DNA of 64,000 bases, taken from NCBI GenBank assembly GCA_017471925.1, contig JAFURM010000028.1:1-64000 (forward strand), read 5' to 3'. The notes beneath the pieces were generated by a model, which saw only the letters and a program-made list of their open reading frames with translations, was not told the origin of the DNA and made no database searches. The stretch comes from Bacteroides sp. (GTDB lineage Bacteria; Bacteroidota; Bacteroidia; Bacteroidales; Bacteroidaceae). The translations under genes and the position numbers were made by a program. Below, piece by piece: positions 1 to 64,000 of the stretch (the first letter of the stretch is position 1; every line of letters starts with the position of its first letter).

Positions 1-110
1 GTATAGTCCGTGTCTGTTTTATGCCTATACGGACATAGCCCTTAGCCTATAGGCGCATCGGGCATCGCGTTATAGAGGCGATGGCCACAGCTTCTGCACG
101 TCAATGCAGA
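1..110. repeat. Degenerate GTATAG/CTATAC tandem repeat
   Basis: The window opens with GTATAG or CTATAC/CTATAG cores recurring about every 22-24 bp (near 1, 25, 47 and 70). The same style of repeat, with clearer units, lies at 29335-29425 behind comEC. No convincing coding frame crosses it: the open frame at 81-335 has a low-complexity, repeat-derived composition. The left part may continue outside the window. Confidence 0.5.
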
Positions 111-168
111 GACCGGCATCTCATGAAACTGTTTCGACGGTTGTCTCTGGGCTCCTTCTCTCAGAGTT

Positions 169-201
169 TCCGCCATTCCGCCAATCCGCCATCCCGCCAA
201 T
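169..201. repeat. Left copy of inverted GGCGGATTGGCGG repeat
   Basis: A 33-bp block of CCGCC units (core CCGCCATTCCGCCAATCCGC). It is largely the reverse complement of the block at 672-707, so the pair forms an inverted repeat around about 470 bp of non-coding DNA. A shorter relative (GTTGGCGGATTGG) occurs at 29323-29335. Confidence 0.6.
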
Positions 202-437
202 GTTTTGGGAGAGATATTGGCGGCTTGGACTTTCGGACGCTTCTTAGTAAGTCGCTCATATGCTTATTATTTGCCAACAAGGGTATAAAAAGAATCGCAG
301 ATGAAACGGTGATTGTGTCGTTTTTCTTTTTCTAACCGATTATTTCAAGTGGTTTTATAAGTAAACAGACACCTCGAAAATACTTTTACGACCTCTACAG
401 ATAATGACTTTGAAATAATTCCATTACCATTTGCACT

Positions 438-572
438 AATGGTACCATTCCACAGTCCTGTCTTCCCTGTACCGAATGGCACTACCTGACAGTTCTGTCT
501 TTCCATGCCGAATGGTACTATCCCTACAGTTCCGCTTTCCCTGTGCAAAATGCTACTACCTGACAGTACCCC
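438..572. repeat. 36-38 bp degenerate tandem repeat, about 3.6 units
   Basis: Units begin at 438, 475, 511 and 549. Each starts with AATGGTACTA-like sequence (AATGGTACCA, AATGGCACTA, AATGGTACTA, AATGCTACTA), followed by an ACAGT-containing stretch and a CTTTCCCTGT-like tail. Unit lengths are 37, 36 and 38, with the last incomplete. Because the lengths differ, the repeat is not coding in a constant frame. Confidence 0.6.
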
Positions 573-671
573 TTGGTTTCATCCGTGCCTAAAATTCTCT
601 CAAAAGACTCCTCATAAAAGGCTGAATAAATTCAAAACAGACTCTTAACCCTGTTTTAATCATACACCCCC

Positions 672-707
672 GTTGGCGGATTGGCGGAATGGCGGAATGG
701 CGGAAAT
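672..707. repeat. Right copy of inverted GGCGGATTGGCGG repeat
   Basis: Consecutive GGCGGA(A/T)T units (core TTGGCGGATTGGCGGAATGG), the inverted counterpart of 169-201. It ends about 120 bp before the likely promoter of the first gene. Confidence 0.6.
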
Positions 708-826
708 GGCTAAGCGATTGGTTTACAGCTTTTTCTTATAGATGTAAAGGTCTGTCCGTCTTGTCCCCCCTTGTCTCATGCCGTTGTTTTTATATGTAAA
801 TGAGCGTAAAAATGAAAGTTTTTCCG

Positions 827-834
827 TAAGTTTG
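827..834 (+). promoter_or_regulatory. Putative -7 box TAAGTTTG
   Basis: Matches the Bacteroidetes -7 consensus TAnnTTTG. No clear -33 TTG at 18-20 bp was found. If it is used, transcription starts near 840, which rules out the ATG at 778 and favours 847 or 862. Confidence 0.45.
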
Positions 835-861
835 TCAGCCGAAAACATGCTGATTGAAGAA

Positions 862-1668
862 ATGGAACAAGGCAAGAGATTTATTTCGCCGGGCGCATGG
901 TTTTCCATGACCTATCCGGCAGACTGGAACGAGTTTGAGGACGGAGAAGGCTCCTTCCTCTTCTATAACCCCAACGAATGGAGTGGAAACTTCCGCATAT
1001 CGGCCTATAAGGGCGGCATCGGCTATGGTGATGAGGCCGTGAGGCAGGAACTGAAGGAGAACGAGGCGGCCCGCTGTGTGGAGATTGGCGGACAGCCGTG
1101 TGCCTACAGCTGCGAAATGTTTCAGGAAGAGGGGGTGTGGTACACCTCACACTTCTACGTGACGGGGCGTGGCCACCTGGCCTTTGAATGTTCCTTCACG
1201 CTGCCCAAGGGTGGCAAGCCTGTTGCAGCCGAACGGGTGATTGCCTCGCTGGAGGCCCGCGAAGAGGGAAAGAAATATCCCGCTGAACTGATACCCGTGC
1301 GGCTGTCGGAGATATACCAGATCAATGAAGCCTACGAGTGGGTGAGCCGGACGGTGAAAGAGACGCTGGCCAAGGACTTCCAGGGTATGGAAGAGGACGT
1401 GGAACGGATGCAGCAGGTGGTGGACAAGGGTGTCATAGGACCCAAGAAGCGGGAGACATGGTTGGCGCTGGGCATCGTGCTCTGCGTTATCCTGGACAAC
1501 GAAGTGGACGGCATGGAGTGGCGCACGCTGGTGGACGGCAACCGTGAAGCACCCGTGTTGCTGAACACGGCCACCGGCCAATGGATTGACCCCATGAAAC
1601 TGGCCTGGAGCAAGGTGAAGGCCGGCGAGCCTTGTAACCTTCCGGAGAGTTATCAACAGATGTTATAA
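862..1668 (+). CDS. DUF3805/DUF3806-like protein
   Basis: A soluble protein of about 268 residues with no signal peptide or membrane segment. The N-terminal half (FISPGAWFSMTYPADWNEFE) looks like the DUF3805 fold known from Bacteroides proteins. The C-terminal half, ending in a conserved-looking WIDPMKLAWSKVKAGEP segment, looks like the partner domain DUF3806; both assignments are from memory of the families. The function is unknown. The frame is open from 778, but a TAAGTTTG -7 box at 827-834 lies inside that extension, so translation probably begins at 862 or at 847. The ABC-F gene follows 28 bp downstream on the same strand and is probably co-transcribed. Confidence 0.65.
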   Translation: MEQGKRFISPGAWFSMTYPADWNEFEDGEGSFLFYNPNEWSGNFRISAYKGGIGYGDEAVRQELKENEAARCVEIGGQPCAYSCEMFQEEGVWYTSHFYVTGRGHLAFECSFTLPKGGKPVAAERVIASLEAREEGKKYPAELIPVRLSEIYQINEAYEWVSRTVKETLAKDFQGMEEDVERMQQVVDKGVIGPKKRETWLALGIVLCVILDNEVDGMEWRTLVDGNREAPVLLNTATGQWIDPMKLAWSKVKAGEPCNLPESYQQML

Positions 1669-1696
1669 CCCATTTTTCTCAGACTCTTATCGCTAT

Positions 1697-3580
1697 ATGA
1701 ACCCCATACTGCAAGTAGAGAACCTCACCAAGTCCTTCGGCGACCTGGTGCTGTTTCGGGACATCTCCTTCGGCATGGCTGAGGGACAGCGCACCGGACT
1801 CATTGCCAAGAACGGCAGTGGGAAGACCACCCTGCTGAACATCCTTTCGGGCAAGGAGGGATATGACCGGGGCAAGATTACTTTCCGCCGCGACCTGCGC
1901 GTGGCTTATCTGGAACAAGACCCCCACTATCCCGAGGAACTGTCGGTGCTCGAAGCCTGCTTCCATCATGGCAACAGCACGGTGGACCTCATCCGCGAGT
2001 ATGAACGCTGCATGGAGACCGAGGGACATCCGGGGCTGGACGACCTCCTGACACGCATGGACCACGAAAAGGCCTGGGAGTACGAACAGAAGGCCAAGCA
2101 AATCCTGTCGCAACTGAAAATCAGAGATTACAATCAACAGGTGAAACACCTCTCCGGCGGGCAACTGAAGCGGGTGGCATTGGCCAATACGCTGATTGTG
2201 GAGCCCGACCTCCTGATTCTGGACGAGCCAACCAATCACTTAGACCTCGACATGACCGAGTGGTTAGAGGAGTACCTGCGCCGCACCAACGTAGCCTTGC
2301 TTATGGTGACCCACGACCGCTACTTCCTGGATCGCGTCTGCTCGGACATCCTGGAGATAGACAACCGCACCGTCTACAGCTACAAGGGCAACTACAGCTA
2401 CTACTTGGAGAAGCGACAGGAACGCATCGAGGCTAAGACGGCAGAGATAGAGCGTGCCAACAACCTCTACCGCACGGAACTGGAGTGGATGCGTCGCATG
2501 CCGCAGGCTCGTGGCCACAAGGCACGCTATCGCGAGGAGGCATTCTATGAACTGGAAAAGGTGGCGAAGCAACGCTTCAACGAGGCCGACGTTTCGCTCG
2601 ACGTGAAGGCCTCCTACATCGGCAACAAGATTTTCGAAGCCGACCACCTCTACAAGTCATTCGGCAACCTGAAGATTCTCGATGACTTTTCCTACATCTT
2701 CGCCCGCTACGAGAAGATGGGCATCGTGGGCAACAACGGCACGGGCAAGTCCACCTTCATCAAGATTCTGATGGGGCTGCAACAGCCCGACAGCGGCACG
2801 TTGGACATCGGCGAGACTGTGCGCTTCGGCTATTACTCGCAGGAGGGACTGCAGTTTGACGAGCAGATGAAGGTCATCGACGTGGTGCAGGACATTGCCG
2901 AGGTCATCGAACTGGGCAACGGCAAGCGGCTCACGGCCTCCCAGTTTCTGCAACATTTCCTTTTCACACCCGAAACCCAACACAGCTACGTCTACAAGTT
3001 GAGCGGAGGCGAGCGCCGCCGTCTCTACCTCTGCACCGTCTTGATGCGCAACCCCAACTTCTTAGTGCTGGACGAGCCGACCAATGACCTGGACATCGTG
3101 ACGCTGCAGGTGCTGGAAGAGTATCTCCGCAACTTCAAGGGCTGTGTCATCGTGGTGAGTCACGACCGCTACTTCATGGACAAGGTGGTGGACCACCTGA
3201 TGGTCTTCAATGGCGGGGGCGACATTCGTGATTTCCCCGGCAACTACACCCGCTATCGTGAGTGGAAGGAACTTAAGGCCCATCATGAGAAAGAGCAGGA
3301 AAAGGCAGCCCACTCCAAGGAGCAGGAGGCAAAGACCACCAAGGTGCGCCTGAACGACAAACGTCGCCTGAGTTTCAAGGAACGCCGTGAGTTGGAACAG
3401 CTGGAGCAGGACATTGCCGCCCTGGAAACTGAGAAGAAGAACATCGAGGAAGCCCTGTGCAGCGGCACCCTCTCTGTGGACGAACTGACCGCAAAGAGCA
3501 AACGTCTTCCCCAACTCTCCGACGAAATAGACGAGAAGACCATGCGCTGGCTGGAACTGAGCGAGATAGAGGGGGCGTAG
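1697..3580 (+). CDS. uup: ABC-F ATPase, Uup type
   Basis: A 627-residue soluble protein with two ABC ATPase domains and no membrane segments. Domain 1 has Walker A GLIAKNGSGKTT, signature LSGGQLKRVALAN and Walker B LLILDEPTNHLD. Domain 2 has GIVGNNGTGKST, LSGGERRRLYL and FLVLDEPTNDLD. The linker between them is charged and helical, as expected for the ABC-F interdomain arm. After domain 2 come about 90 charged residues (near 540-627) predicted to be coiled coil, the hallmark of the Uup branch. ABC-F proteins act on the ribosome, and Uup is also linked to ribosome assembly and DNA branch processing. All ATP-binding motifs are intact. The paralogue at 30489-32213 lacks this C-terminal domain. 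Confidence 0.88.
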   Translation: MNPILQVENLTKSFGDLVLFRDISFGMAEGQRTGLIAKNGSGKTTLLNILSGKEGYDRGKITFRRDLRVAYLEQDPHYPEELSVLEACFHHGNSTVDLIREYERCMETEGHPGLDDLLTRMDHEKAWEYEQKAKQILSQLKIRDYNQQVKHLSGGQLKRVALANTLIVEPDLLILDEPTNHLDLDMTEWLEEYLRRTNVALLMVTHDRYFLDRVCSDILEIDNRTVYSYKGNYSYYLEKRQERIEAKTAEIERANNLYRTELEWMRRMPQARGHKARYREEAFYELEKVAKQRFNEADVSLDVKASYIGNKIFEADHLYKSFGNLKILDDFSYIFARYEKMGIVGNNGTGKSTFIKILMGLQQPDSGTLDIGETVRFGYYSQEGLQFDEQMKVIDVVQDIAEVIELGNGKRLTASQFLQHFLFTPETQHSYVYKLSGGERRRLYLCTVLMRNPNFLVLDEPTNDLDIVTLQVLEEYLRNFKGCVIVVSHDRYFMDKVVDHLMVFNGGGDIRDFPGNYTRYREWKELKAHHEKEQEKAAHSKEQEAKTTKVRLNDKRRLSFKERRELEQLEQDIAALETEKKNIEEALCSGTLSVDELTAKSKRLPQLSDEIDEKTMRWLELSEIEGA

Positions 3581-3623
3581 GGACAGAGGTCATGCCGTGT
3601 CCGCCTCCGCCAAAAACATGCCT

Positions 3624-3664
3624 GAAAAATGAACATATGTTCAAGCGGCAACGAACATATGCTC
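3624..3664 (-). terminator. Terminator of the outer-membrane protein gene
   Basis: On the minus strand GAGCATATGTTC and GAACATATGTTC pair across a short loop (3664-3653 with 3642-3631), followed by ATTTTTC. The second arm is itself a perfect 12-bp palindrome. It starts at the stop codon of the minus-strand gene, between two convergent genes. Confidence 0.6.
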
Positions 3665-4832
3665 AGAAACAGTAGGCTATGCCGAGGTCCAGTGAGGAGA
3701 GACGGCTGATTTCGCTGTCGTTGCGCTTCTGATAGGTGAGGCTGAGCTGGAGTGCGCCGCGTTGCAGTTCGTGCTGCAGGCTGATGCCGAGGTAGTAGCC
3801 TGTGTGAAACTCAGCCTGCTTGTCTAAGTATACCATTGCGGCCGAGGGGTATTCACTGTCGGCATGGATGACGGAACTGATGACGAAGCCGGCACGGAGG
3901 ATGGGAGAGAAGGCACCATCGGCCGTGGTAAAGCGGTAGCCGGCACCCAACTGCAGGTCGTAGAGGCAAAGCTTGGCGGAATAGTCCAGGGCGCGGTGTG
4001 TGGCAGAGGTCATCAGGTAGGAGAGGGCGATGGCGGGCTGGACAATGAACCCTTTGCTGAAGCGGGGGAAGCAGGCATCGGCGGCCACGCGTATCTGCGG
4101 GCCTGCTCCGCTGAATTTCAACTTCTCGGGCTGCTCCAGGACAACGGGGACACTGAGGGTGGTGATGCTGGCACCCACGCCGAGGTTCCAACGGATTTTG
4201 ACGGCCTGCTCCTTACGGGCATCATATTCGAACTGGATGCACTCTTGCTCATCGGTGCAGATTTCATGATGATAGGCTTTGGTCAGCCGGGTCATGTTCT
4301 TCTTGGTGATGGCTGACTCCCACAGGCGGTTGGTGGTACGTGTGCTGCGACGGAAGGCCGTGAAGGCGGGAGTCAGTGCGGCACGTCGTTCCTGCACGTT
4401 GTCGTCGGTGCTCTCTGCAACTTGCGGTGTAATCCGACAGAGGTGCATCTCGCCGTGCTCGTCTTCCAGGAAATAGAGGTCCTCCAGACGCTGAGGCAGG
4501 TAGTAGAGGTTGACAATGCCCTCTATCAGGTATTCCAGAAAGAGTTTGGAAGGACCTTCTTCCAGATGGACACTCCGGCTGACGTAGTACTTGCCATCGT
4601 TCAGGAAGCGATAGGCCAGGATGTCTTGTGGAGTGTAGATGGTGGGTGTACCGCCTTCGCTGGGATAGAAGTGACACTCGCGGGCGTTTTGGGCTGCGGT
4701 TCTGTAGTCGATGAGGCCGTGGATAGTGTCGTTGTCCAGCGTGATGAGATAACCCTCTTGAGGGTTCACTTGTGCAAGGGCGAAGGTGAGACTTCCCCAA
4801 AGGGCACAGAGGAGTAGGATGGTTCGTTTCAT
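3663..4832 (-). CDS. Exported beta-barrel-like outer-membrane protein
   Basis: About 389 residues from the ATG at 4832, giving a signal peptide MKRTILLLCALWGSLTFALA followed by QVNPQEGY. The frame stays open to 4940, but a -7 box (TATGTTTG, 4871-4864) lies in that extension, so the shorter start is preferred. The N-terminal domain (GYLITLDNDTIHGLIDYR) resembles a domain common in uncharacterised Bacteroidetes surface proteins. The C-terminal part alternates hydrophobic and polar residues and ends in ...LDLGIAYCF with a terminal aromatic, as in outer-membrane beta barrels. The gene stands alone, convergent with uup. No substrate can be inferred. Confidence 0.7.
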   Translation of the reverse strand: MKRTILLLCALWGSLTFALAQVNPQEGYLITLDNDTIHGLIDYRTAAQNARECHFYPSEGGTPTIYTPQDILAYRFLNDGKYYVSRSVHLEEGPSKLFLEYLIEGIVNLYYLPQRLEDLYFLEDEHGEMHLCRITPQVAESTDDNVQERRAALTPAFTAFRRSTRTTNRLWESAITKKNMTRLTKAYHHEICTDEQECIQFEYDARKEQAVKIRWNLGVGASITTLSVPVVLEQPEKLKFSGAGPQIRVAADACFPRFSKGFIVQPAIALSYLMTSATHRALDYSAKLCLYDLQLGAGYRFTTADGAFSPILRAGFVISSVIHADSEYPSAAMVYLDKQAEFHTGYYLGISLQHELQRGALQLSLTYQKRNDSEISRLSSLDLGIAYCF

Positions 4833-4863
4833 AGTATGAACAAAAATGGAAGTGATGTTGCTG

Positions 4864-4871
4864 CAAACATA
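4864..4871 (-). promoter_or_regulatory. Putative -7 box TATGTTTG
   Basis: Matches TAnnTTTG on the minus strand, 32 bp before the chosen start of the beta-barrel protein gene. No clear -33 element. Confidence 0.45.
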
Positions 4872-4974
4872 CGAAAAAACTTTGTATTTCCTGCTATGGA
4901 GCGGGGAAAAATGGGACGCATGGCGTGACAGGGGACGCATGGAGAAGAAATATGGCGTTTTTTCGGATAAATAG

Positions 4975-5005
4975 TTTGCGCAATAGAAAAATAGTTGTAA
5001 CTTTG
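4975..5005 (+). promoter_or_regulatory. Promoter of the tRNA-Val cluster
   Basis: TTTG at 4975-4978, a 19-bp spacer and TAACTTTG at 4998-5005: a textbook Bacteroidetes promoter, 24 bp before the first tRNA. Confidence 0.75.
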
Positions 5006-5029
5006 CACCGCTTTTGAAACGAAAGTGAC

Positions 5030-5104
5030 GGGCGTTTAGCTCAGCTGGTTCAGAGCATCTGCCTTACAAGCAGAGGGTCGGCGGTTCGAATCCGTCAACG
5101 CCCA
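5030..5104 (+). tRNA. tRNA-Val (anticodon UAC), copy 1
   Basis: The cloverleaf is readable: acceptor GGGCGTT/AACGCCC, D arm GCTC..GAGC, anticodon stem TCTGC/GCAGA with loop CTTACAA (anticodon TAC, Val), T arm GGCGG-TTCGAAT-CCGTC, discriminator A. This is the only copy with an encoded 3' CCA (5105-5107). Confidence 0.95.
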
Positions 5105-5134
5105 CCAATCTATCCTCACTTTCGTTGCTCAAAA

Positions 5135-5209
5135 GGGCGTTTAGCTCAGCTGGTTCAGAGCATCTGCCTTACAAGCAGAGGGTCGGCGGTTCGAATCCGT
5201 CAACGCCCA
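5135..5209 (+). tRNA. tRNA-Val (anticodon UAC), copy 2
   Basis: Identical in its mature part to copy 1, with loop CTTACAA. The CCA is not encoded (the sequence continues ACGAAG). It begins the first of two 111-bp tandem units. Confidence 0.95.
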
Positions 5210-5245
5210 CGAAGAGATTCATAGATGTCATCTACAGATGATGAC

Positions 5246-5320
5246 GGGCGTTTAGCTCAGCTGGTTCAGAGCATCTGCCTTACAAGCAGAGGGTCGGCGG
5301 TTCGAATCCGTCAACGCCCA
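5246..5320 (+). tRNA. tRNA-Val (anticodon UAC), copy 3
   Basis: Identical cloverleaf with anticodon TAC and no encoded CCA. It starts exactly 111 bp after copy 2. Confidence 0.95.
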
Positions 5321-5356
5321 CGAAGAGATTCACAGACGTCATCTACAGATGATGAC

Positions 5357-5431
5357 GGGCGTTTAGCTCAGCTGGTTCAGAGCATCTGCCTTACAAGCAG
5401 AGGGTCGGCGGTTCGAATCCGTCAACGCCCA
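5357..5431 (+). tRNA. tRNA-Val (anticodon UAC), copy 4
   Basis: Identical cloverleaf with anticodon TAC and no encoded CCA. It starts exactly 111 bp after copy 3 and is followed by the terminator at 5469-5508. Confidence 0.95.
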
Positions 5432-5468
5432 CAAGTTCTAAAAGAACTATTCATGGCTAAGTACGAAG

Positions 5469-5508
5469 AACTCCTGCACTGTCTGACAGCGCAGGAGTTT
5501 CTTTTTTC
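5469..5508 (+). terminator. Rho-independent terminator of the tRNA cluster
   Basis: Stem AACTCCTGC / GCAGGAGTT (5469-5477 with 5491-5499), followed by TCTTTTTT. Confidence 0.85.
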
Positions 5509-5528
5509 ATAGGGACGGGTCATCCGTC

Positions 5529-6302
5529 TTACTTGATGTTTCCCCTGATTTTCGTGAGGTAACGCTTCATGCCTTCGGCATCTTTTTGGGAGATGATGTC
5601 CAACAGGTCATTCAGCTCGGTGCGGATGCTCTCCACCTGGGCGGGGGTGTGGGGATTGAAGAGTACTTCCTGCAACAGGTAGTCGTCTTCGTTGAGCACA
5701 CCGCGCGCGATAGCCATGTGGCGCTTGAAGGTGGTGCCCGGGGCATCCTGGTGTTTCATCACCGCCGCAAAGACGAAGGTGGAAACAAACGGGATGGAGA
5801 GGGAGTAGGCCACCGTCTCGTCGTGACCGCTGAAGGTGTACTCGAAGATGTTGAGCCCCAGTTCCTGATAGAGGTCCTTGAAGAATATCTTGCCCATGTG
5901 GTCGCCTTCGCTGATGATGATGGCGTTCTCCGTGCTCAGCTTGTCCAGGTTGGCAAAGGTGGGGCCGAACATGGGATGGGTGGAGACGTAGCGGAAGCCG
6001 CTCTCTTCATAGAACTCTTTCAAGCCGGTCTTCACCGAGGCGATGTCGCTGATAATGCAGTCCTTGGGGAGGACGGGAAGTATCTGTCGGAAGGCTTCCA
6101 GCGTGTATTTCACCGTGACGGCATTGATGACCAGCTCGGGTCTGAACTCCCGGATTTCCTCCAGGGTGGTGAAGCGGTAGGTGTTGTAGACAAAGCGCAG
6201 TTGCTGCGGATTGATGTCGAACACGGCCGTCTCGTGCTTGAAACTCAGCACGTCGGTGAAGAATGAGCCCATCTTGCCGGCTCCTAATATCAGTATTCGC
6301 AT
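5529..6302 (-). CDS. tyrA: Prephenate dehydrogenase
   Basis: 257 residues. The N-terminal Rossmann motif MRILILGAGKMGSFF and the acidic residue of VFDINP fit NAD(P) binding; HPMFGPTF is the conserved prephenate dehydrogenase motif. It converts prephenate to 4-hydroxyphenylpyruvate for tyrosine in the cytoplasm. It is shorter than enteric TyrA because it lacks a chorismate mutase domain, which here is on the neighbouring DAHP synthase. It is the last gene of the aromatic operon, 11 bp after the DAHP synthase, and should come under the Phe/Tyr leader at 9440-9601. Confidence 0.9.
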   Translation of the reverse strand: MRILILGAGKMGSFFTDVLSFKHETAVFDINPQQLRFVYNTYRFTTLEEIREFRPELVINAVTVKYTLEAFRQILPVLPKDCIISDIASVKTGLKEFYEESGFRYVSTHPMFGPTFANLDKLSTENAIIISEGDHMGKIFFKDLYQELGLNIFEYTFSGHDETVAYSLSIPFVSTFVFAAVMKHQDAPGTTFKRHMAIARGVLNEDDYLLQEVLFNPHTPAQVESIRTELNDLLDIISQKDAEGMKRYLTKIRGNIK

Positions 6303-6313
6303 GATGATGGAGG

Positions 6314-7381
6314 TTATTTATTGATGATTTCCATCTGTTGGCGTACGCTCTCTTCGTGGATGGCTTCGAACACCTTCTTGATGAACTCGCTGTCCATGCC
6401 GCAGAGGGCACCCTGGGAACCGCGCTTCTCCAGAATCTCGTTGTAGCGGCCTGTCTGGAGGATGGTCATGCCGTGTTCCTTCTTGTAGGTACCGATTTCG
6501 CGGGCTACGCGCATACGTTTGGCCAGAATCTGAATCAGTTCGTTGTCACACTCGTCTATCTGCTTGCGCAGTTCGTTCAGGTTTTCCGTGGTCTGCTTCT
6601 CCTGACGGATGACGAGGAGGTTCAGGATGTAGTCTAATACGTCGGGAGTGACTTGTTGCTTGGCATCGCTCCAGGCACAGTCGGGGCTGCAGTGGCTCTC
6701 GATGATGAGTCCGTCGAAGCCCAGGTCCATAGCCTGCTGGCACAGGGGAGCCACCAACTCGCGCTTGCCACCGATGTGGCTGGGGTCGCAGATGATGGGC
6801 AGGTTGGGAATGCGGCGACGCAACTCGATGGGGATGTGCCACTGCGGGAGGTTGCGGTAGATGGTCTTGTCGTAGCTGCTGAAGCCGCGATGGATGGCAC
6901 CCAACTGCTTGATACCGGCCTGATTGATACGCTCCATGGCACCAATCCACAGTTCCAGGTCGGGGTTTACGGGATTCTTCACCAGTACGGGGATGTCCAC
7001 ACCTTTCAGTGCATCGGCAATCTCCTGCACGGCAAAGGGGTTGGCCGTGGTGCGTGCGCCAATCCACAGGATGTCGATGCCGGCCTTCAAGGCTTCGAAG
7101 ACGTGCTTGGCCGTAGCGACTTCCGTGCTGACGTACATGCCGGTCTCCTGCTTGACATGCTTCAGCCAAGTGAGGCCCTCTACGCCGATGCCTTCAAAAC
7201 CACCCGGCTTGGTGCGGGGTTTCCAGATGCCTGCGCGGAATATCTTGATACCTTTGCCGGCCAGTTGGCGGGCGGTGTCCATGACTTGTTCTTCGGTCTC
7301 GGCACTGCAAGGGCCGGCGATGACCAGCGGGCGTTCTTCCTCGACGCCCTGCAAACGGATGGGTTCTAATTGAAGTTCCAT
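6314..7381 (-). CDS. DAHP synthase / chorismate mutase fusion
   Basis: 355 residues in two parts. Residues 1 to about 260 are a KDPG/KDSA-like DAHP synthase (VIAGPCSAETEEQ, KPRTKPGGFEGIG, ICDPSHIGGKRE), which condenses phosphoenolpyruvate and erythrose 4-phosphate. Residues about 270-355 are an AroQ-type all-helical chorismate mutase (LNELRKQIDECDNELIQILA, REIGTYKKEH). One protein therefore supplies both the entry step of the shikimate pathway and the step to prephenate, next to the enzymes that consume prephenate. It lies 26 bp after the aminotransferase and 11 bp before tyrA in one operon. Confidence 0.92.
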   Translation of the reverse strand: MELQLEPIRLQGVEEERPLVIAGPCSAETEEQVMDTARQLAGKGIKIFRAGIWKPRTKPGGFEGIGVEGLTWLKHVKQETGMYVSTEVATAKHVFEALKAGIDILWIGARTTANPFAVQEIADALKGVDIPVLVKNPVNPDLELWIGAMERINQAGIKQLGAIHRGFSSYDKTIYRNLPQWHIPIELRRRIPNLPIICDPSHIGGKRELVAPLCQQAMDLGFDGLIIESHCSPDCAWSDAKQQVTPDVLDYILNLLVIRQEKQTTENLNELRKQIDECDNELIQILAKRMRVAREIGTYKKEHGMTILQTGRYNEILEKRGSQGALCGMDSEFIKKVFEAIHEESVRQQMEIINK

Positions 7382-7407
7382 AGTGTTTAAGTGGTTTTAT
7401 TGATGAC

Positions 7408-8592
7408 TTATTTGTTTTCCAATCTCTTGATGCGTTCCAAGGCTTCGGCCAGCTTATCGTCCTTGCAGCAGAGGGAGATGCGGATGTAGCGGTTGCCGTT
7501 GCTGCCGAAGATGAAGCCGGGGGTGAGGAACACGCGGGCTTCATGGAGTACACGCTCGGTCAGTTCCTCCACATTGCCGCAGGAGTCGGGGATGCGTCCC
7601 CAAAGGAACATGCCCACCTGTCGCTTGTCGTAGGCGCAGCCCAGAGTGTCCATGATGGCACCGGCCAGAGCGCGGCGGTTGGCGTAATTGCGGTTGTTGC
7701 CGGCATACCAATCCTGTTCGGCCTCTAAGGCAGTGGCGGCAGCCAGCTGCATGGCGCGGAACATGCCGCTGTCGATGTTGCTCTTCACCTTCAGTACCCA
7801 CTGGATGAAGTCGGCATTGGAAGCCAGCATGGCGATGCGCCAGCCCGGCATGTTGTGGCTCTTGCTCATGGAGTTGAACTCGATGCAGCACTCCTTGGCA
7901 CCCGGCACGTTGAGGATGCTCAGCGGGTGGTCGTTCAGGATGAAGCTGTAGGGGTTGTCGTTCACGATGACAATCTGCTTGCGGCGGGCAAAGTCCACCA
8001 GCCGTTCGTACAGTTCGGGGGTGGCATTGGCACCGGTGGGCATGTTGGGGTAGTTGGTCCACATCAGCTTCACACGCGAGAGATCCATCTGCTCCAACTG
8101 TTCCCAGTCGGGCATCCAGCCGTTCTCCTCCTTCAGGTCATAGTTGACGACCTCCGCGCCCAATATCTTGCTCAGTGAGGTGTAGGTGGGGTAGCCCGGA
8201 TTGGGTACCAGTACCTGTTCGCCCGGATTCACGAAGGCCAGCGTGACGTGCAGGATGCCCTCCTTGGAACCGATGAGTGGCTGGATTTCCGTCTTGGGGT
8301 CGAGCTCCACGCCGTACCACTTCCGGTACCAGTCGGCGAAGGCCTGACGCAGTTCGGGCACTCCCACATAGGGCATGTAGCCGTGTCCGTCGGGGTTGTG
8401 GGCCTCCGTGCAGAGCCGTTCTATGGCCTCTTGTGAGGGGGGCATGTCGGGACTGCCTATGCCCAGACTGATGACGTTCTTGCCTTCGGCATTCATTTGG
8501 GCCACTTCTTTCAGCTTGCGCGAGAAGTAGTATTCGCTTACGCTTGCCAAACGGTCGGCCGGTCGTATCTTAGTTGATGCTTGATTTCCCAT
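7408..8592 (-). CDS. PLP-dependent aromatic/aspartate-type aminotransferase
   Basis: 394 residues, class I/II fold. Visible motifs: VLVPNPGYPTY, NYPNMPTGA, IVNDNPYSFI and the PLP-lysine segment FNSMSKSHNMPGWRIAM (SxSKxxxMxGWR). Between pheA and the DAHP synthase-mutase, it probably transaminates phenylpyruvate, 4-hydroxyphenylpyruvate or prephenate, though the family also includes LL-diaminopimelate aminotransferases. Its start overlaps the end of pheA by 23 bp, suggesting translational coupling. Confidence 0.85.
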   Translation of the reverse strand: MGNQASTKIRPADRLASVSEYYFSRKLKEVAQMNAEGKNVISLGIGSPDMPPSQEAIERLCTEAHNPDGHGYMPYVGVPELRQAFADWYRKWYGVELDPKTEIQPLIGSKEGILHVTLAFVNPGEQVLVPNPGYPTYTSLSKILGAEVVNYDLKEENGWMPDWEQLEQMDLSRVKLMWTNYPNMPTGANATPELYERLVDFARRKQIVIVNDNPYSFILNDHPLSILNVPGAKECCIEFNSMSKSHNMPGWRIAMLASNADFIQWVLKVKSNIDSGMFRAMQLAAATALEAEQDWYAGNNRNYANRRALAGAIMDTLGCAYDKRQVGMFLWGRIPDSCGNVEELTERVLHEARVFLTPGFIFGSNGNRYIRISLCCKDDKLAEALERIKRLENK

Positions 8593-9421
8593 CTTCGTAT
8601 TCTCCTAATATTTTAAGTTCCTTGATCAACGGCATGATGGCCGCAATGGATTGTTTGTATCTCAGTACGTTGTCGAACACCACGTCTACGTAGAACTGGT
8701 ATTCCCATTCCCTTCCGATGATGGGCAGGGACTGGATTTTGCTCAGGCTGATGTGGTAGAAAGAGAGGATGGAGAGCACCTGCGAGAGGCTGCCTTCCGT
8801 GTGGGGCAGGGTGAAGACCATGCTGGCCTTGTTTACCTCCTTGCTGCGGTAGCGGTTCAGTTCGTCCACCTGCCAAGGGTCGGCCACTACGAGGAAGCGG
8901 GTGAAGTTGTGTTTGTTGGTCTCGATGCCGTCCTGCAGCACCTTCATACCATACATCTCGGCGGCTCCCTTGGCGCAGATGGCCGCATGGCCTTTCAGTT
9001 GCTCCTTCATGATGATTTCGGCACTCAGGGCGGTGTCTTCGGCCTCCACTACCTTCATGCGGGGGTGGCGGCTCAGGAACTCGCGGCATTGCATCAGGGC
9101 GATGGGGTGGGAGTTGACCTCTGTGATGTCTTCCCAATCCTCTTGGGGCAGGCAGCAGATGCAGTGGGAAATGCGCAGCTTGTGCTCGCCTACAATCTGT
9201 ACGTTGCTCTGCTTCAGCAGTTCATAGTTGTGCAACAGGCTGCCGGCAATGGTGTTCTCTATGGCACAGAGACCGATGACCTGGCTGTCCTGCCTGATGG
9301 CTTCGAACACCTCCTCAAAGGTGGCACAGCAAATCAGCTCTATCTCCTCACCCTCAAAGTAGCGGTGGGCTGCAATGTCGTGGAAGGAACCGAGGGTTCC
9401 CTGGATGGCGATTCTCCTCAT
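8570..9421 (-). CDS. pheA: Prephenate dehydratase
   Basis: 283 residues. The N-terminal dehydratase domain starts RIAIQGTLGSFHDIAAHRYF and includes LCAIENTIAGSLLHNY. The conserved Thr-Arg-Phe motif appears as NFTRFLVV (near 190). The C-terminal ACT domain (SMVFTLPHTEGSLSQVLSIL, then KIQSLPI) is the usual phenylalanine-binding regulatory module. It makes phenylpyruvate from prephenate. No chorismate mutase domain is fused here. It is the first structural gene of the operon; its ATG lies about 20 nt after the leader hairpin. Confidence 0.92.
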   Translation of the reverse strand: MRRIAIQGTLGSFHDIAAHRYFEGEEIELICCATFEEVFEAIRQDSQVIGLCAIENTIAGSLLHNYELLKQSNVQIVGEHKLRISHCICCLPQEDWEDITEVNSHPIALMQCREFLSRHPRMKVVEAEDTALSAEIIMKEQLKGHAAICAKGAAEMYGMKVLQDGIETNKHNFTRFLVVADPWQVDELNRYRSKEVNKASMVFTLPHTEGSLSQVLSILSFYHISLSKIQSLPIIGREWEYQFYVDVVFDNVLRYKQSIAAIMPLIKELKILGEYEDGKSSIN

Positions 9422-9439
9422 ACTTTCTGTTCAAACGAA

Positions 9440-9541
9440 GAATCCCGCCTCAATGAATGGAGCGGGATTCATATCTTTGTTTTAAGTTCTTCTTTAAGTT
9501 CTTAAGCATCACTGTCACTTGACACATACAAACTCCCGCTC
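9440..9541 (-). promoter_or_regulatory. Predicted Phe/Tyr attenuator (terminator versus antiterminator)
   Basis: On the minus strand, GAATCCCGC (9470-9462) and GCGGGATTC (9448-9440) form a perfect 9-bp hairpin with a 13-nt loop, followed by TTCGTTTG, just before pheA. An upstream segment inside the leader ORF, GAGCGGGA (9541-9534), is perfectly complementary to TCCCGCTC (9467-9460). That pairing can extend past one bulged G through TTTGTAT (9532-9526) with ATATGAA (9474-9468). The two structures share the CCCGC arm and exclude each other. A ribosome stalled in the Phe/Tyr run leaves the upstream segment free; one reaching the stop codon covers it. The U tract is weak, so control of pheA translation is also possible. 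Confidence 0.75.
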
Positions 9542-9601
9542 TACTCTTTGGCTAAAGTAAAAGTAAAAAAAGAAGTAATATGCGTAAGCAAATAGGTTCA
9601 T
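9515..9601 (-). CDS. Phe/Tyr-rich leader peptide
   Basis: A 28-codon ORF, ATG at 9601-9599 and TGA at 9517-9515, starting about 30 nt after the -7 box. The peptide begins MNLFAYAYYFFFYFYFSQRV. In residues 4-16, 6 are Phe and 5 are Tyr, with two Ala. The operon it precedes makes exactly Phe and Tyr. This is the arrangement of the E. coli pheA leader peptide, but sensing both amino acids. The last codons form the 5' arm of the antiterminator. Confidence 0.8.
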   Translation of the reverse strand: MNLFAYAYYFFFYFYFSQRVEREFVCVK

Positions 9602-9631
9602 GCTTTTAGTCTCTTGTTTTGGTTTACGCGA

Positions 9632-9661
9632 CAAAGGTAATGCTTTTCTTTGAAATGCAAA
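9632..9661 (-). promoter_or_regulatory. Promoter of the Phe/Tyr operon
   Basis: TTTG (9661-9658), an 18-bp spacer and TACCTTTG (9639-9632) on the minus strand: a full Bacteroidetes consensus promoter. The leader RNA before pheA is about 200 nt. Confidence 0.8.
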
Positions 9662-9711
9662 CAAAATTCCATCTTTTTTTGTCATTGTCGCTCGTTTTGA
9701 TACTTCGAAAC

Positions 9712-12144
9712 TCAGAGCTTGACGGAAGTGCGCTTGCCTACGTAGCTGACAACGTGGGCTGAGGGAACCGGTGTGCCGAAGGCCGGTGTCTCTGCATTGA
9801 CCACTACCACTCTGAACGTGCGCTTCTGCAACATGCCGTCGTAGGCACCCTGGCGGGCCTCGATGGTGAGGCGGCGGCTGCGATCGTTCCAGCTGAAGCG
9901 GATGGTGCTGCGCTTGCCCTGTTCGTAGTCATAGCTCTCGCCGTCGTCCTCATAGAGGGTGAAGCTGGCATCGCTTCCCGGGTAGATGCGTATCTCCAGT
10001 TCGTCCCAAGGCTTTTGGCCTATCCACTGTACGTCGGGGCCTACGGGCAGGATGCTGCCTTCCCGCACAAAGGTGGGGGCCTTGTCGATGGTGGTTGCTA
10101 CCTCGATGGTCTGTCCGCCTTCGTGACGGCTGTTGGTCCACAGGTCATACCAGGCACATCCCTGGGGCAGGTAGACCTCCTGGCTCTTGGGAGCGGTGAA
10201 GTCTACGGGTGTTTCGCTGTAGGTGGGTTCTTCGTCGGTGTATTGGGCATGGAGCACGGGGGCGGCCATGACGCTCTTGCCGAAGAGGAACTGGTCGTTG
10301 CAGTCCCACGTCTGCTTGTCCTTGGGGAACTCCATGAAGAGCGCCCGCATGAAGCTGCCGCGCTCATTCGTCACGTCCCATGCCGTGGAGTAGATGTAGG
10401 GGAGCAGGGCGTAACGTTGCTTGATTCCGCTGCGGATGGCCTCATAGATGGTTTCGCCCGGTTGGCCGAACTGATAGATTTCACGCTTCACCTCTGTGCC
10501 ATGGGAGCGCATCATGGGGTTGTAGAGGGCATATTGCAGCCAACGCACGTAGAGTTCCTGGAAACGCGGGCTCTTGTAGCCCGGTCCGCTGCCACCCTGT
10601 TCGTTGTAGCGGTTGGCGAAGAAGCCGCCGATGTCGGTATTGAAGTGAGGGGCACCTGTCAGCGTGTAGTTCAGTCCGGCAGGTACTTGTGCACGCAGCA
10701 CTTTCCAGTCGGAAATGACATCGCCCGACCACACGTTGGCGGCATAGCGCTGCTGTCCGGCGAAGTAGGAGCGGGTCAGGATGAAGACGCGCTTGGCATC
10801 GGGCTGTTGGCGGATGTGGTCGTACACTCCACCCACGCCTACCAGCGGGAAGGCGTTGCGCACACTGCGCCATGAACCCATAGCGGTCTGCACTTCATAG
10901 TCTGCCTCTTTGGCGTCCACATGGTCAGGGTCGGTGGAGTCCATCCACCATGACTCGATGCCCAACGCGTATAGACGCGTCAGGTGTTGCCAGTATATGT
11001 CACGCGCTTCGCGACTATAGGGATCATAGAGTCTGACTCCGGAGGGATATTCGCTGCGTGGCGGCCAGGTGCTCGGACCGTGAGGCGGCCAGGTCTTTAC
11101 ATCGTCCAGCAAGTGGCCCTTGGCTTCCAGTTCCTTGTAGGGAAGGGTCTGGGGACCGAAGGAGGACCAGATGGATATCATGCTGTGGGCATTCAGGGCC
11201 TTGATGTCGTCCACCATCTTTTGCGGGTTGGGGAACTCTTCGTTCAGGAAGTCCATGGCGTTCCACAGGTAGTTGCTGCCCCAGTATTGCCAGTCCTGGA
11301 TGATGCCGTCCAAGGGGACACCCAGCTCACGGTAGCGACGCACCACTTCCACAATCTCGGCCTGGGAACGGTAGCGCTCGCGTGACTGCCAGAAGCCATA
11401 GCTCCAGAGGGGCATCATGGGCACGTCACCGGTCAGCCGACGCAACTGGGCCACGACGCCATCATTGTCTTCACCCCACAGGAAGTAGTAGTTCACGCAG
11501 TGGCCTACCTCAGAGGTGAAGCTTGTCTCCTGCTCGGAGTCGTTGAAGTCGGTGGGTGAATAGTTGTCCCAGAACAGGCCGTAGCCCTTGATGGACTGCA
11601 TCACGTGGGCATAGTCTTCCAGATTGGACTGCATCATCTTGCGGTTCTCGCCGCGCAGGTTCATCTTGCCGTTCTGCATGATGCCCAGTCCGTAGATGGC
11701 CTCTTCCTTGTCGAGGACAAACGACTGTCTCACCACGTAGGCTCCCCGGTCGGCACCCGAGGCGCGTGGGGTGAAGGCGGCTTGCCGTTCACGCAACAGG
11801 GGGGTGCCTGTGGCGGTGGCAAAGGTGACGCTGCCGGTGGCTTTGTCCACTCGGACGGTCAGGGTGCTGCTCTTCAGTGTCAGCGTGGATGCCGTTTCGC
11901 TGCTCTTGACGCGGACGGCTTCAGGTGTCATGACGACGGAGAGACTGCTGTCGCGGTGTTGGGCAATGTTCTCAGGGTGTTTGGTCACTCTCACGATGCC
12001 GGGGGCATAGAAGGTGATTCGGGTGGTCAGTGCCTCCTGGGAGGCTTTCACGGTGTGACTGCTGCCAATGTCAGTCGTGGGCTGTGCGCAGACCGTTGCG
12101 ATGCACGCAAGGAGGACTGCAAGAAAGGTTTTTGCTCTCTTCAT
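9712..12144 (-). CDS. GH31 alpha-glycosidase, probably alpha-xylosidase-like
   Basis: 810 residues with a signal peptide (MKRAKTFLAVLLACIATVCA-QPT), so exported. The N-terminal galactose-mutarotase-like domain is followed by the GH31 barrel. ESWWMDSTDPDH carries the likely nucleophile Asp402, and NVWSGDVISDW the likely acid/base Asp475. GAPHFNTDIGGFF follows, as in Bacteroides alpha-xylosidase-like GH31 enzymes. The C-terminal beta domains include a DUF5110-like segment (IRIYPGSDASFTLYEDDGES). The substrate could be an alpha-xyloside or alpha-glucoside; motifs alone do not decide. It lies 37 bp after the TPR gene and may be read through from it. No SusC/D pair is nearby. Confidence 0.87.
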   Translation of the reverse strand: MKRAKTFLAVLLACIATVCAQPTTDIGSSHTVKASQEALTTRITFYAPGIVRVTKHPENIAQHRDSSLSVVMTPEAVRVKSSETASTLTLKSSTLTVRVDKATGSVTFATATGTPLLRERQAAFTPRASGADRGAYVVRQSFVLDKEEAIYGLGIMQNGKMNLRGENRKMMQSNLEDYAHVMQSIKGYGLFWDNYSPTDFNDSEQETSFTSEVGHCVNYYFLWGEDNDGVVAQLRRLTGDVPMMPLWSYGFWQSRERYRSQAEIVEVVRRYRELGVPLDGIIQDWQYWGSNYLWNAMDFLNEEFPNPQKMVDDIKALNAHSMISIWSSFGPQTLPYKELEAKGHLLDDVKTWPPHGPSTWPPRSEYPSGVRLYDPYSREARDIYWQHLTRLYALGIESWWMDSTDPDHVDAKEADYEVQTAMGSWRSVRNAFPLVGVGGVYDHIRQQPDAKRVFILTRSYFAGQQRYAANVWSGDVISDWKVLRAQVPAGLNYTLTGAPHFNTDIGGFFANRYNEQGGSGPGYKSPRFQELYVRWLQYALYNPMMRSHGTEVKREIYQFGQPGETIYEAIRSGIKQRYALLPYIYSTAWDVTNERGSFMRALFMEFPKDKQTWDCNDQFLFGKSVMAAPVLHAQYTDEEPTYSETPVDFTAPKSQEVYLPQGCAWYDLWTNSRHEGGQTIEVATTIDKAPTFVREGSILPVGPDVQWIGQKPWDELEIRIYPGSDASFTLYEDDGESYDYEQGKRSTIRFSWNDRSRRLTIEARQGAYDGMLQKRTFRVVVVNAETPAFGTPVPSAHVVSYVGKRTSVKL

Positions 12145-12181
12145 GGTTTGGAATGTGGGTTAATCTGTTATGAATCTCTTG

Positions 12182-13144
12182 TTATAGTCCTAAGATGTCT
12201 GTCTGCTTCGGGCCGGTGGGCTGGTTGTCATAGCGTCCGTTGATGTCCTGCAGTTCGGCCGGATTCAGCTGCAGTGCCCGCTCCATGTCATTGGCGGCGC
12301 CCTCCTTGTCTCCCTTCTGCAGCTTGGCTTCTCCGCGCATCTGGTAGGCCTGGACGAAGTCGGGCGATGCTTCGATGGCTTCGTCCAGCATTTCGATGGC
12401 TTCGTCAGAGCGTTGCTGGGCGATGTAGAGGCCTCCCAGACAGAGGATGGCCTGTTCGTTGAAAGGGTTCAGTCCGGCTACGTGGCGGTAGTCGGCTTCC
12501 GCTTCCTGCGGTTTGCCGGTGGCCTCCTCCACCTTGCCGCGCAGCAACAGGGCACTCTCTTCGTCAGGGTTCTGTGCCAGCAGGGCATCGATGTCTTCCA
12601 TGGCCTCCTTGTATTGGTTCATCTTCATCAGGGCATCGGCGCGTAGCAGACGGGCTTCCGTGAAGTCATCTTTCAGCATGATGGCCTTGGTCAGATGGGC
12701 GATGCTCATGATGCCGTCGCCCTGTCCGTCCACCGCCTTTCCCAGGAGATAGTGGCCCATGGCGTTCCCCTCTTCGATGGCGATGGCCTGTCGGGCAGCT
12801 TCGGCCATGGCGGGATAGTCTTCCATCATGTAGCACAGGTGGGCCAGGGCGATGAAACTGGCACTGTGGGTGTTCTCCATGCGGGTCATGCGCTCCAGCA
12901 ATTGCCGGGCTTCACTCAGTTGGTTGGTCTGTATGTAGGCTTGGGAGAGGTAGCTCATGGTCTCGAAGTCCTCTTGCAGTTTCAAGGCTTCGTTGAAGCA
13001 CTTGATGGCATAGTCCTGTCGTCCCATGCGTTGGGCCCGCATACCGTCATACTTGAATATCTCGAAATTCTTTTGCTCGTTTCTCTTCTTTTCAGCTTCC
13101 GGGTCTTCGCTTTTCCCCGTGAAGAATGACTTGAAAAATCCCAT
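12182..13144 (-). CDS. Tetratricopeptide repeat protein
   Basis: 320 residues. After a basic/acidic N-terminus (GKSEDPEAEKKRNEQKNFEI) come about seven TPR-like helical pairs at about 34-residue spacing, e.g. AIKCFNEALKLQEDFETMSYL, EARLLRADALMKMNQYKEAM and AYQMRGEAKLQKGDKEGAAND. There is no signal peptide; MGFFKSFFTG is short and not a membrane segment. It is a probable cytoplasmic scaffold, with no partner indicated by sequence. It has its own -7 box upstream. Confidence 0.8.
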   Translation of the reverse strand: MGFFKSFFTGKSEDPEAEKKRNEQKNFEIFKYDGMRAQRMGRQDYAIKCFNEALKLQEDFETMSYLSQAYIQTNQLSEARQLLERMTRMENTHSASFIALAHLCYMMEDYPAMAEAARQAIAIEEGNAMGHYLLGKAVDGQGDGIMSIAHLTKAIMLKDDFTEARLLRADALMKMNQYKEAMEDIDALLAQNPDEESALLLRGKVEEATGKPQEAEADYRHVAGLNPFNEQAILCLGGLYIAQQRSDEAIEMLDEAIEASPDFVQAYQMRGEAKLQKGDKEGAANDMERALQLNPAELQDINGRYDNQPTGPKQTDILGL

Positions 13145-13184
13145 ATCTGTGTGAACTTTAAGTTGTTGGTTATACTTTCTGTAG

Positions 13185-13192
13185 CAAATGTA
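13185..13192 (-). promoter_or_regulatory. Putative -7 box TACATTTG
   Basis: Minus-strand match to TAnnTTTG, 41 bp before the TPR gene. A convincing -33 element is absent. Confidence 0.4.
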
Positions 13193-13238
13193 CGCAATTC
13201 TTTCAGATTAGTACGCATAAAGGGGGAGAAAACGCTGT

Positions 13239-14219
13239 TTAGATGATGATTTTGAGCAGGTCTGTGGGCTTCACGCCATCCAGATACTTGCCGATGGGCA
13301 GTTCTTCCAGCACCTTTTCCAAGCTTGCACGGTCATAGGGCAGTCCGTTCAGTCTCCGTTCCACTTCCTCGATAGGGAGTCCGCCCAGGAAGTCACCCTC
13401 AAACCGGCAGTCGGCGATGAGGCCTTGACGGATGTTGAAACGGACGGTGACGCTACCGCAGGCCAGTCGTGCTGTCTGACTCAGGGTGGCCTGTGGGGAA
13501 CGGCCGTAGATCCATTCCCAGGAGGCGAATTTCTCTTCTCCCGTGTGGCGGATGTGGCGCAGGTCCTCTTCGCTCAGGACAAACTCCTTGTCGGCATAGT
13601 CGTTGGAAAGGATGCGCTCCAGAGCGTTACGCAGCAAGGTGATGTCGGTCAGATGGGGAAGATACGCTTTCAGGTTGCACACCCGACTGCGTACCGATGC
13701 TATCCCTTTGGACGAGAGTTTGTCGGCCGAGGGGGTCAGGGCGTGAGCCAGCCGTTCCAGATTGACGTCATACATCAGGGTGCCGTGTACCATCAGCCGT
13801 CCCTTGACCACCCGTTTGGCAAAGCCGGATACCTTCCGCCCCTCCACCAGAATGTCGTTTCGTCCGGAGAGGGTGGCCGGAACGCCCAGCCTCTGCAGGG
13901 CCTGTGCCATGAGTCCGGCGTATTCAGGATAGTGTTCCTCCAGGTCGTTGCTGCATCCCACGATGCTGTAGTTCAGGTTGCCCTCGTCGTGATACACAGC
14001 TCCGCCTCCGCTCACCCTCCGCACGGGCAAGATGCCGTTGGCCTGCAGGTAGGATAGGTCTGTTTCGGTATGCAGCTGCTGGTTGGCTCCGATGATGACG
14101 GAGGGACTGTTCTGCCACAGGTAGAACAATGGCTTGTCGGTGAGCTGGTGTTCCAGGCAATATTCATCGAAGGCCATGTTGAAGTAAGGGTCGGTGCTGT
14201 CGTTTCTCAGGTAGCGCAT
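13239..14219 (-). CDS. lplA: Lipoate--protein ligase
   Basis: About 326 residues from the ATG at 14219, which gives the family-typical start MRYLRNDSTDPYFNMAFDEY; the frame is open to 14255, which would overlap recQ. Motifs include RRVSGGGAVYHDEGNLNYSI (the lipoyl-AMP pocket, RRxSGGGAVYHD), GRNDILVEGRKVSGFAKR and HGTLMYDVN. A small C-terminal accessory domain follows, as in LplA. It attaches scavenged lipoate to the E2 and GcvH proteins of 2-oxoacid dehydrogenase and glycine cleavage systems. It lies 19 bp downstream of recQ. Confidence 0.9.
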   Translation of the reverse strand: MRYLRNDSTDPYFNMAFDEYCLEHQLTDKPLFYLWQNSPSVIIGANQQLHTETDLSYLQANGILPVRRVSGGGAVYHDEGNLNYSIVGCSNDLEEHYPEYAGLMAQALQRLGVPATLSGRNDILVEGRKVSGFAKRVVKGRLMVHGTLMYDVNLERLAHALTPSADKLSSKGIASVRSRVCNLKAYLPHLTDITLLRNALERILSNDYADKEFVLSEEDLRHIRHTGEEKFASWEWIYGRSPQATLSQTARLACGSVTVRFNIRQGLIADCRFEGDFLGGLPIEEVERRLNGLPYDRASLEKVLEELPIGKYLDGVKPTDLLKIII

Positions 14220-14238
14220 GATGGGTATCTTTAGGGAT

Positions 14239-16236
14239 TCAGGACTCTTCTTCAAGTAGCTTCAGAACACCCTCTTCGTGTGTCAGGCGTTGCTCTTCCA
14301 GCATTTTCTGTAGGGTGGTCACGAGCATCTCTTTCTTGGTGTGCAGTCTCTCGGCCAGTTGGATGACGGGGAGCGGCTGCTCGCCCAGGATCTGCACGAT
14401 GGCTTCTTCCAGTTGGGGCGACGGCATGGCGGCCTTCCGTTTACCGTTCCGCCATTCCAGGCAGGTGTCACAGATGCCGCAGTTGTGCTCGTTTCGCTCA
14501 CCGAAGTAGTCCAGTAATATCCGGCTTCGGCAGACGGTTTCGCTCTCCACGTATTCCACAATGGCGTTGATGCGTTTTTCATACCGCTCCTTCCGCTCTT
14601 CGTATGCCGCACGTGGTATGTGGATGTGCTTGCTCTCTACGCGCTCGCGCGTGTATATTATATAAGGTGTCTTTTTGCGGGGGATATATTGCGCGATGCG
14701 TCGCTTGCTGAGGCTGATGAGGGAATCATAGATTTGCTGGCGTGTCAGTCCGGTGCGAACGGCAATGGAGTCTTCATTGATGAAGACCGCATCGGTAAAG
14801 ACACCTGTATAGTTGCGCATGATGTCGTTCAGAATCAGTTCGGTGGTTCCTTCCGTGTCGCGCAGTTTGTAGAAATCGTCCCTATGCCACAACAGGTGGA
14901 GACGCGAGGCACTGTCCTGCTCCTCCGTGTATTCGATGTAGCCGGCCAGGGCCAGCAGTTTGAGGGCACTGTCCACCTGCACGGGAAAGTGCTTGAAGGT
15001 GCGGCAGAACTCTTCGATGTTGAACTCCCTTACGCACCCTTCTCCATCGCCCATTGCCATCTGATAGTAGTATTGCAGGTGCTCATAGACCTCCTTGATA
15101 TACTCCTTCTCCGGGTAGTTCTCGGCAATGCGCTTGTGGAGTTTGGTCTTGTCGCTCGGTGCATAGAGAATGACGGCATAGGCCTTCTTCCCGTCACGTC
15201 CTGCACGTCCTGCTTCCTGGAAGTAGGCCTCTATGGAGTCCGGAAGGTCCAGGTGGACCACCAGGCGCACATCGGGCTTGTCAATACCCATGCCAAAGGC
15301 GTTGGTGGCTACGATAACCCGGCTGATGCCTTGCTGCCAGCGTCGTTGCCGCAAATCCTTGGTGGCATCGTCCAGTCCGGCATGATAGAAGTCTGTGACG
15401 ATTCCTTTCTGGTTGAGCAGTTCGGCCACCTCTTTCGTGCGGCGGCGGTTGCGCACGTAGACGATGCAACTGCCAGGAAGGCTGTTCAGAATGTGCAGCA
15501 GTTCGCCGTTCTTGTTCTCGGTACGTCTGACGACGTAGGCCAGGTTCTTGCGTTCGAAGCTCATCCGGAAGACATTCTTCTCCTTGAACTCCAACCGCTC
15601 CTGTATGTCCTTCACCACTTCAGGGGTTGCCGTAGCCGTCAGGGCCAGTACCGGAACGTCGGGCAGGAGGTGTCTCACCTCGGCAATCTTCAGGTAGGCC
15701 GGTCGGAAGTCATAGCCCCATTGCGAGATGCAATGGCTCTCGTCTACGGTAATCATGCTGATGTTCATCTTCCTCAGTTTGATGCGGAAGATGTCTGTGC
15801 CCAGTCTTTCAGGGGAGATGTAGAGAAACTTGTAGTTGCCGAAGATGGCGTTCTCCAGCGTGATGATGATTTGCTCGCGAGTCATGCCGGAATAGATGGC
15901 CAGGGCCCTGATGCCCCGTCGTTTCAGGTTCTGCACCTGGTCTTTCATCAGGGCGATGAGCGGCGTGACGACAAGGCACATACCCTCCTTGGCGAGTGCT
16001 GGCACCTGAAACGTGATGGACTTGCCACCACCGGTAGGCATCAGTCCCAGGGTGTCTCGCCCCTCGCTGATACTGTGTATAATCTCTTCCTGTATGCCCC
16101 GGAAAGAGTCATAGCCCCAGTATTGCTTGAGGATATTGAGCCCTTCAACTCCTTCCGAGGAGGATCTTATCTCCGTTTGGGGTTCTCCCCCTCGGGGGGA
16201 GTTAGAGAGGGCCGATGGGGACGAGATGCTCTTCAT
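14239..16236 (-). CDS. recQ: RecQ-family ATP-dependent DNA helicase
   Basis: 665 residues. Helicase motifs: I LMPTGGGKSITFQ, II ITVDESHCISQWGYDFRPAY, III LALTATATP, and VI QEAGRAGRDGK. The RQC zinc site is visible as C...CGICDTC (near 590-615). It unwinds branched DNA in repair and recombination. The extreme N-terminus is odd: residues about 8-34 (SALSNSPRGGEPQTEIRSSS...) are encoded by the palindromic repeat at 16138-16213, and the helicase homology begins right after it at LNILKQYWGYDSFRGIQ. Its start overlaps the recJ stop. A start after the repeat is conceivable, but no Met lies conveniently before the helicase core. Confidence 0.9.
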   Translation of the reverse strand: MKSISSPSALSNSPRGGEPQTEIRSSSEGVEGLNILKQYWGYDSFRGIQEEIIHSISEGRDTLGLMPTGGGKSITFQVPALAKEGMCLVVTPLIALMKDQVQNLKRRGIRALAIYSGMTREQIIITLENAIFGNYKFLYISPERLGTDIFRIKLRKMNISMITVDESHCISQWGYDFRPAYLKIAEVRHLLPDVPVLALTATATPEVVKDIQERLEFKEKNVFRMSFERKNLAYVVRRTENKNGELLHILNSLPGSCIVYVRNRRRTKEVAELLNQKGIVTDFYHAGLDDATKDLRQRRWQQGISRVIVATNAFGMGIDKPDVRLVVHLDLPDSIEAYFQEAGRAGRDGKKAYAVILYAPSDKTKLHKRIAENYPEKEYIKEVYEHLQYYYQMAMGDGEGCVREFNIEEFCRTFKHFPVQVDSALKLLALAGYIEYTEEQDSASRLHLLWHRDDFYKLRDTEGTTELILNDIMRNYTGVFTDAVFINEDSIAVRTGLTRQQIYDSLISLSKRRIAQYIPRKKTPYIIYTRERVESKHIHIPRAAYEERKERYEKRINAIVEYVESETVCRSRILLDYFGERNEHNCGICDTCLEWRNGKRKAAMPSPQLEEAIVQILGEQPLPVIQLAERLHTKKEMLVTTLQKMLEEQRLTHEEGVLKLLEEES
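16138..16213 (-). repeat. In-frame palindromic repeat in recQ
   Basis: A 76-bp element with outer arms GGCCCTCTCTAACTCCCCCC and GGAAGGAGTTGAAGGGCTC flanking a CCCCCCGAGGGGG palindrome and a variable centre. An element with the same arms lies at 31503-31587 inside an ABC-F gene. It is translated near the N-terminus of RecQ without breaking the frame. Confidence 0.75.
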
Positions 16237-17951
16237 TAATTCGGCTTGATGTCCTCTATCTGAAGTTGCACTTCTCCCCGCTTGTGGGTATTCTCCTCAA
16301 TGGTGTAGCAGATGTCAAACGAACGTTTGGTCTTGATGAAGCGCACGTGCGAACTCTGTCCGAAGGCTATACCGTTCATGACGTTGTTTGACTTGTTGTC
16401 CACCAACTCCAGTTTGATGTGCTCCTGGTCGCGTCCGACAACCTTGCTTGTGCCATAGTCATAGACATTATGCGTACAGAATACGGGCTTCACGTTGTCC
16501 GGCCCGAAAGGATTGAACTTCTTCAGGTCGTTGAAGAACTTGGAGGTGATGTCCTTGAAGTCTATCTCGGCATTGATGTCAATGACAGCATAGGTCTGTT
16601 CCGGGCGGATGTTCTGGGCCACGAACTCTTCGAAGCGTTCGGTGAAGGCCTGCACGTTCTCCGCTTTCATGGAGAGACCGGCCGCATAGGTGTGTCCGCC
16701 GAAGTTTTCCAGCAGGTCGCGGCAGTGCTCAATGGCCTTGTAGACATCAAATCCTGATACCGAGCGTGCCGAGCCGGTGGCCAGGTCGTCGGTGCGTGTC
16801 AGCACTACAGCGGGGCGGTAGTAGATTTCCGTCAGGCGTGAGGCTACGATGCCGATGACCCCTTTGTGCCAGTCTTCGTTGAACAACACGATGGAGCGGC
16901 GGTCCGAGAGCCCTTCCAGTCCGGCCACGATTTTGTTGGCCTCTTCGGTCATACTCTTGTCCAGATCCTTGCGGGTCTCGTTGTATTGGTTGATTTGTCC
17001 CGCTTTCTCCAAGGCATTGGAGAAGTCCTTCTCGGTCAGCAGGTCTACAGCCTCTTTCCCGTTCTGGATGCGGCCCGAGGCGTTGATGCGTGGGCCGATT
17101 TTGAAGACAATGTCACTGACTGTAATCTCACGCTCCGTCAGTCCGCACACGTCGATGATGGCTTTTAGTCCCACACTGGGATTGCTGTTCAGCTGCTTCA
17201 GGCCGTGATAGGCCAGGATGCGGTTCTCGCCCATGATGGGCACGATGTCTGAAGCAATGCTGACAGCCACCAGGTCCAACAAGGGTATGAGGTGATGGAA
17301 CTCGATGCCGTTGCTGATGGCAAATGCCTGCATGAACTTGAAGCCCACTCCGCAACCGGACAGGTGCTCGTAGGGGTAGGTGTTGTCCTCCCGCTTGGCA
17401 TTCAGAATGGCTACGGCCGGTGGCAGCACGTCGTCAGGCACATGATGGTCACAGATAATGAAGTCTATGCCCTGTTCCTTGGCATAGGCAATCTCTTCCA
17501 CGGCCTTGATGCCGCAGTCCAATACGATGACCAGACCTACACCCGTTTCTGAAGCGTAGTCCACTCCTTTCTTGGACACCCCGTACCCCTCATTGTAACG
17601 GTCGGGGATGTAATAGTCGATGTTGGAATAGAACTGTTGGATGAACTTGTAGACCAGGGCCACGGCTGTGGTGCCGTCTACGTCATAGTCTCCATAAATC
17701 AGAATCCGTTCCTTTTTCCCCATAGCCTTGTTCAGGCGTTCCACGGCCACGTCCATGTCCTTCATCAGGAACGGATCGTATAGGTCGGGCAATTGCGGGC
17801 GAAAGAATTTCTTGGCGGCCGCAACCGTCTTGATTCCTCGCTCCATCAGCAGACGTCCCAAGATGGGGCTAATCCCTAAATCCTGGGCCAACTGTTGGCT
17901 TGCTTCTGCCTGTTCGGGTGAGATGGGTAAATAATTCCATTTGTGAGTCAT
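16236..17951 (-). CDS. recJ: Single-stranded-DNA-specific exonuclease RecJ
   Basis: 571 residues, a DHH-family phosphoesterase. The metal-binding motifs are YGDYDVDGTTA (motif I), LDCGIKAVEE (II) and ICDHHVPDD (DHH, III). A DHHA1-like segment with GGHTYAAGLSMK (near 415) and a C-terminal OB-like region follow. It degrades ssDNA 5' to 3' in recombination and mismatch repair, and works with RecQ, whose start codon overlaps the recJ stop. It is the first gene of a probable recJ-recQ-lplA operon. Confidence 0.93.
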   Translation of the reverse strand: MTHKWNYLPISPEQAEASQQLAQDLGISPILGRLLMERGIKTVAAAKKFFRPQLPDLYDPFLMKDMDVAVERLNKAMGKKERILIYGDYDVDGTTAVALVYKFIQQFYSNIDYYIPDRYNEGYGVSKKGVDYASETGVGLVIVLDCGIKAVEEIAYAKEQGIDFIICDHHVPDDVLPPAVAILNAKREDNTYPYEHLSGCGVGFKFMQAFAISNGIEFHHLIPLLDLVAVSIASDIVPIMGENRILAYHGLKQLNSNPSVGLKAIIDVCGLTEREITVSDIVFKIGPRINASGRIQNGKEAVDLLTEKDFSNALEKAGQINQYNETRKDLDKSMTEEANKIVAGLEGLSDRRSIVLFNEDWHKGVIGIVASRLTEIYYRPAVVLTRTDDLATGSARSVSGFDVYKAIEHCRDLLENFGGHTYAAGLSMKAENVQAFTERFEEFVAQNIRPEQTYAVIDINAEIDFKDITSKFFNDLKKFNPFGPDNVKPVFCTHNVYDYGTSKVVGRDQEHIKLELVDNKSNNVMNGIAFGQSSHVRFIKTKRSFDICYTIEENTHKRGEVQLQIEDIKPN

Positions 17952-18213
17952 TTTATATATTATTTTTTTCTTTTTCTATCGCAGTGTGTGGAGGTAGTCC
18001 GGGCTGTCTGCAATCGGAAAATGCCCGTTTCCCTCCAACAAGCTGTAAAGGTAGGAAAAACTCCTGAATTGGGAAGAGTATTCTATGGAAAATCTTCTTA
18101 ACGCTCTGCTTTTTTGCTTATTTCTCTCTCGCATGGGGCTGAATGGCGGCGTATGGTGTACGTTTTTCCCTATATCTGTACGTTTCTCTATATATTCTTT
18201 TCTTGTAGAAGCC

Positions 18214-18221
18214 TATATTTG
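18214..18221 (+). promoter_or_regulatory. Putative -7 box TATATTTG
   Basis: Matches TAnnTTTG, 29 bp before the chosen start of the DUF362 gene, and lies inside the longer open frame that begins at 18085. Confidence 0.5.
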
Positions 18222-18249
18222 CGGCAGAAAAAACAATCCATTAATAACC

Positions 18250-19506
18250 ATGAAGAATCATCAGCTGTTTGTATTGTTGGCAGCATGCTGCCTGGGCTGT
18301 GCCTTACAGGCCCAACCTAAATTGTTCGTAGGCCCTAACCAACCTTTGGGTGAGGGCAAAGGTGTTCATCCCGGACGTGTAGTGTGGGTGCATCATCCCG
18401 GGGTAGCCTCCTGGGACGGTGAGACCGGATTATGGGTGGAAGAGCGTTGGAACGACCAGCTGCGGGCCGATGCCATGATGCATGAGGCCGTGACCCGCCT
18501 GGCCGGAAAGAAGAATCCCAAGAGGGCATGGAAGGCCTTGTTCGTACACTTCAATGAGAGCCGTTATGGCGAGAAGAGGGGGTACAGGCCCGGTGAAAAG
18601 ATTGCCATCAAACTGAACATGAACAATGCCATTACCCATCGCGACACCATAGATTTGAACTCTTCGCCTTATGTCACACTGGCCTTGTTGCGCAGTCTGG
18701 TCTATGATGCGGGTGTGCGTCAGCAGGACATCATTGTCTGTGAACCCAGCCGTGCCATTACCGACAGCATTTATAACCGCTGCCACCGCGAGTTTCCCGA
18801 GGTCATCTTCATAGACCATATCGGCGGGCGTGGACGCCTGAAGTGTGAATACTATCCCGAGCAAATCAACTATTCGGCCGACAATGGCAAGATGGCGCGT
18901 GGACTGGCCAAGTGTATCGTGGATGCCCGCTATCTGATTAACTCGGCCCTGCTGAAGACCCATAAAGGTCCCGGCGTGACACTGACGGCCAAGAACTGGT
19001 ATGGAGCTACAGACATTGCCCTGCAGTGGCGCAAGAATGCCCACAACAACTTCAGTCCCGACAAACGGCACGGCAAGCCGGGCTACAAGACCTTTGTGGA
19101 TTTCATCGGTCATAAGGACTTGGGACAGAAGACACTGCTTTTCTTGATAGATGGCACCTATGGCAGTCGTGACGTGAACGGCAAGCCCAGTCCCAAGTGG
19201 CAGAAGCCTCCTTTCAACAATGACTGGTGCTGCAGCCTCATTGTGTCGCAAGACGGAGTGGCCTGTGATGCCGTGGCTTTGGACATGCTGGTAGGCGAAT
19301 GGCCAGAGTTTGGCAGCTTCAACTACTGTGACGAATACCTGCGCGAAGCGGCCACGCTGCCTCATCCCATAAGCGGAACCACCTATGACCCCGAGCAGGA
19401 CGGCACTCCGCTCACTGCCCCCTTGGGCCTGATGGAGCATTGGAACAATGCCCGGGAACGCCGTTATATCAAACTTGACCTGATTTATAGCAAACTCTCA
19501 GACTGA
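18250..19506 (+). CDS. Exported DUF362-family protein
   Basis: About 418 residues from the ATG at 18250, which gives the signal peptide MKNHQLFVLLAACCLGCALQ-AQPK. The upstream ATG at 18085 would place the signal peptide in the middle and precedes the -7 box. The core (KIAIKLNMNN, then VTLALLRSLVYDAGVRQQDI, then LLKTHKGPGVTLTAKNWYG) fits DUF362, a family of unknown biochemical role. The ferredoxin-like cysteine clusters found in some members are absent. A GH2 enzyme follows about 130 bp downstream on the same strand, so a role with carbohydrates is possible but unproven. Confidence 0.75.
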   Translation: MKNHQLFVLLAACCLGCALQAQPKLFVGPNQPLGEGKGVHPGRVVWVHHPGVASWDGETGLWVEERWNDQLRADAMMHEAVTRLAGKKNPKRAWKALFVHFNESRYGEKRGYRPGEKIAIKLNMNNAITHRDTIDLNSSPYVTLALLRSLVYDAGVRQQDIIVCEPSRAITDSIYNRCHREFPEVIFIDHIGGRGRLKCEYYPEQINYSADNGKMARGLAKCIVDARYLINSALLKTHKGPGVTLTAKNWYGATDIALQWRKNAHNNFSPDKRHGKPGYKTFVDFIGHKDLGQKTLLFLIDGTYGSRDVNGKPSPKWQKPPFNNDWCCSLIVSQDGVACDAVALDMLVGEWPEFGSFNYCDEYLREAATLPHPISGTTYDPEQDGTPLTAPLGLMEHWNNARERRYIKLDLIYSKLSD

Positions 19507-19637
19507 TTGTATAGCTGAATCCATTTTTGCACCCACCCTTCCTGAATGCTTCCGAACAGGCACAATAGGGAGCGCGTTGGCATTAGGTGTGGAGTGGAAA
19601 AGTGAGTCGATGAAACTTAATGCTGATAATTATTGAA

Positions 19638-22526
19638 ATGATGATACGCAAATTGATGATGATGTTATGCCTGTTGCCGCTGTGGACGGTGCAGGCGCAG
19701 GAAACCGAGTATCTCTACCTCTCCGGTACGGGAATGAATGACACTCGCACGTGGGACTTCCGCTGCAGCGATGGCATGAGGGCCGGACGGTGGGGAAAGA
19801 TTGAAGTGCCTTCATGCTGGGAACTGCAGGGGTATGGTGCATATACCTATGGCCGCTACTATCTGGACAAGACGGCACGTCCGGCCGATGAGGTGGGAGA
19901 GTATCGCACCTCCTTCCGCCTGCCGCGAGGGTGGGAGAAGAAGCGTGTCAGTATAGTCTTTGAGGGCAGCATGACCGATACAGAGGTGAAAATCAACGGA
20001 CAGTCGGCCGGTGATGTGCACCAAGGCGGCTTCTGCCGTTTCGAGTATGACATCACGGCACTGCTGAAACCCGGTCGCAACAAACTCGAAGTCCGGGTCA
20101 GCAAGGAGTCGGCCAACGCTTCGGTCAACGAAGCGGAACGTAAGGCCGACTGGTGGCTCTTTGGCGGCATCTATCGTCCGGTCTACCTGAAGGCACTGCC
20201 CCAGGCACACATCAGTCAGGTGGCGACAGATCCCCGTATGGACGGAACGTTAAGTGCCCGCCTGCAATTGGCGGGAGTGGAGCAGGGCAGTCGTCTGCAG
20301 CTGGAAGTGGCTGAGGCACCGTCGCTGATGAATGGCGGCACACCTACAACTCCGCCCCAACGGCAGGAGGTGGCCTTGCAGCATGGCGAGACACAGACCA
20401 TAGAAACTACCTGGAAGGATATCAAGCCGTGGGACCCCGAACATCCCCATCTCTATAACCTGACGCTCACGCTGCTCTCACCCGAAGGCCGGGTGCTGCA
20501 CAGGTTGACCGAGCGCATCGGCTTCCGCACCGTGGAGTTCCGTCGTCATGACGGCATCTATCTGAATGACGTGCGCCTCGTGGCCAAGGGTACCAACCGT
20601 CACTCTTTCCATCCCGAGAGCGGACGCACCACCTCCAAAGCCTTGAGCGTGGAAGATGCGTTGCTCATCAAGGAGATGAACATGAATGCCGTGCGCTCCC
20701 ATTATCCACCAGATACGCATTTCCTTGATGTATGCGATTCGCTGGGACTGCTCTATATTGACGAACTGGCTGGATGGCAGACACGCTATGACGACACTAC
20801 GGCCGTGTGCCAATTAAAGGAGATGATTGCGCGTGATGCCAACCATCCTTGCATCTACCTGTGGAGCAACGGCAATGAGGGCGGATGGAACACTTCGGTA
20901 GACCATCTCTTTGCCGAGTGGGATATTCAGAAACGCCATGTCATCCATCCGTGGGCCGACTTTGATGGTCTGGACACCAATCACTATCCGGCCTATCAGA
21001 CGGGGCCCTACCGCTTCACTAACGGTGACAATGTGTTCATGCCTACCGAGTTTCTGCACGGCCTTTATGACCGCGGGCATGGAGCCGGTCTGGATGATTT
21101 CTGGGAGAGCTATACCCGAAGTCCGCTCTTTGCCGGCGGTTATCTGTGGGCCTATGTGGACGAAGCTGTGCGCCGTACCGATAAGGGTGGCATACTGGAT
21201 AGTGACGGCCGGAATGGGCCTGACGGCATCGTAGGAGCCTATCGGGAGAAGGAGGGAAGTTTCTTTACCGTTCGTGAAGTATGGTCGCCCATCCGCATGG
21301 AGCGTCTGCACGTCACTCCGTCGTTCAGCGGCAAGGTGATGGTGGAGAATGCCTTCCTCTATACCAACCTGAAGGATTGTCGCATGACCTATGCCACGTT
21401 CCGCACCCCTTCTCCATTAAGTGGAAAAACTCCGTTGAAAGACGAACCGGTCCATCAGGGCGAAGTCTCCTTGCCGGCCATCAACCCAGGTGAGCGGGCG
21501 CAAGCCACCTTCCGGTTGCCCGATGACTTCTTCGAGTGTGACCTCTTGCAACTCACGGCCGTAGACCACTTGGGGCGCGAAGTATGCACTTGGAGTGCTC
21601 CCATCAAGCGTAGTGCGGCTTATATAGACGAACAGTTGGCCATTTCAATTGCCGCAGAGGGAGAAGGTTCCGCTTCGGCAGGCCAAGCCTCGTTGGAGCA
21701 GGCCACAGGCAGTGTCCGTCTGTCGGCCGCCGGTGTAGAGGCTACTTTTGATACCCATACCGGTTTGTTGCGGAAGGTGACGGCTGCCGGACGTGAAGTG
21801 GCGTTCAACAACGGACCTCGTCCGGTAGGCATGAAGGCCGAGTTCCAGGAGTGTTACACCTGCAAGGAGGGTGACGACGTGCTGTTTGTCGCTAAATATA
21901 AAGGAGGTGTGGACAGTATCGCCTGGCGCATGTCGCCCGACGGTCTGTTGCGTATGCAGGCGGTGTTGTTGAACAGTCCCAACGGCAAGCGTTTCCGGGG
22001 CTCTTTCGTGGACGAGGGTGGTGCCAAGAACCTGGGCCTGACCTTTTCCTATCCCGAAGAGCAGGTCAGCGGGCTGACATGGTTGGGTCGAGGTCCTTAT
22101 CGCGTATGGAAGAATAGGGTGAAGGGCACGCAGTTCGGCATTCACTGCAAGTCATACAACAACACCATTACCGGTGAGTATGGCGAAAGTTCGGACCCTA
22201 TCGTCTATCCGGAGTTCAAGGGTTATCACGCCGATGTACGATGGGCCGGAATAGAGTCTGACGGGATGCCTTTCCGCTTCTATACCGCTACGGAAGGACT
22301 CTATCTGCACCTTTTCACTCCACGCGAACCGCTCCACATCGGGGCCAAGGACAACACCATGGAGGCCTGGCCCGATGGCGACATCTCCTTCCTGTTGGAG
22401 ATTCCCGCCATGCGCTCTTACAAGACACTGCCCCAGATGGGGCCTCGCAGCCAACCCTCCAACGTACGCATCAAGGTGGGAGACGAAGGTTTCCTGATAG
22501 ATGTGCTGTTTGAATTTAATGTATGA
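19638..22526 (+). CDS. GH2-family exo-glycosidase (beta-galactosidase-like)
   Basis: About 963 residues with a signal peptide (MMIRKLMMMLCLLPLWTVQA-QET); the start is 19638 or 19641. The jelly-roll sugar-binding domain (PSCWELQGYGAYTYGRYYLD) and an immunoglobulin-like domain precede the barrel. The acid/base is Glu414 in WSNGNEGGW and the nucleophile Glu471 in PTEFLHG. The C-terminal beta domain resembles beta-galactosidase small-chain domains. The exact sugar specificity is uncertain because GH2 also covers glucuronidases and mannosidases. The 3' end overlaps the convergent thioesterase gene by 11 bp. Confidence 0.85.
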   Translation: MMIRKLMMMLCLLPLWTVQAQETEYLYLSGTGMNDTRTWDFRCSDGMRAGRWGKIEVPSCWELQGYGAYTYGRYYLDKTARPADEVGEYRTSFRLPRGWEKKRVSIVFEGSMTDTEVKINGQSAGDVHQGGFCRFEYDITALLKPGRNKLEVRVSKESANASVNEAERKADWWLFGGIYRPVYLKALPQAHISQVATDPRMDGTLSARLQLAGVEQGSRLQLEVAEAPSLMNGGTPTTPPQRQEVALQHGETQTIETTWKDIKPWDPEHPHLYNLTLTLLSPEGRVLHRLTERIGFRTVEFRRHDGIYLNDVRLVAKGTNRHSFHPESGRTTSKALSVEDALLIKEMNMNAVRSHYPPDTHFLDVCDSLGLLYIDELAGWQTRYDDTTAVCQLKEMIARDANHPCIYLWSNGNEGGWNTSVDHLFAEWDIQKRHVIHPWADFDGLDTNHYPAYQTGPYRFTNGDNVFMPTEFLHGLYDRGHGAGLDDFWESYTRSPLFAGGYLWAYVDEAVRRTDKGGILDSDGRNGPDGIVGAYREKEGSFFTVREVWSPIRMERLHVTPSFSGKVMVENAFLYTNLKDCRMTYATFRTPSPLSGKTPLKDEPVHQGEVSLPAINPGERAQATFRLPDDFFECDLLQLTAVDHLGREVCTWSAPIKRSAAYIDEQLAISIAAEGEGSASAGQASLEQATGSVRLSAAGVEATFDTHTGLLRKVTAAGREVAFNNGPRPVGMKAEFQECYTCKEGDDVLFVAKYKGGVDSIAWRMSPDGLLRMQAVLLNSPNGKRFRGSFVDEGGAKNLGLTFSYPEEQVSGLTWLGRGPYRVWKNRVKGTQFGIHCKSYNNTITGEYGESSDPIVYPEFKGYHADVRWAGIESDGMPFRFYTATEGLYLHLFTPREPLHIGAKDNTMEAWPDGDISFLLEIPAMRSYKTLPQMGPRSQPSNVRIKVGDEGFLIDVLFEFNV

Positions 22527-22974
22527 GTTCCTGCTTCCTCCGCACGTCGCGCCGTTCGTAGCTGCAGATGGCCTCTATCCACTCCTCTTCCAACGGTTTG
22601 GACTCATGCTTCTGCAGGTCGAAGGCCACCATGACGGAGTTGCACGTGCATTTCACCTCCTGCGTGTGGGTGTCAATGACCCGCTGTCTCAGGTGGAAAC
22701 TCTTGGTGCCCACTTCGGTAATGGCGGTCTGCACGGCAATGTGGTCACTGCCGTATATCTGTGAATAGAAGTCGCAGTCGATGTGCACCACCACGATGGC
22801 ATCCCTCTCCCAGTCCACGTGCGGGCATACGGAGGCAAAGTATTCGGTTTTGCCCAGGTCGTAGTAGGAGAAATAGACGCTGTTGTTCACATGCCCGAAT
22901 TTATCCACATCGTTGAAGCGGAGTTGGATGGGCAAAGTGTGATGAAATTGAATCTCTTCCATTGTTTTATCCAT
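22516..22974 (-). CDS. Hotdog-fold acyl-CoA thioesterase
   Basis: About 152 residues starting MDKTMEEIQFHH. The motif RFNDVDKFGHVNNSVYFSYY is the 4-hydroxybenzoyl-CoA thioesterase-type active site (D..GHVNN). The frame stays open to 22998, but the minus-strand -7 box at 23003-22996 overlaps that ATG, so 22974 (or 22962) is the likely start. It probably hydrolyses a small acyl-CoA; the substrate is unknown. It diverges from the tsaC-like gene and converges on the GH2 gene. Confidence 0.82.
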   Translation of the reverse strand: MDKTMEEIQFHHTLPIQLRFNDVDKFGHVNNSVYFSYYDLGKTEYFASVCPHVDWERDAIVVVHIDCDFYSQIYGSDHIAVQTAITEVGTKSFHLRQRVIDTHTQEVKCTCNSVMVAFDLQKHESKPLEEEWIEAICSYERRDVRRKQELIH

Positions 22975-22995
22975 AATTATACGCGAATAATGGCG

Positions 22996-23012
22996 CAAAA
23001 GTACTACTTTTG
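22996..23012. promoter_or_regulatory. Overlapping divergent -7 boxes in a palindrome
   Basis: CAAAAGTACTACTTTTG contains TACTTTTG on the plus strand (23005-23012, towards tsaC-like) and TACTTTTG on the minus strand (23003-22996, towards the thioesterase), back to back. Both match TAnnTTTG. Neither has a clear -33 box. Confidence 0.55.
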
Positions 23013-23043
23013 CCCATTATTTGTTGTCTTAATGGTTTAAGAA

Positions 23044-23607
23044 ATGAATGAAGAGATTAAAAAAGTTTGCCAGGTGCTTCGTGAAGGCGGCGTGATTCTC
23101 TATCCTACAGATACCGTCTGGGGCATCGGGTGCGACGCGACGAATGAGGAAGCGGTGCGCAAGGTCTATGAGATAAAACGACGCATGGACAGCAAGGCCA
23201 TGCTGGTTTTGGTGGACTCGGCCGTGAAGGTGGACTTCTACGTGCAGGAGGTGCCCGAGGTGGCATGGGACCTGATTGAACTCACCGATAAGCCCTTGAC
23301 TATCATCTATTCGGGAGCACGCAACCTGGCTCCCAACCTTCTGGCCGAGGATGGCAGTGTAGGCATCCGTGTCACGGGGGAGGAGTTCTCCAAGCGCCTC
23401 TGCTTCCAGTTCCGCAAGGCGATTGTATCCACGTCGGCCAACATCAGCGGACAGTCCTCGCCGGCCTGTTACGGTGAAATCAGTGAAGAGATAAAGGCTG
23501 CGGTAGACTACATCGTGGACTATCGCCGCCAGGAACAGACTCCCGCCCGCCCCTCCGGCATCATCAAGCTGGGCAAGGGTGGCGAGATACAGATAATCCG
23601 TAAGTAG
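23044..23607 (+). CDS. tsaC: L-threonylcarbamoyladenylate synthase, YrdC/Sua5 family
   Basis: 187 residues, a single YrdC domain. GVILYPTDTVWGIGCDATNE is the nucleotide/threonine site; VRKVYEIKRRMDSKAMLVLV and the STSANISGQ segment are also conserved. It makes threonylcarbamoyl-AMP for the t6A37 modification of ANN-decoding tRNAs. There is no C-terminal Sua5 extension. It heads a tight plus-strand series: the ClC channel starts 8 bp later. Confidence 0.9.
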   Translation: MNEEIKKVCQVLREGGVILYPTDTVWGIGCDATNEEAVRKVYEIKRRMDSKAMLVLVDSAVKVDFYVQEVPEVAWDLIELTDKPLTIIYSGARNLAPNLLAEDGSVGIRVTGEEFSKRLCFQFRKAIVSTSANISGQSSPACYGEISEEIKAAVDYIVDYRRQEQTPARPSGIIKLGKGGEIQIIRK

Positions 23608-23615
23608 GCAGCGCG

Positions 23616-25406
23616 ATGACAGGTAACAAGAAAAATCCTTTGCAACACTTTCTGGTCTGGCGCGAGGGACACATCACGGAGAAGAACTTCATCCTGATGC
23701 TCAGCTTTTTGGTGGGCATCTTCACGGCCTTGGCTGCCCTCATCCTGAAGTGGCTCATCCATTGCATTCAGGACTTCCTGACGGAGAACTTCAGCACCAC
23801 GGAGGCCAACTGGCTCTATCTGGTCTATCCGGTGGTGGGTATCTTCCTGGCCGGTCTCTTTGTGCGCCACGTGGTGAAGGACGACATCAGCCACGGAGTG
23901 ACCAAGATTCTGCACGCCATCTCGCGTCGACAGGGGCGTATCAAGCGACATAACATCTGGTCGAGCATCGTGGCCAGTTCCATCACCATCGGCTTCGGTG
24001 GTTCGGTGGGTGCCGAGGCCCCCATTGTGCTTACCGGCTCGGCCATAGGCTCCCAACTGGGCGGCCTGTTCAAGATGGAGCACCATCGGCTGATGTTGCT
24101 GGTGGGGTGTGGTGCGGCCGGAGCCATTGCCGGCATCTTCAAGGCACCGATAGCCGGACTGGTCTTTACCATTGAGGTGCTGATGATAGACCTCACCATG
24201 AGCTCGCTGTTGCCGTTGCTCATCTCCTCCGTGACGGCCGGCACACTGGCCTACATCGTGACGGGCACCGATGCCATGTTCAAGTTCCACATGGACGAGG
24301 TCTTCCTGTTAGAACGCATTCCCTACGTCATCCTGCTGGGTGTCTTCTGCGGTTTGGTGTCGCTCTATTTCACGCGCACCATGAATCGGTTGGAGGGCGT
24401 TTTCGGCCGTCTGATGCGGCCTTATCAGAAACTGATACTGGGTGGAGTCATGCTCAGTGTGCTCATCTTCTTCTTCCCGCCGCTCTATGGTGAAGGTTAC
24501 GACACCATCGGCCTGTTGCTGAACGGCACGAGCAATGCCGAGTGGGACACGGTGATGAACAACTCCTTCTTCTACGGCCACGGCAATCTGCTGCTGGTCT
24601 ACCTGCTGCTGATCATTGTCTTCAAGGTGTTTGCCACGACAGCCACCAACGGTGGAGGCGGCTGTGGCGGAACCTTTGCACCTTCGCTCTACTTGGGTTG
24701 CATTGCCGGTTTCGTCTTCTCCCACTTCAGCAACGAGTTCGATGCTACCACTTATCTTCCCGAAAAGAACTTTGCCCTGATGGGCATGGCCGGCGTGATG
24801 AGCGGCGTGATGCATGCCCCGCTGACGGGAGTCTTCCTGATTGCCGAACTGACGGGCGGCTATGACCTCTTCCTGCCGTTGCTCATTGTCTCGGTCAGCT
24901 CCTACCTCACCATCATGGTTTTCGAACCCCACAGCATCTACTCCATGCGCCTGGCCAAGAAGGGACAGCTGCTGACGCATCACAAGGACCGTGCCGTGCT
25001 GACGCTGATGAAGATGGAGAACGTGGTGGAGACCGACTTTGTCTCCGTACAGCCCGAGATGGACCTGGGCGATGTGGTGAAGGTGATTTCCGCTTCGCGA
25101 CGCAACATCTTCCCGGTGGTGGGCGAGGACAAGAAGCTGATAGGCATCGTGTTGCTGGACGACATCCGCAACATCATGTTCCGTCAGGAGCTGTATCACC
25201 GCTTCAAGGTGAGCCGTTTCATGACCTCTGCACCGGCCCGTCTCTGCGATACTGACAGCATGGAACTGGTGATGCGTAAGTTCGATGATACCCAGGCCTG
25301 GAACCTCCCCGTTGTGGATGCCGAGGGACACTATCTGGGCTTCGTCTCCAAGTCCAAGATATTCAACTCTTACCGTGAGGTACTGGTGCACTTCTCGGAG
25401 GAATAG
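23616..25406 (+). CDS. ClC-type chloride channel/antiporter with CBS pair
   Basis: 596 residues. About ten hydrophobic segments between 25 and 435 form the ClC pore. GSVGAEAPIVLTGSAIG corresponds to the GxxGxExP filter motif with the gating glutamate kept; GGGGCGGTFAPSLYLG is the GxFxP filter. Two CBS domains (about 455-590) form a cytoplasmic nucleotide-sensing module. It transports chloride, possibly in exchange for protons. It lies in a row with tsaC, fmt, rpe and comEC. Confidence 0.9.
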   Translation: MTGNKKNPLQHFLVWREGHITEKNFILMLSFLVGIFTALAALILKWLIHCIQDFLTENFSTTEANWLYLVYPVVGIFLAGLFVRHVVKDDISHGVTKILHAISRRQGRIKRHNIWSSIVASSITIGFGGSVGAEAPIVLTGSAIGSQLGGLFKMEHHRLMLLVGCGAAGAIAGIFKAPIAGLVFTIEVLMIDLTMSSLLPLLISSVTAGTLAYIVTGTDAMFKFHMDEVFLLERIPYVILLGVFCGLVSLYFTRTMNRLEGVFGRLMRPYQKLILGGVMLSVLIFFFPPLYGEGYDTIGLLLNGTSNAEWDTVMNNSFFYGHGNLLLVYLLLIIVFKVFATTATNGGGGCGGTFAPSLYLGCIAGFVFSHFSNEFDATTYLPEKNFALMGMAGVMSGVMHAPLTGVFLIAELTGGYDLFLPLLIVSVSSYLTIMVFEPHSIYSMRLAKKGQLLTHHKDRAVLTLMKMENVVETDFVSVQPEMDLGDVVKVISASRRNIFPVVGEDKKLIGIVLLDDIRNIMFRQELYHRFKVSRFMTSAPARLCDTDSMELVMRKFDDTQAWNLPVVDAEGHYLGFVSKSKIFNSYREVLVHFSEE

Positions 25407-25446
25407 TTGATAATTGATAGTTGACAGTTGATAATTGATAGTTAAA
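25406..25446. repeat. TTGATAATTGATAGTTGACAG short tandem repeat
   Basis: AT-rich units TTGATAATTGATAG / TTGACAG / TTGATAATTGATAG between the ClC and fmt genes. Similar TTGA(T/C)A repeats are common between Bacteroidales genes. No gene here. Confidence 0.6.
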
Positions 25447-25458
25447 AGTTTGGTAAGG

Positions 25459-26427
25459 ATGGAAAAGCAAAACTTAAGAATCGTATATATGGGCACTCCC
25501 GAGTTTGCGGTGGAGTCCCTACGCTGCCTCGTGGAGGGCGGCTACAATGTGGTGGGTGTGATTACCATGCCCGACAAACCGGCCGGTCGGGGACACAAAC
25601 TGCAATTCTCGCCCGTGAAGCAGTATGCCTTGGAGCAGGGCCTTCCCCTGCTGCAGCCCGAGCGGCTGAAGGATGAGACTTTCTTAGAGGCGTTGCGTGC
25701 CTGGAAGGCCGACCTGCAGATAGTGGTGGCCTTCCGCATGCTGCCCGAGGTGGTGTGGAACATGCCCCGCTTGGGCACCTTCAACCTTCACGCCTCCCTG
25801 CTGCCCCAATACCGGGGGGCGGCACCTATCAATTGGGCGGTCATCAACGGCGATACCGAGACGGGCATCACCACCTTCTTCCTGAAGCATGAGATAGACA
25901 CTGGCGAGGTCATCCAGCAGGTGGCTGTGCCCATTGCCGACACCGACAATGTGGGCGTGGTGCATGACAAACTGATGCTCTTGGGCGGTCGTCTGGTCAC
26001 GGAGACGGTGGATGCCATCCTGCAAGGCACGGTGAAGCGTCTGCCTCAGGAGGAGATGGCCGTGACGGGTCCCCTGCGCCCTGCCCCCAAGATATTCAAG
26101 GAGACTTGCCGCATAGACTGGAACTTGTCGCTGAAGCAGGTCTATGACTTCGTGCGTGGCCTTTCGCCCTATCCGGCTGCCTGGACGGAGCTGCACCAGC
26201 CTGACGGCACTTGTGTGGTGGTGAAGATTTTCGAGACGGCCAAGCTGTCCCAAGCCCATCCCTATGCTCCGGGCACGGTGGTGAGCGATGGCAAGAGTTA
26301 CCTGCGTGTGGCCTTGGCCGACGGCCTGCTGGACATCCTCTCTTTGCAACTTCCCGGCAAGAAACGGCTGAAGACTGACGAACTGTTGCGTGGTTTACGC
26401 CTGCCCGAGGGGTGTCGGATGCAATAA
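25459..26427 (+). CDS. fmt: Methionyl-tRNA formyltransferase
   Basis: About 322 residues from the ATG at 25459 (MEKQNLRIVYMGTPEFAV), the usual family start; the frame is open to 25435 through the AT repeat. HASLLPQYRGAAPINWAVINGD is the catalytic formyltransferase motif (N/H/D triad in NLHAS...), and GHKLQFSPVKQYA supports 10-formyl-THF binding. The C-terminal OB-like domain binds tRNA. It formylates initiator Met-tRNA. Confidence 0.95.
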   Translation: MEKQNLRIVYMGTPEFAVESLRCLVEGGYNVVGVITMPDKPAGRGHKLQFSPVKQYALEQGLPLLQPERLKDETFLEALRAWKADLQIVVAFRMLPEVVWNMPRLGTFNLHASLLPQYRGAAPINWAVINGDTETGITTFFLKHEIDTGEVIQQVAVPIADTDNVGVVHDKLMLLGGRLVTETVDAILQGTVKRLPQEEMAVTGPLRPAPKIFKETCRIDWNLSLKQVYDFVRGLSPYPAAWTELHQPDGTCVVVKIFETAKLSQAHPYAPGTVVSDGKSYLRVALADGLLDILSLQLPGKKRLKTDELLRGLRLPEGCRMQ

Positions 26428-26439
26428 ATCGGACGTTTG

Positions 26440-26471
26440 TTTGTGAAGAAGCCAATCTTTCTCTACATTTG
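26440..26471 (+). promoter_or_regulatory. Promoter of rpe
   Basis: TTTG at 26440-26443, a 20-bp spacer and TACATTTG at 26464-26471, in the gap between fmt and rpe. It suggests that rpe-comEC can be transcribed on its own. Confidence 0.6.
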
Positions 26472-26518
26472 TTGCCGGAATGCGTAAACAAAGTGCAAAC
26501 CTGATAAACCTGTCGCTT

Positions 26519-27169
26519 ATGAAACCTATCATATCCCCCTCCATCCTTGCCGCCGACTTCGGCAACCTGGCAAGAGACATTGAAATGCTGAACCGCAGTG
26601 AGGCCGACTGGATACACATCGACATCATGGACGGTGTCTTTGTGCCCAACATCTCCTTCGGCTTCCCCGTCCTGAAGCCTGTGGCACGGATTGCCCGCAA
26701 ACCGTTAGATGTCCATCTGATGATTGTGCAGCCCGAGAAGTTCATCCCCGAGGTGAAGGCGCTGGGGGCCTACATCATGAACGTGCACTATGAAGCCTGC
26801 CCCCACCTGCACAGGGTGGTGCAGCAAATCAGGGAGGCCGGAATGTTGCCGGCTGTCACCCTGAATCCTGCCACACCCGTGGCCCTGCTGCGCGACATCA
26901 TCCGGGAGGTACACATGGTGCTCCTGATGGGGGTGAATCCCGGATTTGGCGGGCAGAAGTTCATCGGGCACACCGTGGAGAAGGTGCGCGAGCTGAAGGC
27001 TCTGATTCAGGAGACCGGTTCGCAGGCCCTGATAGAGATTGACGGCGGTGTCAACACCGAGACGGGTGCCCGCCTGTTAGAGGCCGGTGCCGATGTGCTG
27101 GTGGCCGGAAGTGCCGTCTTCTCCTCTCCCCATCCCGAACAGGCCATCGTCTCACTGAAGAATCTGTAA
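26519..27169 (+). CDS. rpe: Ribulose-phosphate 3-epimerase
   Basis: About 216 residues from the ATG at 26519 (MKPIISPSILAADFGNLARD); the longer frame from 26480 lacks homology. TIM-barrel motifs include HIDIMDGVFVPNISFG (catalytic Asp, metal ligands), LDVHLMI, LMGVNPGFGGQKF and EIDGGVN. It interconverts ribulose 5-phosphate and xylulose 5-phosphate in the pentose phosphate pathway. The comEC start follows by 3 bp. Confidence 0.95.
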   Translation: MKPIISPSILAADFGNLARDIEMLNRSEADWIHIDIMDGVFVPNISFGFPVLKPVARIARKPLDVHLMIVQPEKFIPEVKALGAYIMNVHYEACPHLHRVVQQIREAGMLPAVTLNPATPVALLRDIIREVHMVLLMGVNPGFGGQKFIGHTVEKVRELKALIQETGSQALIEIDGGVNTETGARLLEAGADVLVAGSAVFSSPHPEQAIVSLKNL

Positions 27170-27172
27170 CCT

Positions 27173-29287
27173 ATGCCGGCCGCCTACCTGAGGAGGCATC
27201 CCCTCCTGCGGCTTCTGCTGGCCCTGCTGCCGGGCATGGCGGTCGGGGCATATTTCCCGCTGGAACATCCTGCACTCCTCTTCCCCCTGTGCCTGATAGG
27301 TCTGGGCGTGCTCTATCTCCTGTGCCGTCGTCGCGGCGTGGGCTGGCATGGCGCGGCCGCTCTGCTGGCCTTCTTCCTGCTGGGGATGGGACTCGTGAGT
27401 CACGCGTTGTCACGCACGGCCTATCCCTTTGCCGATGCCGAGACGGTGTGCCGCGTGCGTCTCGTGGACCATCCCGAGGAGAAGGAGCGCAGCTACCTCT
27501 GCCGCTCCCTCCTGTTGGACGAGTGGCGCGGCGACTCGTTGCACCTCTCCGGTGACGGTCACCTCTTTCTGCTCTATTTTCCCAAAGACTCTGCCGTCGC
27601 TCTGCCTGCACGCGGGGATGAACTGCTGGTGCACACCCGCCTGACACTGCCTGTCGGCAATGGTCTGCCCGAGGAGTTTGACTATGCCCGCTTCCTGCGC
27701 TATCGGGGTGTGAGCGGCACGGCCTATGTGCCCCGGGGACGGTGGAAGCGGGTGGGGCATCAGGATGTGCCTACCTTCGCCCAACGGATGGACGACATGC
27801 GCGACAGCGTGCTCACCCACTACCGACGTCTGGGCTTCCGCGACGATGAACTGGCTGTGCTTGCTGCCCTTACGGTGGGCAGCAAGGAGGAACTGAGCGA
27901 TGAGATTCGCGAGACCTACTCCGTGGCCGGTGCCAGCCATGTGCTGGCACTCTCCGGTCTGCACGTGGGCCTGCTCTATGGAGTGTTGTGGCTGCTCTTC
28001 TCGCCCTGCTGGCGGTTGGTGGCGCGGCTGAGGCCCTACGTGCTGCTGCTCATCGTTGCCCTGCTGTGGTTCTTCGCCTACTTCACGGGACTCTCGCCTT
28101 CGGTGGTGCGGGCGGTGGCGATGTGCTCCTGCTGGGCACTCTCCTGCCTGCTGCCCGGACGACCCCGCACCTCGGAGGTTCTTACGGCTGCCGCCTTCCT
28201 GATGTTGCTCTTCCGTCCCCTGTGGCTCTTCGACGTGGGCTTCCAGCTCTCTTTTGCTGCCGTGGCGGCCATCCTGCTGCTGCAGCCGTGGCTCGAGGGA
28301 CTGTGGCGGCCGGAGGGTTGGTTGAAGCGCAAGGTGTGGAGCTTGTTGACTCTCTCCGTGGCGGCTCAGGTGGGCACGGCACCGCTGGTGGCCTACTACT
28401 TCTCCCGTTTCTCCGTGCACTTCCTGCTCACCAACCTGTGGGTGATTCCGCTGGTAACTCTGGTCATGTACCTGGCTCTGGTGCTCTTTCTGTTGACGCC
28501 CTTCCCGGCGGTGCAACAGCTGGTGGCCACCGTGTTGCAGTGGCTGCTCTCTCTGCAGCACGATGGGTTGCGTCTGATTGAACAGTTGCCTGGGGCATCG
28601 GTGGACCGCATTTGGCTTCCGGAGTGGCAGTTGCTCTTCCTCTACCTGCTGCTGGTGCTCCTCTATCGGGCCTGTCGACACTGTACGCCCCGCCGTCTTG
28701 CCCTCTTCCTGGTTGCCCTGCTGCTCTTCCTGAGTCTCCGCCTTCTCCTGCAGAGTCGGCCGCAGGCGGGAGTGGTCTTCTACAGCGTGCAGCGTTGTCC
28801 CGTGGTGCATTGCCTGACGGAGGGACGGGAGTCCTGGCTGGTCTGTGCCGACTCCTTGCCCGACACTTCCCGCCTGAGACGTTCCTTGGGGGCACATTGG
28901 AACCGCTTGGGCTTGCTGCCGCCCACGGAGCTTTCCGGCGACACCTTGCTGCTGCCCGCAGACTCTTCCGGTGACACCATCCTCCCCCGTCTCTCCCTGC
29001 AACAGGGTATACTCTCCTATCGGGGCCTTCGCGTCTGCCTGCTCACCGACGACCGTTGGCGGGGACTGACTGCCGACCGTCCTCTCCCTGTGGACTACCT
29101 CTACGTCTGCCGTGGCTTCCGTGGCCGCCTGGCCGACCTCACCGCGCTGTTCCGTGTCCGTGTCGTGGTGCTCGACGCTTCCCTTGGCGACTACGCCTCC
29201 CGTCGCTACATTGAGGAGTGCCGCCGCCTCCGCCTTCCCTATGCTGAAATGAAGACGCGCGGAATGCTAATGGTTGGTAATGATTGA
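27173..29287 (+). CDS. comEC: ComEC/Rec2-family DNA uptake channel protein
   Basis: 704 residues, highly hydrophobic. An N-terminal DUF4131-like region with early membrane helices is followed by an OB-like soluble segment (RVRLVDHPEEKERSYLCRSL). The competence domain contains AGASHVLALSGLHVGLLYG, the family signature. The C-terminus (about 540-704) has only a short, degenerate region instead of a full metallo-beta-lactamase domain, and I see no HxHxDH motif. In competent bacteria ComEC carries single-stranded DNA through the inner membrane; natural competence of this organism is not implied. It is the last gene of the tsaC-fmt-rpe row. Confidence 0.88.
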   Translation: MPAAYLRRHPLLRLLLALLPGMAVGAYFPLEHPALLFPLCLIGLGVLYLLCRRRGVGWHGAAALLAFFLLGMGLVSHALSRTAYPFADAETVCRVRLVDHPEEKERSYLCRSLLLDEWRGDSLHLSGDGHLFLLYFPKDSAVALPARGDELLVHTRLTLPVGNGLPEEFDYARFLRYRGVSGTAYVPRGRWKRVGHQDVPTFAQRMDDMRDSVLTHYRRLGFRDDELAVLAALTVGSKEELSDEIRETYSVAGASHVLALSGLHVGLLYGVLWLLFSPCWRLVARLRPYVLLLIVALLWFFAYFTGLSPSVVRAVAMCSCWALSCLLPGRPRTSEVLTAAAFLMLLFRPLWLFDVGFQLSFAAVAAILLLQPWLEGLWRPEGWLKRKVWSLLTLSVAAQVGTAPLVAYYFSRFSVHFLLTNLWVIPLVTLVMYLALVLFLLTPFPAVQQLVATVLQWLLSLQHDGLRLIEQLPGASVDRIWLPEWQLLFLYLLLVLLYRACRHCTPRRLALFLVALLLFLSLRLLLQSRPQAGVVFYSVQRCPVVHCLTEGRESWLVCADSLPDTSRLRRSLGAHWNRLGLLPPTELSGDTLLLPADSSGDTILPRLSLQQGILSYRGLRVCLLTDDRWRGLTADRPLPVDYLYVCRGFRGRLADLTALFRVRVVVLDASLGDYASRRYIEECRRLRLPYAEMKTRGMLMVGND

Positions 29288-29334
29288 GTCTATTCCTTTG
29301 TATGCTGTTCTATCCATGCCCCGTTGGCGGATTG

Positions 29335-29425
29335 GTATAGCGCATCAACCATCGCCTGTATAGGGCATCAGCCATTGCGTGTATAACGCATTGAACGTTG
29401 CGTATAGGGCGTTTGGAGGGGACGT
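29335..29425. repeat. GTATAG tandem repeat, 21-23 bp period
   Basis: Units start with GTATAG/GTATAA at 29335, 29358, 29381 and 29402. Each is followed by a (G)GCAT(C/T)..CCAT(C/T)GC-like stretch. It is preceded by GTTGGCGGATTGG (29323-29335), also found at 672-684. It is related in style to the repeat at 1-110. Confidence 0.65.
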
Positions 29426-29443
29426 TTATGCCGTTTGGACCAT

Positions 29444-29530
29444 ACACGTGCGGTCCGTGGACCATACATGTATGGACGACGGACGACACATGTGCGGTCC
29501 ACGGACGAGACGTGTCCGGACCAAGCGGTT
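29444..29530. repeat. 22-bp period ACATGT repeat, locus A
   Basis: Units start exactly 22 bp apart at 29444 (ACACGT), 29466 (ACATGT), 29488 (ACATGT) and 29510 (ACGTGT). Each carries a GGTCCGTGGACC- or GGACGACGGACGA-like body, itself partly palindromic. A close copy with the same 22-bp phase lies at 51020-51106. Confidence 0.8.
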
Positions 29531-29543
29531 GAAATACAATCTC

Positions 29544-29969
29544 TTACAGGTGCACTTTTACGGCTTCAATCAGCTCCTGATACTCGGCATCGCTGAGGTA
29601 CACCTTGCCGGGATTCATCTGGAAGGTGCCGCCATAGTCGGGGCCGTCCACGTATTTGGGGGCCAGGTGGAAGTGCAGGTGGCAGAGCTTGTCGCTGTAG
29701 GCACCATAGTTGATTTTCTCGGGATGGAAGGCGGCATTCATGGCACGGGTCACGCGGGCTACGTCGGCCATGAAGGCATTGCGCTCCTCGTCGCTCAATT
29801 CATAGAGGTCATTCACATGGCCGTCATAGGCCACCAAGCAACGGCCGCGATAGGTTTGCTCCTTGAAGAGGAAGACGCGCGAAACGCTGAGCTTCGCAAT
29901 TTCAATCATCAGATTGTGCAATGTCTCATTGTTCTGACAATAGAGACACTCTTTGGGATCACTGTACAT
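29544..29969 (-). CDS. HIT-family protein
   Basis: 141 residues, cytoplasmic. The histidine triad appears as HLHFHLAPK near residue 107; the N-terminal CLYCQNN holds two cysteines typical of zinc-binding HIT proteins. Family members hydrolyse AMP- or nucleoside-linked substrates; the specific substrate is unknown. It lies 17 bp downstream of folB on the minus strand, probably in one transcript. Confidence 0.88.
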   Translation of the reverse strand: MYSDPKECLYCQNNETLHNLMIEIAKLSVSRVFLFKEQTYRGRCLVAYDGHVNDLYELSDEERNAFMADVARVTRAMNAAFHPEKINYGAYSDKLCHLHFHLAPKYVDGPDYGGTFQMNPGKVYLSDAEYQELIEAVKVHL

Positions 29970-29985
29970 GGTTGATATTTATTAG

Positions 29986-30390
29986 TTACGGGTTATGAGT
30001 CACGGACTGTGCAGGGGTGGGGCGGCATTCGCTCCGCTCCATGCTGATTTCCACTCCGGCGGCCTCCACGTCGGCACCCATGGGCGGGTTGCGCTTGGTG
30101 AGCTTCAGCTCCACGGCTTCCACACGGGGAAACTCCCGGAACAGGCGGTGCAGGATGCGTGAGGCCACGTGCTCCAACAGTTGGGAGGGGATGGCCATCT
30201 CCTGCTCCACGGCACGGCACACGTCGGCATAGTTCACCGTGTGGGCCACGTCATCGCTCTGCATGGCCTCGCCGATGTCCGCCCGCAGGCGTAGGTTCAC
30301 CGTGTAGCGGTTGCCCACTAACCGCTCCTGGGGCATCACGCCGTGGCAGGCGTAGCAGTGCAGATTGTGCAGGGTAATGTAGCTTATCAT
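29986..30390 (-). CDS. folB: Dihydroneopterin aldolase
   Basis: About 134 residues from the ATG at 30390 (MISYITLHNLHCYACHGVMP). The frame is open to 30456, but a TATATTTG -7 box (30422-30415) falls inside that extension. Visible motifs: CHGVMPQERLVGNRY (catalytic region), TVNYADV and a late KLTKRNPPMGADV. It cleaves 7,8-dihydroneopterin in folate synthesis. It is divergent from the ABC-F gene. Confidence 0.88.
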   Translation of the reverse strand: MISYITLHNLHCYACHGVMPQERLVGNRYTVNLRLRADIGEAMQSDDVAHTVNYADVCRAVEQEMAIPSQLLEHVASRILHRLFREFPRVEAVELKLTKRNPPMGADVEAAGVEISMERSECRPTPAQSVTHNP

Positions 30391-30414
30391 GAGTGTGTCA
30401 TTCAGTATTTGGTG

Positions 30415-30422
30415 CAAATATA
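30415..30422 (-). promoter_or_regulatory. -7 box of folB (TATATTTG)
   Basis: Minus-strand TAnnTTTG match, 25 bp upstream of the folB ATG at 30390. It decides the start of that gene. Confidence 0.6.
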
Positions 30423-30434
30423 AGGTAAAAGTTC

Positions 30435-30442
30435 TATCTTTG
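30435..30442 (+). promoter_or_regulatory. -7 box of the ABC-F gene (TATCTTTG)
   Basis: Plus-strand TAnnTTTG match, 47 bp before the ABC-F start and divergent from the folB promoter. No clear -33 box. Confidence 0.5.
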
Positions 30443-30488
30443 CAGCCTGTTAGCATCTAAAAACCCACATTAAAGCAAAAAAAGACGT

Positions 30489-32213
30489 ATGATATCAGTA
30501 GACGGATTGGCCGTAGAGTTTGGCGGCACCACCTTGTTCAGCGACATCTCCTTCCAGATTAACGAGAAAGACCGCATCGCCCTGATGGGAAAGAACGGTG
30601 CCGGCAAGTCCACCTTGCTGAAGATACTGGCCGGCGTGCGCCAGCCCACCCGGGGAAAGGTGACGGCACCCAAGGACTGCGTGGTGGCCTACCTGCCCCA
30701 GCACCTTCTGACGGAAGACGGTCGCACGGTCTTCGAAGAGGCCAGCCAGGCCTTTGCACACCTCCATGCCATGGAGGCCGAGATTGAAGCCCTGAACAAG
30801 GAACTGGCCGAGCGCACCGACTATGAGAGCGACTCCTACATGGCCCTCATTGAGAAGGTCTCCACCCTGAGCGAGAAGTTCTACGCCATAGACCTGACCC
30901 ACTTCGAGGAAGACGTGGAAAAGACCCTCCTCGGACTGGGCTTCCTGCGCAGCGACTTCCGGCGCCCCACAAGCGACTTCAGCGGTGGCTGGCGCATGCG
31001 CATCGAACTGGCCAAACTGCTGCTGCGCAATCCCGACGTCCTCCTGCTGGACGAGCCTACCAATCACTTGGACATCGAGTCCATCCAGTGGCTGGAGGAG
31101 TTCATCGTGGGCAGTGCCAAGGCCGTGGTGGTCATCAGTCACGACCGCAAGTTCGTGGACAGCATCACCACCCGCACCATTGAGGTCACCATGGGGCGCA
31201 TCTACGACTACAAGGTGAACTATTCGCAATACCTCCAACTGCGCAAGGAGCGGCGCGAACAGCAGCTGAAGCAGTATGAAGAGCAGCAGAAGATGATTCA
31301 GGAGACGAAGGACTTCATCGAACGCTTCAAGGGCACCTACAGCAAGACGCTCCAGGTGCAGAGCCGCGTCAAGATGTTGGAGAAGCTGGAACTCATCGAA
31401 GTGGACGAAGAAGACACCTCCGCCCTGCGCCTGAAGTTCCCGCCCGCACCCCGCAGCGGCAACTATCCCGTCATCTGCGACGGCGTGGGCAAGACGTATG
31501 AAGCCCCCTCAACTCCCTCCAAGGGAGAGCTTCATGACAATGCGCTCACATCGCAATCCTCCCCCTCGGGGGGAGTTAGAGGAGGCCATGTGGTATTCCG
31601 CAACGTCAACCTCACCATCGAGCGGGGCGACAAGGTGGCCTTCGTGGGCAAGAACGGCGAGGGAAAGTCCACGCTCGTGAAGTGCATTATGAATGAGATT
31701 GCCTATGAGGGCACGCTCACCCTGGGCCACAACGTGCAGATAGGCTACTTCGCCCAGAACCAGGCCTCCCTGTTAGACGAGAGCCTGACCGTCTTCCAGA
31801 CCATCGACGACGTGGCCAAGGGGGAGATACGCAACAAGATACGCGACCTGCTCGGTGCCTTCATGTTCGGCAGTCCCGAAGCCTCCATGAAGAAGGTCAA
31901 GGTGCTCTCGGGAGGCGAACGCACCCGTCTGGCCATGCTCCGCCTGCTGTTGGAACCGGTGAACTTGCTTATCCTGGACGAGCCCACCAACCACTTGGAC
32001 ATGAAGACCAAGGACATCCTGAAGCAGGCGTTGCGTGACTTCGACGGCACGCTCATCGTGGTGAGCCACGACCGTGACTTCCTGGACGGACTGGTGACCA
32101 AGGTCTACGAGTTCGGCAACCAGCGCGTGAAGGAACACCTCTGTGGCATCTACGAGTTCTTGGAGACCAAACGCTTGGAGAGCCTGCAGGAACTGGAACG
32201 AAAGAACAGCTAA
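30489..32213 (+). CDS. ABC-F ATPase with an in-frame repeat insertion
   Basis: 574 residues with two ABC domains and no membrane helices. Domain 1: ALMGKNGAGKST, DFSGGWRMRIELA, VLLLDEPTNHLD. Domain 2: AFVGKNGEGKST, VLSGGERTRLAML, LLILDEPTNHLD. The interdomain arm carries a KERREQQLKQYEEQQKMIQE-type helix. Such proteins act at the ribosome in translation or antibiotic protection. Between the first strands of domain 2 (GVGKTYEA and HVVFRNVNLTIERGD) lie about 28 extra residues (PSTPSKGELHDNALTSQSSP...) encoded by the repeat at 31503-31587; without them the length would match ordinary members. It is likely co-transcribed with gtrA, 11 bp downstream. Confidence 0.9.
   Translation: MISVDGLAVEFGGTTLFSDISFQINEKDRIALMGKNGAGKSTLLKILAGVRQPTRGKVTAPKDCVVAYLPQHLLTEDGRTVFEEASQAFAHLHAMEAEIEALNKELAERTDYESDSYMALIEKVSTLSEKFYAIDLTHFEEDVEKTLLGLGFLRSDFRRPTSDFSGGWRMRIELAKLLLRNPDVLLLDEPTNHLDIESIQWLEEFIVGSAKAVVVISHDRKFVDSITTRTIEVTMGRIYDYKVNYSQYLQLRKERREQQLKQYEEQQKMIQETKDFIERFKGTYSKTLQVQSRVKMLEKLELIEVDEEDTSALRLKFPPAPRSGNYPVICDGVGKTYEAPSTPSKGELHDNALTSQSSPSGGVRGGHVVFRNVNLTIERGDKVAFVGKNGEGKSTLVKCIMNEIAYEGTLTLGHNVQIGYFAQNQASLLDESLTVFQTIDDVAKGEIRNKIRDLLGAFMFGSPEASMKKVKVLSGGERTRLAMLRLLLEPVNLLILDEPTNHLDMKTKDILKQALRDFDGTLIVVSHDRDFLDGLVTKVYEFGNQRVKEHLCGIYEFLETKRLESLQELERKNS
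31503..31587 (+). repeat. In-frame palindromic repeat in the ABC-F gene
   Basis: An 85-bp element, GCCCCCTCAACTCCCTCC ... CCCCCTCGGGGGGAGTTAGA then GGAGGCC. Its reverse complement matches the element in recQ (16138-16213) at both arms, with a different centre. It sits in opposite orientation relative to the coding strand, yet is open in frame in both genes. Confidence 0.75.
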
Positions 32214-32224
32214 TCCCCATCGTC

Positions 32225-32608
32225 ATGAAGAAAAAGACCCGACAGCGTGCAGGCGAGTTCCTGCGTTTCGCCCTGGTGGGCGGTCTCTGCACCGTGCTCC
32301 ACTACCTCCTCTATCGCCTGCTGCAGCACCTCCTCGGCGTGAACGTGGCCTACACCGTGGGCTACCTCCTCAGCTTCGTGGCCAACTTCTACCTGACTGC
32401 CTTCTTCACCTTCCGTCGCCGTCCCTCCTGGCGCAAGGCGTTCGGCTTCGGAGGTGCCCATCTGGCCAACTACCTGCTGCACATCCTCTTGCTGAACCTC
32501 TTCCTCCTGCTGGGTGTGCCAAAGGCATGGGCACCGCTCCCCGTCTTTGCCATCGCCATTCCCGTGAACTTCCTGCTGGTGCGCTTCGTCTTCCGAAAGA
32601 AAGGGTGA
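32225..32608 (+). CDS. GtrA-family membrane protein
   Basis: 127 residues with four predicted membrane helices (near 17-37, 42-61, 78-97 and 103-121). FLRFALVGGLCTVLHYLLY is the usual GtrA opening. GtrA proteins are proposed to flip undecaprenyl-phosphate-linked sugars. A GtrB-like glycosyltransferase lies about 430 bp downstream (33041-34000), a common partner. It starts 11 bp after the ABC-F gene. Confidence 0.85.
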   Translation: MKKKTRQRAGEFLRFALVGGLCTVLHYLLYRLLQHLLGVNVAYTVGYLLSFVANFYLTAFFTFRRRPSWRKAFGFGGAHLANYLLHILLLNLFLLLGVPKAWAPLPVFAIAIPVNFLLVRFVFRKKG

Positions 32609-32663
32609 GGTGTTTGATTGATGACAACTCCCTTAACGAAATAAAAAAGTGGGGCGAAAATGC

Positions 32664-32692
32664 TTGCCGTTGCAAGATTTCTCCTACCTTTG
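32664..32692 (+). promoter_or_regulatory. Promoter of the STAS-like gene
   Basis: TTG at 32664-32666, an 18-bp spacer and TACCTTTG at 32685-32692. Confidence 0.65.
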
Positions 32693-32721
32693 CGAAAATA
32701 ATCCTTATTTGTATCTGACGG

Positions 32722-33027
32722 ATGAACATGACGACCACATTCAGATTTAGGGAGGTAGGTGAGAATCTCGGGACCAGACAACTGGAAGCCCAGGTACGCG
32801 AACGTCTCTTGACACTCATCAGCGAGCACGACAAGGTGGTGCTCAACTTTGATGACGTAAACGTAGTGACCCACTCTTTTGCCGACAAATGTCTGGCCAA
32901 GCTGCTTTTGACCATGCCGCTTGACGAACTCAAGCAGCAGACAACCTTTGTCGGTGTCAACAACTTTGCGCGGAAAAACATTGCTATTGCTTTCCGCAGG
33001 AGATTACCTTCTACAGAATCCGAATGA
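32722..33027 (+). CDS. STAS-like (DUF4325) protein
   Basis: 101 residues, a single small alpha/beta domain. The pattern VVLNFDDVNVVTHSFADKCLAKLL matches the DUF4325 STAS-like family, where a Ser/Thr in the helix after the strand is the expected phosphorylation or regulatory position; here it is in THSFAD. No kinase or anti-sigma partner is encoded nearby. It has its own promoter and ends 13 bp before the glycosyltransferase, so the two are probably co-transcribed. Confidence 0.75.
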   Translation: MNMTTTFRFREVGENLGTRQLEAQVRERLLTLISEHDKVVLNFDDVNVVTHSFADKCLAKLLLTMPLDELKQQTTFVGVNNFARKNIAIAFRRRLPSTESE

Positions 33028-33040
33028 ACCCCATACAGTC

Positions 33041-34000
33041 ATGAGTGAAATCCTTTCATCTCCCCTGCTTGCCGTGGTGGTGCCGTGCTACAAGGAAGAG
33101 GCCGTGCTCCACGAAACGCACATCCGTTTATCCTTGCTCTTCGACCGTCTGATAACCGACGGAACCATTGCGCCTGAGAGCTATATCCTCTACGTGAACG
33201 ATGGTAGTACCGACCGCACGTGGCCCATCATCCGCGAGCTGCATGCCACTACACGCTATGCCCGAGGACTGAACCTGGCCGGCAACGTGGGCCATCAGAA
33301 TGCCCTGCTGGCAGGACTCACCACTGTGAAGGAACGGTGTGACATCGCCATCTCCATAGATGCCGACCTGCAGGACGACATCAACGTCATTCCCGACATG
33401 ATTGCCGCCTATCGCGAGGGCAACGACATTGTCTATGGCGTGCGTCGCGAGCGCAAGACCGATACCCTCTTCAAACGCACCACGGCTCTTGGCTTCTATC
33501 GCCTGATGCAACTGATGGGTGTGAAGTCGGTCTACAACCATGCCGACTATCGCCTGATGAGTCGCCGTGCCTTGCAGCACCTCTGCCGCTTCCGCGAACG
33601 CAACCTCTTCCTGCGCGGGCTGGTGCCCCTCATTGGCTACCGCACGGCCAACGTCTACTACAACCGTGACAAACGCTTTGCAGGCGAGTCCAAGTATCCG
33701 TTGCGCAAGATGCTGAACTTTGCCGTGGACGGCATCACCTCCTTCTCCGTGAAGCCCGTGCGGATGATATTCTGGATGGGTTGCATCTTCATTCTCATCG
33801 CATTGGGAGTTACCGCGTGGACCCTCTATTCCTACTGCCTGCACAACACGGTACCCGGATGGGCCTCGCTGATTATCTCCATCTGGTTGGTGGGCGGCGT
33901 GGTGCTCGTCTCCCTTGGCATCGTCGGTGAATATATCGGTAAAATCTACATTGAGGTAAAGGACCGCCCACGCTACAACGAGGAAGAACTGCTGATGTAG
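33041..34000 (+). CDS. GtrB/DPM1-like family 2 glycosyltransferase
   Basis: About 319 residues from the ATG at 33041 (MSEILSSPLLAVVVPCYKEE); the open frame from 32921 overlaps the STAS-like gene out of phase. GT2 motifs: VVVPCYKEEAVL, LYVNDGSTDRTW, ISIDADLQDDINVIPDM (DxD-like) and NHADYRLMSRRAL. Two C-terminal membrane helices (near 235-260 and 270-295) anchor it. It probably transfers a sugar to undecaprenyl phosphate, working with the GtrA protein upstream. Confidence 0.88.
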   Translation: MSEILSSPLLAVVVPCYKEEAVLHETHIRLSLLFDRLITDGTIAPESYILYVNDGSTDRTWPIIRELHATTRYARGLNLAGNVGHQNALLAGLTTVKERCDIAISIDADLQDDINVIPDMIAAYREGNDIVYGVRRERKTDTLFKRTTALGFYRLMQLMGVKSVYNHADYRLMSRRALQHLCRFRERNLFLRGLVPLIGYRTANVYYNRDKRFAGESKYPLRKMLNFAVDGITSFSVKPVRMIFWMGCIFILIALGVTAWTLYSYCLHNTVPGWASLIISIWLVGGVVLVSLGIVGEYIGKIYIEVKDRPRYNEEELLM

Positions 34001-34018
34001 CATGTGTCGCTTAATAAA

Positions 34019-34094
34019 TTAGGCACGGATGACACGGATTTTTACGGATTGATTATATGCTTGAATCCTTTTTATCCGTCTCATCCGTGCCTAA
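34019..34094. repeat. Long inverted repeat of the CACGGAT family
   Basis: Outer arms TTAGGCACGGATGA (34019-34032) and TCATCCGTGCCTAA (34081-34094) are perfect complements. Inner pairs ACGGAT/ATCCGT and GGATT/AATCC extend the stem. Lying between convergent genes, it may also terminate transcription in both directions. Confidence 0.75.
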
Positions 34095-34117
34095 TAGTTT
34101 AGGCGTGATGCAGGCTT

Positions 34118-37279
<3,162 letters not shown>

Positions 37280-37349
37280 TTAGTGCATTCTCCTGCGGGG
37301 GAGGATAAATAATCACTCAAAAAGGTAGATGAAATCGGTCAAAAGTACG

Positions 37350-39893
37350 TTATTCGGCCGTGTCGTGTGACGAAATGCGGATGACCGTGAAGGAGTAGGG
37401 GGGCATCACGTAAGGGAACGCTTCGCCATCCACACTCATCTCCTCCGTGATGGGACTGGCCTGCTTGTCGGCCGGATGTCCGGTGAGCACGCTCTTCACG
37501 GCGGTGGGGTTGTGCAGTTCCGCTCCATCCAGTATCACCTCGGCGGCTACTTCTACCGGCAGCAGGTTGGCCAGCTTCACGATGTAGTCGCCACTGTGGG
37601 CATCCTTCACGACCGATACGCCTACACGTTTCTTCACGTCGGCCCGTCGGCTTTCCACCTGCAATTGGGAGGTGATGTAGTGGGTGCCGGCATGTTGGCC
37701 ATAGAGCAGCTGGGTGTAGTAGCCCACGGTGGGCTTCACCTCGCTGTTATTGAAGTAGATGAGGTCGGGGTTCCACTGCGTGTGTCCCTCCTTGGCCAGC
37801 AAGGGGGCATAGGAGGTCATGGTCACGATGTCGGCATTGCGCTCCACGGCTGTCAGGTAGAGCGCTTCGGCCAGGGCGGTCTCCAGATTGTTGGGGCGGC
37901 CGGGCAGGTGGGCGGCGTATTCGCCTAAGTAGACCTTGGAGGCCGTGCGGTCGTAGCGGTCATAGTAGTCCTGGTTGTTGATGAGCCATCCGGGAGCCAC
38001 GTAGTAGTGCTCGTCCACCACGGGGATGTCCAGCTTCTTGGCCAATGTCCAACCCTCGTCATAGTCGGTGCCCTCAAAGAAGGGGCCGACTGTGCCGATG
38101 ACGGTAATCTCGGGATACTTCTCGCGCACGGCGTCATAAATCATCCGGAAGCGTTCTTCAAAGACATCGGTGATGAGGTCTTCGTTGCCGATGCCGATGT
38201 ACTTCAGGTTGAAGGGCTTGGGATGTCCGGCCTGTGCACGCTTCTTGCCCCATGTGGTGTGGCGGGCATCACCGTTGGCATACTCGATGAGGTCCAGCAC
38301 ATCTTGCACGTAGGCGGGCATCTCCTCCATGGGAATGCCCTGCTGCTGGCCTTGGCAGGTCAGCTCGCCCGTGCTGTGGTGGCTGCAGATGGAAGAGTTC
38401 TGGCAGGGTACGCCGGCAGCCAATACGGGTACGGGTTGTGCGCCGATGTCTTCACAGAAGAGGAAGTACTCGTGATAGCCCAGGCCGCGTGTCTGGTGGT
38501 AGCCCCAAAGGTTGCGCAACGGCTTGCGCTCATACAGCGCACCGATGGAACCTTTCCAGTCGTAGATGTTGTCGATGCCGTTGCCGTGGGCCACACAACC
38601 GCCGGGGAAACGCACGAAGCGAGGCTTCAGGTCGGCCAAGGTCTGCGCCAGGTCGGCACGCAGACCGTTCTTGCGTCCCTTGAAAGTCTTTTGCGGGAAG
38701 AGGGAGATGAAGTCCAGGTCCACCGTTGCTTCGGCTTGCAACAACAGTTGCAGGCAGCCGTCGCTCACCGCCTGGGTAGCCGTGAGCGTACTCTTGCGCT
38801 GCTTCCATTGCTTGCCCGAGAGGGAGAGGAGAGAGGTGGCGCAGACGTTCCCTTGACCGTCCACCACGCGGGCCACGCACTTCACCGCCTTGCCGTTGGG
38901 GGTGCGGGCATGGAGGGAGAGGTCATATTTCTCGCCCTTGTGCAGCACGATACCATCGAAGCCGATGTTGCTGATGCCGGCTCCCGCACGCTTTACGCTG
39001 AGTTGCAGGTAGTGGGGATTGTTGGGATGTAACGGCTCTGTGGTGAGGATGTTGCAGGTCGTTTCGCTCTCCGACGGTTCTCCTTGTGCATCAACCGCTT
39101 TCCATGCCTTCATGGGTCCCCACTCCTTGTCGCGGCGGTTGTCTGTGGGGAGATACTCAAAGTCGCGGTTCTGTATCAGTTCGGCATAGAGTCCGCCATC
39201 GGCGGCATAGTTGATGTCTTCGAAGAAGATGCCGATAAGTTCCTCGCTGATGGGTTTGACCTGCGATACGTCGGCCGTGACGGTGGCCTTCAGCGGAGTG
39301 AGTCCGGCAAAGCGTACGGGGTCTTGCTCCATACGCTCGTCAATGAGTTGCTGGCGGTAGGCGCGATGGTCGGCATAACGGTTCAGCCCTTCCACCAGGG
39401 CATAGGGTACACGCTGTATCCAGCCGTTCTCCTCACGTCCTTGCAGGGAGACCTTTCCCTCCGTTGTGGGCAGCAAATCCTCCGGCTGTCGTGAGGCCCG
39501 CTCCTTGGCATCGAAGTAGCTTTGTCGGCCCCACTTCAGGAGGTCGGCCGAGGCGGCATGGGCCATCACCTGTCCCGAGGCGGTCGCTTCCCAGGTGCAG
39601 TGCCACTGTCCGCCGGCTTCCTGCACCAGGTGGGGACGGAACATCTTCTTGCCGGCACCCCAGGGACCGTAGTCGGATTTCACATAGTTGTAACCATCGC
39701 CCACGAGTCTCCAGCCGCTTTGGCCATCGACGCTCCAGGCGAACTTCAGGCCGCTCTGTCCGTTGGCATCGGCAAAGGAGAACAGGTAGACGGAGTCGGG
39801 GGCATTCGTAACTTCCTTCACGCCTGCCCGGCCGGATATGAAGGGCAAAAGGACGAGAGCGAGGAGGAAAAATAGCTTGAATGGGTGCTTCAT
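37350..39893 (-). CDS. GH51 alpha-L-arabinofuranosidase
   Basis: 847 residues with a signal peptide (MKHPFKLFFLLALVLLPFISGRAG). Residues about 25-170 form an extra N-terminal domain (GPWGAGKKMFRPHLVQEAGG; ADLLKWGRQSYF) resembling a fragment of a GH43-like propeller. The GH51 part starts near 205 (ISEELIGIFFEDINYAADGG), with acid/base Glu571 in GIGNEDL and nucleophile Glu628 in VVDEHYY, then the C-terminal beta domain. It releases arabinose from arabinan or arabinogalactan side chains. It lies between the GH97 and LacZ-type genes. Confidence 0.9.
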   Translation of the reverse strand: MKHPFKLFFLLALVLLPFISGRAGVKEVTNAPDSVYLFSFADANGQSGLKFAWSVDGQSGWRLVGDGYNYVKSDYGPWGAGKKMFRPHLVQEAGGQWHCTWEATASGQVMAHAASADLLKWGRQSYFDAKERASRQPEDLLPTTEGKVSLQGREENGWIQRVPYALVEGLNRYADHRAYRQQLIDERMEQDPVRFAGLTPLKATVTADVSQVKPISEELIGIFFEDINYAADGGLYAELIQNRDFEYLPTDNRRDKEWGPMKAWKAVDAQGEPSESETTCNILTTEPLHPNNPHYLQLSVKRAGAGISNIGFDGIVLHKGEKYDLSLHARTPNGKAVKCVARVVDGQGNVCATSLLSLSGKQWKQRKSTLTATQAVSDGCLQLLLQAEATVDLDFISLFPQKTFKGRKNGLRADLAQTLADLKPRFVRFPGGCVAHGNGIDNIYDWKGSIGALYERKPLRNLWGYHQTRGLGYHEYFLFCEDIGAQPVPVLAAGVPCQNSSICSHHSTGELTCQGQQQGIPMEEMPAYVQDVLDLIEYANGDARHTTWGKKRAQAGHPKPFNLKYIGIGNEDLITDVFEERFRMIYDAVREKYPEITVIGTVGPFFEGTDYDEGWTLAKKLDIPVVDEHYYVAPGWLINNQDYYDRYDRTASKVYLGEYAAHLPGRPNNLETALAEALYLTAVERNADIVTMTSYAPLLAKEGHTQWNPDLIYFNNSEVKPTVGYYTQLLYGQHAGTHYITSQLQVESRRADVKKRVGVSVVKDAHSGDYIVKLANLLPVEVAAEVILDGAELHNPTAVKSVLTGHPADKQASPITEEMSVDGEAFPYVMPPYSFTVIRISSHDTAE

Positions 39894-39925
39894 GGTGTTG
39901 TCGTTTGAGAGTTTTTCAGTCTTTA

Positions 39926-39965
39926 TCGGGAACGCTTCGTTTCACTCGGGAATGCTTCATTTTGT
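39926..39965. repeat. 20-bp tandem duplication at the GH97 3' end
   Basis: TCGGGAACGCTTCGTTTCAC (39926-39945) is followed by TCGGGAATGCTTCATTTTGT (39946-39965). The second unit contains the GH97 stop codon (39957-39959 on the minus strand). Confidence 0.6.
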
Positions 39966-41894
39966 CAGAACCACTCCGTCGCCTGTGGGGATGGTGAGGC
40001 TCAGGGGCTTCTTGGTCGAGAGTTTCACGGCCTTGGCTTGGGGCGCTCCTTTCTTGTCCATGCTGTAGAGGGTGACCTCTTCTCCCATCATCATGGGCAG
40101 TTCCAACTTCAGCTTCAGCGGCTCGGAGGTGGCGTTGATGGCAGCCACGTACCAGGTGTCGCCATGACGGCGGGCCAGTACGACATAGCGTCCGGGATAG
40201 CCGTCAATGAAGCGGGTCTCATCCCACGTGGTGGGCACCTGCTTCATGAAGTCGAGGCATACCTGCGGGGCATCCTGCAGATTGTTGGGGGCCAAGGCGA
40301 AGTTCTGGATGGGATTCTGGAAGAGGATGGCCGTAGCCAGCTGGAAGATGTCGGTGGTGCGTCGGTAGTTGCCACCGTCGTTACCCCTGTTCATACGCTT
40401 GTTCAGGAACACGCCGCCAAACTCCATGCAGCCTACCGTGTTGCGGATAAAGGGGTGCAGACAGGCATTGAAAGCCTCCTTGTCGCAGTGCTTCTGTCCG
40501 AAGATGAGGTTCTCGGAAGCTAGGATGGCCTCGCTGCCCACATAGTTGGGATACATGCGTTCCCAGCCGCGCGGCAGGGTACAGCCGTGGAAGATGACCA
40601 TCAGACTGTGGTCGTCGGCATCGCTCAGGATGGCTTCGTAGAGCCGCATGGTCTCCTGCTTGTCGCCGCCGAAGAAGTCCACCTTGATGCCTTTCACACC
40701 CTGTGCCTGCAGCCAGCGCATTTCACGCTTGCGACTGATGGGGTCACTCATGATGTTGATGGGGCCTTGCACGATGTCGTTCCACCAACCGCTGGAACTG
40801 TACCACAGGAAGATATCCACCTTTTTGCTCTGGGCATAGTCTATGAGTTGTTCCATCCGTTCATGGCCGATGTTCCTGTGCCACCAGTTGTCTATCAACA
40901 CATATTCATAGCCCATGGCCGATGCCAGATCCACATACTTCACCTGGTCATCGTAGTTGATGCTGCCGTCTTGCCACAGAATCCAGCTCCATGTGCCACG
41001 ACCGAACTTGTAGTCGTGCTGCGTTTCATAGAGCGGTTCCACCACGTCCCAGGTCACGGTGGTCTCTACGATGGGTTTCAGCGTGCTGCCTACGGTCAGC
41101 GTGCGCCAGGGAGTGCTTCCCGGAAGGGCAAAAGCCGGTTCTACGGTTCCGTTGCCGTTGTTTTCTCCGGGCATGGGGAACTCCAGCGTGTATAGTCCGT
41201 CGTTGCAGTCGCTGAGGCGTGAGCCACAGTAGCGGCTGTCCACACCCGTCTCGCTGACGAGCACCCAGCCCGCTTCGCCCACCTTGAAGAGGCAGGGGAA
41301 GGTATAGCCGTGTCCGTATTGGGAACGTTCGCTCATCGGTGCGTCTGCACGATATTCCTCCTCATAGCTTGGCTTGGTACGCTTCCAGCCAATCATGGCG
41401 TCGCTTTGAGGAGTGAGGAAGGTCGTGGTCTGCTCGGGGAAGCGGAAACCCGTAGCCTCGTTCATGACACGCACGCTGCCGGTCTCCCCTTTCTTGGGCA
41501 GTAGGTAGCGGAAAGCAACGTCATTGTTGCTGACGCGAAACTCCACGCTCATGTTCTGCTGTCGCCCGTTGGCCAGCGTCACGGTCAGTGTCCGCGCTTC
41601 ATAGTTGATTGCAGATGCCTTGATGCGGGTCTGTGTGTAGCTCTTCTTCACTTCACCGTTCCGGTGCTCCACCCATTTCAGCCCTTGGGTAAAGTCGCCC
41701 ATGTCGGTGTTCAGTCCTAATGGGGAGGCCTGCACTATCTCCTGTCCGTCATAGGTTACGGAGTAGCTCGCCTTGCCGGCATCATCACAACTTACCGTGA
41801 CCTGTAGCTTGCCGTCAGGTCCGCTCACTTGGGCTTCCTGCGCCATCAGGGGCAGTGCCACGGCGCAAATCAATAAAAAAGCAATCTTCTTCAT
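39957..41894 (-). CDS. GH97 glycosidase, retaining alpha-galactosidase type
   Basis: 645 residues with a signal peptide (MKKIAFLLICAVALPLMA-QEA). The N-terminal super-sandwich domain (SGPDGKLQVTVSCDD...) precedes a TIM barrel. GIKVDFFGGDKQE places an Asp (406) where retaining GH97 alpha-galactosidases of the BT1871 type have their nucleophile; the inverting SusB type uses glutamates elsewhere. It likely removes alpha-galactose from polysaccharide side chains in the periplasm. It lies 39 bp after the GH43 gene in the same direction. Confidence 0.88.
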   Translation of the reverse strand: MKKIAFLLICAVALPLMAQEAQVSGPDGKLQVTVSCDDAGKASYSVTYDGQEIVQASPLGLNTDMGDFTQGLKWVEHRNGEVKKSYTQTRIKASAINYEARTLTVTLANGRQQNMSVEFRVSNNDVAFRYLLPKKGETGSVRVMNEATGFRFPEQTTTFLTPQSDAMIGWKRTKPSYEEEYRADAPMSERSQYGHGYTFPCLFKVGEAGWVLVSETGVDSRYCGSRLSDCNDGLYTLEFPMPGENNGNGTVEPAFALPGSTPWRTLTVGSTLKPIVETTVTWDVVEPLYETQHDYKFGRGTWSWILWQDGSINYDDQVKYVDLASAMGYEYVLIDNWWHRNIGHERMEQLIDYAQSKKVDIFLWYSSSGWWNDIVQGPINIMSDPISRKREMRWLQAQGVKGIKVDFFGGDKQETMRLYEAILSDADDHSLMVIFHGCTLPRGWERMYPNYVGSEAILASENLIFGQKHCDKEAFNACLHPFIRNTVGCMEFGGVFLNKRMNRGNDGGNYRRTTDIFQLATAILFQNPIQNFALAPNNLQDAPQVCLDFMKQVPTTWDETRFIDGYPGRYVVLARRHGDTWYVAAINATSEPLKLKLELPMMMGEEVTLYSMDKKGAPQAKAVKLSTKKPLSLTIPTGDGVVLTK

Positions 41895-41933
41895 ACACCT
41901 TATATATTATATCTATTCATTGTTAACTCTTCA

Positions 41934-42938
41934 TTATTCATTTCTCATTCCCCACTTCTTCTGCAGGCGTTTCATCTCCTTCCTGGTGATGGGGATGATG
42001 GTGCCATGTCGGGGGTGGAAATCCATATTCACCTCGCCGTCTATGACGCGGAAGTGCTTCAGGTCGGTGGTCTCCGTGAACTGATACTTGCCCCGCATGT
42101 AGACATCATACATCAGGATATACTTCTCTTCTCCAATCAGCTTGAAGGTGCCTGCCCCCTCCACGGCATCCCGTGTCTGTTGTTTGTAGTCGGGCTGTTC
42201 GTCCCATTCGCCCGAGGTGAGGCTGTGGGTTGTGGCCACCTTAATGCCGTTGCCATGTCCCTCTGTCTTGTAGAAGAGGTGGAAGACACCATCCTTGTAC
42301 ACGATGTCGCCGTCAATGCATGACTTGCCGCTCTTGGGCAGGAACAGGGGCTTATACTCTCCCTCCAGGTCGGTAAAGTCCTTGTTGGCATAGGCGTAAT
42401 AGATGATGTCGGGACCGTTGCCGTGCTGCATGGACCAGTACACCATGTATTTGCCGGCTTCGGGGTCATAGATGGTCTGCGGTGCCCACACGCGCTTCAG
42501 TTTCTCCTGACCTTTGTAGCGTTTCTGTATGTTCACCACGCTGTGTTTCCAGTTTACGAGGTCTTTGGACTTCAGCAACACCATGGCCCGGTTGGAGTTC
42601 CATCCGTTGTCGCTCACCATGTCGGTCAGCACCATGTAGAAGGTCTTGCCGTCTTCACAACGCAGGATGTGCGGGTCGCGCACGCCGCCGGTAGAGCTGA
42701 TGATTTTGGAGTCCATCACCGGCTTGTTGTCATTCAGGGCCTTGTAGGTGTAGCCGTCTTCGCTGATGGCATAGCACACGGCCTCTTCGCTGATGTGGTT
42801 GCCGGTGAAGTAAGTGAATAAATAGCCGGCATAGGGCTTCTCTTTTTTCTTCTCGGTTTGTGCTTGTATCATTGCAGGGAACGCCAGCAGGGCGGCCAAC
42901 AAGCCTGATACGACAAGACGTGTTTTTCCTTTTATCAT
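41934..42938 (-). CDS. GH43-family glycosidase
   Basis: 334 residues with a signal peptide ending about residue 26 (PAMIQA-QTEKKKEKP). Five-bladed propeller pattern. GGVRDPHILRCEDG gives the DP motif (Asp88), SCIDGDIVYKDGVFHLFY gives the second acidic site (Asp209 or Asp211), and DAVEGAGTFKL the likely acid Glu260. The subfamily cannot be fixed by eye; arabinan- or galactan-active enzymes are plausible given the GH51, GH97 and GH2 neighbours. It is the first gene of the cluster; a 14-bp palindrome lies 74 bp upstream. Confidence 0.82.
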   Translation of the reverse strand: MIKGKTRLVVSGLLAALLAFPAMIQAQTEKKKEKPYAGYLFTYFTGNHISEEAVCYAISEDGYTYKALNDNKPVMDSKIISSTGGVRDPHILRCEDGKTFYMVLTDMVSDNGWNSNRAMVLLKSKDLVNWKHSVVNIQKRYKGQEKLKRVWAPQTIYDPEAGKYMVYWSMQHGNGPDIIYYAYANKDFTDLEGEYKPLFLPKSGKSCIDGDIVYKDGVFHLFYKTEGHGNGIKVATTHSLTSGEWDEQPDYKQQTRDAVEGAGTFKLIGEEKYILMYDVYMRGKYQFTETTDLKHFRVIDGEVNMDFHPRHGTIIPITRKEMKRLQKKWGMRNE

Positions 42939-43011
42939 AACATTATTAATTTAAATGAGTTAGCGAGTGTAAAAGTAACACTTTATCTGATACGCCATGC
43001 TAAGAGGGGAT

Positions 43012-43025
43012 ATGTTATATAACAT
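43012..43025. promoter_or_regulatory. Perfect 14-bp palindrome ATGTTATATAACAT
   Basis: It lies upstream of the GH43 cluster start (42938). Its length and symmetry suit an operator for a dimeric regulator, but no regulator gene is near, so this is inferred from position only. Confidence 0.35.
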
Positions 43026-43035
43026 GTAATACAAT

Positions 43036-43117
43036 CGGGGCACGGATTACTCTTTGATTCTTGTACGGACCTTGTATGTGGTGTAGTCCGTGAGAACCGG
43101 TGTTAATCCGTGCCCCG
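43036..43117. repeat. Long inverted repeat of the CACGGAT family
   Basis: Outer arms CGGGGCACGGATTA (43036-43049) and TAATCCGTGCCCCG (43104-43117) are perfect complements. An inner GTACGGAC / GTCCGTG pair extends the structure. It shares the GGCACGGAT core with 34019-34094. Confidence 0.75.
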
Positions 43118-43158
43118 AAAAGAGAGGTGGCTTATAACCTGTATGATTTTATGCAGCC

Positions 43159-43731
43159 TTATTTCACTTTGTCCACAGCCTCACAAATCTCGGCGAAGAT
43201 GTCTTCCAACAGGCCGAACCCTTTGATGTGTTGGTACTTGCCGTCCTGCTTGTACCAGTCAATGAGGGGAGCGGTTTGGTTGTGATAGACTACCAGACGC
43301 TTCTTGATGGTCTCTTCGTTGTCATCGGCACGTCCGCTTTCCTGTCCGCGCTTGATGAGGCGGGTCATCAGTTCCTCTTCGGGCACGTCAAGGTCCAGCA
43401 TGATGCTGACTTCCTGTCCACGCTCGGCCAGTACCTTCTTCAGGGCTTCGGCTTGCGGGATGGTGCGGGGGAATCCGTCGAAAATCACTCCCTTGCTCTC
43501 TTGGAAACTGTCCAATGTCTTGGCCAGGATGTCGATAATCAGTTCATCGGGGATGAGCTGGCCCTGGTCAATGTACCCTTTGGCAATCTTGCCCAGTTCC
43601 GTACCGCCCTTGATCTCTGCACGGAGCACGTCACCCGTTGAAATGTGGTTTATGCCGTATTTGGCCACAATCTTTTCACTCTGCGTGCCCTTGCCGGAAC
43701 CGGGGGCACCGAAAATCACAATGTTTAGCAT
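43159..43731 (-). CDS. adk: Adenylate kinase
   Basis: 190 residues. P-loop GAPGSGKGTQSEKI, AMP-binding GVIFDGFPRTIPQAEAL, and a short LID region (KRGQESGRADDNEETIKKRL) without zinc cysteines. It equilibrates ATP, ADP and AMP. It lies 71 bp after hpt, probably in one purine-related transcript. Confidence 0.96.
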   Translation of the reverse strand: MLNIVIFGAPGSGKGTQSEKIVAKYGINHISTGDVLRAEIKGGTELGKIAKGYIDQGQLIPDELIIDILAKTLDSFQESKGVIFDGFPRTIPQAEALKKVLAERGQEVSIMLDLDVPEEELMTRLIKRGQESGRADDNEETIKKRLVVYHNQTAPLIDWYKQDGKYQHIKGFGLLEDIFAEICEAVDKVK

Positions 43732-43802
43732 GTTGTTTCTGTTCTATTTTGATTATACCTATTTAATATGCTGCGATGGATTTAAGTCTGTTGCGGCGGG
43801 GC

Positions 43803-44342
43803 TTATTCCTCCACTACCGTATAGATGTCTTTCAGGTTGCGGCCCTGGTGGTCATAGTCCAGTCCGTAGCCCACGATGAAGTCGTTGGGGATGTTCATGG
43901 CCACATACTCGATGTTGAGGGGTACTTGCAGCTTTTCGGGCTTCACTAACAGTGAGGCAATGTGTATCTCGCTGGGGTTGCGTGTGCCCAGGGTCTGCAA
44001 CAAGCGTTGCATGGTGAGTCCGGTCTCCACGATATCTTCCACGATGACGATGCACCGTCCGCTGATGTCTTCGTTGATGCCGATTACTTCCGTAATTTTT
44101 CCGGTAGAGGCAATTCCCTGATAGGAGGCCAGCTTCACGAAGGAAATCTCGCAGGGAATCGTGATACGTTTCATCAAGTCGGCCGTAAACATAAACGAAC
44201 CGTTCAGGATGCTGAGGAACAAAGGGGTCTTTCCGGCCAGGTCGCGATTGATTTCATCGGCCACGCGGCTCACTTCTTTCAGGATGTCTTCTTCCTTGAT
44301 GGAGATGGCAAACTGTCTGTCTTTTATCTGTATGGTGTCCAT
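43803..44342 (-). CDS. hpt: Hypoxanthine phosphoribosyltransferase
   Basis: 179 residues, type I PRTase. The PRPP motif is CIVIVEDIVETGLTM, and the purine-proximal C-terminal segment is IVGYGLDYDHQGRNLKDIY. It salvages hypoxanthine/guanine to IMP/GMP. Its own promoter is upstream and adk follows. Confidence 0.94.
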   Translation of the reverse strand: MDTIQIKDRQFAISIKEEDILKEVSRVADEINRDLAGKTPLFLSILNGSFMFTADLMKRITIPCEISFVKLASYQGIASTGKITEVIGINEDISGRCIVIVEDIVETGLTMQRLLQTLGTRNPSEIHIASLLVKPEKLQVPLNIEYVAMNIPNDFIVGYGLDYDHQGRNLKDIYTVVEE

Positions 44343-44370
44343 AGTAGGATTGATTATTAAAAATTAGGGG

Positions 44371-44378
44371 CAAAAGTA
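44371..44378 (-). promoter_or_regulatory. -7 box of hpt (TACTTTTG)
   Basis: Minus-strand TAnnTTTG match, 28 bp before the hpt ATG and just beyond the POT transporter stop codon. Confidence 0.5.
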
Positions 44379-44384
44379 GCAAAA

Positions 44385-45926
44385 TTATTCCACTCCATGC
44401 ATCATCCGCTGCAATTTCTTTGTGAGCAGGAAGAGAATTAGTGAGGCTACGGCCGACATGATGACGAAAACCATGAAGAAATCGTGCATGTTCTCGATGG
44501 GGAATCCCAGCAGGCTCTTCACCTTTCCCTCCTCGGGATAGAGTCCGCCCAACATGCCGGCAAACTTGTTGGCCGTGGCGGTGGAGAGATACCAGATGCC
44601 CATCATCAGCGAAGCAAAGCGCACGGGGGTCAGCTTGTTCACCATGGAGAGTCCGATGGGGGAGAGGGCTATTTCGCCCATCGTGTGGATGAAGTAGAGG
44701 GCGGCCAGCCACAGCATGCTTACCTTGACACCGGGCTGCACGTCTTTCACGCCGAAACAGATGACGAGATAGCCTAACGAGAGCAGCAGGAGGCCGATGG
44801 CCTGCTTGGTGGGCGAGGCCGGTTCCATGCCGCGCTTGTTCAGTGTGCCCCATACGCCGGGCATCACGGCGGCCAGTATCACGACAAAGAAGGGATTGAA
44901 CGACTGAATCCAGGAGGCCGGCATCTCCCAGCCCAGGATGTGGCGGTCGGTCTGCTCGGCGGCAAAGAGTGTGAGCGATGCACCGGCCTGCTCATAGGCG
45001 GCCCAGAAGAAGATGACGAAGAAGGCGATGATATAGATGACCCAAATGCGCTCGCGCTCAATGCACGTCAGTGAGCGGTCCTGTAGCACCATGAAGGGGA
45101 AGACGATGCAGGCGGTGAAGATGCCTATGCTGATCCAGTCGTTGCCGAAGCACCAGTAGAAGAAGGCGGCCAGTCCGGCGGTGAGCAGCAGGCGCACCAC
45201 GTAGTCCTTCGTCCTGCTTTTCTGTTGCACAGGCTCCTCCTTCGCGTCTCTCCTGTCGGTAGCGGCACTCTCCTTGCGGGCATCGGGGACAATGCCGAGC
45301 GGTGTGCCGTCAGGGGCAATCAGGTACTTGTTCTTCTGGCTCTCAAACAGCACGATGGTGAACAGGGTTACTATGCCGGCAATGAGGAAGCCCCACTTGA
45401 AATCCTCCGGATTACCCGTCTCGCCGAAGTAGCCGCATACCAGTGGGGCCAGGAAAGAACCCACATTGACGCCCATATAGAATATGGTATAGGCCGAGTC
45501 CAACCGCTTGTCGCCCGGCGTATAGAGTTGTCCCACGAGGGAAGAGACGGTCGGCTTGAAGCAACCGTTGCCCAGGATGAGGAACGTCAGCCCGCCATAC
45601 ATCAGCCAGCGCGAAAGTTCCTGGGAGTCCAGCAGAGAGGCACTGCCGAACATGAGGAACTGTCCCACGGCCATCATCACGGCTCCCCACAGCACCGAGC
45701 GTCGTATGCCCCAGTACTTGTCGGCAATGTAGCCACCGATGAGGGGAGTGAGGTAGACCAGTCCGGTGTAACTGCCATAGATGGAGGCGGCATGTTCCTT
45801 GTCGAACAGCAGGGCCTGGGTGAGAAACAGGATGAAGATGGCTCTCATGCCATAGTAGCTGAACCGTTCTGCCGTGCTTGTGGCAAAAATCAGGTAGAGT
45901 CCTTTGGGGTGTCGGGATGTGTGCAT
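44385..45926 (-). CDS. POT-family proton-dependent oligopeptide transporter
   Basis: 513 residues with about 12-14 membrane helices. ERFSYYGMRAIFILFLTQAL is the PTR2/POT signature (ExxERFxYYG), and GGYIADKYWGIRRS the MFS loop 2-3 motif. A charged cytoplasmic insert (about 215-245) follows helix 6. It imports di- and tripeptides with protons in the inner membrane. It stands alone, divergent from nnr. Confidence 0.9.
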   Translation of the reverse strand: MHTSRHPKGLYLIFATSTAERFSYYGMRAIFILFLTQALLFDKEHAASIYGSYTGLVYLTPLIGGYIADKYWGIRRSVLWGAVMMAVGQFLMFGSASLLDSQELSRWLMYGGLTFLILGNGCFKPTVSSLVGQLYTPGDKRLDSAYTIFYMGVNVGSFLAPLVCGYFGETGNPEDFKWGFLIAGIVTLFTIVLFESQKNKYLIAPDGTPLGIVPDARKESAATDRRDAKEEPVQQKSRTKDYVVRLLLTAGLAAFFYWCFGNDWISIGIFTACIVFPFMVLQDRSLTCIERERIWVIYIIAFFVIFFWAAYEQAGASLTLFAAEQTDRHILGWEMPASWIQSFNPFFVVILAAVMPGVWGTLNKRGMEPASPTKQAIGLLLLSLGYLVICFGVKDVQPGVKVSMLWLAALYFIHTMGEIALSPIGLSMVNKLTPVRFASLMMGIWYLSTATANKFAGMLGGLYPEEGKVKSLLGFPIENMHDFFMVFVIMSAVASLILFLLTKKLQRMMHGVE

Positions 45927-45953
45927 GCTTTATTCGTTGGTTTATACGGTGGG

Positions 45954-45961
45954 CAAAGATA
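45954..45961 (-). promoter_or_regulatory. -7 box of the POT gene (TATCTTTG)
   Basis: Minus-strand TAnnTTTG match, 28 bp before the POT start. Confidence 0.5.
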
Positions 45962-46041
45962 CAACTTTTGCTCTGCTCTGCTGAACGTGACATCGTCTTT
46001 TTTCGTATCTTCGCCCCCACATAAAGCAAAAAGCGACCGTT

Positions 46042-47556
46042 ATGAAGATTCTTCCCACTGCACTTGTCAAGCAACTTGACGCCTACACCATTGAACACGA
46101 ACCGATTGCCTCCATCGACCTGATGGAGAGGGCTGCGCAGGCTTTGAGCGATGCCATCGCCATGCGCTACATGGAGCGTGCCACGCCTTTCGTGGTCTTT
46201 GCCGGACCGGGCAATAACGGCGGCGATGCCTTGGCGGTGGCCCGCTTGTTGGCCACGTATGGTTATTCCCTGCAGGTCTACCTGTTCAATCCGAAGGGAA
46301 AACTCTCTCCCGACTGCGAGGTGAACAGAGAGCGTCTCCTTGCTCTGGGCGGGCAGGTGGACTTCCACGAAGTGACCACATCGTTCATGCCGCCCAAACT
46401 GACGGCGGAGACGGTGGTGATTGACGGCCTCTTTGGCAGCGGACTGAACCAACCGCTTTCCGGAGGCTTTGCCATGGTGGTAAAGTTCATCAATGCCTCG
46501 CCGGCGCAAGTGGTCTCCATAGACCTGCCCAGCGGACTGATGGGGGAAGACAACAGCCTCAATGTGGAGGCCCATATCGTGAAGGCCACCCTTACCCTGA
46601 GCCTGCAACTCCCCAAACTGGCCTTCTTCCTGCCGGAGAACGCCCCCTATGTAGGCGAGTGGCAACTGTTGGACATCGGCCTGAGCCGGGAAGCCATTGC
46701 CGAGGCCGAGAACAGCTATGCCCTGACCGAAGCGTGGGAGATGAAGGGAGTGCTGAAACCACGGAAACGCTTTGCCCACAAGGGCGACTTCGGACGGGGA
46801 ATGCTCATTGCCGGCAGTCAGGGTATGGCCGGCGCTTCCATCCTGGCGGCAAGGGCTTGCCTGCGCTCGGGGATTGGCCTGCTGAAGGTGCATGTGCCGC
46901 TGTGCAACAACGTCATTCTGCAGACTGCCGTTCCCGAAGCTATGACCGACCTGGATGCACATGTCGGCTACTTCTCCGAAGTCGCAGCGTGTGACGGCTG
47001 TCAGGCCGTGGCCATCGGTCCCGGACTGGGGCGTGAACAGGCCACGGCAAACGCCTTGCTGAAGCAAATCGATGCCTGCAACGTGCCTATGGTGGTGGAT
47101 GCCGATGCTCTGAACCTCTTGGAGGCTCATCGTACCTACCTGCAACGCCTGCCGGCGGGGAGCATCCTGACCCCTCATCCGGGCGAGATGGACCGACTGG
47201 TAGGCAGGTGTGCCAACGGATATGACCGTTTGCAGCAGGCACGCGAGCTGGCTATGGATGCCCGTGTGTGCCTGGTGCTGAAGGGAGCATGGACGGCTGT
47301 CATCGCTCCCGATGGAAGGGTGTGGTTCAATCCCACGGGCAATCCCGGTATGGCAACGGGCGGTAGCGGTGATGTGCTGACCGGCATCCTGCTGGCACTT
47401 CTGGCACAGGGATATGACTCGCTGCAGGCCGCCCGTCTGGGCGTCTATGTACACGGATTGGCCGGTGACTTGGCAACCGCCCGATTGGGACAGCTCTCAT
47501 TGACGGCCGGAGACTTGATAGAGGCTCTGCCCGAGGCGTTTACCTCCTGCATGTGA
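46042..47556 (+). CDS. nnr: Bifunctional NAD(P)H-hydrate epimerase/dehydratase
   Basis: 504 residues. The N-terminal YjeF_N domain (about 1-215) is the epimerase: VFAGPGNNGGDALAVARLLA, DGLFGSGLN. The C-terminal ribokinase-like domain (about 225-500) is the ADP-dependent dehydratase: HKGDFGRGMLIAGSQGMAGA, LTPHPGEMDRL, GNPGMATGGSGDVLTG. It repairs hydrated NADH and NADPH. The last 17 bp overlap the convergent DUF5715 gene. Confidence 0.95.
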   Translation: MKILPTALVKQLDAYTIEHEPIASIDLMERAAQALSDAIAMRYMERATPFVVFAGPGNNGGDALAVARLLATYGYSLQVYLFNPKGKLSPDCEVNRERLLALGGQVDFHEVTTSFMPPKLTAETVVIDGLFGSGLNQPLSGGFAMVVKFINASPAQVVSIDLPSGLMGEDNSLNVEAHIVKATLTLSLQLPKLAFFLPENAPYVGEWQLLDIGLSREAIAEAENSYALTEAWEMKGVLKPRKRFAHKGDFGRGMLIAGSQGMAGASILAARACLRSGIGLLKVHVPLCNNVILQTAVPEAMTDLDAHVGYFSEVAACDGCQAVAIGPGLGREQATANALLKQIDACNVPMVVDADALNLLEAHRTYLQRLPAGSILTPHPGEMDRLVGRCANGYDRLQQARELAMDARVCLVLKGAWTAVIAPDGRVWFNPTGNPGMATGGSGDVLTGILLALLAQGYDSLQAARLGVYVHGLAGDLATARLGQLSLTAGDLIEALPEAFTSCM

Positions 47557-48232
47557 TGTGGAAGCAACCCTGCTTCACCTCGTGCTTCACGTAGCATCGC
47601 CGTGCGTTGCGCAGGTCCCTGAGCACTTCGGCCAGTACCTTCTTGAGCGTGCTTTCGCTGATGCTTTTGTCCGAAGCGTTCACTTTGTGATAGCGCACCC
47701 ATGAAATGTCAAAGGTGGTGGCATGGCAGTGGGCCGAGTTTTCGCTGGCATTCACGTTGCGTCGGCGCAGGCGTTTCACGTCCTCCTTGGTGCGCAGCAC
47801 GGAGGTGACGATGACCTTATAGGGCGGCAACCCCTTGGCATCTAAGGAGTCTTGGAAGTTGCGGCCAATCTCGTCTATCAGGGTGGCCGCTCTCGGCACT
47901 AAGTAGGGAATGGAGTGGGTGAGCGGGTCCAGGTGGAAGGCTTTGCTCCCTTCAATGTTCTGCAGCTGTTTTTTCATCTTGTCGGCCTCCTTGCGGTCCT
48001 TCACGGCCGGCACTCCCACAGCCTTGGCGGCGGCCAGGTGGACGGCGTTCAGGTCATTGAACTCACGCTTGTAGCTCTTCACTCCTTGTATGTTGTGTGG
48101 GGCTTCCTTCTGCTTGGGATCCTGCCTTACAGCTCTTTCATGTGGCAGGGAGAGAACGATGACGACACTGAGCGCCGTCACGAAGTGCAGGACGGAGAGG
48201 AGCAGAAGCAGGGCAGGTTTTCGTAGTTTCAT
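47540..48232 (-). CDS. DUF5715 protein, putative LAS-type peptidase
   Basis: 230 residues with one N-terminal hydrophobic helix (about 7-28, signal anchor or signal peptide), so periplasmic. [13 protein letters not shown] (near 170) and a C-terminal QGCFHITCR mimic the S/T-x-H-x6-D and H-x-D/T metal-binding pattern of M15-like (VanY/DacY) peptidases. A link to peptidoglycan processing is therefore reasonable, but it is inferred from the motif. The [20 protein letters not shown] region fits the substrate-binding stretch before the first His. It converges on nnr and diverges from truA. Confidence 0.7.
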
Positions 48233-48346
48233 GGAAGATTCCCGTATTTTTTCGTGAAATGTCTTATCTCACGCAAAATACGGAATTATCGCCGAGTCCT
48301 GCAAATGTTTCATGGAAAAAACTTCGCTCATTTCCCCGCATTCCAT

Positions 48347-48354
48347 TACCTTTG
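48347..48354 (+). promoter_or_regulatory. -7 box of truA (TACCTTTG)
   Basis: TAnnTTTG match, 25 bp before the ATG at 48379. It excludes the more upstream frame start at 48259. Confidence 0.6.
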
Positions 48355-48378
48355 CAGCCGCAAACCATTTATCGAACA

Positions 48379-49131
48379 ATGAATCATCGCTATTTTATCT
48401 ATCTCTCCTATGACGGCACGGCCTATCACGGGTGGCAGATTCAACCCAACGGCAGCAGCGTGCAGGAGACGCTGATGCAGGCCCTTTCCACCCTCTTGCG
48501 CAGGTCGGTGGAGGTCGTGGGAGCCGGACGCACCGATGCCGGGGTTCATGCCCGCCTCATGGTGGCTCACTTCGATTCCGAGGCTCCGTTGGACACGCTT
48601 CTCGTGGCCGACAAACTGAACCGCCTGCTTCCGCCGGACATCAGCGTCTTCCGCCTGAGAGAGGTACTCCCCACGGCTCATGCCCGCTTTGATGCCACGG
48701 CTCGCGAATACAAGTACTACGTCACGCTGCGCAAGAATCCTTTCCAAAGACAGTATGCCTGCCGGCTCTTCTCCGCTCCTGACTTCCGGCGCATGAATGA
48801 GGCGGCCACGACGCTGATGGATTATACCGACTTCACCAGCTTCTCCAAACTGCATACCGACGTGAAGACCAACAACTGCCGCATCACCCATGCCCAATGG
48901 ACGGCGGTGGATGACGACACGTGGGTCTTCACCATCCGTGCCGATCGCTTTCTGCGCAACATGGTACGGGCGGTGGTAGGCACCCTGTTAGAGGTGGGGC
49001 GCGGCAAGCTCACGCCGGAGGGCTTCCGACGGGTCATTGAACAGCGCGACCGCTGCAAGGCCGGGACTTCCGTGCCCGGACATGCCCTCTATCTGGTGGA
49101 CGTGGCCTATCCGGAAACGATATTCCTGTGA
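48379..49131 (+). CDS. truA: tRNA pseudouridine synthase A
   Basis: About 250 residues starting [20 protein letters not shown], the family start. Catalytic Asp is in [33 protein letters not shown] is the conserved C-terminal motif. It makes pseudouridine at positions 38-40 of tRNA anticodon arms. A DMT transporter gene follows after 39 bp. Confidence 0.95.
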
Positions 49132-49170
49132 TGCCTGATGATGAATCTCTAATGTCAACTTTCAACTGCC

Positions 49171-50070
49171 ATGTGGTTACTGCTCGCTTTCCTTTCTGCC
49201 GCACTGCTCGGCTTTTATGATGCCTTCAAGAAACAGTCGCTGAAGGACAACGCCGTGTTGCCCGTACTGTTCCTCAACACCATCTTTTCCAGTCTTGTCT
49301 TCCTTCCCTTCATTCTGCTGGCCTGGCTGTCGCCCGCTCTGTTGGAGGGAACGCCTTTCCATATACCCCAGGCCGGATGGGCGGAACACAAGTATATCCT
49401 GCTGAAGTCCTTCATCGTACTCTCTTCCTGGATATTCGGCTATTTCGGCATGAAACACCTGCCGCTTACCATCGTGGGCCCCATCAATGCCACACGCCCC
49501 GTTATGGTTCTGCTGGGCGCCATGCTGCTCTTCGGCGAGCGGCTGAACCTCTACCAGTGGGCGGGCGTGTCGTTGGCTGTTCTCTCCTTCTTCATGCTGA
49601 GCCGTTCGGGGCGGAAGGAGGGAATCGACTTCAAGCACAACCGCTGGATATGCTTCATCGTACTGGCGGCCGTGATGGGGGCAGTCAGCGGACTCTACGA
49701 CAAATACCTCATGACTCGTCTGAACCCCATGCTGGTACAGTCGTGGTACAATGTCTATCAGGTCTTCATCATGTGCCCCATCATTCTGCTCCTGTGGTAT
49801 CCCAAGCGCAAGAGCAGCACTCCCTTCCGCTGGGAGTGGACCATCCTCTGCATCTCCCTTTTCCTCAGCGCGGCCGACTTTGCCTACTTCTATGCCCTGA
49901 GCTATGAAGACTCCATGATTTCCATTGTCTCCATGGTGCGCAGGGGCAGTGTGGTGGTCTCCTTCCTCTTCGGTGCCCTCTTCTTCCGTGAAAAGAACTT
50001 AAAAAGCAAGGCCATTGACCTTATTCTTGTGTTGATTGGAATGTTCTTCCTATATTTGGGGAGTAAATGA
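49171..50070 (+). CDS. EamA/DMT-superfamily transporter
   Basis: 299 residues with about ten hydrophobic helices in two EamA-like halves (about 1-140 and 150-297). The first half includes PLTIVGPINATRPVMVLLGAMLL. The substrate is unknown; relatives export metabolites or take up sugars. The stop overlaps the start of the DUF3256 gene (ATGA), so the two are coupled. Confidence 0.82.
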   Translation: MWLLLAFLSAALLGFYDAFKKQSLKDNAVLPVLFLNTIFSSLVFLPFILLAWLSPALLEGTPFHIPQAGWAEHKYILLKSFIVLSSWIFGYFGMKHLPLTIVGPINATRPVMVLLGAMLLFGERLNLYQWAGVSLAVLSFFMLSRSGRKEGIDFKHNRWICFIVLAAVMGAVSGLYDKYLMTRLNPMLVQSWYNVYQVFIMCPIILLLWYPKRKSSTPFRWEWTILCISLFLSAADFAYFYALSYEDSMISIVSMVRRGSVVVSFLFGALFFREKNLKSKAIDLILVLIGMFFLYLGSK

Positions 50071-50735
50071 ATAGAATAATGAACAGACTGCTGATAACCC
50101 TTTGCCTGCTGGGTGCCGCCCTGCTTGCTACGGCCCAGAACGCCCGCAATTGCTTCCTGAAGATGCCCGACTCCATTTGTCCGTTGCTGACTGAGGTCAA
50201 TCGGGCCGACTTCATAGACTTCTTAGACAGCAAGATGAAGGCGCAGGTGACCAACCGTCTGGGCGGACAGTCGGAGATGACCCGCCTCACGCCCCGCTAC
50301 ATCCACATCCGCATGACTCCTCAGAGCACCTGGCAGATGAGGCTTCTGCCCACCTCCGAGCGCGACACCACCCGCCTCGTCATCTGCACGGTCACCACGG
50401 TTGCAGGCCCTGCACCAGACAGTCATGTGGCTTTCTATACCCCCGACTGGCAACCCCTTCCGCTCTCCAGGCATCTGCCCGCACAGCCTGAACTGGAAGA
50501 CTTCCTGCTGCCCACGGCCACTGCCCCCGATGCCTCCTTTGCCTTGCGTGAAGCCCTTCGTCAGGCCGACATCCTCCTGATGCAGGCCGACCTCTCGCCC
50601 GATGCTCCCACGCTCACCTTCCGCCTCACGACCCCTTCTTATATGGAGCGTGAAGCGGCCGACACCCTGGCTCCCCACCTCCGCCCGGCCATTACCTACC
50701 ATTGGAAGAAGAAACGCTTCGTGCAGGAAAGGTAA
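50067..50735 (+). CDS. DUF3256-family exported protein
   Basis: 222 residues with a signal peptide (MNRIMNRLLITLCLLGAALLATA-QNA). NCFLKMPDSICPLLTEVNRADFIDFL matches DUF3256, a Bacteroidales family of unknown function. The rest is beta-rich and soluble. It overlaps the transporter gene by 4 bp. Confidence 0.8.
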   Translation: MNRIMNRLLITLCLLGAALLATAQNARNCFLKMPDSICPLLTEVNRADFIDFLDSKMKAQVTNRLGGQSEMTRLTPRYIHIRMTPQSTWQMRLLPTSERDTTRLVICTVTTVAGPAPDSHVAFYTPDWQPLPLSRHLPAQPELEDFLLPTATAPDASFALREALRQADILLMQADLSPDAPTLTFRLTTPSYMEREAADTLAPHLRPAITYHWKKKRFVQER

Positions 50736-51013
50736 GAACTGTCATTCATGGCTGAAAATTTGCTTGCTCTTGTGATTACATGATGTGTTAACAGATGTTT
50801 ATCTGCTTGCTTTTTCTTTACATGATGAAAACGTGCTGTGATTCGCTTATGCTCCTTTTACTGCCCAAAACACCTTCCCCAGTTGTGAAAATTTTCCTCC
50901 CCAACTGAGAAGAAAAATTTCCCCAGTTGGGACGCATTTTGAAGGATGTGTTTGAGACTTATTAAGGATGTTGCGAAATACTTACAACTGTTGCCCCCTA
51001 TTTATCCCCGTTG
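50736..51013. other. Non-coding stretch with CAGTTG hairpin
   Basis: No gene is visible. CCCAACTG (50900-50907) and CAGTTGGG (50924-50931) can form a stem; a further CCCCAGTTG is at 50877-50885. TGCTTGCT and TACATGATG recur about 40 bp apart near 50761-50827. No open frame of merit. Confidence 0.5.
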
Positions 51014-51106
51014 GACGAGACATGTGCGGTCCGTGGACCACACATGTATGGACGACGGACGAAACATGTCTCGTCCACGGACCACACGTGTATGGACGAA
51101 ACGGGG
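51014..51106. repeat. 22-bp period ACATGT repeat, locus B
   Basis: Units start exactly 22 bp apart at 51020, 51042, 51064 (ACATGT) and 51086 (ACGTGT). Bodies alternate GCGGTCCGTGGACCAC, ATGGACGACGGACGAA and CTCGTCCACGGACCAC. The first two units agree almost fully with those at 29444-29487. A short CACGGAT-family remnant (ATCCGTGTCATCCGTACC) follows near 51156-51173. Confidence 0.8.
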
Positions 51107-51193
51107 TGCGAATTACACGAATTGGTCATTGGGGAAACTAAATCAGTGCCTAAATCCGTGTCATCCGTACCTAAAATCTCTATAGCCATTTCC

Positions 51194-51244
51194 CATAAAA
51201 AGAACCATCCCCCAAGCAACCTGCGGGCGGTGCTTGGGGGATGG
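51194..51244 (-). terminator. Terminator of the kduI-exuT operon
   Basis: Perfect 14-bp stem CCATCCCCCAAGCA / TGCTTGGGGGATGG (51205-51218 with 51231-51244). On the minus strand it is followed by TTCTTTTTAT. Confidence 0.85.
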
Positions 51245-51273
51245 CGTAAGTGGAATCAGCGTAGAGTGGAGAA

Positions 51274-52719
51274 TCAGTCTACGATGATGGGTTTGTGTTT
51301 CGGAACCAATGTCTTCATGATGCTCCAGGCGATGATGTAAGCCACGGCACAGATGCAGAAGATAATCATGTAGCCTGCGGGCTTGCCGCTGAAACCGAAG
51401 AACTGGAAGGCGTCACCCTGGGCGGCTGCATAGTCGAACAGCACACCGGCACCCTTGTTGATGAGGAACGAACCGATACCACCGGCCATGGCACCGATAC
51501 CGGTGATGGTGGCGATGGTGGACTTGGGGAACATGTCACCCGTAGTGGAGAAGATGTTGGCCGACCAAGCCTGGTGTCCTGCACCTGCCAGACCGATGAT
51601 GATGGCGGGGAACCATACGGAGTAGTCCTGCAGCGGCTGTGCGAAGAGTGCCAGCAAGGGGAAGAAGGCGAATATCAGCATGGCACGCATGCGTCCGGCA
51701 TAAGGCTCCATGCCTTTCTTTTCCACAAAGAGCTTGGGCAGGTAGCCGCCGAAGATGGAGATGACGGTCACGATGAGGTAGAGCACGAACACCAGCATCT
51801 TGCCTTCGGTGGTCTGCATGCCGCAGCCACACTCTGAGAAGTAGGCGGGAGCCCAGAACAGGTAGAACCACCATACACCATCGGTGAAGAACTTGCCGGC
51901 AATGAACGACCAGGTCTGCTTGTAGCCGAAGCATTTCAGGAAGGGGATGGTCTTCTCTTCCTTGGCAGGCTCCTTCTTCAGTTCCTCGGCCTTGCCGTTG
52001 GCTTCATCCTGCAGGATGTAGTCCAGCTCGGCCTTGTTTACATGCTTGGAGGCTTGCGGTTTGTCATACATGTAGACCCAGAAGAACATCCAGATGAAGC
52101 CCAGGGCACCGATGATGATGAAAGCCATTTCCCAACCGAACTTGCTGGCCAGCACGGGAATGGTGAGCGGAGCTGCCAAGGCACCTACAGATGCGCCTGC
52201 ATTGAACAGGGAGGTAGCCAGGGCGCGGTCCTTCTTGGGGAAGTATTCGGCGGTAGTCTTGATGGCTGCGGGGAAGTTGCCTGCCTCGCCAAGTGCCAGG
52301 ATGGCCCGGCAGACGAGGAACAACCATACACTGAGGCTCGCAATGGCCAAGGCCAGGTCGGAGCCGGCCTCTACAGCCTTCAGGGCGGCGATGGACTCAA
52401 CGCCTTCCACCTGCATCGTCACCCAGCCGCAGCCGGCGTGCATACAGGCACCGAGCGACCACACACCGATGGCCCAAAGGAAGCCCTTCTTGGTACCCAT
52501 CCAGTCCACGAACTTGCCGGCAAAGAGGCAGGCCACGGCATAGAAGATGGAGAAGAAACCGGTAATCGTACCGTAGTCGGAGTCGGTCCAGTGGAACTCG
52601 GGAGCGATATAGTCCTTCCACGTCAGGGAGAGCACTTGGCGGTCCATGTAGTTCACGGTTGTGGCCACGAACAGCAGGAGGCATATCCACCAGCGCCAGT
52701 TTGTCTTTTTCTGATTCAT
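51274..52719 (-). CDS. exuT: ExuT-like MFS hexuronate transporter
   Basis: 481 residues, 12 membrane helices. The start TTVNYMDRQVLSLTWKDYIA and LALGEAGNFPAAIKTTAEYF are typical of the anion:cation symporter branch that includes ExuT. Two cytoplasmic inserts are visible (QDEANGKAEELKKEPAKEEK near 240, and GWVTMQVEGVESIAALKAVE in the N-half). It probably imports galacturonate, glucuronate or a related keto-uronate. It is the last gene of the EIIC-kduI-exuT operon, 28 bp after kduI. Confidence 0.83.
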   Translation of the reverse strand: MNQKKTNWRWWICLLLFVATTVNYMDRQVLSLTWKDYIAPEFHWTDSDYGTITGFFSIFYAVACLFAGKFVDWMGTKKGFLWAIGVWSLGACMHAGCGWVTMQVEGVESIAALKAVEAGSDLALAIASLSVWLFLVCRAILALGEAGNFPAAIKTTAEYFPKKDRALATSLFNAGASVGALAAPLTIPVLASKFGWEMAFIIIGALGFIWMFFWVYMYDKPQASKHVNKAELDYILQDEANGKAEELKKEPAKEEKTIPFLKCFGYKQTWSFIAGKFFTDGVWWFYLFWAPAYFSECGCGMQTTEGKMLVFVLYLIVTVISIFGGYLPKLFVEKKGMEPYAGRMRAMLIFAFFPLLALFAQPLQDYSVWFPAIIIGLAGAGHQAWSANIFSTTGDMFPKSTIATITGIGAMAGGIGSFLINKGAGVLFDYAAAQGDAFQFFGFSGKPAGYMIIFCICAVAYIIAWSIMKTLVPKHKPIIVD

Positions 52720-52747
52720 GTCTTGATAGTGATTTAAGGGGTTGGAG

Positions 52748-53689
52748 TTATCTCATTTCTGTGTACTTGATTTCATCCTTGTCGCCATAGTTCAGGTTCT
52801 CGCCGCCCATGCCCCAGATGAACATGTAGTTGCTGGTTCCTGCTGCAGCGTGGATGGACCATTCGGGAGAGGTGATGGCCTGCTCGTTGTGCATCCACAC
52901 GAGACGCTGTTCCTTGGGTTCGCCCATCAGGTGGCAGATGGCGTTGCCCGGAGCCACGTTGAAGTAGAAGTAGGCCTCCATGCGACGGGTGTGGGTGTGG
53001 GCCGGCATGGTGTTCCATACGCTGCCCGGCTTCAGTTCGGTCAGACCCATCTGCAGCTGGTTGGTGCCGCCGCCCTTCACCTTGCTCAGTACGGACCACA
53101 CGATGAGCTGGTTCACCACGCGGTCGTTGCTGTCTTCCATCTTGCCATAGGCATCAGACTGGGCGATGGCATACTTCTTCTTGTCGGCCTTCTGGTCGGT
53201 CGTAATCAGCTGGGTCACGTACTCCTTATAGGCCGGAGTGGAGTTGATGTAGAACTTGGCGGGGTTCTGCGGGTCGTTGCTCTTGAAGGTCACTTCCTTC
53301 TTGCCGCAGCCCACGTAGAGTCCCTCCTTGAATTTCATGGGGTATTCCTTGCCGTCCACGGTCACTACGCCGTCGCCGCCCACGTTGATGACGCCCAGTT
53401 CGCGGCGATCCAGGAAGTGCTCGGCCTTCAGCTCATGGAACGTGTCCAGCGTCAGCACCTTGTTCACGGGCATGGCACCACCGTAAATCAGGCGGTCATA
53501 GAGCGTGTAGGTCAGGTTGATTTCATCGGGAGCCATGACCTTCTCCATCAGGAACGCGCTGCGCAGGCGGTCGGTGTCATAGTGTTTCACGTCCTGCGGG
53601 TGGCAGGCAGTCTGTACGGTGTAGTTCACCTGTGCGGATGCGGCTAATGAGCCGGCACCCAGCATCAATGCAATTGCTAACTTCTTCAT
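52748..53689 (-). CDS. kduI: 5-keto-4-deoxyuronate isomerase with signal peptide
   Basis: 313 residues. Homology to KduI begins near residue 23 ([20 protein letters not shown]). Cupin zinc ligands His231 and His233 (PAHTHTRR), Glu238 (MEAYFYF) and His280 ([10 protein letters not shown]) are all present. KduI converts 5-keto-4-deoxyuronate from unsaturated uronides to 2,5-diketo-3-deoxygluconate. The oddity is an N-terminal Sec signal peptide, [20 protein letters not shown], which enteric KduI lacks, implying a periplasmic enzyme. Its operon partners are two inner-membrane transporters. Confidence 0.9.
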
Positions 53690-53737
53690 AGATTCTTATG
53701 TTTTTAGTTTTTTGTTTGTTGGCTTGTTATGGAGGTG

Positions 53738-55162
53738 TCACTCCGCCTTCTGCGCTTCGCTCTTTACGCTCTTCTGGTATTTGAGGATGGCGCGGCGGTT
53801 CAGTATCATGAGGAACAGGGTGGTCAGCACCAGCAGACCCACGCCGATGTATTTCAGCGAGTAGGTGAGGTGGAAGATGACCCAGGCAAACGGACTGGAA
53901 GCGAAGTCCAGTGCACCGCCTTCGAAATTATCGGGAATCTTCAGCGCACCGTCGGGGCTTCCCTTGGCCACGGTCACCTCATAGGCATCGTGGGCGGCCT
54001 TGGTGAAGAACGGAGCCAGGTCTGTCACGAAGTAGAGGCCGATGGTCAGCACTACCAGGCCGATAATGAAGGTCTTCAGCACGTTACCTTTCGTGATGGG
54101 CAGTACCAGCGGGAAGAGATAGAACATGCCGGCCAGTGAGGCGAGCGGAAGGAATTCATTGCCGGGCAGCAGGACGGCTAACAGCAGCGTCACGGGGATG
54201 AGCAGCAAGGAAACCACCAGCGTGGCCGGATGGCCGATGACCAGTGCGGGGCTCATGCCAATGTTCAGCCCAACGGCTCCCTTGAACTTCTTGGCAATCA
54301 TTTCGCGCGTAGCGTCACTGATGGGTTTCAGACCCTCGATGAAGAGGCTCGTGATGCGCGGAATCAGCTCCATGACTGCACCCATCTTGATGCCGAGACC
54401 CAGGATATTGGGAATCTTGTCCACCATCTCGGCACCGCTCTTGCAGCTCAGGCAGCCGATGCCACAGCCGATGAGGATGCCCAGGAAAAGGGGTTCGCCC
54501 AGTAGGCCGAACTTCTTCTTCATGCCTTCAGCATCGATATTCAGCTTGTCGAAGCCCGGAATCTTGTCCAACACCTTATTTATTATTATAGCAAACGGAA
54601 CGAACCCTGCACAGAAAGGCTGGGGCACGGAGATACCCTCCATCTTGTCATAGAAGGCCTGGAACTTGTCGGCTGTATAGTCGGCCATAATCAGGGTGAT
54701 GATGTAGCAGATGATGGCGGCGAAGAAGCCCCACAGGATGCTGTCGGTAGCGAAATAGACCACCGCTCCGATGAAGGCAAAGTGCCAGTAGTTCCACAGG
54801 TCGATGTTCACCGTGCGGGTTGTCTTGGTGAGCAGCATCAGCAGGTTCACACCCAGACAGACGGGAATGATGAAGGCACCCACCGACGTGTTGTAGGCCA
54901 CGGCGGCAGCGGCCGGCCAGCCCATGTCGAAGACTTTGAGTTGCAGGCCATAGATTTCCACCACCTGACTCAAGGCGGGACCCAGGCTGCTGGTGAGCAG
55001 GGCGGTTACTACCGAGAGTCCCACGAAACCGACGCCCACCAAGAGACCGCTCTTCAGGGCCTTGCTGAACTTGATTCCGATACAAACTCCTAAGATTGTA
55101 AAGATAATAGGCATCATCACGGCTGCTCCCAGACCGATGATGTAGCTAAAGACTTGTTCCAT
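53738..55162 (-). CDS. GatC-like (galactitol-type) EIIC permease
   Basis: 474 residues with about 10-12 membrane helices. The sequence follows the galactitol EIIC family: GVCIGIKFSKALKSGLLVGVGF, GWPAAAAVAYNTSVGAFIIP, GIGCLSCKSGAEMVDKIPNI and GMSPALVIGHPATLVVSLLL. No EIIA, EIIB, EI or HPr gene is in the window, and Bacteroides generally lack sugar PTS. It probably works as a stand-alone secondary permease for a pectin product. It is the first gene of the operon with kduI and exuT, divergent from the pectin esterase operon. Confidence 0.82.
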   Translation of the reverse strand: MEQVFSYIIGLGAAVMMPIIFTILGVCIGIKFSKALKSGLLVGVGFVGLSVVTALLTSSLGPALSQVVEIYGLQLKVFDMGWPAAAAVAYNTSVGAFIIPVCLGVNLLMLLTKTTRTVNIDLWNYWHFAFIGAVVYFATDSILWGFFAAIICYIITLIMADYTADKFQAFYDKMEGISVPQPFCAGFVPFAIIINKVLDKIPGFDKLNIDAEGMKKKFGLLGEPLFLGILIGCGIGCLSCKSGAEMVDKIPNILGLGIKMGAVMELIPRITSLFIEGLKPISDATREMIAKKFKGAVGLNIGMSPALVIGHPATLVVSLLLIPVTLLLAVLLPGNEFLPLASLAGMFYLFPLVLPITKGNVLKTFIIGLVVLTIGLYFVTDLAPFFTKAAHDAYEVTVAKGSPDGALKIPDNFEGGALDFASSPFAWVIFHLTYSLKYIGVGLLVLTTLFLMILNRRAILKYQKSVKSEAQKAE

Positions 55163-55224
55163 ATTCTTGCGATTTTATTGGTGAATGATTATGTTTTTGC
55201 TATAGTATTCACAGAAAAACTGCC

Positions 55225-55256
55225 CAAAAATAAAACCTTTTCCGTTATAAATCAAA
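55225..55256 (-). promoter_or_regulatory. Promoter of the EIIC-kduI-exuT operon
   Basis: TTTG (55256-55253), a 20-bp spacer and TATTTTTG (55232-55225) on the minus strand, 63 bp before the EIIC start. Confidence 0.6.
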
Positions 55257-55312
55257 CATGGAAAGCATAATAATTATAAAATGGACGATTTTGACCGTTT
55301 TTTCCTGTTATC

Positions 55313-55400
55313 GCGCACAAAATCGACTGTTTGCGCACACGAAAACCAAATAATGCACTAACTTTCTTAAAAAATGCACGTTTCTTAAGCTGAAATGCAC
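55313..55400. promoter_or_regulatory. Array of five GCAC motifs at 20-21 bp spacing
   Basis: GCAC occurs at 55315, 55335, 55355, 55376 and 55397, spacings 20, 20, 21 and 21, i.e. two helical turns. The last three share AATGCAC, and the last one abuts the TACTTTTG box at 55401. The array lies between two divergent pectin operons. Reverse-complement motifs with the same phase precede the SusC gene. Confidence 0.6.
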
Positions 55401-55408
55401 TACTTTTG
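55401..55408 (+). promoter_or_regulatory. -7 box of the pectin esterase operon (TACTTTTG)
   Basis: TAnnTTTG match, 46 bp before the GH105-CE8 start. The 15 bp AATGCACTACTTTTG recur with two changes at the SusC promoter (AATGCGCTATTTTTG, 60975-60989). Confidence 0.6.
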
Positions 55409-55453
55409 CTTCCAGGAAAACAAACAGTTCTAATACGTTAAAAAGATAACTTC

Positions 55454-57592
55454 ATGAAAACAAACCTTATTTGTAAAGTAATTCTCTCCGCTTGCCTGTT
55501 GAGCGGCTCTGTATCGCTCGCTGCACAGCAGGTGAAGAGCAACCAGCCGATGTCCGTGCGCCTGGTGGAGTCGGAAATGATTCGCTGTCCGGAGTCTTGG
55601 CAGCTGGACTTCCAGCCCAAACTGAAGTGGGACTATTGCCACGGTCTGGAACTGCAGGCCATGCTGGCTGTTTATGACCGATATGGCGGTCAGAAGATTT
55701 ATGACTATGCCTTGGCCTATGCCGACACGATGGTGAACGAAGACGGAACTATAAAGATGTACAAGCGTGAGGAGTTCAGCTTAGACCGTGTCAACTCGGG
55801 CAAGTTCATCTTCCGCATTTACGAACAGACTAAGGAGGAAAAATACAAGAAAGCCCTGGCTCTGATGCGCAGCCAACTCGACGACCATCCGCGCAATGCC
55901 GACGGCGGTTTCTGGCACAAGAAAGTCTATCCCAACCAGGTGTGGCTGGACGGTGTCTACATGGGCTCTCCCTTCTATGCCGAATATGCCTACCGCAACA
56001 ACCAGCCACAGGACTATGCTGATGTTGTCAACCAGTTCCTCATGGCCGCCCGTCACACGTATGACCCCGCTAACGGCCTCTATCGCCACGCCTGCGACGT
56101 AAGCCGCAAGCAACGCTGGGCCGACCCCGTGACCGGACAGTCCAAGCACAGCTGGGGACGTGCCATGGGATGGTATGCCATGGCGTTGGTGGATGCCTTG
56201 GACTTCATTCCCGAAAAAGAGGCCGGCCGCGACTCCATGCTGGTCATCCTCAATAATGTAGCCGCTCAGGTTAAACGTCTGCAGGACAAGCGCAGCGGAC
56301 AGTGGTATCAGGTGCTCGACAAGAGCGGTGCCAAGGGCAACTACCTGGAATCCACCTGCTCGGCCATGTTCATCTACACCCTCTTCAAGGCGGTGCGCAT
56401 GGGCTACATCGACCGCTCCTATCTGAAGGTAGCGCTGAAGGGCTATGACGGCTTCCTGAAAGAGTTCATTAAGGTGGACGAAAGGGGAGTGGTGAGCATC
56501 AGTAACTGCTGTGCCGTGGCCGGACTGGGCGGCAAGAACTACCGTTCGGGCGACTATGATTACTACATCAACGAAACCGTACGCGACAACGACCCCAAGG
56601 CCATAGGCCCCTTCATCCTGGCCTGCTTAGAGTGGGAAAACCTGCAACGCACCAAGAAAACCCTGGCCGTGGAGCAGAGCATGAACGTGCCCGCCACGCA
56701 GTGGATGGACTCCATCGTTGTGGCCCGCGACGGCACGGGACACTTCCGCACGGTGGCCGAGGCCATTGAGCATGTCCGTGCCTTCATGGAATATACCACG
56801 ACCATCTACATCAAGGCCGGTACCTATAAGGAAAAACTAGTCATCCCGGCCTGGATAGAGAATGTGGAGTTTGTGGGCGAGAGCGCCGAGAACACCATCA
56901 TCACATGGGACGACCATGCCAATATCGACAAGATGGGCACCTTCCGCACCTATACCGTGCGGGTGGACGGCCACGGACTCACCTTCCGTAACCTGACGAT
57001 TGAAAACAATGCTCCCCAGATGGGACAGGCTGTGGCCCTGCACACCGAAGGCGACCGACTGACCTTCATCAACTGCCGCCTCCTGGGCAATCAGGACACG
57101 GTCTACACCGGAGGCACGGACACCCGTCTCTACTTCAAGGATTGCTACATCGAAGGTACGACCGACTTCATCTTCGGTCCCTCTACCGCCCTCTTCAAGA
57201 ACTGTACCATTCACAGCAAGCGCGACTCCTACATCACGGCGGCCTCCACACCTCGGGATGTGAAGGTGGGCTATGTCTTCGTGGGCTGCAAACTGACGGC
57301 CGCTCCCGGTGTGACCAAGGTCTACCTGGGCCGTCCATGGCGTCCCTATGCCATGACCTGCTTCATCAACTGCGAGATGGGCAAGCACATCCTGGCTGCC
57401 CGCTGGCACAATTGGGGCAATGCCGACAACGAGAAGACCGCCCGCTACGGCGAGTATGGCAGCACGGGTGAGAGCCCGCTGACCGATGCCTGTGTGGACT
57501 GGGCCGATAATCCCAACAAGAAGGAGGCCGCCAAGCTGCAGACCCCCGAACAGGTATTCGCTTCGGAAAAGAGTTGGATTCCAGTAGAATAA
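55454..57592 (+). CDS. GH105 unsaturated uronyl hydrolase fused to CE8 pectin methylesterase
   Basis: 712 residues with a signal peptide (MKTNLICKVILSACLLSGSVSLAA-QQV). Residues about 35-390 are GH105, an alpha6/alpha6 barrel: SGKFIFRIYEQTKEEKYKKAL, and VWLDGVYMGSPF with the likely catalytic Asp166. Residues about 405-700 are CE8, a right-handed beta-helix: GNQDTVY (Asp548), EGTTDFIFG (Asp571) and YLGRPWRPYA. The protein could both demethylate pectin and release the terminal unsaturated galacturonate left by lyases. It is the first gene of a plus-strand operon; the next fusion starts 22 bp later. Confidence 0.92.
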   Translation: MKTNLICKVILSACLLSGSVSLAAQQVKSNQPMSVRLVESEMIRCPESWQLDFQPKLKWDYCHGLELQAMLAVYDRYGGQKIYDYALAYADTMVNEDGTIKMYKREEFSLDRVNSGKFIFRIYEQTKEEKYKKALALMRSQLDDHPRNADGGFWHKKVYPNQVWLDGVYMGSPFYAEYAYRNNQPQDYADVVNQFLMAARHTYDPANGLYRHACDVSRKQRWADPVTGQSKHSWGRAMGWYAMALVDALDFIPEKEAGRDSMLVILNNVAAQVKRLQDKRSGQWYQVLDKSGAKGNYLESTCSAMFIYTLFKAVRMGYIDRSYLKVALKGYDGFLKEFIKVDERGVVSISNCCAVAGLGGKNYRSGDYDYYINETVRDNDPKAIGPFILACLEWENLQRTKKTLAVEQSMNVPATQWMDSIVVARDGTGHFRTVAEAIEHVRAFMEYTTTIYIKAGTYKEKLVIPAWIENVEFVGESAENTIITWDDHANIDKMGTFRTYTVRVDGHGLTFRNLTIENNAPQMGQAVALHTEGDRLTFINCRLLGNQDTVYTGGTDTRLYFKDCYIEGTTDFIFGPSTALFKNCTIHSKRDSYITAASTPRDVKVGYVFVGCKLTAAPGVTKVYLGRPWRPYAMTCFINCEMGKHILAARWHNWGNADNEKTARYGEYGSTGESPLTDACVDWADNPNKKEAAKLQTPEQVFASEKSWIPVE

Positions 57593-57614
57593 TATTTAAA
57601 AACAGACAGAAAAT

Positions 57615-59381
57615 ATGAAAAGCAGACTCTTATTGTGTTTGGGCCTCTTCCTGTTGCTCTCTGCATTCAAGGCCGACAGCCCGAAGATTACGATTTTCAT
57701 GATTGGAGACTCCACGATGGCCAACAAGAGCCTGAAAGGCGATAATCCCGAACGAGGATGGGGGCATGTGCTGGGCGGCTTCTTCAGCGAAGACATCGTG
57801 GTGGACAACCACGCCGTGAATGGCCGCAGCAGCAAGAGCTTCATCAACGAGGGACGTTGGGAAAAGGTGCTGTCGCTCATGAAGAAAGGTGACTACGTTT
57901 TCATCCAGTTCGGCCATAATGACGAGAAGGTCAATCCCGATCGCCACACCGATCCCGGAACAACCTTCGACGAAAACCTCCGTCGCTTCGTGAACGAGGC
58001 TCGTGCCAAGGGAGGCATCCCCGTGCTCTTTAACTCTATCGTGCGCCGCAAGTTCGGAATGGCCGACAGCACGGCCATTGCCGGAGCCATTGCACAGGAC
58101 GATATCCGCAAGGGCATCAATCCCGATGCCGTCAAGGAGGCACAGCCTGCTCGTCCCGTCTATGGTGACAAACTGATAGATACCCACGGAGCCTACCTGG
58201 AATCACCGCGCAACGTGGCTCGCGAACTGAACGTCCCCTTTGTGGACATGAACCTCATGACCAAGGAACTGATAGAGGAACTGGGGCCCGAGGAGTCCAA
58301 GAAACTCTTCATGTGGATACCTGCCAACACCGTGCCCGCCCTGCCCAAGGGACGTGAGGACGACACCCATCTCAATGTCTACGGTGCCCGCCTGCTGGCC
58401 GGTATGGTGGTTGACCTCATTGCCGAGGAGGTGCCTGCCCTGAAGCCTTATGTCCGTCACTATGACTTCGTGGTGGCCAAGGATGGCAGCGGCGACTTCT
58501 TCACCATTCAGGAGGCCATCAATGCCGTGCCCGACTTCCGCAAGAACAAACGCACGACCATCCTGGTGCGTAAAGGCGTCTATAAAGAGAAACTGGTGGT
58601 GGCCGAGAGCAAAATCAACGTTTCGCTGATAGGCGAGGAGGGAGCTGTGCTCACCTATGATGACTTTGCCAACCGTCCGAACCGCTTTGGCGAGAACAAG
58701 GGTACCTCCGGCTCCTCCACCTGCTACATCTATGGTCCCGACTTCTATGCCGAAAATATTACCTTTGAAAACAGTGCAGGACCCGTGGGACAGGCTGTGG
58801 CCTGCTTCGTCTGTGCCGACCGCGCTTTCTTCAAGAACTGCCGTTTCCTGGGCTTTCAGGACACGCTTTACAACTACGGCAAGAACCAACGCAACTATTT
58901 CGAAGACTGCTACGTGGAGGGAACTGTGGACTTCATCTTCGGATGGTCTACGGTGGTCTTCAACCGCTGTCACATCCACAGTAAGGGCAACGGCTATGTC
59001 ACGGCACCGGCTACCGACCGTGGTGTGAAGCACGGCTATGTCTTCTACGACTGCAAACTGACGGCCGATGAAGGGGTGAATCAGGTACACCTGGCCCGTC
59101 CGTGGCGACCCTATGGTCAGTCGGTCTACATCCGTTGCGAACTGGGCAAGCACATCCTGCCCGAAGGATGGAATAACTGGGGCAGCAAGGCCAATGAGAA
59201 GACCGCCTTCTTCGCCGAATACCAATCTACTGGTGAGGGTGCGGCCGATGCCAAGACCCGCGTCTCCTATGCCCGCCAACTGAAGAATCTCAAAGGCTAT
59301 GAGCCGAATGAAGTGCTGGCCGGCGAGGATGGTTGGAACCCCATGGAGGAAGGCAACGCCTTGCTGACGATTAAACGATAA
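57615..59381 (+). CDS. CE12 pectin acetylesterase fused to CE8 pectin methylesterase
   Basis: 588 residues with a short signal peptide (MKSRLLLCLGLFLLLSAFKA). Residues about 25-275 are an SGNH/CE12 esterase: FMIGDSTMAN (Ser33), AVNGRSSKSF, IQFGHND and DDTHLN (Asp249, His252). Residues about 285-575 are CE8: GFQDTLY (Asp416), EGTVDFIFG (Asp439) and ARPWRPYG. It removes acetyl and methyl esters from galacturonan or rhamnogalacturonan. The second domain is a paralogue of the one in the preceding gene. Confidence 0.92.
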   Translation: MKSRLLLCLGLFLLLSAFKADSPKITIFMIGDSTMANKSLKGDNPERGWGHVLGGFFSEDIVVDNHAVNGRSSKSFINEGRWEKVLSLMKKGDYVFIQFGHNDEKVNPDRHTDPGTTFDENLRRFVNEARAKGGIPVLFNSIVRRKFGMADSTAIAGAIAQDDIRKGINPDAVKEAQPARPVYGDKLIDTHGAYLESPRNVARELNVPFVDMNLMTKELIEELGPEESKKLFMWIPANTVPALPKGREDDTHLNVYGARLLAGMVVDLIAEEVPALKPYVRHYDFVVAKDGSGDFFTIQEAINAVPDFRKNKRTTILVRKGVYKEKLVVAESKINVSLIGEEGAVLTYDDFANRPNRFGENKGTSGSSTCYIYGPDFYAENITFENSAGPVGQAVACFVCADRAFFKNCRFLGFQDTLYNYGKNQRNYFEDCYVEGTVDFIFGWSTVVFNRCHIHSKGNGYVTAPATDRGVKHGYVFYDCKLTADEGVNQVHLARPWRPYGQSVYIRCELGKHILPEGWNNWGSKANEKTAFFAEYQSTGEGAADAKTRVSYARQLKNLKGYEPNEVLAGEDGWNPMEEGNALLTIKR

Positions 59382-59480
59382 ATGTATTTTTAGAAGGAAC
59401 AAAGCGAAGTGATAACTCCCTTAACTCCTTTAACTTCAAAAAGTTGAGCTTGCGAAACCTAAGTAATTTAGAATTGAATC

Positions 59481-60803
59481 ATGAAAAGAAATATATTATT
59501 CACACTTAGCCTGATGTTGACGGCACTCTTCTGCTGCCCCTTCATGCAGGCCGAAAACTATCCCTATCGCAGTGATATACTGTGGGTCACCGTGCCTAAC
59601 CATGCCGACTGGCGCTATCAGACGGGTGAGAAGGCCAAGGTGGAGGTGCAGTTCTACAAGTATGGCATACCGCAGGACGGGGTCACTGTTTCCTACGAAC
59701 TGGCCGGCGACCTGATGCCTGCCGATGCCAAAGGGAGCGTGACGCTGAAGAACGGAAAGGCTGTCATAGACATGGGCACCATGAAGACACCCGGCTTCCG
59801 CGACTGCCGCATGACGATACAGATGGACGGAAAGACCTACAAGCACCATGTGAAGGTGGGCTTCTCCGTGGACAAGATTGAGCCTTACACCAAGATGCCG
59901 GCCGACTTCCAGAATTTCTGGGCGGCCAACAAGGCCGAGTTGGCCCAATTCCCCCTGAAGTACACCAAGGAACGTGCCGAGGAGTACTGCACCGACAAGG
60001 TGGACTGCTACTTGGTGAAATTAGACATCAACCGTCGCGGCCAGGCTGTCTACGGCTACCTCTTCTATCCCAAGAACGCACAGCCCGGCAAGCATCCCGT
60101 GGTGCTCTGCCCGCCGGGAGCCGGCATCAAGACCATCAAGGAACCCCTGCGCAACAAGCATTATGCCGAGCAGGGCTTCATCCGCTTTGAGATAGAGATT
60201 CACGGTCTGAACCCCACCATGACCGCCGAGCAGTTCAAGGAGGTAAGTCGTGCTTTCGATTGGGAAACCAACTACCTGAACATCAACTTGGACAACCGTG
60301 ACAATTACTACATGAAGCGGGTCTACCTGGCCTGTGTGCGCAGCCTCGACCTGCTTACTTCCCTGCCCGAATGGGACGGCAAGAACGTGGCCGTTCAGGG
60401 AGGCAGTCAGGGAGGTGCCCTGGCATTGATTACGGCCGGCCTGGATGAGCGTGTCACCCATTGCGTGGCCAATCATCCTGCCCTGAGCGACATGGCCGGC
60501 TTCAAGGCCAACCGTGCCGACGGCTATCCCCACTATTCGCGTACCAAAGGGATGGACACGCCCGAAAAACTGAAAACCATGGCCTATTATGACGTGGTGA
60601 ACTTTGCCCGCTTAATCAAGGCCAAAACCTACATGACCTGGGGCTTCAACGATGATGTCTGTGCACCGACCACCAGCTATGCCGTGTGGAATGTACTGAC
60701 CTGTCCCAAGGAGGCCCTTGTCACACCCATCAATGAACACTGGACCTCTGCCGATACCAACTACGGACAGATGCTGTGGATTCAGAAGCATCTGCTTCCT
60801 TGA
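59481..60803 (+). CDS. CE7-like acetyl esterase (AXE1 family)
   Basis: 440 residues with a signal peptide (MKRNILFTLSLMLTALFCCPFMQA). An N-terminal beta domain (about 30-130) precedes an alpha/beta hydrolase with nucleophile Ser309 in GGSQGG, acid Asp391 in GFNDDVCAP and base His420 in NEHWT. It is annotated as acetylxylan esterase by family; beside pectin esterases it more likely deacetylates pectic sugars. It is the third gene of the operon, about 100 bp after the CE12-CE8 gene and before a strong terminator. Confidence 0.85.
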   Translation: MKRNILFTLSLMLTALFCCPFMQAENYPYRSDILWVTVPNHADWRYQTGEKAKVEVQFYKYGIPQDGVTVSYELAGDLMPADAKGSVTLKNGKAVIDMGTMKTPGFRDCRMTIQMDGKTYKHHVKVGFSVDKIEPYTKMPADFQNFWAANKAELAQFPLKYTKERAEEYCTDKVDCYLVKLDINRRGQAVYGYLFYPKNAQPGKHPVVLCPPGAGIKTIKEPLRNKHYAEQGFIRFEIEIHGLNPTMTAEQFKEVSRAFDWETNYLNINLDNRDNYYMKRVYLACVRSLDLLTSLPEWDGKNVAVQGGSQGGALALITAGLDERVTHCVANHPALSDMAGFKANRADGYPHYSRTKGMDTPEKLKTMAYYDVVNFARLIKAKTYMTWGFNDDVCAPTTSYAVWNVLTCPKEALVTPINEHWTSADTNYGQMLWIQKHLLP

Positions 60804-60827
60804 TGAAGAATTGTTAGAAAACGTTGT

Positions 60828-60872
60828 AACGCAGATTGGCGCGGATTGTATCCACGCTAATCTGCGTTTTTT
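60828..60872 (+). terminator. Terminator of the pectin esterase operon
   Basis: AACGCAGATT pairs with AATCTGCGTT (60828-60837 with 60858-60867), with inner GCG/CGC and GGAT/ATCC pairs, followed by a TTTTT run. Confidence 0.85.
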
Positions 60873-60920
60873 AGTGCATATAGCCATTCTTAAGTGCGTT
60901 TTTGATGTGTTTTAGTGTGT
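60873..60920. promoter_or_regulatory. GTGC motif array upstream of the SusC gene
   Basis: AGTGC at 60873, AGTGC at 60893 and AGTGT at 60914, spaced 20 and 21 bp. They are the reverse-complement form of the GCAC motifs at 55315-55400 (TAGTGCATTT-like in this orientation). A further AATGCGC abuts the -7 box at 60982. Confidence 0.5.
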
Positions 60921-60960
60921 TTTAGGACGATTTTACACTTGAAAAAGCAAATTGTCCACA

Positions 60961-60989
60961 TTGTGTATAGCTCTAATGCGCTATTTTTG
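60961..60989 (+). promoter_or_regulatory. Promoter of the SusC-like receptor gene
   Basis: TTG at 60961-60963, an 18-bp spacer and TATTTTTG at 60982-60989, 32 bp before the ATG. Confidence 0.7.
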
Positions 60990-61021
60990 CGGATATTTTT
61001 TTATTAACTAAATGTACTCAT

Positions 61022-64000
61022 ATGAAAAACAGACTTCATTTTGACATTCGAAAGCTGTGTTTGGCATTGGCGCTGATTCTTACTTCAGTGGCCTATGCTC
61101 AGAACAAAACGGTGACAGGTACAATTGTCGATTCCAATCAAGAACCGATAATTGGTGCCACTGTCGTGGAAGTAGGTGCCAGCAACAATGGTGCCATCTC
61201 TGACATTGACGGTAACTTCTCGATTTCGGGACTTAAACCAAGTTCCAAGTTGCAGGTTTCATTTATCGGTTATGAAACCCAAGTAATTACAGTGGGCAAT
61301 CAGACCAAGTTGAAGATTGTCCTGAAGGATGATGCCCAAGCACTGGAAGAAGTGGTTGTGGTAGGTTATGGTACGATGAGAAAGACCGACCTTACCGGTT
61401 CCATCGCTTCCGTATCCAGCGACAAGATTGCCAAGCGCGGTTCACTCCGCGTGGAAGATGCCCTGCAGGGTGCCGTCCCGGGTGTGAACATCACGCAGTC
61501 TTCCAGCCGCGCCAACAGTGGTTTTGATATTCAGATTCGTGGTCAGGCATCTATCAACAACGCTGCTCAGCCGCTTTATGTAGTAGACGGTGTGGTTGTT
61601 TCCTCCATTGACTACCTGAACCCCGAAGACATCGCCCGCATCGACGTGCTGAAGGATGCCTCTTCTACCGCTATCTATGGTAGCCGTGCTTCCAGCGGCG
61701 TTATCTTGATTGCCACCAAGGGTACCGGTAACTCTGCCAAGGCCCAGCCCATCGAAATCAGCTACGATGGTTATTATGGTGTGCGTAAGGTGGCCCGTAT
61801 GCCGGACTTCATGGATACTCAGCAATTCATGGACTACCGTCTGGCCCGCTACACTGAGAGCGTTGCAGCCAGCGATGGTTCAGGTCGTGCCGTGGTTACA
61901 CTGACAGATGCCAATAGAGGCTCTGCATGGCAGACCGGTGCCGCCGATTGGAAGAGCGGTGTGCTCTATGAACGCTACATGGACAACAAGACTTACGACT
62001 GGGAAAACACGGCCCTCCGCACGGCCAGCCAGCAGAACCACTTCATCAGCGCCAGCGGTGCCACGGAGAAGACCAACTTCCGCCTGGGTATCGGTTATCA
62101 GAGCGAAGAGAACGTGTTCAGACACAATGACTATGAGCGTTTCAACATCAAGGGTGCCTTCGAAAGCAAACTCAACAAGTATGTAGAGGTGGGCTTGTCC
62201 GTAAACTTGGCACACGATACGCAGAAGGACTTTACAACCGATGGGTCCAACACGTATTCACCTTATAATAATGCCTTCTGGTTTGCACCCTGCTTGGATC
62301 CCTATGATGAAGAGGGCAACCTCTACACGCAGCCCGGTAAAGTCCCTGCATTGGGCCTCTCCTTGACCTCTACTCCTTCACCCATCATTGACTTTGAGAT
62401 GGAGAATGCGTATGACAACACGACCCGCAAGTTCCATGCTTTCGGTAATGTCTTCTTGCGCTTCAACATCATGGACAACCTGAAGTTCACGACCACCTTC
62501 TCGCCCAACTTCTATCACGGTCGTCAAGGTATCTTCTTCGGTACAGGTGTCAGCGAGAAGTACCCCAACGGTTCTTCTTACTACCAGAGCAAGAAGCAGA
62601 ACTATGCAGAGGTTGTCAATACCGACCGTCTGGACTGGACGTGGGATAATCAGATTGACTACAATCAGACTTGGGGCGACCACTCATTGACCGCTATGGG
62701 ATTGTTCTCTCTCTACGCTTCCAACCGCGAGACCTATTCACAGTCCGTTACCGGTATTTCCGATGACAAATTGCTCTACTTCGCCATGAACAAGGGCTCT
62801 CAGAACCAGACCGTAGGTTCCAGCTACACTGAGTCTTCTCTGGTGTCTGCCGCTACCCGTTTGAACTACGTCTATAAGGACCGCTACATGGCTACCGTAA
62901 CCCTGCGTGCCGACGGTTCTTCACGCTTTGCCAAGGACAATCGCTGGGGGTGGTTCCCCTCTGCAGCCGTTGCATGGCGCATGAATCAGGAAGACTTCCT
63001 GAAGGATGTCAGCTGGTTGGACAACTTGAAACTCCGTCTCTCTTATGGTGTGACTGGTAACAACAACGTTGGTGACTATGCTACTGCCTCTTCAGCTTCC
63101 GGTCCCAACTATGCCGTGATTGGTGGCAACGAAGTGTTGGGCTACTATCCCAACGGTCTGATTGATACCGGCCTCCTTTGGGAAAAGGTGAAGGAGTTCG
63201 ACTTTGGTGTAGACTTCTCTGCATTGAACAACCGCGTCAACCTGACAGCCGACTACTACGTACGTAACTCCGACGGTCAGATAATGAAGTCTACCGTACC
63301 TGTTGAAAGCGGGGAAACTTCCATTACGACCAACATCGGTTCTGTACGCAACAAGGGTATTGAATTGGCCCTGAATCTCGGTGTTATCCGCAACGAAGAG
63401 TTCCAGTGGGATTTGAGCCTGAATTATGCCCGTAACAAGAGTGAAATCACCGAACTCCCGATGGGTGACGATATCAACAACGCTTGGTTCATCGGTGAGC
63501 GTCTGAACGTGCTCTATGACTACACTCCCGCCGGTGTCATCACCGAAGACGGTGTAACCATGAAGACCAAGGACGGTAACGTACACTACTCTCTGCAGGA
63601 GGTGTGGAATACCTTCGGTCAGGGTGAAGGCGGCCAGGGCCTGAACTGGTTCGAAGGCCAGCTGGCAGTCAATGACTGGAACAACGACAAGAAGATTAAC
63701 GATGAAGACCGTCACGTCTATGCTTGCACAGACCCCACATGGACAGGTAGCTTGATTTCCAGCATGTACTGGAAAGGCTTCGACTTTTCATTCAATATCT
63801 ATACTAAACAGGGCCAGTGGTCACGCAGCTACTTCCATTCACAGTACATGCAGTACAGTGACCGTGGACGTCAAAAGCTGAACTTCGACTACTATCTCCC
63901 CGCTGGTACTCCAGTTATTGACAAGGCTACAGGCGAAGAAGTGTTGCTTACCGAAGCCCGCGTAGGCGCATTCCCCTATCCGAACAACAAGGATAAAACA
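61022..64000 (+). CDS. SusC-like TonB-dependent outer-membrane receptor (3' end outside window)
   Basis: 993 codons are visible, open to the window end without a stop. Signal peptide MKNRLHFDIRKLCLALALIL...YA-QNK. A carboxypeptidase-regulatory-like domain (about 30-105: TVTGTIVDSNQEPIIGATVV) is followed by the TonB-box region EEVVVVGYGTMRKTDLTGSI, the plug domain (AVPGVNITQSSSRANSGFDI; PLYVVDGVVV; IDVLKDASSTAIYGSRASSG) and the 22-strand barrel. It imports oligosaccharides with an SusD-like lipoprotein expected just downstream. Its promoter shares motifs with the pectin esterase operon, so pectin oligomers are the likely ligand. Probably about 30-100 residues are missing. Confidence 0.95.
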   Translation, partial: MKNRLHFDIRKLCLALALILTSVAYAQNKTVTGTIVDSNQEPIIGATVVEVGASNNGAISDIDGNFSISGLKPSSKLQVSFIGYETQVITVGNQTKLKIVLKDDAQALEEVVVVGYGTMRKTDLTGSIASVSSDKIAKRGSLRVEDALQGAVPGVNITQSSSRANSGFDIQIRGQASINNAAQPLYVVDGVVVSSIDYLNPEDIARIDVLKDASSTAIYGSRASSGVILIATKGTGNSAKAQPIEISYDGYYGVRKVARMPDFMDTQQFMDYRLARYTESVAASDGSGRAVVTLTDANRGSAWQTGAADWKSGVLYERYMDNKTYDWENTALRTASQQNHFISASGATEKTNFRLGIGYQSEENVFRHNDYERFNIKGAFESKLNKYVEVGLSVNLAHDTQKDFTTDGSNTYSPYNNAFWFAPCLDPYDEEGNLYTQPGKVPALGLSLTSTPSPIIDFEMENAYDNTTRKFHAFGNVFLRFNIMDNLKFTTTFSPNFYHGRQGIFFGTGVSEKYPNGSSYYQSKKQNYAEVVNTDRLDWTWDNQIDYNQTWGDHSLTAMGLFSLYASNRETYSQSVTGISDDKLLYFAMNKGSQNQTVGSSYTESSLVSAATRLNYVYKDRYMATVTLRADGSSRFAKDNRWGWFPSAAVAWRMNQEDFLKDVSWLDNLKLRLSYGVTGNNNVGDYATASSASGPNYAVIGGNEVLGYYPNGLIDTGLLWEKVKEFDFGVDFSALNNRVNLTADYYVRNSDGQIMKSTVPVESGETSITTNIGSVRNKGIELALNLGVIRNEEFQWDLSLNYARNKSEITELPMGDDINNAWFIGERLNVLYDYTPAGVITEDGVTMKTKDGNVHYSLQEVWNTFGQGEGGQGLNWFEGQLAVNDWNNDKKINDEDRHVYACTDPTWTGSLISSMYWKGFDFSFNIYTKQGQWSRSYFHSQYMQYSDRGRQKLNFDYYLPAGTPVIDKATGEEVLLTEARVGAFPYPNNKDKT

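Follow-up and report, generated by a model that had tools for sequence, protein, structure and literature searches.

The RNA leader of a four-gene aromatic amino acid operon in Bacteroides sp. is very probably a ribosome-mediated transcription attenuator with the logic of an OR gate, responding to a shortage of either Phe or Tyr. Ribosome-stalling attenuation was put forward in the original prediction, and it is supported by the conservation of the leader and its stems, by co-variation, and by a leader composition that follows the content of the operon. The operon lies on the minus strand of the window, i.e. the whole 64-kb stretch of DNA analysed here, which comes from a 2.87 Mb Bacteroides genome in 59 contigs. 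It comprises pheA for prephenate dehydratase (8570..9421), a PLP aminotransferase gene overlapping the end of pheA (7408..8592), a DAHP synthase/chorismate mutase fusion (DAHPS/CM, 6314..7381), and tyrA for prephenate dehydrogenase (5529..6302); neighbouring genes overlap or are at most 30 nt apart. The names are those of the best NCBIfam matches, all four of which scored under the curated cut-off (for pheA, NF008865 with 189 bits against a cut-off of 219; for tyrA, 52 bits, far below the cut-off). A genome search gave a single pheA match and a single match to the TyrA of the window. Just past the end of tyrA, four tRNA genes stand in a row on the plus strand (5030-5431), with identical Rfam scores and starts spaced 105-111 nt apart.

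The consensus promoter proposed at 9661-9632 of the minus strand is represented by a promoter-like pair, TTTG (9661-9658) and TACCTTTG (9639-9632), with an 18 nt spacer. The pair is of the Bacteroidetes type, for which the consensus TTTG / TAnnTTTG has been described (PMC7366714); a scan of 9200-9800 for E. coli-type promoters found nothing. Among relatives, 122 of 146 loci have TAnnTTTG no more than 90 nt ahead of the leader, as against 40 of 730 shuffles. As a separate observation, the same genome contains a His-rich leader ORF, MNRNMTHHHHHHHSGE (L002, G000:C5, locus positions 1554-1604), which precedes a putative hisG, judged by translation. The promoter region of this His leader shares 82% identity with approximately 9665-9617.

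The leader ORF occupies 9515..9601 on the minus strand and encodes MNLFAYAYYFFFYFYFSQRVEREFVCVK followed by a stop. It agrees exactly with the predicted 28-codon leader, whose residues 4-16 include 6 Phe and 5 Tyr; one further Phe, at residue 24, falls outside this run. The control codons 4-16 (9554..9592, minus strand) also constitute RNA strand 1. On either strand of the 64 kb, this was the only short ORF with at least 7 Phe/Tyr per 13 residues. A chance ORF was ruled out, since none of 2,000 dinucleotide shuffles of the leader region reached the observed 11 Phe/Tyr. The window thus holds a short ORF, predicted to be translated, that is rich in codons for the end products of the operon and is conserved in relatives.

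Downstream of the control codons, three further strands of the minus-strand RNA can form two mutually exclusive stems. Strand 2 (9526..9541), the 5′ strand of the antiterminator, has its core GAGCGGGA (9541-9534) within the 3′ codons of the leader, and this core is complementary to 9467-9460, as expected from the competing pairing originally proposed. Strand 3 (9460..9470) is common to the antiterminator and the terminator and co-varies with strand 2. The predicted 9-bp hairpin of 9470-9462 with 9448-9440 is present as well, pairing GAATCCCGC with GCGGGATTC, the latter being strand 4 or the 3′ arm of the terminator (9440..9448); its folding energy is -17.7 kcal/mol. The U-tract that follows (TTCGTTTG, 9432..9439, minus strand) is weak, as had been noted, because it has only 5 T of 8 and a strict terminator scan of 9200-9800 found none. 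The 206-nt leader RNA folded better than 200 of 200 shuffles (z -3.6).

In the proposed mechanism, transcription would start near 9625, as judged from the promoter, and the 28-codon leader would be translated as the RNA emerges. When charged tRNA-Phe or tRNA-Tyr is scarce, the ribosome would stall within codons 4-16 and cover strand 1, while strand 2 (9541-9526) would stay exposed and could pair with strand 3 (9470-9460). With strands 2 and 3 paired, no terminator hairpin would form, and in consequence pheA, the aminotransferase gene, DAHPS/CM and tyrA would be transcribed. When both amino acids are plentiful, the ribosome would run on and cover strand 2, strand 3 would pair with strand 4 (9448-9440), and transcription would end near 9435. 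We infer from the sequence that termination occurs at the 9470-9440 hairpin in this species, and that both Phe and Tyr starvation act on the leader.

Folding with a ribosome mask (footprint -16..+13) reproduced a switch of this kind, in which a stalled ribosome left strand 2 free and an advancing one covered it. In the nascent RNA, before strand 4 is made, the 2:3 pairing probability was 0.96-1.00 with the ribosomal A-site at codons 1-16, 0.45 at codon 17, and 0.00 at codons 18-27, which places the switch point right behind the last control codon. A second footprint (-14..+16) moved this boundary by one codon. In the full RNA at equilibrium, the terminator was favoured except with the ribosome at codons 11-13 (or 10-12, if the second footprint is used), and the outcome must therefore be decided by kinetics. 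The 2:3 pairing was also still possible in the nascent RNA with the ribosome at the stop codon (0.98) or with no ribosome (0.93), and the off state would therefore have to rely on an earlier pairing of strands 1 and 2. In RNA that does not yet extend to strand 3, the MFE structure (-29.6 kcal/mol) contains a hairpin of the control codons with strand 2, which could hold the off state.

The stems and the leader are widely conserved. A first search of relatives located such a leader upstream of pheA in 27 of 29 loci, the window included; one of the two misses was at a contig end, and the other was a Bacteroides genome, G020, discussed below. A second, larger set comprised 168 loci, some of them duplicated and thus not all independent. 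The upstream stretch was 250 nt or longer in 165, and a Phe/Tyr leader, a terminator and strand 2 were present in 146 of the 165. This check could have refuted the original prediction, and the prediction withstood it. The loci of the set take in contigs of Bacteroides, Phocaeicola and Prevotella, as well as other families of the class. Outside the order of the window, 22 families were sampled; leader and terminator were found in 12 of them (in 32 of 47 loci overall) and in none of the loci of the other 10. Co-variation of the stems, which had been suggested as a check, was likewise observed. Over 50 families, each represented by one locus with the start of strand 2 no more than 20 nt away, the 2:3 helix score was 20.8 for a family's own strands, 15.2 for swapped and 12.4 for shuffled ones, and none of 20,000 permutations did as well. 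Together with the folding, this co-variation argues for mutually exclusive antiterminator and terminator hairpins. A family's own strand 3 was the best or tied-best partner for only 10 of the 50 families (median rank 4), probably because many families have similar stems.

What is conserved appears to be the RNA and not the peptide. A GCGGG strand-2 motif within 45 nt past the last Phe/Tyr codon was present in 92 of 146 loci, and in 86 of these 92 it stood at 14-15 nt. Its reading frame relative to the leader varied: 56 loci had it in frame 2, 25 in frame 0 and two in frame 1, whereas in nine it coincided with the stop codon or followed it. The constant spacing and the varying frame indicate that the RNA and its spacing are kept while the peptide changes. 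These observations bear on the possibility that the ORF product is a small Phe/Tyr-rich protein acting in trans, e.g. in the membrane, for which one may cite the peptide VEREFVC, common to most Bacteroides leaders seen. However, in relatives the RNA motif sits in other frames or past the stop codon, and the composition of the leader follows the operon. A functional small protein was rejected because the frame of the conserved RNA changes, and we give it very little probability.

The terminator-like features of the relatives are relevant to a further alternative, mentioned already in the original prediction, that the switch acts on translation, with the hairpin 18 nt before pheA blocking the access of ribosomes. 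The weak U-tract of the window and the short distance to the pheA start are compatible with it. Yet the U-tracts of relatives are better, with 4-8 T in 8 (at least 4 T being a condition preset in the finder), and the hairpin-to-ATG distance ranges from 7 to 245 nt across the 146 loci. A hairpin of -12 kcal/mol or lower before a T-run was found in 66 of 70 loci, but in none of 70 shuffled sequences, one having been made for each locus; these 70 loci were every second of the 146 loci, with intervals of at most 200 nt, and were preselected for having a terminator. Moreover, Bacteroidetes are described as being without classical Shine-Dalgarno sequences (PMC7366714). Given the better U-tracts and the variable distance, translational control of pheA is the less likely reading, and we regard it as distinctly improbable.

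Transcription attenuation that reads both amino acids would make sense of the way the leader codons tend to track the genes behind them. We sorted 180 loci by these genes, using a detection score that treats Phe and Tyr alike. Leader and terminator were detected in 73 of 85 loci with pheA and tyrA, 19 of 24 with pheA and DAHPS and no tyrA in the stretch, all three with pheA and an aminotransferase at contig edges, and 7 of 26 with pheA alone. For tyrA operons the counts were 13 of 19 where the operon is split (pheA elsewhere in the genome) and 14 of 18 in genomes with no pheA match; in three of the four misses in the latter class, the contig extended less than 250 nt beyond the first gene on its upstream side. 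The loci L268, L270, L275 and L276, counted as tyrA without a pheA match, are all without leader plus terminator. DAHPS-only loci gave 0 of 5, and in total 51 of the 180 loci had no leader plus terminator by the criteria used.

The pheA+tyrA leaders contained both Phe and Tyr codons in 86 of 86 cases, and the Phe share of their codon cluster, averaged over family means, was 0.56 (49 families). The mean share rose to 0.96 in pheA-alone leaders (4 families), where the cluster lacked Tyr in five of seven, and fell to 0.25 in tyrA leaders of genomes without pheA (12 families), where 4 of 19 lacked Phe. Relative to pheA+tyrA, the Mann-Whitney p values were 0.0011 for pheA alone (4 vs 49 families) and 3.8e-6 for tyrA without pheA (12 vs 49 families). 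Family means were intermediate for pheA+DAHPS (0.64, p = 0.061), pheA+aminotransferase (0.65) and split tyrA (0.45, p = 0.024); all these p values treat families as independent, which is strictly untrue. Operons that retain DAHP synthase thus mostly have dual leaders even when split, as the split tyrA and pheA+DAHPS means illustrate. We also observed a Trp codon inside the Phe/Tyr run in 29 of the 150 leaders that make up the six classes with leaders (e.g. L164, L280, L320-L323); perhaps these codons are tied to DAHP synthase serving all three aromatic amino acids.

The shift is visible within single families. The Phe share was 1.0 for pheA alone, 0.47 for both genes and 0.40 for split tyrA in f83, and 1.0 for pheA alone, 0.62 for split tyrA and 0.33 for tyrA without pheA in f102. 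Further pairs were 1.0 and 0.49 (split tyrA) in f92, 0.83 and 0.38 (split tyrA) in f158, 0.50 (both genes) and 0.17 (tyrA without pheA) in f177, and 0.38 and 0.20 in f88. In f142 the values hardly differed (0.49 and 0.44), and in f70, f84, f101, f105 and f126 there was little or no shift from pheA+DAHPS to pheA+tyrA. One genome, G536, has a pheA leader with seven Phe and no Tyr, and a tyrA-operon leader with four Phe and six Tyr. Within the genus of the window, the 90% complete genome G020 has pheA followed by DAHPS/CM, with no aminotransferase gene between them, and a search for tyrA gave no match there beyond a partial profile hit (E 2e-5). Its leader, MKPFQFFARSFSFCFRTVKAGREVACAE, contains six Phe but lacks Tyr, and both the terminator and strand 2 are kept.

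The match between the codons of the leader and the amino acids for which the operon provides is therefore a trend, not a strict rule. A rule that Tyr codons occur only if tyrA is in the genome fails, owing to ten exceptions without a strong tyrA match. We searched for tyrA in 15 genomes, and 11 had no strong match; among these, the leader of G020 is Phe-only, and the other ten genomes, from four families, keep Tyr codons before pheA+DAHPS. Six of the ten belong to f56 (G223, G116, G146, G175, G245 and G199, the last counted on its leader alone), one to f60 (G119), two to f53 (G198 and G143) and one to f70 (G215). Our guess is that phenylalanine hydroxylase might provide a route to Tyr in such genomes, and genes beyond the four searched could explain them. 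On the Phe side, G412, G506 and G479, from the family of the window, have no pheA match, yet each has three Phe codons in the cluster. In the same family, the only pheA match of 16 genomes of two genera (L227-L242) is divergent (E ~1e-33 to 1e-36) and lies in an open frame 383-452 codons long, and a strong match to tyrA is missing; of the nine examined, none had a leader plus terminator.

The exceptions are of interest for an alternative in which Phe alone is sensed and the Tyr codons are passive, being kept for the pairing of strand 1 or by history. The Tyr codons in the ten genomes without a strong tyrA match would fit it, and so would the precedent of the C. glutamicum aroR leader, for which Phe limitation was effective and Tyr availability was reported to have no effect (PMC11802643). 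Against it stand the clusters without Tyr, which occur in the Bacteroides genome G020, where tyrA had no strong match, and in five of the seven leaders before pheA alone. The excess of Tyr over Phe in most operons of genomes without a pheA match, where four of 19 leaders have no Phe at all, also speaks against it. We therefore consider sensing of Phe alone unlikely. Dual Phe/Tyr sensing is strongly suggested by the comparison of sequences.

The leader of the window is a single module, and some relatives appear to have two. Candidates with two leader-terminator modules in series were found at 21 loci in 17 families, and in 18 of the 21 pairing within modules exceeded pairing across them (p = 0.0002). 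Two candidates, L159 and L282, were discarded because their first module was implausible, with gaps of 16 and 1 nt between the last Phe/Tyr codon and the stem. This left 19 loci in 15 families (L179, L192, L267, L271, L280, L281, L285, L310, L323, L327, L328, L359, L363, L364, L366, L377, L380, L381 and L384). Own and cross-module pairing were equal in L281, and cross-module pairing was slightly better in L310. On balance, we lean towards the view that in Bacteroidia one attenuator family serves as an evolvable aromatic sensor: a Phe/Tyr OR gate whose codon mix would be re-tuned with the gain and loss of pheA and tyrA, and whose tandem forms, in about 15 families, may give steeper or combined logic.

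If the attenuator operates as proposed, classical leader-peptide attenuation would extend to the main aromatic operon of a dominant gut phylum. The supply of Phe and Tyr by gut Bacteroides bears on the aromatic metabolism of the host. Since leader codon content and operon content change together in a natural set of gains and losses, the sensed amino acids may be readable from the sequence, with the exceptions given above. The mechanism class is known; the new elements are its breadth, the composition trend and the tandem modules in about 19 loci. Our search of the open PMC literature found no description of a Phe/Tyr leader of this kind or of the composition trend. On attenuation by leader peptides in Bacteroidetes, and on leader attenuators arranged in tandem, it brought up only the precedents named here.

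We also compared the leader with known RNA families. T-boxes read tRNA in other phyla, and a T-box or another known RNA family could in principle be the sensor. The only Rfam matches of the window at the gathering threshold, however, were the four tRNAs, so that the leader of the aromatic operon had none above threshold. The stretch 9400-9700 gave just two hits, Phe_leader (E 0.075) and RUF4 (E 0.43), both far below threshold. With no match to a T-box model in the window or in 9400-9700, a T-box or riboswitch was rejected, and we leave such a sensor hardly any probability. By mechanism, the leader of the window is most likely a ribosome-mediated attenuator. Membership in Phe_leader (RF01859) was rejected too, as the score of 23.5 bits falls short of the gathering threshold of 55; this sub-threshold match spans the same stretch, 9434-9589. 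Bacteroid-trp (RF01692), described as a likely cis-regulatory motif of Bacteroidetes (PMC2864571) and hence from the same phylum as our leader, gave no match at gathering in the window, nor at E ≤ 1 in 9400-9700.

Phe leaders, such as those of E. coli pheA and pheST, are textbook cases (PMC11802643). The leader of the window resembles that of E. coli pheA (pheL) in being a leader peptide upstream of pheA that would sense Phe-tRNA (PMC11802643). Unlike pheL, it has five Tyr codons and precedes a four-gene operon for Phe and Tyr, and it comes from another phylum and differs in sequence. In C. glutamicum, the aroR leader places Phe-Tyr-Phe residues before the DAHPS gene aroF and acts by ribosome stalling (PMC11802643); it is likewise a Phe/Tyr leader before an aromatic pathway gene, with only three such residues. 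An “attenuator sensing tyr-tRNA” is entered for aroF in a table that cites a 1980 study of E. coli aroF-tyrA (PMC2659441). As listed there, Tyr would also be read before a DAHP synthase gene, but in Proteobacteria and as Tyr only.

Within the phylum, a study of Flavobacterium psychrophilum reported structured 5′ elements ahead of pheA and hisG, together with clues that amino acid operons are attenuated through leader peptides (PMC9723704). The pheA element had no Rfam match and occurs in other Flavobacteriaceae too; the account of these elements mentions no Phe/Tyr composition, dual reading or composition rule (PMC9723704). For B. thetaiotaomicron, there is a general mention of short ORFs that resemble leader peptides (PMC7366714). 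With regard to the tandem modules of relatives, the closest likeness is to Salmonella mgtCBR, whose tandem attenuators, called a singular example, involve two leader ORFs in one leader RNA (PMC3641672). As described, mgtCBR differs in its signals, ATP and proline, and in its target, and the window has one module.

In E. coli, thrL and ilvL are single leaders that read several amino acids made by one operon. They are multi-amino-acid leaders like ours, but read Thr/Ile and Leu/Val/Ile, not Phe/Tyr. Both the thr and ilv operons of E. coli are listed as attenuated (PMC1183508). The claim that a dual leader falls outside textbook systems therefore holds only in part: multi-amino-acid leaders (thr, ilvGMEDA) are textbook material, whereas a dual Phe/Tyr leader is unusual, though, in view of these leaders and of C. 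glutamicum aroR, not unprecedented.
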